Virus record (IMG/VR): IMGVR_UViG_3300037621_000028
Coordinates: 1 to 20,271 of that record
From: a virus
Strand: one strand, 5' to 3'
DNA: 20,271 nt
Shown piece after piece: positions 1-20,271 of this stretch. The notes beneath the pieces were generated by a model. That model had not been told where the DNA came from, searched no databases, and was given only the letters and a program-made list of their open reading frames with translations. The stretch's first letter is position 1. Each line of letters starts with the position of its first letter. The position numbers were made by a program, and so were the translations under genes.

Positions 1-56
1 TACAAAATATTGTATATGAAGCTATGCTAAGAACACAAAAGTTAAGAAGCAAATGA
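1..56 (+). CDS. 3' end of an unidentified gene (partial, left edge)
   Basis: Frame 3 is open from the left edge to a TGA at 54-56, giving 17 residues ending in KLRSK. The stop overlaps the next start in an ATGA arrangement (53-56), a common translational-coupling geometry that recurs in this window. The visible tail is basic and too short to identify. That it is coding is inferred from the junction alone. Confidence 0.45.
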   Translation, partial: QNIVYEAMLRTQKLRSK

Positions 57-289
57 AAAAAATAATTTTATTACTTAGCTTATTAAGCTTATCGTTTACT
101 ACAATACAAGACCCCTACTGTAATGGTTGGGAACAAGGGTACTGCCAGGGATGGCAATACGTAAAAGGCGAGTGGTCAATTTGCCCAATAACTCCCATAT
201 GTCCCATACCAAAACTTATGGAGACAAAATTTCTAGATGGGTATAACAGAGGATTTGTAAAGGGACGAAAAGACGCAAAGAAACAGTGA
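53..289 (+). CDS. small exported Cys-containing protein
   Basis: This 78-residue protein starts with a typical Sec signal peptide: MKK, then a hydrophobic core rich in I, L and S over residues 4-18, with cleavage likely near residue 19. No lipobox is obvious. The mature part of about 60 residues has four cysteines (C23, C31, C44, C50) and two related patterns, GYCQGW near 29-34 and GYNRGF near 63-68, followed by a basic tail. It should act in the periplasm or at the cell surface, perhaps with disulfides. The start overlaps the upstream stop (ATGA) and the stop overlaps the GTG start of the co-chaperonin gene, so the three genes are probably one transcript. I do not recognise the family. Superinfection exclusion would fit an exported phage protein but is speculation. 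Confidence 0.75.
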   Translation: MKKIILLLSLLSLSFTTIQDPYCNGWEQGYCQGWQYVKGEWSICPITPICPIPKLMETKFLDGYNRGFVKGRKDAKKQ

Positions 290-543
290 AGCCAATAGGG
301 AAATACGTTGTGATTAAAACAATCGAGGAGGAACTAAAAACCTCCTCGGGGTTATTGTTGTCTGCTGAAGATGCCAACCAGCTTCGATATAAGAAGGGTC
401 GGATTGTCGCAGTAGGCACTGAGGTGGTGGCCATTGAAAAAAACAGCGAGATATACTACGACAAACGAGCGGGCTACACAATGCTTATTCACGACGAGCC
501 CTATACTATAATTCGAGAGAATGACATTGTTCTTGTCGTATAG
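286..543 (+). CDS. GroES-like co-chaperonin (Cpn10 family)
   Basis: This 85-residue protein follows the GroES pattern from end to end: an N-terminal KPIGKYVVIK strand, a flexible segment ending SSGLLL (21-25), a GRIVAVG strand (38-44) and a C-terminal half closing in TIIRENDIVLVV. In GroES a hydrophobic tripeptide in the mobile loop (IVL in E. coli) docks into GroEL, and LLL at 23-25 sits in the same place. The protein is somewhat shorter than bacterial GroES (about 97 residues). The expected role is to cap the host chaperonin so that it folds phage proteins, as T4 gp31 does. The start is GTG, overlapping the upstream TGA (GTGA). The 3' end overlaps the convergent minus-strand gene by 38 bases. 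The mobile-loop codons contain a perfect 8-bp inverted repeat. Confidence 0.85.
   Translation: MKPIGKYVVIKTIEEELKTSSGLLLSAEDANQLRYKKGRIVAVGTEVVAIEKNSEIYYDKRAGYTMLIHDEPYTIIRENDIVLVV
324..348. repeat. perfect 8-bp inverted repeat (hairpin) inside the co-chaperonin gene
   Basis: CGAGGAGG (324-331) and CCTCCTCG (341-348) are exact reverse complements separated by 9 A-rich bases. Six of the eight pairs are G-C, unusually stable for this AT-rich sequence. Read on the minus strand, the stem is followed by ATTGTTTTAAT, a weak T-rich tract, so it could terminate the minus-strand transcript ending at 506. Read on the + strand, it lies about 38 bases after the GTG start, codes for the chaperonin-binding loop and could affect translation. 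Function is inferred. Confidence 0.5.
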
Positions 544-958
544 CCTCGTTCATTTTTTCTATTGTTTTTCTGTAAACCTTATCGCTATATCCAGCCTTAG
601 CTAAAAAGATAGGGTTCTTACTTTTTGCCATGGGGATAGGACCTCCTTCTAGTTTGTCATATACCGAGTCTAACATTTTAGCGCATTTAAACGAGATGCC
701 ATACAGGGCTTTAGGTCCTCCAAACTTGTAGGGCTTTATAACATCTATCCAACCCTCACGCCGTAGCTTTTCAAATCTGTTTCTGTTCCATCCAAGTAAA
801 GCATTAAATTCTTTGAACTTATCGACATTAAAGTATTCTTCGCTGTATAAAAAAAAGAGCATGTCCAACTCTTGGGTGTTTAGTTTATACTTGCGTTTTA
901 CGAAATAACGGATTACTCTCCAGTATTTCATGTAGTCTCTTTCACGTTTATTTTTCAT
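506..958 (-). CDS. winged-helix-like putative DNA-binding protein
   Basis: This is the only minus-strand gene in the window, 150 residues from the preferred ATG at 958. A longer frame reaches 1027, but 958 is chosen for two reasons: the longer form would cross both promoter boxes, and 958 is preceded by the same TTAAATCTAATG leader as the gene at 18400. The N-terminus is basic (KNKRERD). The middle reads as a winged helix: LNTQELDMLFFLY, then NALLGWNRNRFEKLRREGWI as a recognition-helix candidate, then a GPKALYGIS wing. The C-terminal part is helical and basic. A MarR-like or other wHTH regulator is likely; a replication or packaging DNA-binding role is possible. It is convergent with, and overlaps, the co-chaperonin gene, and divergent from the gene at 998. 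Confidence 0.7.
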   Translation of the reverse strand: MKNKRERDYMKYWRVIRYFVKRKYKLNTQELDMLFFLYSEEYFNVDKFKEFNALLGWNRNRFEKLRREGWIDVIKPYKFGGPKALYGISFKCAKMLDSVYDKLEGGPIPMAKSKNPIFLAKAGYSDKVYRKTIEKMNEAIRQEQCHSLEL

Positions 959-972
959 TAGATTTAATTTTA

Positions 973-980
973 TAACTTTG
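973..980 (+). promoter_or_regulatory. Bacteroidota-type -7 promoter box
   Basis: TAACTTTG matches the Bacteroidota -7 consensus TAnnTTTG exactly, extended as TAACTTTGTA, and lies 17 bases before the ATG at 998. No clear -33 TTTG element is visible at the expected distance. The same ten bases recur before the gene at 18400. It overlaps an opposing box at 981-990. Confidence 0.65.
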
Positions 981-982
981 TA

Positions 983-990
983 TAAAGATA
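983..990 (-). promoter_or_regulatory. -7-like promoter box for the minus-strand gene
   Basis: On the minus strand this reads TATCTTTA, one base off TAnnTTTG. The extended form TATCTTTATA (990 to 981) is identical to the box before the gene at 12128. It lies 24 bases before the ATG at 958. The + strand box at 973-982 abuts and overlaps it, so RNA polymerase probably cannot occupy both at once. Confidence 0.5.
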
Positions 991-997
991 ACAAGTT

Positions 998-1342
998 ATG
1001 ACAAATGATCGAAAAGAGATAAGACATTACGCAGGAGCAGCAGGTATATTTATTCTAATTGTAAGCCTATTATTGTTCTTGAGTTTTGTTGAGATACCGC
1101 CGGTTAACAAAGATTTATTTGTTGCTATTGTCGGTACCCTTGTGTCATCACTTGGAATGGTTGTATATACCATTATTGGTCAGCAGCCAGATGAGGTGAA
1201 TAAACTTCAGAAGAAAAACGAGTCGCTTACATCTATCAATAACCAGATGGAGACGCGTAATGATCAGCTTGAGCAAATGATAATTGATATGCAAAAAGAA
1301 ATGATTGAAAAATTAACGGATTTAAAAACAAATAAAAAATAA
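998..1342 (+). CDS. membrane protein with cytoplasmic coiled coil
   Basis: This 114-residue protein has two hydrophobic segments (about 13-31 and 41-60) and a charged heptad-rich tail (about 64-110; KLQKKNESLTSINNQ and following) that should form a coiled coil. The topology is probably a hairpin in the inner membrane with the coiled coil in the cytoplasm. It starts 17 bases after an exact -7 box and is the first gene of the rightward small-gene operon. Size and topology resemble some holins or membrane-anchored phage proteins, but the lysis cassette lies 10 kb downstream, so I do not assign it. No Shine-Dalgarno sequence is present. Confidence 0.8.
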   Translation: MTNDRKEIRHYAGAAGIFILIVSLLLFLSFVEIPPVNKDLFVAIVGTLVSSLGMVVYTIIGQQPDEVNKLQKKNESLTSINNQMETRNDQLEQMIIDMQKEMIEKLTDLKTNKK

Positions 1343-1346
1343 GATT

Positions 1347-1466
1347 ATGACTAAAGAAAAAAAATCGGCAGAGAAAAAAGCTGCACCAAAAAAAGAAAAA
1401 AAAGTAGCTGCTCCAAAAACTAAACAACATTGGAATGGTGAAAGATATATAACTGTAAATATTTAA
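1347..1466 (+). CDS. tiny Lys/Ala-rich protein
   Basis: This 39-residue frame starts ATG four bases after the preceding stop. The first 26 residues are almost only K, E, A and P, with two KKxAAPK-like segments (near residues 10-15 and 19-24), resembling histone-tail or low-complexity linker sequence. The end is less biased (QHWNGERYITVNI). Strongly basic, so nucleic-acid binding is plausible. No family is recognised. Support comes from the tight spacing with neighbours in the same strand and the absence of any better frame. Confidence 0.6.
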   Translation: MTKEKKSAEKKAAPKKEKKVAAPKTKQHWNGERYITVNI

Positions 1467-1469
1467 ATT

Positions 1470-1625
1470 ATGCCTACTGTAAAACTACCTAACGGAACTA
1501 AAAGAACTTTTCCTTACAACGCTGTTGGAAAAGCTCAAGCCCATTCATTTATGAAAATGTCTAAAGGAAAAATTAAAAACAACCCTGGATACGGGATGGA
1601 GAAAAAAACAAAGTCCGGCTACTAA
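1470..1625 (+). CDS. tiny basic protein
   Basis: This 51-residue frame starts MPTVKLPNGTKRTFPYN, three bases after the previous stop, and ends in TAA that overlaps the next ATG by one base (TAATG). It contains an alanine-rich helix candidate (AVGKAQAHSFMKM, 18-30), and its last 20 residues are basic and Gly-rich. It is one of a chain of small basic genes. Function unknown. Confidence 0.65.
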   Translation: MPTVKLPNGTKRTFPYNAVGKAQAHSFMKMSKGKIKNNPGYGMEKKTKSGY

Positions 1626-1780
1626 TGGCTAAGAAAGGACGGACAAAGGGTAATAAGATATGCCCCGCAGGCATAGCATGGGCTAAGCGTACTTTCGACA
1701 AGTACCCCTCGGCTTATGCTAATATGGCGGCAAGTAAATATTGCAAGGACCCTAACTACGCTAAAAAAAGCAAGACATGA
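1625..1780 (+). CDS. tiny basic two-Cys protein (KYPSAYANMAASKYC type)
   Basis: This 51-residue protein begins MAKKGRTKG, then KICPAGIAWAKRTF and KYPSAYANMAASKYC, with cysteines at 13 and 40. The KYPSAYANM motif is one I recall from small proteins of marine phages and large DNA viruses, but I cannot name a family with certainty. The same MA..GRTK start and a Cys/Ala-rich core appear in the protein at 2827, so the two may be paralogues. It is coupled to both neighbours (TAATG upstream, ATGA downstream). Confidence 0.7.
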   Translation: MAKKGRTKGNKICPAGIAWAKRTFDKYPSAYANMAASKYCKDPNYAKKSKT

Positions 1781-1857
1781 AAAATCAACCTATATGCCAG
1801 TGCGGTAATACATCTAATGCAGATGGACACTGTGACGGATCACACTCAAATAAATAA
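1777..1857 (+). CDS. 26-residue CDGSH-like miniprotein
   Basis: The whole protein is a six-residue lead, CQCGNTSNADGHCDGSH (residues 7-23) and three more residues. CDGSH iron-sulfur proteins bind [2Fe-2S] through three Cys and one His in C-x-C-x2-(S/T)-x3-P-x-C-D-G-(S/A/T)-H. Here C7, C9, C19 and H23 are all present with the intact CDGSH block. The loop is one residue longer than the consensus and lacks the proline. Known CDGSH proteins are longer and usually dimeric, so this would be unusually minimal. The start overlaps the upstream stop (ATGA). A zinc site is an alternative. That the frame is coding is well supported by the motif itself. Confidence 0.7.
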   Translation: MKNQPICQCGNTSNADGHCDGSHSNK

Positions 1858-1859
1858 AA

Positions 1860-1982
1860 ATGAGCAAGCTAAGTAAAAAACAACGTAAAATTGCCAGAGC
1901 GGCAATGCCTTTTAATAAAATTACCGGAGCTGACTTCAAGGCTTTAAAATTAAAAAATGGGGGAGCTAAAAAAATGGCGTGA
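1860..1982 (+). CDS. tiny Lys-rich protein
   Basis: This 40-residue protein (MSKLSKKQRKIARAAMP, then ITGADFKALKLKNGGAKKMA) starts two bases after the CDGSH-like gene. It is strongly basic, with a probable amphipathic helix near 5-16. Its 3' end overlaps the next gene by 26 bases in a different frame, the longest overlap in this cluster. Function unknown; nucleic-acid binding is plausible from charge alone. Confidence 0.65.
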   Translation: MSKLSKKQRKIARAAMPFNKITGADFKALKLKNGGAKKMA

Positions 1983-2190
1983 TCAGAAGTGGGTTCGTAT
2001 AGGAACCGACGGAAAGATTAAAGGAGCGTGTGGAACAAGCAAAAATAAAAAAAACCCAGACCGATGTTTACCACTTGCTAAGGCGAAGCGGTTAAGTAAA
2101 AAAGCATTAGCTGCCACAGCTAAAAAAAAGAAAGCATCGGGTGGTAGAAAACAATTTGTAAGTAATACTAAAAAAGTAAAAAACGCATAA
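1957..2190 (+). CDS. small basic protein, DUF5872-like
   Basis: This 77-residue protein has W-R-D-Q-K-W-V-R-I near the start, a GKIKGACGTS segment, then NPDRCLPLAKAKRLSKKALAA and a Lys-rich tail. The order KWV, CG, Cys-x-P, then AKAxxxSK resembles, from memory, the DUF5872 family of small basic proteins in giant viruses and marine phages; this has not been searched. Its two cysteines (about 23 and 35) could bind metal if it dimerises. The stop overlaps the next ATG by one base (TAATG). Confidence 0.75.
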   Translation: MGELKKWRDQKWVRIGTDGKIKGACGTSKNKKNPDRCLPLAKAKRLSKKALAATAKKKKASGGRKQFVSNTKKVKNA

Positions 2191-2309
2191 TGGCTAAAAA
2201 ATTCAAACCTCATAAAATGTACAGTAAAACTGGAATAGTTAAGATGGCTAAAACCATGAAGGATCATCTGTCATTAAAAAAGAAAGGTTATAACCACACC
2301 AAAAAATAA
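2190..2309 (+). CDS. tiny basic protein
   Basis: This 39-residue protein contains KPHKMYSKTGIVKMAKTM, then DHLSLKKKGYNHTKK. It begins in a TAATG overlap and ends immediately before the next ATG with no gap. The KPHxMY...H...KxGYxHTK pattern recalls small conserved phage proteins of this type, without a known function. Confidence 0.65.
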   Translation: MAKKFKPHKMYSKTGIVKMAKTMKDHLSLKKKGYNHTKK

Positions 2310-2564
2310 ATGGCAACTCCCAGAAAAGGAAAGGCAAAAGTAAAAATTACCTCTACCGGTAAAAGAGTAAGCTACGGTCAGGCGGGTAAAGCTAAAGGCG
2401 GAGGCCCAAGGGTAAAGCCGGGTACTTCAAAGGGCGACAGTTACTGCGCAAGAAGCTTAGGTATAAAAAAACGCTTAAGCAAAAAGAAGCAGAACAATCC
2501 CAACACTCCAAACAATTTGTCGAGAAAGCGTTGGAAATGCGTTGGCGCAAAGTCTAAAAAATAA
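2310..2564 (+). CDS. small basic protein, DUF6321-like
   Basis: This 84-residue protein has a Lys/Gly-rich first half and a conserved-looking second half: SYCARSLGIKKR, then NNPNTPNNLSRKRWKC. The SYCARS...RKRWKC pattern resembles, from memory, DUF6321 proteins found in large DNA viruses and marine phages; no search was done. C46 and the C-terminal Cys near 77 flank a basic helix. It ends the first block of the cluster, and a promoter box follows 16 bases downstream. Confidence 0.75.
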   Translation: MATPRKGKAKVKITSTGKRVSYGQAGKAKGGGPRVKPGTSKGDSYCARSLGIKKRLSKKKQNNPNTPNNLSRKRWKCVGAKSKK

Positions 2565-2580
2565 GCAAAGAAAATATTAG

Positions 2581-2588
2581 TATCTTTG
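2581..2588 (+). promoter_or_regulatory. Bacteroidota-type -7 promoter box
   Basis: TATCTTTG is an exact TAnnTTTG match, extended as TATCTTTGTA. It lies in a 50-base A/T-rich gap, 26 bases before the ATG at 2615. It should start transcription of the second small-gene block and probably the structural genes that follow without gaps. No convincing -33 element is seen. Confidence 0.65.
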
Positions 2589-2614
2589 TATTTATAATTT
2601 AAAAATTTTCAATT

Positions 2615-2827
2615 ATGGATCAAGGATACAACGCTCGACTAGACGACTCTCTAGGAGCAAAAAACGGAAAAAAATCTCAAAGCTTTAAAGCACGTAGAGA
2701 CGAAAGCAAAGCTATGTCGAAAAAATTATACGGACACGCTTACGGTGGAGACCACTCAATGGTTCGCTCTTCACATTCTGAAGGCGGAAGTGTTAAACAA
2801 CACATAGGCTCTTTAATCAAAAAATAA
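2615..2827 (+). CDS. small basic hypothetical protein
   Basis: This 70-residue hydrophilic protein (DQGYNARLDDSLGAKNG, then SFKARRDESKAMSKK, then KLYGHAYGGDHSM, with IGSLIKK at the end) is first behind the promoter at 2581. It has no cysteine and no membrane segment, and several residues typical of small virion proteins. The stop overlaps the next ATG by one base. Function unknown. Confidence 0.75.
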   Translation: MDQGYNARLDDSLGAKNGKKSQSFKARRDESKAMSKKLYGHAYGGDHSMVRSSHSEGGSVKQHIGSLIKK

Positions 2828-3033
2828 TGGCAGTAAGAGGCAGAACTAAGAAAGGTGCTTTTCCAGAGATAAAGGAAAAGAACCAAGGCAAGTTTACTCG
2901 TTGGGTAAAAAACAATATGCCTGGCAAAAGCACTTGTAGTGCTGCATCGTCTGTAATGAAAAGCAAGGGCAAGTATTCTAAAGGTGTAGTGGCCATGGCC
3001 AACTATGCTAATAATTTTGGATGTAAAAAATAA
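2827..3033 (+). CDS. small basic two-Cys protein, possible paralogue of the gene at 1625
   Basis: This 68-residue protein starts MAVRGRTKKG and continues with KSTCSAASSVMKSKGKYSK and MANYANNFGCKK, with cysteines near 38 and 66. Start, charge and two-Cys layout parallel the 51-residue protein at 1625. A divergent duplication is possible, but the similarity is too weak by eye to be certain. It is coupled to the upstream gene by a one-base overlap. Confidence 0.75.
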   Translation: MAVRGRTKKGAFPEIKEKNQGKFTRWVKNNMPGKSTCSAASSVMKSKGKYSKGVVAMANYANNFGCKK

Positions 3034-3037
3034 GTAA

Positions 3038-3184
3038 ATGAAATCAAGAGGGTTCGGAGATACAGTTGCAAAGTTCACAAAAGCCACAGGTATAAAATCA
3101 TTTGTAGATAAAGTTACAGATGGCGACTGTGGGTGCGATGATCGGCGCGACACCCTAAATCGAGTATTTCCATATAAAAGATAA
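3038..3184 (+). CDS. small protein with CxCDxRR...FPYKR motif
   Basis: This 48-residue protein reads GFGDTVAKFTKATGIKSFVD, then DCGCDDRRDTLNRVFPYKR. The G-x-G-D-T...K-A-T-G-I-K and C-x-C-D-x-R-R-x-x-L-N-x-x-F-P-Y arrangement is one I recall as recurrent in Bacteroidota phages, with no established function. C31 and C33 could be half of a metal knuckle in an oligomer. It begins four bases after the previous stop and ends five bases before the structural gene at 3190. Confidence 0.75.
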   Translation: MKSRGFGDTVAKFTKATGIKSFVDKVTDGDCGCDDRRDTLNRVFPYKR

Positions 3185-3189
3185 TAACT

Positions 3190-3699
3190 ATGGCATATCA
3201 AAAATTACAAGCCGGCAAAGCATGGCCAGTTTATCCAAGCGATAACACTGACATTCCCAACATTGGAGTGGTTGGTCCCTCAGGAAATACTGATGCGACA
3301 GGCGGCGCAAACAAATATTTAATTGACGGCAACCGAACAGGCACCGACACAAATAATTTTGCAACCTTAAAATTTACTCTTTGTGGGCTAAAAAAAGGAA
3401 TGATTATAGTTAACTCGACTGATGGCACTCAATCAGAACTAGTCGCTGTAATAAACGATACCACTATTGAGGTTAAAGAAGCCATATTTGCAGCACAACC
3501 AAAAGCTTACGCAGTTTATGGAGGAGCGCAAGAAGGATCGGTAATGTATATTGGAGGAGCAGGAAATGTAAGGGTAACTACTGTAGCTGGTGATATTGTA
3601 ACCTTTAGTGGAGTATTAGGGGGAAGTTTTTTCCCAGTAAATGTCCTTAAAGTATTTAGTACAGGAACAACGGCAACAAACATAATAGCGCTTTGGTAG
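3190..3699 (+). CDS. putative virion surface (decoration or head-fibre) protein
   Basis: This 169-residue protein has no membrane segment or signal peptide and is rich in beta-forming residues, G, T and N. It contains PVYPSDNTDIPNIG near the N-terminus, a TDGTQSELVAVINDTTIEV segment, and a C-terminal half with VMYIGGAGNVRV and FFPVNVLKVFSTGTTATNIIALW-like content. The ending (pro-val-x-val-leu, TGTTAxNIxALW) is typical of small beta-rich phage structural proteins as I remember them. It leads the structural block behind the small-gene cluster. Exact place in the virion is not determinable. Confidence 0.65.
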   Translation: MAYQKLQAGKAWPVYPSDNTDIPNIGVVGPSGNTDATGGANKYLIDGNRTGTDTNNFATLKFTLCGLKKGMIIVNSTDGTQSELVAVINDTTIEVKEAIFAAQPKAYAVYGGAQEGSVMYIGGAGNVRVTTVAGDIVTFSGVLGGSFFPVNVLKVFSTGTTATNIIALW

Positions 3700-3700
3700 T

Positions 3701-3841
3701 ATGGCTAATTTAATTGCAATAGGTAATTTTATAGGATTAACCCTACCTGGCACATCAGGACCTACAGCGCAAGACATCATAACTGAATTATCAGTTCAAA
3801 TAGTAACAGAAAACACAAGTCAAAACTTGATAACAGAATAA
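3701..3841 (+). CDS. tiny hypothetical protein
   Basis: This 46-residue frame (MANLIAIGNFIGLTLPGTSG, then acidic SVQIVTENTSQNLITE) starts one base after the preceding stop, and the next gene begins seven bases after its end. Unlike the K-rich cluster upstream it is acidic and mildly hydrophobic at the N-terminus. It fills the only gap between two structural genes, so it is probably coding. Function unknown. Confidence 0.55.
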   Translation: MANLIAIGNFIGLTLPGTSGPTAQDIITELSVQIVTENTSQNLITE

Positions 3842-3848
3842 AGAAATT

Positions 3849-5168
3849 ATGGCAGTTAAATTTTCACAATTTACCTCAGCAACCGATTTTGCAGCGGTAG
3901 ACAATATAGTAGGGTATGCAGGCACTGCAAACATTCAAATCCCACCCGCAAACCTTGATACAACATATGTTTTATCTACAACACAAGCCACTAATGACGT
4001 TGACTTAAGGCTTACCGGAACTAAAGCGGGTACAGCAGGCACTACAGAAGATGTTAAATTTGTAGCTGGTACTGCAATTTCATTGACGGCGGGAACTGAC
4101 CAAATGACTATTGCAAACACTGGTGTAACCTCATTTACTAATTCCAATGGAACTTATATTTCTGCAGCTACTGCTAATTCAACCGCTACAGGGGCAGTAA
4201 CAACTGGCGTTATAGATCTTAGTGCAGTTGATGGTACTGCTGATGCAGCTACAAGATTTTTAAGCAAAGATAATACATGGGACGTCCCCGCTTATTCATC
4301 TGCATTTGCTAACTGGACTGTTTCAGATGGATCAAACAACTCCACAGTTTCAAGTGGTGAAACAGTAACTTTCACTGGAGGAACGGGAATTACTTCAACT
4401 GAAAGTTCTAGAACAGTTACTTTAGCCATAGACTATGCAGGAGCGGACAACGCAATATTAGCAGCATCAGCTGCACCAGTAGCGTCTGCAGATACTATAT
4501 GGTTCAGTGATGCAACAGACACAACAATAAAAAAAGGATTAGTTTCTGATTTGCCTTTTAATGAAACTTTAGATGAGGTCACAACTGCAGGCAATACTAC
4601 TGCTAACATTATTAATGTGGGTGGAGGAACAGCCTCAATCCCTGGATATGGTATAAATAGCGACCCTAATACGGGTATGTTTAGTAATGGCGCAGATATT
4701 TTAGGACTGGCAACAGGAGGCGCAGCAGCGCTTACGGTAGATGCAACACAAAACGCAACATTTAATTCTTTAGGAGCAGTAACTTTAGCTTCGGGAACTA
4801 CCGCAAACAGAAATGATGCAGCTATTATTCCAACCGCTGTTGATGGAATGATTCGTTACAACACAACTACAAATGGATTTGAAGGTTATATAAATGGAGC
4901 TTGGGGATCTATAGGTGGTGGTGTAACAATAGATAAAAAACAATTTACCGGTACAGGATCACAAACTGTTTTTAATTTAGCAAGTACAGCAGCTGGATTA
5001 ACGGTTAACAATTTAGCAATTTATATATCCGGTGTGTATCAAAATAAATTAGACGCCTCTGGTGCGGCTAACTTTACAGTTGGAGCAGGAGCAAATCCAG
5101 ATGTAACATTTTTATCAGCTCCTCCGCTAACCGCAGCAAACGGAATTGAAATAGTAATAACGAGATAA
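3849..5168 (+). CDS. tail fibre protein with C-terminal knob domain
   Basis: This 439-residue protein is rich in A, T, G, N and S, as elongated trimeric fibres are. Motifs in order: an RFLSKDNTWDVP segment (136-147), similar to the RFLRGDGTW motif of many fibres; a GINSDPNTGMFS segment (268-279); a connector module shared with the next fibre genes (about 316-355, RYNTTTNGFEGYINGAWGSI); and a small beta-sandwich at 360-439 with QFTGTGSQTVFNL, IYISGVYQNK and FLSAPP, matching a common fibre-tip Ig-like repeat. It probably forms part of the receptor-binding apparatus. The start MAVKFSQFTS has no Shine-Dalgarno. Confidence 0.8.
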   Translation: MAVKFSQFTSATDFAAVDNIVGYAGTANIQIPPANLDTTYVLSTTQATNDVDLRLTGTKAGTAGTTEDVKFVAGTAISLTAGTDQMTIANTGVTSFTNSNGTYISAATANSTATGAVTTGVIDLSAVDGTADAATRFLSKDNTWDVPAYSSAFANWTVSDGSNNSTVSSGETVTFTGGTGITSTESSRTVTLAIDYAGADNAILAASAAPVASADTIWFSDATDTTIKKGLVSDLPFNETLDEVTTAGNTTANIINVGGGTASIPGYGINSDPNTGMFSNGADILGLATGGAAALTVDATQNATFNSLGAVTLASGTTANRNDAAIIPTAVDGMIRYNTTTNGFEGYINGAWGSIGGGVTIDKKQFTGTGSQTVFNLASTAAGLTVNNLAIYISGVYQNKLDASGAANFTVGAGANPDVTFLSAPPLTAANGIEIVITR

Positions 5169-5180
5169 ATTTAAAGCTCA

Positions 5181-6257
5181 ATGGCAACAACCAAAGTAAC
5201 TACAGATGTAATTGACATGAGTGGTAACACCGGAGGGCTTACCTGGGTAAAGGGCACTACTGCTCAGCGTACAACGACTACAATCGGAGACCTTCGAGAA
5301 AACACTGAGACAAACCGTACTGAAATATACACCGACCAAACAGGCACAGCAGAGTGGAGGAATCTTAAAGAAACAAGCTTGCCTTTTAATTTAGACTTTT
5401 TAATTGTCGGCGGCGGCGGCGGCGGCGCAGGTGCTGCAAGTAATAACACTAACGCCGGAGGCGCAGGCGCAGGAGGGCTTTTAACTACCACCACATTTTC
5501 AGGCAGCGAATCAGTTTTTTCAACCTCTCTAGGGACTGCATATACAGTGGAAGTTGGCCCTGGAGGCGCAGGTACATCGGGATACGACCTTAATGGAGTT
5601 AGCGGTACGGCATCAAAATTTGGTACTGTAGGTAGTGAAATAACAGCAACAGGCGGAGGCGGTTCAGGAACATATAGAGGAGTTCCTCAAAGTGGAGGTT
5701 CAGGCGGCGGCGCAGGGTCTTATGCTAATTCAACTTATCAAACTCCAGGGACAGCTTCACCCGCTGGTCAAGGTAACGCTGGCGGAGCTGGTACGGCTTA
5801 TAATGCTGGTGCTCTCACTTCAGGCGGCGGCGGCGGTGGAGCTGGCGCAGCAGGTATCGCAGGTTCAGGAGGAAACGCAGGTGCTGGAGGTGCAGGATTA
5901 GAGGTAAATATAATCGGAGGAACCGGAAACTTTTATGCTGGCGGAGGCGGCGGCGGTGGAGAAAGTTCAGGAGGTGCAGGCGGCTCAAGTATAGGAGGCG
6001 CTGGAGCTAGTGCAAATGGAAGCGGGTCTGCTGGGTCGAATAATACTGGAGGCGGAGGCGGCGGTGCAACTTCAATTACTGGTGGGCCGTATAGCGGAGG
6101 TAACGGAGGCACAGGCGTTGTTATATTACGGTACACAACAACAGATGTGTCTAGTTTTTCAGTTACAGGAACATTGAACACTCCAACTGCCGTAGTAGAC
6201 GGTTCACACTCTTCTATAACTTTTACAACAGGCACTGGAACAATAACATTTAGTTAA
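5181..6257 (+). CDS. polyglycine adhesin-like receptor-binding protein
   Basis: This 358-residue protein has an N-terminus MATTKV shared with the protein at 7225, the connector module at about 25-62 (ending AEWRNL), then a long glycine-rich domain (76-320) with runs of five to seven glycines separated by short A/S/N/T segments. It closes with GGTGVVILRYTTT and a beta-rich tail. Such domains resemble the polyglycine-II sandwich of T-even gp38-type adhesins, where loops between glycine helices contact the receptor. Glycine is encoded by GC-rich codons, including (GGC)6, unlike the AT-rich neighbours. Likely a distal host-range determinant. Confidence 0.8.
   Translation: MATTKVTTDVIDMSGNTGGLTWVKGTTAQRTTTTIGDLRENTETNRTEIYTDQTGTAEWRNLKETSLPFNLDFLIVGGGGGGAGAASNNTNAGGAGAGGLLTTTTFSGSESVFSTSLGTAYTVEVGPGGAGTSGYDLNGVSGTASKFGTVGSEITATGGGGSGTYRGVPQSGGSGGGAGSYANSTYQTPGTASPAGQGNAGGAGTAYNAGALTSGGGGGGAGAAGIAGSGGNAGAGGAGLEVNIIGGTGNFYAGGGGGGGESSGGAGGSSIGGAGASANGSGSAGSNNTGGGGGGATSITGGPYSGGNGGTGVVILRYTTTDVSSFSVTGTLNTPTAVVDGSHSSITFTTGTGTITFS
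5409..5426 (+). repeat. (GGC)6 trinucleotide repeat
   Basis: Six uninterrupted GGC codons encode six glycines at the start of the glycine-rich domain. Identical codons make slippage possible, but a unit of three changes loop length without a frameshift. Shorter GGC/GGA/GGT runs recur near 5824, 5940 and 6052. Confidence 0.85.
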
Positions 6258-6258
6258 T

Positions 6259-7221
6259 ATGGCATACTACGCTTACATATCGAACACTGAAACGACCATA
6301 GAGGAGCGTAAAGAGGTGATGCAATTAGAAGCCCAAAGAAGGGATATTATTGCTGTTAACACTAGCAGCGATGAATATCAAGCCTTGCTAACGGACTATA
6401 ATTCTAAAAATACTAGTGCTACATTAGAGGCCCTCGAGGCAGAGCTTCAAGCGCTTTATCCAGAAGATCCTTTTAGTGAAGACTACCCTACACCTGAGCA
6501 AGTTGATCCTATAAAAAAATCAATCGAGGATGAAAAGGCTAGTTTAAAAGCTGAACAAGATGTGCTCATGGCGCAGATGCAAACCTTAAGTGTGAAAGGA
6601 ACTGAAGCGGTTGATAAAGAAATACAAGACAAAAACGAAGAGATAAGCAAAATCCCTTCTGTAGTAACCCACGTATATGGCGGACCAGACGAAACAATAA
6701 CAGAGGTTATCGCCTACAAGGGAGATTCTTTGCATCCTACTCCTGAAGAGTTGGAGGCGTCTAAAATAAACTACGACAATACCCCTGATTTAGAGCAAAT
6801 AATAAAACGCAGTAGCGGAGTGCAAGATGTAAAAAGAACATCTTACAATACACAAGGGGGAGTGCATAAGTTAGGCGGCACGCCCTTTAGAAAAAACTAT
6901 GCAGGTAAAGGAATGTTGTATGACCCCGTCAGAGATGCGTTTTACCATCCAAGTCCTTATCCGAGTTGGGTTCTAGATGAAGACACTGCGACATGGCAAC
7001 CGCCAACACCAAGGCCAGAGGGAATGGACTGGTATTGGAAAGAAGACACAACGGAGTGGGTGGACTATGTATATATAAACCCAGATAACAATCAACCTTA
7101 CCCTAGCTGGATCTGGGACACAACCAATGGGGGATGGAGTCCTCCAGGGGGTTATCCTGAAGATTACGATTCTATAAAACACGTTTGGAACGAAGAAACA
7201 TTAACTTGGGTAGAAAGATAA
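6259..7221 (+). CDS. coiled-coil protein with tandem W-rich PYPSW repeats
   Basis: This 320-residue protein starts two bases after the adhesin stop. Residues about 12-65 and 87-130 are charged and helical, probably coiled coils (EERKEVMQLEAQRR; IKKSIEDEKASLKAEQD). The C-terminal part has two tandem repeats at 233-268 and 280-319, each beginning PYPSW, followed by WxPP, a P-E-x segment, an aromatic YW or VW and E-E/D-T-x-x-W-V. I recall this W-rich motif from marine and cyanobacterial phage structural proteins, with no proven role. Adjacent to the adhesin, it could be an accessory chaperone or an adaptor linking adhesins to the tail; this is inference. Confidence 0.7.
   Translation: MAYYAYISNTETTIEERKEVMQLEAQRRDIIAVNTSSDEYQALLTDYNSKNTSATLEALEAELQALYPEDPFSEDYPTPEQVDPIKKSIEDEKASLKAEQDVLMAQMQTLSVKGTEAVDKEIQDKNEEISKIPSVVTHVYGGPDETITEVIAYKGDSLHPTPEELEASKINYDNTPDLEQIIKRSSGVQDVKRTSYNTQGGVHKLGGTPFRKNYAGKGMLYDPVRDAFYHPSPYPSWVLDEDTATWQPPTPRPEGMDWYWKEDTTEWVDYVYINPDNNQPYPSWIWDTTNGGWSPPGGYPEDYDSIKHVWNEETLTWVER
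6955..7215 (+). repeat. two tandem W-rich protein repeats
   Basis: Copies at 6955-7062 and 7096-7215 encode residues 233-268 and 280-319. Both follow P-Y-P-S-W, about nine residues, W-x-P-P, P-E, an aromatic-W pair and a final T-x-W-V. The DNA of the two copies has diverged well beyond the protein pattern. Confidence 0.75.
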
Positions 7222-7224
7222 ATT

Positions 7225-8445
7225 ATGGCGACAACTAAAGTAATAAAAGACTTAACGGAGTTCAATCCAGGCAACCCTGACTATATTTTAAATGCAACTA
7301 ATGCTGTTACTGTTATAAACTCAGGTGGTAATCAATATAACTTTAATGGTGTATATGGTAAGTTTGGTCTTAGAATAGGAACTACAGTTTTGACTGGCGT
7401 GCCTAGTGGGCATCCTATTGCTGTTTTAAATGACGGTTTAACAGGTATTACATATACTGGGACTGTTAATGAAGGTACTTTAGCAGTTGGAGGTGTTACT
7501 TATACTTTTTACTCAGGAGATGTAACAATAACAGTAACTGCTGATTTTGGAGTTGCTAGTTATTACTGTAAAATTCACGGATACATGGGCGGTTTAAATA
7601 ATTTAGTTTCTGTCTATTCAACAGCGGGACTTAAAATGCCCAAGGGAAGTTCTAGTTATGCCGCACCTCCAACAGTTGCTGAAGGCATGATGCGTAATGA
7701 AGTAGGTCAAATTTCAGAAGGCTCAGTAAGTTGTATGCAACATTATAACGGAACAGATTGGAAAAACTTTGTTAATACAGTAGCTGGAACTACTTGTGAT
7801 GTAAATTACCCTGTAGCTAACGCTGGATTGTTTCAATTAAATGGAAATATAACAGACGAAACTGGAAATTTAACTGCAAGTGACGCAAATATAACATATG
7901 TCACGGGTAACTTTGGACAAGCTGCTCAATGGAATAATACAGGGACATCATATATAAACACAGGCTTCTCTGCTGGGAGTTCTGATTTTTCAATCTCATT
8001 TTGGTTTAACGATCCAAATCCAAGTTCTTGGTCTTATTTATTTGGAACTACGAGTGGGGGCGCTGTAGAGGGGTACTCTCTTAACGTATCTGGTGGTGAC
8101 TTAGATATTATAATAAGAAACACTAGCGGGGGATCTGATATTGCTAGAGTGCAAGGGGGCGTCGTATCGGCAAACACATGGCATAATATAGTTTTTACTT
8201 TTGATAGTGCTGGAAGCGGAACAAATACTATATATCTTGATGGCAATGCATTTACTCCAACTTTAGGCTCTAACCCTTTTACTGGTAAACCGCCATCTAA
8301 TTCATCAACCTTATATTTAGGGCAAGCGGGCTCGTATGTCTTACCTGGCGATCAATTTGATGGAAAAATGGATCAAGTAAGAATTTTTACTACTACTTTA
8401 ACTCAAGGTCAAGTAACTGATTTACAAACCGAAACTCCATGTTAA
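7225..8445 (+). CDS. tail adhesin with cupredoxin-like and LamG domains
   Basis: In this 406-residue protein the N-terminus MATTKV matches that of the protein at 5181. Residues about 30-130 read as a cupredoxin-like beta domain: H63 in GHPIAVLND, and C115-K-I-H118-G-Y-M121. The spacing C-x2-H-x2-M with an upstream His is that of the type 1 copper ligands in amicyanin. The shared connector module is at about 141-182 (HYNGTDWKNF). A LamG/concanavalin-like domain fills about 192-401 (FSISFWF, TWHNIVFTFD, IYLDG, GKMDQVRIF). LamG domains bind glycans or proteins, so host-surface binding is likely. Copper binding is unproven. Confidence 0.78.
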   Translation: MATTKVIKDLTEFNPGNPDYILNATNAVTVINSGGNQYNFNGVYGKFGLRIGTTVLTGVPSGHPIAVLNDGLTGITYTGTVNEGTLAVGGVTYTFYSGDVTITVTADFGVASYYCKIHGYMGGLNNLVSVYSTAGLKMPKGSSSYAAPPTVAEGMMRNEVGQISEGSVSCMQHYNGTDWKNFVNTVAGTTCDVNYPVANAGLFQLNGNITDETGNLTASDANITYVTGNFGQAAQWNNTGTSYINTGFSAGSSDFSISFWFNDPNPSSWSYLFGTTSGGAVEGYSLNVSGGDLDIIIRNTSGGSDIARVQGGVVSANTWHNIVFTFDSAGSGTNTIYLDGNAFTPTLGSNPFTGKPPSNSSTLYLGQAGSYVLPGDQFDGKMDQVRIFTTTLTQGQVTDLQTETPC

Positions 8446-8456
8446 CAAATTAAACT

Positions 8457-10676
8457 ATGGCAATAACAAAAATAGGAACACCGGAATTATTTGACTTTAG
8501 TGCAACAAACACAGCGCTTCAATTGCCAGCGGGTGATACGGCGTCAAGACCATCTGCTCCTAGCACGGGTGAGTGGAGATACAACACAGAATTAAAATAC
8601 GTTGAGTATTATGATGGCGCAGATTGGTTTCAAATAGACACCGAGCCAATCTGTACAACCAATACGGTTGATTATCCAACAACAAATGCGGCGTATTATA
8701 AACTTGATTCAAGCGCAGCGGATCAAACAACAAATAATTATGATGGCACTTCTACCGACATAACCTACTATAATGGTCAGCAGTATAGTCAAGGAGCTGT
8801 GTTTAATGGGAGTAGTAGTATTATTACCGCTACACAACCAAGTGGATTAAATGGCCCTTGTACATATTCTGCTTGGTTAAAAACAACATCAAGTTCATAT
8901 CAATCTATAATTACAGTAGGTTCTGTAACAGGAAGTCATACCGCAGGGGTAAATCTTTTTGTAAATAGTGGTAAGTTATCTTGCCAAACAGGTAATGGTT
9001 CAAGTACGGAAAATTCTACTGTAAATTCTACATCTAATATTGATACAGGAAATTGGGTGCATTGTGCGGTAGTTGTAGCAGGTAGTACGCAAGGGTCAAG
9101 TATAAAAGTTTATGTAGATGCACAAGAGGAAGGTAGCGGTACTGCTAACAATACTGCAATAGTAGCTGCGTCAAGTGAAAGTTTGTGTTTAGGAGGTAGA
9201 ATTTTGTCAGGTTCACAAAGTACGTTTTTGAATGGTTCGTTAGACCAAGTAAGAATATTTACATCTGCCCTTTCAGCAAGTCAAATAACCCAACTTTACA
9301 ACGAAGTGCAATGTCCATGTACAACTAATACAGTAGACGAGCCTACAACAAACGTAGCTTATTACAAGCTAGATGGTAACGCCAACGATTCTACCACAAG
9401 TGCTAACAACGGAACATGGGGTGGAACGGAGGCTTATGCGTATGGGCCTTATGGGGTTGCTGGATCTTTTAATGGGTCAACTAGTAAAATAACGGTCCCA
9501 GCAATACTTTCTTCCTCTTACACAGGTTCAGTTAGCTTTAGCGTTTGGTTTAATATGTCAAATGCAGCGTCTAATATATATACAATTATTAACAGTGATG
9601 ATACAACACCTGTTTCGGGCAAAGTTATTCTGCTAGCAATATATGGTGGTGTTTTAGAATTAACAGGTTATAATTTTGCGACATTCACGACATATGGCAC
9701 TACTAATGTAGCTGATGGAAATTGGCATAATGTAATTGTAGTTTTAGACAATCCAGCTGGAACATTTAACGTTTATTTAGATGGAAATTCAACAGCAGAA
9801 ATGACCCATACTAATACCCTTGGAGCTAATTTACCATTAGATAAAGTCTTTGCAGAAGATTGGAATATTGGCGCACAAGGCAGTATAAGATTTTTTGATG
9901 GCTCAATAGATCAAGTAAGAATCTTTAGTTCTGCATTATCACCCACTCAAGTTACATCTCTTTACGATGAGGTGTATTGCAACACAGTGAGCAAACTCGA
10001 TATTTTCAATGAGGGTACAAGCTCATGTTTAGCTTTATACGAGTTTGAAGACGATGCAAAATCTACTGAGTCATCTGGAAATGATGCAACAGAATATAAC
10101 ACAGTGGCCTATGGTGGGGGGCAATATAAAAAAGGTATTATATTTAACGGAAGTAATAATGGAGTAAATTTACCAGATATACTTCCGGCAAACAGTACAG
10201 CAGATTCAAGTTTCACTTGCTGGTTTAGAACAAGCGATACATCAGGAAGTCAACAAACAATAGTAAACGCTTGGAATGGTAGCACAACTGCTAACAATGG
10301 TGGATATGCACTTTTTAAAGATTTAGGAAATGTTTTAAGATTAGGTAATTATTATTTAAATAGCACTGCATCAGGTGCTGATGGAACTACAAATGTAGGG
10401 GATGGAAAATGGCATTTTGTAGCAGTAGTTTTTGATTATAGTGCTGGTTCTTTAACTTTATATTTAGATGGCAGCATAGAATTAAAACCAGATGGCAATC
10501 CGCTTCAATTAACAGGGCTTACGCCGGGAACAGTAAACCCATTTAATGGTGGTGCTGAATTAGGGTATCAGAGTCCAGGGGGGAATTTTAGATTTTTTCC
10601 AGGGACAATAGACCAAGTAAGAATATTTAACAAAGCCTTAAGCGAAACAGAAAGATTACAAGTATATACCGAATAA
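8457..10676 (+). CDS. large adhesin with three LamG-like domains
   Basis: This is a 739-residue protein. A short N-terminal stretch (MAITKIGTPE) is followed by the shared connector module at 26-60 (RPSAPSTGEWRYNTE, then YYDGADWFQI). Three LamG/concanavalin-like domains follow at about 69-284, 291-506 and 524-738. Each has an AYYKLD- or ALYEF-type start, a VFNGS, SFNGS or IFNGS strand, W-V/H-x near the middle, VYVD or YLDG, and a closing G(S/T)(L/I)DQVRIF followed by A-L-S. The first two domains share a nearly identical entry segment, pointing to duplication. Probable role: multivalent binding to host surface polysaccharide. The protein at 7225 has one such domain. Confidence 0.82.
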   Translation: MAITKIGTPELFDFSATNTALQLPAGDTASRPSAPSTGEWRYNTELKYVEYYDGADWFQIDTEPICTTNTVDYPTTNAAYYKLDSSAADQTTNNYDGTSTDITYYNGQQYSQGAVFNGSSSIITATQPSGLNGPCTYSAWLKTTSSSYQSIITVGSVTGSHTAGVNLFVNSGKLSCQTGNGSSTENSTVNSTSNIDTGNWVHCAVVVAGSTQGSSIKVYVDAQEEGSGTANNTAIVAASSESLCLGGRILSGSQSTFLNGSLDQVRIFTSALSASQITQLYNEVQCPCTTNTVDEPTTNVAYYKLDGNANDSTTSANNGTWGGTEAYAYGPYGVAGSFNGSTSKITVPAILSSSYTGSVSFSVWFNMSNAASNIYTIINSDDTTPVSGKVILLAIYGGVLELTGYNFATFTTYGTTNVADGNWHNVIVVLDNPAGTFNVYLDGNSTAEMTHTNTLGANLPLDKVFAEDWNIGAQGSIRFFDGSIDQVRIFSSALSPTQVTSLYDEVYCNTVSKLDIFNEGTSSCLALYEFEDDAKSTESSGNDATEYNTVAYGGGQYKKGIIFNGSNNGVNLPDILPANSTADSSFTCWFRTSDTSGSQQTIVNAWNGSTTANNGGYALFKDLGNVLRLGNYYLNSTASGADGTTNVGDGKWHFVAVVFDYSAGSLTLYLDGSIELKPDGNPLQLTGLTPGTVNPFNGGAELGYQSPGGNFRFFPGTIDQVRIFNKALSETERLQVYTE
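8652..9374 (+). repeat. duplicated LamG entry segment with divergent codons
   Basis: Residues 66-84 (8652-8708) and 288-306 (9318-9374) both read C-TTNTVD-x-PTTN-x-AYYKLD, with 17 of 19 residues identical. About ten of those 17 use a different synonymous codon. The span given runs from the first copy to the end of the second. Confidence 0.75.
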
Positions 10677-10687
10677 AAACAATAAAT

Positions 10688-10981
10688 ATGACAACAACAA
10701 TATTAATCGCATTAGTCGTTTTACTAATTATAATCAATATAGCCTCTATATGGCTAACTAAAAAAGGTCTTACTAAAGACAATAACAATAACATGATACC
10801 TGACGTCTTAGAGACTAAGTTAGCTCAGATTAAGTCAGATGTATCTAAACGTGTTGATCGTGTCGGACAAGAGCTTAAAGACGTTACCAAGGCTATAAAA
10901 GAGGTAGGTAACCAAATCGGAGATGTGCCTAGTGCAATGAAAGGTCAGAATAGATCTGGAAAAAAATCAAATAAGAAATGA
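10688..10981 (+). CDS. membrane-anchored protein with EF-hand-like loop and coiled coil
   Basis: In this 97-residue protein residues 3-23 form one strongly hydrophobic helix, followed by positively charged TKKGLTK, suggesting an N-out anchor with the rest in the cytoplasm. Residues 31-42 (DNNNNMIPDVLE) place D, N, N, D and E at positions 1, 3, 5, 9 and 12 of an EF-hand or dockerin-type calcium loop. Residues about 43-80 are a heptad-like helix (ETKLAQIKSDVSKRVDRVGQELKD), and the tail is basic. It opens the lysis region, so an accessory lysis or membrane role fits. Calcium binding is inferred only from spacing. Confidence 0.75.
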   Translation: MTTTILIALVVLLIIINIASIWLTKKGLTKDNNNNMIPDVLETKLAQIKSDVSKRVDRVGQELKDVTKAIKEVGNQIGDVPSAMKGQNRSGKKSNKK

Positions 10982-11061
10982 ATTACGTGCAAGATACCAC
11001 AGCGGGAGAGATAACAGTAAATTACATTTATGTTGAATTTAAAAAAAATAAGTGTGACTGA
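10978..11061 (+). CDS. possible 27-residue peptide
   Basis: An ATG overlapping the previous stop (ATGA) opens a frame reading MNYVQDTTAGEITVNYIYVE, then FKKNKCD. It ends inside the next gene (overlap about 32 bases). The coupling geometry is good, but there is no recognisable motif, so it may be a leader peptide or chance. Confidence 0.35.
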   Translation: MNYVQDTTAGEITVNYIYVEFKKNKCD

Positions 11062-11203
11062 CCTTAAAATCTACGCTTTAACAGTAGGCGCTTTAGCTAC
11101 ATCAATGACAAATATTGATGTGGTGCTTAAAATTATAGCTACTGCTGTAGCCATAGGATATACCTTGCACAAATGGTATATAATGTATGGAAAGAATAAG
11201 TGA
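11030..11203 (+). CDS. small two-helix holin candidate
   Basis: This 57-residue protein begins MLNLKKISVTDLK, then a helix over about 14-27 (IYALTVGALATSM), a short NID turn, a second hydrophobic helix over 31-46 (VVLKIIATAVAIGYTL) and a basic end (YGKNK). Size, two membrane segments and charged ends are those of class II holins, which open the inner membrane to release endolysin. It overlaps the endolysin gene by 17 bases, the usual holin-lysin arrangement. No sequence family was recognised, so the call rests on topology and position. Confidence 0.65.
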   Translation: MLNLKKISVTDLKIYALTVGALATSMTNIDVVLKIIATAVAIGYTLHKWYIMYGKNK

Positions 11204-11648
11204 GCACGTATCGTACAAAGAAGGAGTTCGCTCTAATACTGCTACAAGATTAAATCTTGATAATACGCCTAGCTCGTATGAGCTTTCCAACATGGGCATT
11301 CTTACCGATAACATATTTGAGCCTTTGCGTAAATGGGTAGGAGGCCCAATAAAGATAAACTCTTTCTTCAGATGTGAAAATTTAAATAAGGCCATTGGCG
11401 GAAGTTCTCGATCGCAACATTGTGAGGGACGCGCGATTGACCTAGATGATACCTTCGGACACAAAACAAATGCTGAGATGTTTCAGTATATAAAAGAAAA
11501 CCTTAACTACGATCAGATTATATGGGAGTTTGGTGATGACACTAATCCTGATTGGGTACACGTAAGCTATGTTTCTGATAATGAGAACAGAGGAAGAGCT
11601 TTAAGGGCAGTAAAAGAAAGTGGTAAAACAGCTTATCAAATATTATGA
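11187..11648 (+). CDS. endolysin, M15-type peptidase
   Basis: This 153-residue protein carries the M15/VanY-like zinc peptidase signature: S-x-H-x-x-G-x-A-x-D-L-D (S76, H78, G81, D85) and W-V-H125-V-S. H78, D85 and H125 are the expected zinc ligands, and E114 in WEF is a catalytic candidate. An earlier conserved segment, PIKINSFFRC (54-63), matches the strand before the zinc site in M15_3-like enzymes. It should cleave peptide cross-links in peptidoglycan at the end of infection. There is no signal peptide, so a holin is needed. The holin-like gene overlaps upstream and a second holin-like gene overlaps downstream (ATGA). Confidence 0.88.
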   Translation: MERISEHVSYKEGVRSNTATRLNLDNTPSSYELSNMGILTDNIFEPLRKWVGGPIKINSFFRCENLNKAIGGSSRSQHCEGRAIDLDDTFGHKTNAEMFQYIKENLNYDQIIWEFGDDTNPDWVHVSYVSDNENRGRALRAVKESGKTAYQIL

Positions 11649-12073
11649 GTAAAACTAAAAAACCTTTTAAAGAAACAGGCGTTGGCAAATTCCTAATCAA
11701 CAAAGCCCCGTCTATACTAGGAATGGTAGGCGATGCATTCTTACCCGGTAATGTTATATCAGAACTAATAAGCGGCAACAAAGAGCTCTCTGAGGGAGAC
11801 AAGGCGATAGCTCTTGAAAAGCTTAGAGTAGAGCGTGCAGAAATAGATGGTGTAACTAGGCGCTGGGTCTCAGACTCACAAAGCCAAAGTTGGCTAGCTA
11901 GAAATGTACGTCCTTTAACATTAGTAACTTTAGTTGGAGCATATGTGGGCGGATGGTATATGGGGCTAGAGACTTCAGACACCGCTTCGCTTTTGACATG
12001 GGTCCTCTGCGGATACTTCGGAGCGAGAACGGCAGATAAGATAGGAGTAAAGTTTCCAGGCAAAAAAAGCTAA
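11645..12073 (+). CDS. holin-like membrane protein (3TM-holin/GTA-holin type)
   Basis: This 142-residue protein has a soluble N-terminal half with a charged helix (about 47-75, LSEGDKAIALEKLRVERAEI), then SDSQSQSWLARNVRPLTL (77-93) and two hydrophobic segments (about 91-107 and 114-128). The S-x-SWLxRNxRPL box before the membrane region is what I recall from GTA_holin_3TM-type proteins. It overlaps the endolysin stop by four bases (ATGA). It may be the effective holin, a partner of the smaller candidate at 11030, or an antiholin. It is the last gene before the next promoter. Confidence 0.72.
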   Translation: MSKTKKPFKETGVGKFLINKAPSILGMVGDAFLPGNVISELISGNKELSEGDKAIALEKLRVERAEIDGVTRRWVSDSQSQSWLARNVRPLTLVTLVGAYVGGWYMGLETSDTASLLTWVLCGYFGARTADKIGVKFPGKKS

Positions 12074-12097
12074 ACAAATAGCAGCTTAAAATATTTG

Positions 12098-12105
12098 TAT
12101 CTTTA
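12098..12105 (+). promoter_or_regulatory. -7-like promoter box for the packaging operon
   Basis: TATCTTTA is one mismatch from TAnnTTTG, extended as TATCTTTATA, the same ten bases as the minus-strand box at 990-981. It lies 22 bases before the ATG at 12128 in the only real gap between the lysis and packaging genes. The leader continues AAATTAAATCAAATCAAATG up to the start. Confidence 0.55.
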
Positions 12106-12127
12106 TATTCAAATTAAATCAAATCAA

Positions 12128-12352
12128 ATGGATATAAGGAAAATTTCTGTAGGACCAGATTATAAGTCTGGAGCGATGCACTACTTAGTGGGTCAAGAGA
12201 TTTTAAATGGTCAATATTTTATTCACTTAATTCAGCAAGACTCGGAAACTGATTCAATAAAAATATGGATTCAACGAAAAGATGAAATATTATTATGGAA
12301 AGAATTTAAATCTTATGTCCCCGTATCTATAGAATATAATATTAACTTTTAA
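12128..12352 (+). CDS. conserved-looking small hypothetical protein
   Basis: This 74-residue protein runs from the ATG at 12128. A TTG 33 bases upstream would also be in frame, but it lies at the promoter box, so it is rejected. Sequence: MDIRKISVGPDYKSGAMHYL, then a beta-rich middle (YFIHLIQQDSE, IKIWIQRKD) and LLWKEFKSYVPVSIEYNINF. It looks like a compact soluble beta domain, and I recall similar small proteins in other marine phages without known function. It heads the operon carrying the packaging genes, and its stop overlaps the next ATG by one base (TAATG). Confidence 0.75.
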   Translation: MDIRKISVGPDYKSGAMHYLVGQEILNGQYFIHLIQQDSETDSIKIWIQRKDEILLWKEFKSYVPVSIEYNINF

Positions 12353-12915
12353 TGCAATCACCTTTTTATTTTATAGTCAAACCTTTAGAAGGTAAAAGAT
12401 ATAATAACACTAAGAAAATAGGAGATGTTAATTTTATTACTAGCACTTCTGAAGAAGATTTCAAGGCGTCTAATCGAAAAGGTATTGTTGAACAAACACC
12501 ATTAAATTATCAAGGGCCTATAGCTAAAGGTGATACGCTGTTAGTACATCATAATGTTTTTAAGTTTTATAACGACATGAAGGGTAGACAGAAAAGCGGT
12601 AAGAGTTATTTTAAAGATGATTTGTTTTTTGTAGACAACGATCAGTTTTATATGTACAACCACGACAACCAATGGTTTAGCCACGACAGGTACTGCTTTG
12701 TAAAGCCAATTGATGTACAAAAATCATTTATGTTTAAACGTGGCAATGAAGAACCTCTTATGGCAGAAATGGTGTATGCTAATTATTATCTCCAAACTCA
12801 AGGCGTTATCAACGGAAGCCAAGTAAGTTTTCAGCCAGACAGTGAATATGAGTTTGAGGTTGATGGAGAAAAACTCTATAGAATGTTTGATCACCAAATA
12901 ACTTTAAAGTTATGA
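12352..12915 (+). CDS. hypothetical beta-rich protein, weakly GroES-barrel-like
   Basis: This 187-residue soluble protein contains NRKGIVEQTPLNYQGPIAKG, then DTLLVHHNVFKFYNDMKGR (about 41-79), and CFVKPIDV near 115-122. The order G-I-V...I-x-x-G-D-x-L-x-x-H, followed later by a short strand and a closing V-K-P-I, resembles the barrel of Cpn10-like proteins, but the N-terminal mobile loop is not visible, so no function is assigned. It overlaps its upstream neighbour by one base and the oxygenase-like gene downstream by four (ATGA), so it is tightly coupled to the packaging operon. Confidence 0.7.
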   Translation: MQSPFYFIVKPLEGKRYNNTKKIGDVNFITSTSEEDFKASNRKGIVEQTPLNYQGPIAKGDTLLVHHNVFKFYNDMKGRQKSGKSYFKDDLFFVDNDQFYMYNHDNQWFSHDRYCFVKPIDVQKSFMFKRGNEEPLMAEMVYANYYLQTQGVINGSQVSFQPDSEYEFEVDGEKLYRMFDHQITLKL

Positions 12916-13397
12916 ATTATATAATGATAGATGATTTTTTAGATGATCCTAATAAATATGTTATTGAGGTACTTAAAGGTAAGTTTGAGGATATAGCCGA
13001 TGGAGAGACTTTGTTCAAAGGGATACAGCCCCGACCAATTGATGAAGTGCAATACAAAATTGAAGAGGCTTACCCAGACTATAATGTTTCTTTTAATTTT
13101 ATAAGACAATCACCACTTAATCAAGAAGAACCAAATTTTATCCATAGCGATGAAATGATGGGTGATAAAACTATATTGCTATACTTAAATAAATTTCACC
13201 CTGTTGAAGACGGGACAACCCTTTATAAGTTCAATAAAGTTTCAGATGATTATCTTCCTATGTGTACCTTATATGCTCAATATAATAGATTAGTGGTTTT
13301 TGACTCATCAATACCGCATTCAAGAAATATATTTGAAAATTTTGGCGAGGGAGAGTATTCACGATTAGTGCAGGTAATATTTTTAAAACGCAAGTAA
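12912..13397 (+). CDS. 2OG-Fe(II) oxygenase-like protein
   Basis: In this 161-residue protein, NFIHSDEMMGDKTILLYLN (75-93) gives the H78-x-D80 iron pair, and VVFDSSIPHSRN (128-139) gives the distal H136. SRLVQVIF (150-157) places R151 where 2-oxoglutarate-dependent dioxygenases have the arginine that binds the cosubstrate carboxylate. The size and DDFLDDP start fit a prolyl-hydroxylase-like or DUF6445-like phage oxygenase. The expected chemistry is oxidation of an unknown protein, DNA or small-molecule substrate using 2OG and O2. It sits between the conserved hypothetical genes and the terminase, overlapping the next ATG by one base (TAATG). Confidence 0.78.
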   Translation: MNYIMIDDFLDDPNKYVIEVLKGKFEDIADGETLFKGIQPRPIDEVQYKIEEAYPDYNVSFNFIRQSPLNQEEPNFIHSDEMMGDKTILLYLNKFHPVEDGTTLYKFNKVSDDYLPMCTLYAQYNRLVVFDSSIPHSRNIFENFGEGEYSRLVQVIFLKRK

Positions 13398-13678
13398 TGA
13401 GCTCAGAATTATTAAAATTACAAATTATAGAGGCAGGCCGAAAGGCCGTTGAGCAACTTATAAAAGTCGCCAAAGAAGATATTATAAAGCCTGATCCTGA
13501 AGATGAACTAGCCGCTGATAGATTAAAAAATGCAGCAGCTACAAAAAAACTTGCAATATTCGATGCTTTTGATATATTAAACAAGATAGATGTTGAGCAA
13601 GAAAACATAACTATAAATCAAAGTAATGGCAGTAAAGTCCAATCAAAACAAGGGTTTGCAGAAAGACGATCAAAATAG
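13397..13678 (+). CDS. putative small terminase subunit
   Basis: This 93-residue, mostly helical protein reads AGRKAVEQLIKVAKEDIIK, then DELAADRLKNAAATKKLAIF and DAFDILNKIDVEQENI, with a low-complexity, basic C-terminus. No classic HTH is evident. The assignment rests on position directly before the large terminase, size and helical content; small terminases bind packaging-site DNA and load the motor. Its last 53 bases overlap the large-terminase frame. A small adaptor or unrelated protein remains possible. Confidence 0.6.
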   Translation: MSSELLKLQIIEAGRKAVEQLIKVAKEDIIKPDPEDELAADRLKNAAATKKLAIFDAFDILNKIDVEQENITINQSNGSKVQSKQGFAERRSK

Positions 13679-15902
13679 ATTGTTTTATGTAGTAAAGAAC
13701 TTAATACCTAAGACCGTTTTGACTAATAAAAATAAAGCTAAATCTTGGCTCTACGGATATAGCGCTAAATACGACATGGTCATTATTTCTAAAGATGGAC
13801 AGATAGGTCAAGTTGTAAACATAAACGGCCTTTCTATAGCTTTACCTAAACAGCCTGAGAATATTATAAAAAACTCACAAAAACCTCATAACCAATATTG
13901 GGAAAGAAAAGAAATTCCTAAAGAACTTACTCGAATACAATCTATATTTCAATGGAATGAAATGGCAAGTGTATTCAAAAATAAGTGGGTGGATTATATT
14001 GAACAAGAGTTTGATAGAAGAGAAGAGGGCTATTGGTTTTATAATAATGGAAGACTTACGTATATGACTGGTTCTCATTATATGTATCTGCAGTGGACTA
14101 GTATAGATGTAGGGTATCCAGATTTTAGAGAAGCCAATAGAATATTTTTTATTTTTTGGGAAGCATGCAAAGCTGATAACAGGTGCTTTGGTTTATCTTA
14201 TTTAAAAATACGTAGGTCAGGTTTTTCTTTTATGGGATCATCAGAGTGTGTTAACACAGGAACATTGGTAAAAGACTCTAGGGTTGGAATACTGTCTAAG
14301 ACAGGAGCTGATGCGAAAAAAATGTTTACCGATAAAGTTGTTCCTATAGCCAATAGGCTACCGTTCTTTTTCAAGCCCATACAAGATGGCATGGATAAAC
14401 CGAAGACTGAGCTTGCTTTTAGAATACCTGCATCTAAGATTACTAAGAAGAATATGTATGACACTGTAGATGATGAGCTCTATGGTTTAGATACCACAAT
14501 TGACTGGAAGAACACAGACGAAAACTCTTATGATGGTGAAAAGTTATTGTTATTGGTTCACGATGAAAGTGGAAAATGGATTAAGCCAAATAATATTTTA
14601 AATAACTGGAGGGTAACTAAAACATGTTTGAGATTAGGAAGCAAAATAATTGGAAAGTGTATGATGGGGTCTACATCCAACGCGCTAAGTAAGGGAGGGG
14701 ATAATTTTAAAAAACTTTACGAAGATTCAAATATAGAAACGCGTAATGAAAATGGTCAAACTAAAAGCGGCATGTATTCTTTGTTTATCCCGATGGAGTG
14801 GAATATGGAGGGTTTTATCGACAAACACGGTATGCCTGTCTTTCATAGACCAGAAAAAAACGTTTTGGGTGTTGATAACGAGATGATTAGTAATGGCGCT
14901 ATCGACTACTGGCAAGCTGAAGTTGATTCACTTACTAAAGATGCAGATGCATTAAATGAGTTTTATCGACAGTTTCCTAGAACTGAGTCTCATGCTTTTA
15001 GAGACGAAAGCAAAACGTCATTATTTAATTTGACTAAAATTTATCAACAGATAGATTATAATGATTCTTTAATCATAGAGCAACACGTTACTCGAGGAAA
15101 GTTTTATTGGCAAGATGGGGTAAAAGATACAACTGTTATTTTTGCACCCGATCCAAAAGGACGATTTAAAGTTTCATGGATGCCAAATAAAAATATAACA
15201 AATAAGAAATATAAAAAACACAGCCATTATTTTCCAATGAACGAACATATAGGTGCGTTTGGCTGTGACTCTTATGACATATCAGGAACAGTAGTTGGGC
15301 GCGGATCTAACGGAGCTTTGCATGGTCTAACTAAATTTAACATGGAAGAGGCGCCAAGTAATGAGTTTTTTTTAGAATACGTTGCACGACCTCAAACAGC
15401 AGAAATATTTTTTGAAGAGGTGCTTATGGCGTGTGTGTTTTTTAGTATGCCTATTTTAATTGAAAACAATAAGCCACGTCTGTTATATCATTTTAAAAAC
15501 AGAGGGTATAGAGGGTTTTGTATGAACCGTCCCGATAAGCATTTTAATAAACTTTCTAAAACAGAGAAAGAACTAGGGGGCATACCTAATACCTCAGAGG
15601 ACGTAAAGCAATCACATGCTTCAGCCATAGAGTCTTATATTGAAAAACATATCGGCATAGATCTGTCAGGAGCTTACAGAGAAGCAACAGACATGGGAAG
15701 TATGTATTTTACAAGGACCTTAGACGAGTGGGCAAGGTTTGACATTAATAACAGAACTAAGTTTGACGCAAGTATCAGCTCGGGATTAGCAATTATGGCC
15801 AACCAAAAAAACCTATATTTACCTGAACAAAAACAAAGCAAAATAAATCTTAACTTTGCAAGGTATACTAATAATGGAATTTATAGTGAATTAATCAAAT
15901 AG
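13626..15902 (+). CDS. terL: terminase large subunit (packaging ATPase-nuclease)
   Basis: This 758-residue protein has an N-terminal extension of about 190 residues before the ATPase. The P-loop candidate is KIRRSGFS (194-201), a deviant Walker A of the RxxGxS kind used by many large terminases. Walker B is LLLLVHDE (307-314), with D313 and E314. MGSTS (347-351) is a coupling-motif candidate. The RNase-H-like nuclease follows: GCDSYD (D548, D551), an acidic pair near 597-598, LIENN (E613) and KFDAS (D714). It drives DNA into the prohead through the portal encoded next and cuts it. The start is the ATG 53 bases inside the preceding gene. Confidence 0.9.
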   Translation: MAVKSNQNKGLQKDDQNRLFYVVKNLIPKTVLTNKNKAKSWLYGYSAKYDMVIISKDGQIGQVVNINGLSIALPKQPENIIKNSQKPHNQYWERKEIPKELTRIQSIFQWNEMASVFKNKWVDYIEQEFDRREEGYWFYNNGRLTYMTGSHYMYLQWTSIDVGYPDFREANRIFFIFWEACKADNRCFGLSYLKIRRSGFSFMGSSECVNTGTLVKDSRVGILSKTGADAKKMFTDKVVPIANRLPFFFKPIQDGMDKPKTELAFRIPASKITKKNMYDTVDDELYGLDTTIDWKNTDENSYDGEKLLLLVHDESGKWIKPNNILNNWRVTKTCLRLGSKIIGKCMMGSTSNALSKGGDNFKKLYEDSNIETRNENGQTKSGMYSLFIPMEWNMEGFIDKHGMPVFHRPEKNVLGVDNEMISNGAIDYWQAEVDSLTKDADALNEFYRQFPRTESHAFRDESKTSLFNLTKIYQQIDYNDSLIIEQHVTRGKFYWQDGVKDTTVIFAPDPKGRFKVSWMPNKNITNKKYKKHSHYFPMNEHIGAFGCDSYDISGTVVGRGSNGALHGLTKFNMEEAPSNEFFLEYVARPQTAEIFFEEVLMACVFFSMPILIENNKPRLLYHFKNRGYRGFCMNRPDKHFNKLSKTEKELGGIPNTSEDVKQSHASAIESYIEKHIGIDLSGAYREATDMGSMYFTRTLDEWARFDINNRTKFDASISSGLAIMANQKNLYLPEQKQSKINLNFARYTNNGIYSELIK

Positions 15903-18338
15903 ATGGAAGACGTAAAAATTAATATTTCATCTGTAGGTTTTCCAAGTCAGTTTGTATCAGACTCAGAAAAAGCAACCAAGGAATTTGGTTTACAGATAGG
16001 ACAAGCGATACAATACGAATGGTTTAGAAAAGATTCTAATGGCTGTAGATACTATAGCCAATGGAGAGATTTTAATAGATTAAGACTTTATGCAAGAGGC
16101 GAGCAGTCAATTGCAAAATATAAAAACGAACTTGCCGTAGACGGTGATTTGTCTTATCTAAACTTAGACTGGACACCTGTTCCAATACTCCCTAAATTTG
16201 TAGATGTTGTTGTAAATGGCATGCAAGACCGGCTTTTTAAAGTTAAGGCTTATGCTCAAGACGCCTTGTCTCAAGCCAAAAGAAGCAAGTATCAAGATAT
16301 GATAGAGGGTCAAATGGCTGCTAAAGATATTTTAACAACAGTACAGAAGAATACAGGGTTTGATCCCTTTATAATGAATCCAGATGAGCTACCCTCTTCA
16401 GATGAAGAACTTTCATTATACATGAATTTAAACTACAAACCTGCAATAGAGATAGCAGAAGAAGAGGCTATCGACACAATGTTTGCAGAAAACCATTATG
16501 AAGACATACGTAAACGTCTAGATTATGACCAGATGGTTGTAGGCGTAGGCATGGCAAAACACGAATTTCTTCCTGGCTCTGGAGTCAAAGTTTCTTATGT
16601 TGATCCAGCTAATGTGGTATATAGTTACACAGAGGATCCATTTTTTAAAGATTGTTTTTATTGGGGAGAAATTAAAACAGTTTCTTTAACTGAGCTAAAC
16701 AAAATTGATACCACACTAACTACAGAAGACTTAGAAAAAATTTCTCAATACAGCCAAAGCTGGTATGATTATTTTAATACTGCTCAGTATTATGAAAACG
16801 ATATCTTCTATCGTGACACGTGTACTCTTATGTATTTTAATTATAAGACCACAAAAAAAATGGTCTATAAGAAAAAAATAAACGACAACGGGTCTTCAAG
16901 AATGATAGAAAAAGACGACACGTTTAATCCACCAGATGAAATGCTTGAAGAAGGAAACTTCGAAAAGATAGAGAAAACAATAGATGTATGGTATGACGGA
17001 GTAATGGTTATGGGTACTAATATTATTCTCAAGTGGGAACTCGCCAAAAATATGGTTAGGCCAAAATCATCTTCACAACACGCAATGCCTAATTATGTGG
17101 CTGCTGCTCCTAGAATGTATAAAGGTGTAATAGAATCGTTAGTAAGGCGTATGATTCCTTTTGCTGATCTTATTCAAATGACGCATTTAAAACTACAACA
17201 AGTAATAGCTAGAGTTGTGCCAGACGGGGTTTATATAGATGCTGATGGTTTAAATGAAGTGGACCTTGGGACTGGCGCAGCTTATAATCCAGAAGACGCA
17301 CTTCGATTATATTTCCAAACTGGTAGTGTTATAGGAAGAAGCTATACTCAAGAAGGAGAGTACAATCAAGGCAAAGTACCAATACAACAATTAACAAGTA
17401 ATTCAGGGGCGTCTAAAACACAAATGCTTATAGCTAACTATAATCATTATTTAGATATGATTCGTTCTGTTACAGGATTAAACGAAGCAAGAGATGGATC
17501 AACACCTAACTCAGATGCATTGGTGGGTGTACAAAAATTAGCAGCGCTAAGTTCCAATACAGCTACCCGCCATATATTAGATGGAAGTCTTTACATATAT
17601 CGTACGTTAGCCGAAGCGTTAACATATAGGGTAGCTGATATCTTGGAATATTCTGATTTTAAAGATGACTTTATAAATAAAATAGGAAAGTATAATGTAA
17701 GTATACTAGGGGAAATATCAGATTTATATATTTATGACTTTGGCGTATTTATAGAGCTATCACCAGATGAAGAGCAAAAAGCAATGTTAGAGCAGAACAT
17801 ACAAATGGCCTTGTCAAAACAAGATATTAATTTGGAGGATGCTATAGATATTAGAGAAATTAAAAACCTCAAACTTGCCAATCAATTATTAAAGGTTAAA
17901 CGAAAATCTAAGCAAGAGCAAGATGAGCAAAGAGAAATGCAAAAGCAAGCCATGGTCTCACAACAGCAACTTAAATCTCAAGAAATGGCAGCCCAAGTGG
18001 CAGTTCAAAAAATACAATTAGAAACACAAGGAAAGCTAGAGTATAAAAAAGGTGAGATGCAGCTAGAGATAGAGCGTAATAAAGTAGAAGCTCAACTAAA
18101 AAGCCAACTTATGGAGCAAGAATTTAACTACAACCTTCAACTTCGACAAATGGATGGCATGGCCTTATCTAATAGAGAAACCTCAAGAGAAGACGCTAAG
18201 AGCCAAAGAATAAGCCAGCAAAACTCGGAGCAGTCTAAGTTAATAAACCAGCGTAAAAACAATCTTCCTCCTCAAAACTTTGAGTCAAATGAAGACAGTT
18301 TAGATGGTTTTGATCTAGCAGAGTTTGAGCCAAGGTAG
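15903..18338 (+). CDS. portal protein
   Basis: This 811-residue protein begins at the base after the terL stop. A large alpha/beta body of about 640 residues includes SGASKTQMLIANYNHYLDMI, then RSVTGLNEARDGSTPNSDAL (about 500-540), the kind of helix and loop that line portal channels. The rest is a long Q-, K- and E-rich helical tail (about 645-780; KQEQDEQREMQKQAM, LKSQEMAAQ), like the C-terminal barrel of long portals such as P22 gp1, ending acidic. It would form the twelve-subunit ring that docks terminase and the tail. The call rests on size, place between terL and scaffold, and overall pattern. Confidence 0.82.
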   Translation: MEDVKINISSVGFPSQFVSDSEKATKEFGLQIGQAIQYEWFRKDSNGCRYYSQWRDFNRLRLYARGEQSIAKYKNELAVDGDLSYLNLDWTPVPILPKFVDVVVNGMQDRLFKVKAYAQDALSQAKRSKYQDMIEGQMAAKDILTTVQKNTGFDPFIMNPDELPSSDEELSLYMNLNYKPAIEIAEEEAIDTMFAENHYEDIRKRLDYDQMVVGVGMAKHEFLPGSGVKVSYVDPANVVYSYTEDPFFKDCFYWGEIKTVSLTELNKIDTTLTTEDLEKISQYSQSWYDYFNTAQYYENDIFYRDTCTLMYFNYKTTKKMVYKKKINDNGSSRMIEKDDTFNPPDEMLEEGNFEKIEKTIDVWYDGVMVMGTNIILKWELAKNMVRPKSSSQHAMPNYVAAAPRMYKGVIESLVRRMIPFADLIQMTHLKLQQVIARVVPDGVYIDADGLNEVDLGTGAAYNPEDALRLYFQTGSVIGRSYTQEGEYNQGKVPIQQLTSNSGASKTQMLIANYNHYLDMIRSVTGLNEARDGSTPNSDALVGVQKLAALSSNTATRHILDGSLYIYRTLAEALTYRVADILEYSDFKDDFINKIGKYNVSILGEISDLYIYDFGVFIELSPDEEQKAMLEQNIQMALSKQDINLEDAIDIREIKNLKLANQLLKVKRKSKQEQDEQREMQKQAMVSQQQLKSQEMAAQVAVQKIQLETQGKLEYKKGEMQLEIERNKVEAQLKSQLMEQEFNYNLQLRQMDGMALSNRETSREDAKSQRISQQNSEQSKLINQRKNNLPPQNFESNEDSLDGFDLAEFEPR

Positions 18339-18364
18339 GGCTGAAAACGTATATATATTTTATA

Positions 18365-18372
18365 TAACTTTG
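18365..18372 (+). promoter_or_regulatory. Bacteroidota-type -7 promoter box for scaffold and capsid
   Basis: TAACTTTG matches TAnnTTTG exactly. The ten-base form TAACTTTGTA equals that at 973-982. It lies 27 bases before the ATG at 18400 in a 61-base gap after the portal gene. The capsid protein is needed in large excess, which fits a separate promoter here. Confidence 0.65.
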
Positions 18373-18381
18373 TAATACATA

Positions 18382-18401
18382 AAATCTAATTTAAATCTAA
18401 T
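18382..18401 (+). repeat. direct repeat AAATCTAAT in the leader, spanning the start codon
   Basis: AAATCTAAT occurs at 18382-18390 and 18393-18401; the second copy contains the first two bases of the ATG. TTAAATCTAATG is also found exactly before the minus-strand ATG at 958, and a variant, AAATCAAATG, precedes 12128. Confidence 0.6.
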
Positions 18402-19548
18402 GGAAATTAAAGTAAGAGAACTAACTGATGTGCAAGAAAAATCAGTACAAGAGGTTGAGCAAGAACTTCTTGATAAGCATGATGCTCAACAAGAATTAAA
18501 GTTTGACGACACTAATGTAAAAGAGTCAGAAGAAAAGCCAAAGGCTGAAGAAGCTGAGGTAAAAACCGAAGAGGTAAAAGATACAGTAAGTGAAGAAAAA
18601 TCGGAGCCTACTGAAAAAGATTCTGAATTATCAGAAGAAGATGTTCTTTCATTTATTGGAGACAGATACGGTAAGAAAATTAATTCTATTGACGAATTAG
18701 TTACCGCAAGAGAAGAGGCGCCGGAAATGCCTGAAGATATTGCGGCTTACTTTAAGTATAAAAAAGAAACAGGAAGAAGTATAGAAGATTTTGTAAAGTT
18801 ACAAAGAGATTTTTCTGATGCTAATCCTGAAACTTTGGTAAGAGAGTATTTAACAATTACAGAGGAAGGTTTAGATCCTGAAGACATAGACTCATTAATG
18901 GAGGATTATGCTTACGACGAGGAACTTGATGATGAATCAGTAGTTAAGAAAACTAAATTAGCAAAGAAAAAAGTTATTGCTAAAGCAAAAAGATTCTTTA
19001 AAGAACAGCAAGAACAGTATAAGTTGCCCCTTGAGTCAAGGGAAAACTCGTTCGGTGATTCTGAAGAATACCAAGCTTACAAGCAATATGTGAATACGGC
19101 TCAAAGTCAGCAGGAAGAGGCTAATCGCAAAAGCGAATGGTTTGTCAAAAAAAGTGATGAATTATTCAGCAGTGAATTTAAAGGTTTTAAGTTCAATTTA
19201 GATCAAAGCGACGTATACTTTACACCTGGGAGTGCTTCTGAATTAAAGAAAGCTCAAGAAACACCAATGAATTTCGTAAGTAAATTTATTGATGACAAAG
19301 GACTTTTACAAGATGCAGAAGGATACCACAGATCTTTAGCTATAGCTATGAACCCCGAAAAGTTTGCTCAGTTTTTTTATGAGCAAGGGAAGTCTAGCGC
19401 CACAGAAGATGTAATGCGTAAAACAAAAAATATTAATATGACTGAGCGCAATACACCAGAGTCGGTTGCTAAATCAGGGTTCCAAGTTAAATCAGTTTCA
19501 TCGCCATCGAGCAATGGGCTAAAAATTAAAAGTATAAAAAGAACTTAA
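18400..19548 (+). CDS. head scaffolding-like protein
   Basis: This is a 382-residue, strongly charged protein. The first 90 or so residues are very acidic and disordered-looking (E/K-rich). A helical middle follows (AAYFKYKKETGRSIEDFVK; KLAKKKVIAKAKRFFKEQQEQ), then GYHRSLAIAMNPEKFAQFFYEQGK and a basic end (NGLKIKSIKRT). Position between portal and capsid, an acidic disordered start, central helices and a basic C-terminus fit phage scaffolds, whose C-terminus binds the capsid protein during prohead assembly. A protease motif was not seen. Confidence 0.72.
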   Translation: MEIKVRELTDVQEKSVQEVEQELLDKHDAQQELKFDDTNVKESEEKPKAEEAEVKTEEVKDTVSEEKSEPTEKDSELSEEDVLSFIGDRYGKKINSIDELVTAREEAPEMPEDIAAYFKYKKETGRSIEDFVKLQRDFSDANPETLVREYLTITEEGLDPEDIDSLMEDYAYDEELDDESVVKKTKLAKKKVIAKAKRFFKEQQEQYKLPLESRENSFGDSEEYQAYKQYVNTAQSQQEEANRKSEWFVKKSDELFSSEFKGFKFNLDQSDVYFTPGSASELKKAQETPMNFVSKFIDDKGLLQDAEGYHRSLAIAMNPEKFAQFFYEQGKSSATEDVMRKTKNINMTERNTPESVAKSGFQVKSVSSPSSNGLKIKSIKRT

Positions 19549-19569
19549 TATTAATTAAAATTTATAATC

Positions 19570-20271
19570 ATGGCAGGACAAGTAAAATCCACACCAACTT
19601 TTGCGCTAACGCCGAGTTCAGAGAGAACTCCTACAGCACAAAACTATTTAACCAATGCAGATTTTGATTGGTTAAACCAATATCTACCAGACACATACGA
19701 AAAAGAATTCGAGCGTTATGGTAACAGAACTATCTCTTCTTTCCTACGTATGGTAGGTGCTGAGATGCCTACTAACTCTGACCTTATCAAATGGGCTGAG
19801 CAAGGTAGATTACACACTAAATATACGCAAGTCGGAAGCACAGGAACAGCTGGTGATGACCAAGTACAATTTCAAGTTAATGATGCGCTTGACCCTACGG
19901 CTGCAGAGCAAGTTATTCGCGTTGGACAAACAGTAATGATTGTTCAAAATGACGGATCTGGTTCTAACAAAGCAGTTGTAAGTGCTGTAGACAATACTAC
20001 GGCTCCTGGTAAATTCACGGCTGACTTTTATGAAGCAGGTGGATTAGTAACTTCAGGAACTTTAGCTACAGCGGCTAATGTAACTGTATTTATCTACGGA
20101 TCAGAATTTAAAAAAGGAACTGCAGGAATGCAAGGTTCTCTTGAATCAAATGATTTCATTTTTGAAAACAAGCCTATTATTATTAAAGATACGTACAATG
20201 TATCTGGATCTGATATGGCTCAAATTGGATGGATTGAAATTACAACTGAAGATGGCGGAACTGGATACCTA
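19570..20271 (+). CDS. major capsid protein (5' part, cut by right edge)
   Basis: The ATG at 19570 opens 234 codons with no stop to the window end. The protein begins MAGQVKSTPTFALTPSSE, then DFDWLNQYLPDTYEKEFERY and NRTISSFLRMVGAEMPTNSD. Helical N-arm content is followed by a beta-rich part (VIRVGQTVMIVQNDGSG, SAVDNTTAP) that could be an inserted surface domain. Position directly after the scaffold-like gene and lack of other capsid candidates make it the major capsid protein, presumably HK97-fold. No Shine-Dalgarno; the leader is A/T-rich (TTTATAATC before the start). Confidence 0.8.
   Translation, partial: MAGQVKSTPTFALTPSSERTPTAQNYLTNADFDWLNQYLPDTYEKEFERYGNRTISSFLRMVGAEMPTNSDLIKWAEQGRLHTKYTQVGSTGTAGDDQVQFQVNDALDPTAAEQVIRVGQTVMIVQNDGSGSNKAVVSAVDNTTAPGKFTADFYEAGGLVTSGTLATAANVTVFIYGSEFKKGTAGMQGSLESNDFIFENKPIIIKDTYNVSGSDMAQIGWIEITTEDGGTGYL

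Follow-up and report, generated by a model that had tools for sequence, protein, structure and literature searches.

Can a reading frame of 26 codons, 17 of which make up a single CDGSH-type motif, be a gene in its own right and, if so, what could so small a protein do? The question is raised by a marine phage, known from a virus record of 20,271 bases, the whole of which was analysed and is called the window below. The terminase encoded there shares 75% identity with that of MW202828.1, whose podovirus-like genome includes a P22-like portal along with groEL and groES, and about 47% with the terminases of Flavobacterium phages of the elemo group. The features on which the argument draws are given here, x9 denoting nine residues between the second and the third cysteine of the motif.

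286–543: GroES gene.
998–1342, + strand: membrane/coiled-coil protein of cluster c1, with a weak Rz-like spanin match (E=0.0035).
1347–3184, + strand: array of tiny, mostly basic genes, with the CDGSH gene as an accessory member, from locus comparison.
1625–1780, + strand: 51-aa basic protein, phrog_27331, whose stop codon overlaps the CDGSH gene start (ATGA).
1777–1857, + strand: 26-aa x9-CDGSH mini-protein, MKNQPICQCGNTSNADGHCDGSHSNK, from ORF translation, motif and conservation.
1860–1982, + strand: 40-aa basic small ORF directly 3′ of the CDGSH gene, from neighbourhood comparison.
11187–11648, + strand: M15 peptidase endolysin, phrog_894, about 9.4 kb from the CDGSH gene.
11645–12073, + strand: holin, phrog_3427.

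The MKNQPICQCGNTSNADGHCDGSHSNK ORF ends with a TAA stop codon, and its cysteines and histidine are spaced as C-x-C-x9-C-x3-H; we propose C7, C9, C19 and H23 as putative metal ligands. A first-pass annotation of this DNA had stated that the motif occupies 17 of the 26 residues and that ATGA couples the gene to the one before it, and both statements were borne out when the ORF was read. The base composition of the window predicts about 7e-6 occurrences of a motif of this kind, with either eight (x8) or nine residues in the loop, over its whole length. Over the 17 motif codons of the eight nearest copies, pN was 0.061 and pS 0.655, giving a pN/pS of 0.093; synonymous sites are saturated among the nearest phage relatives, and non-synonymous changes are few. 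Since five of the eight sequences were fetched through a neighbouring gene and not by the motif pattern, this conservation is not just an effect of the search. In each of four close relatives (L253, L254, L281 and L282), the CDGSH gene likewise shares four bases with its upstream gene, which is a different gene from that of the window. These results show that 1777–1857 is a real protein-coding gene under purifying selection, as the first-pass annotation had taken it to be.

Two other origins of the frame were rejected: a chance ORF, on the pN/pS ratio and the expected number of motifs, and a fragment of a longer CDGSH protein, on the stop codon that lies five codons upstream of the start and on the equal length of the relatives. 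Sequence of the CGNTQNPEGYCDGSH type among metaproteome peptides of marine viruses or Flavobacteriales would prove that the mini-protein is expressed.

The x9 motif was found in at least 120 IMG/VR stretches and at least 120 stretches of bacterial genomes, with a viral scan pattern that fixed only CxCG and CDGxH and a slightly tighter bacterial one. The subclass motif is C-x-C-G-x-[ST]-x-x-x-x-G-x-C-D-G-[ST]-H. Among the matches listed, position 6 is T or S in 86 of 90 distinct viral x9 motifs and position 11 is G in 83 of them, both positions having been left free by the viral search pattern. Where x9 forms have this fixed glycine, sequences of classical spacing have proline (81 of 82); an N/D-x-x-G turn, often NPDG, replaces the classical x-P. 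In about half of the x9 relatives among the matches listed, a proline precedes the conserved glycine by two positions (NPxG), elsewhere than the classical CDGSH proline, so the earlier statement that the motif lacks proline holds for the window copy but not for these relatives.

Sixty of the 119 viral x9 proteins among the matches listed are shorter than 30 aa. The mini-protein family spans 22–30 aa, and cellular x9 forms of 24–30 aa occur in Flavobacteriales and Paenibacillus. Each mini-protein copy read retains all three cysteines and the histidine, and this extends to the copies obtained with an HMM or through a neighbouring gene; the homologues in related phages, on whose conserved ligands the first-pass annotation had made its reading depend, are thus present with all of them. 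Against the Pfam model PF09360 (zf-CDGSH), MKNQPICQCGNTSNADGHCDGSHSNK scores 11.9 bits, below the cut-off of 29.5, and it matched no PHROGs or NCBIfam model. Because it scores under the Pfam threshold and is covered by neither NCBIfam nor PHROGs models, the family has no name in phages or hosts, in line with the earlier remark that genes this short are often missed. Searching 50,697 phage records by tblastn with the 26-, 43- and 108-aa forms gave no match, so that at tblastn sensitivity the peptide could be traced to no cultured phage; a search with the cluster c1 protein likewise located none, and a plasmid search returned matches at chance level only. Judged by their sequences, the x9 mini-proteins are a widespread, uncatalogued family.

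The x9 module is also found in longer proteins. It forms the C-terminus of XkdF-type phage proteases (L041, L060, L067, L070, L074, L124 and L129, that of L041 being a Peptidase_S78_2 match), a tail on PSP1/RicT-like proteins of Flavobacteriales (L350, L441 and L452) and on ribosomal protein S16 (L431), and an N-terminal fusion to YceI (L359, 902–1564, − strand; L374, 7624–7998, + strand; L470, 1432–2145, + strand). WYL_2 proteins are a further fusion partner. Tandem two-motif x9 proteins, mostly of 54–63 aa, occur in Opitutae and other genomes (L348, L360, L385, L386, L388, L401, L405, L416, L429, L433 and L444) and possibly represent an intramolecular pair; the AlphaFold model of the tandem Opitutae form had a mean pLDDT of 59 and was unusable. 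A separate subgroup, CKCGCTNNPEGYCDGSH, has a fourth cysteine within the loop (L019, L024, L035, L095 and relatives) and sits in a c1–CDGSH–c7 lysis layout. Phage 2OG-Fe(II) oxygenases (L145, L191, L193 and others; PF13640 in L191) begin with a module of classical spacing.

We then considered how the x9 module relates to CDGSH iron-sulfur domains. The published consensus, PhiCXCXX(S/T)XXXPPhiCDG(S/T/A)H, places eight residues between the second and third cysteines (PMC3174974), and the first-pass annotation was correct in counting one residue more. In a profile search of 177,635 PDB sequences, the three best matches were 3tbm, 3tbn and 3tbo (E=0.0012–0.028); the title of 3tbm names a type 4 CDGSH iron-sulfur protein, CDGSH motifs are also present in 3tbn and 3tbo, and a gap of one residue appears in the alignments. 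In orthologous phage WYL_2 proteins, the same place is taken by either an x8 or an x9 module, of which the x8 form exceeds the Pfam cut-off. Because the top PDB matches are CDGSH proteins and the WYL_2 fusions use either loop, the x9 module is a variant CDGSH module; we describe it as a descendant or close relative of the CDGSH loop and outside types 1–7. The longer loop and glycine turn found across the x9 relatives agree with the earlier suggestion of a CDGSH-related motif in a distinct subclass. The model of a 30-aa member (L333) had a mean pLDDT of 72, with 76–80 over the motif, and its sole PDB fold match at E<=10 was 3tbm, a weak one (E=6.5, rmsd 1.3, 19 columns) that is weakly consistent with CDGSH kinship.

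The selected peptide consists of the metal-binding loop only, that is, three cysteines and one histidine together with the S/T, D and G known from CDGSH domains, and it very probably binds metal. The metal is more probably a [2Fe-2S] cluster than zinc. The main rival to a [2Fe-2S] redox peptide is a retroviral-like knuckle holding mononuclear zinc (or iron), in which the 17-residue loop would fold around one metal ion, and which would serve as a protein- or nucleic-acid-binding tag. The motif by itself is of zinc-knuckle size, the module is joined to unrelated proteins at either end (XkdF protease, WYL_2, S16, PSP1/RicT), and the window copy stands amid basic tiny proteins. A zinc knuckle would also accord with the loss of the cluster-shielding NEET dimer interface and lid. 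According to Lin et al. 2011 (PMC3174974), P11 is universally conserved in CDGSH domains, and none of the structures they describe lacks the N-strand, the P motif or the beta-sandwich dimer. The mini-proteins have lost P11, and Phi1 is hydrophobic in only 11% of them, the window copy having Ile there; the window copy has a P motif neither before nor after its CDGSH motif. Because the dimer interface (Phi1, P11 and beta-sandwich) is missing, the usual NEET dimer is disfavoured; the tandem forms of Opitutae suggest that modules could pair. However, the mini-proteins retain the Asp, Gly and Ser of CDGSH, residues that never vary among the known cluster-binding structures, classical-spacing relatives exceed the Pfam CDGSH cut-off, and the host context is redox-like (FMN reductase, pirin and YceI). 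We consider the zinc knuckle unlikely and retain the [2Fe-2S] peptide as the preferred reading.

The host context was sampled with an HMM in 201 genomes, all from the family to which Polaribacter glomeratus, itself a carrier of the mini-CDGSH–YceI pair, belongs. The mini-protein was present in 13 of them, in 14 copies, nine of which adjoin a YceI gene and one of which is fused to YceI. As genomes of this family have only 0–9 YceI genes, such adjacency would be rare by chance. YceI also lies within 4.5 kb in 62 motif-found bacterial loci among the matches listed; in the motif-found loci it is nearly always the gene directly before the mini-CDGSH gene, within several unrelated flanks. Some of these operons continue with an NADPH-dependent FMN reductase (FMN_red) and a pirin, the latter named by eye, and other host loci have MarR or HxlR regulators upstream. 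YceI proteins bind isoprenoids such as ubiquinone-8 (PMC9113575). In the fusions L359 and L374, the module is followed by a hydrophobic, anchor-like segment and then by YceI, which would place module and YceI on opposite sides of the inner membrane. By eye, the YceI proteins of mini-CDGSH operons begin with a signal-like segment, and YceI and the mini-protein may therefore lie on opposite sides of the membrane there as well. No paper on a CDGSH–YceI pairing turned up among the open-access papers searched.

For the phages, neighbours were clustered around 83 stand-alone x9 loci with 70 distinct peptides, among the matches listed. The holin phrog_3427 and the M15 endolysin phrog_894 recur as neighbours: among the matches listed, one or the other lies within 1.5 kb, at a median of about 0.4 kb, in 47 of the 52 loci that contain either, compared with a mean of 20.9 and a maximum of 32 loci for random positions (2000 draws), the lysis families having been chosen after the neighbourhoods had been inspected and the loci being phylogenetically non-independent (three holin groups at 50% identity). 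One layout is membrane gene c1–CDGSH–small membrane gene–(endolysin)–holin; others are endolysin–holin–CDGSH, CDGSH–endolysin and holin–CDGSH. No YceI or FMN reductase was seen in an unsystematic look at peptide-carrying phages. No open-access paper was found that connects CDGSH with holins, auxiliary metabolic genes or viral genomes.

Two side observations concern these loci. In one phage group, a thioredoxin-like protein with a signal-like start is encoded near the mini-CDGSH gene (L071, 8436–8792; L082, L130, L038, L103 and L064). In L089 and L092, the mini-CDGSH gene comes just before a 530-aa gene, GroEL-like in its size and order and thus a putative GroEL, which is followed by a gene of the window GroES family.

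A recurrent place beside holin and endolysin in several layouts (5′ of endolysin, 3′ of holin, or in the interval between c1 and the small membrane gene) would also be expected of a lysis-timing factor, a peptide that senses oxidant, NO or the redox state of the membrane and modulates holin triggering. Yet accessory-gene hot spots in the late region would look alike, a physical link to holin is absent, and the lysis region of the related Nonlabens phage P12024L has no CDGSH motif. In the window, moreover, endolysin and holin (11187–12073) lie about 9.4 kb from the CDGSH gene, a distance usually below 1.5 kb in relatives; the lysis link is therefore a trend of the family and not a property of this locus. 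We regard a lysis-timing role as distinctly improbable.

The window copy belongs to the array of tiny genes, which is flanked by the GroES and membrane/coiled-coil genes on one side and by tail-fibre genes on the other. The membrane/coiled-coil gene, of the c1 family, lies 0.4 kb upstream of the CDGSH gene, and a c1-family gene directly precedes the CDGSH gene and lysis genes in many other phages. In L253, L281 and L282, too, the CDGSH gene is followed by the 40-aa ORF or one like it; in L254 a different small ORF takes this place. Gene order in the array is shuffled between phages. Counting the window, the CDGSH gene is close by in just six of 81 loci bearing phrog_27331, as might be expected of a marginal accessory gene, or one with no metal, selected for something other than metal binding within a freely shuffling set of small late genes. 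The intact cysteines and histidine of every copy and the pN/pS of 0.09 make this very improbable, and we keep to a metal-binding redox peptide.

Elsewhere in the window, 12352–12915 gives a second GroES-phrog match (phrog_13932, E 1.9e-17), besides the GroES gene at 286–543. The 161-aa protein of 12912–13397 matches phrog_1644 (minor coat protein); by eye it resembles a 2OG-Fe(II) hydroxylase, in disagreement with that annotation.

The reading that we prefer, and to which we give not quite half of our confidence, is a free-standing miniature CDGSH-type redox module with a YceI partner in hosts and a late accessory copy in phages. The mini-protein would hold a [2Fe-2S] cluster by Cys3His1 ligation and serve as a very small redox carrier. 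In marine Flavobacteriales, electrons would pass from reduced flavin (NAD(P)H-FMN reductase) through the mini-protein to an isoprenoid or quinone held by YceI, a route proposed by analogy with mitoNEET, which links FMNH2 to ubiquinone, and with the YceI–cytochrome b561 pair of proteobacteria. We put forward this electron transfer in hosts as a tentative possibility. For phages of marine Flavobacteriales, a copy of their own would serve as a late accessory gene, mostly in or near the lysis module, keeping membrane redox chemistry going, or tuning it, until lysis; that phages use the same chemistry late in infection is the more doubtful part. Against the preferred reading stand the lack of an N-strand, P motif and beta-sandwich, the possible location of YceI and mini-protein on opposite sides of the membrane, the phages seen with the peptide but with no YceI or FMN reductase in an unsystematic look, the 9.4 kb to the lysis genes in the window and the non-independence of the phage loci. 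Somewhat unlikely, in our estimate, is a further CDGSH type, an autonomous [2Fe-2S] module of about 17 residues that needs no beta-sandwich, acts as redox partner of YceI lipocalins in marine Flavobacteriales and has been taken up into phage late or lysis regions. The first-pass annotation, right about gene, motif, subclass and homologues, had overlooked the YceI counterparts in hosts and the lysis neighbourhood in phages, and its interpretation stands in part.

The x9 mini-form and its pairing with YceI or lysis genes were found here and are absent from the solved structures, curated models and open-access papers searched. If the cluster is held, these peptides would rank with the smallest iron-sulfur proteins in nature, and the CDGSH loop would work without the fold thought to define CDGSH. 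The YceI pairing offers a concrete, testable function for CDGSH proteins of bacteria that abound in the ocean; the copies in phages would form a class of redox accessory gene overlooked owing to its size.

Compared with known systems, the x9 mini-proteins share C-x-C, CDG[ST]H and the order of ligands with CDGSH domains (PF09360, types 1–7), as well as an S/T three residues past the second cysteine (motif position 7; T12 in the window). They differ in that CDGSH domains have an x8 loop with P11, whereas the whole x9 subclass has nine residues, a glycine turn and no P11. Their 22–30 aa leave no room for the N-strand, the P motif with its lid-proline and the beta-sandwich; even the type 3 protein PcCISD has 53 aa. 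Short phage peptides of classical spacing (for example L143 and L195, 24 aa) are equally short, stand alone and lie in viral contigs, but they have x8 with proline; L195 and a 34-aa classical-spacing relative exceed the Pfam cut-off, unlike MKNQPICQCGNTSNADGHCDGSHSNK, and the x9 holin and endolysin profiles gave no match near these peptides. The CCHC-type zinc knuckle has the ligand spacing C-x2-C-x4-H-x4-C, which MKNQPICQCGNTSNADGHCDGSHSNK does not match.

MitoNEET transfers electrons from FMNH2 to ubiquinone together with a flavin reductase (PMC9490426), a likeness to the host operons that combine mini-CDGSH, NADPH-dependent FMN reductase and a YceI lipocalin, although the mini-protein itself has no membrane anchor. 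Finally, YceI pairs or fuses with cytochrome b561 in a system that detoxifies lipid peroxyl radicals (PMC9113575). As in that YceI/BcnA–cytochrome b561 system, the YceI gene here is paired, and sometimes fused, with a putative redox partner, but the partner is the mini-CDGSH protein in place of cytochrome b561.
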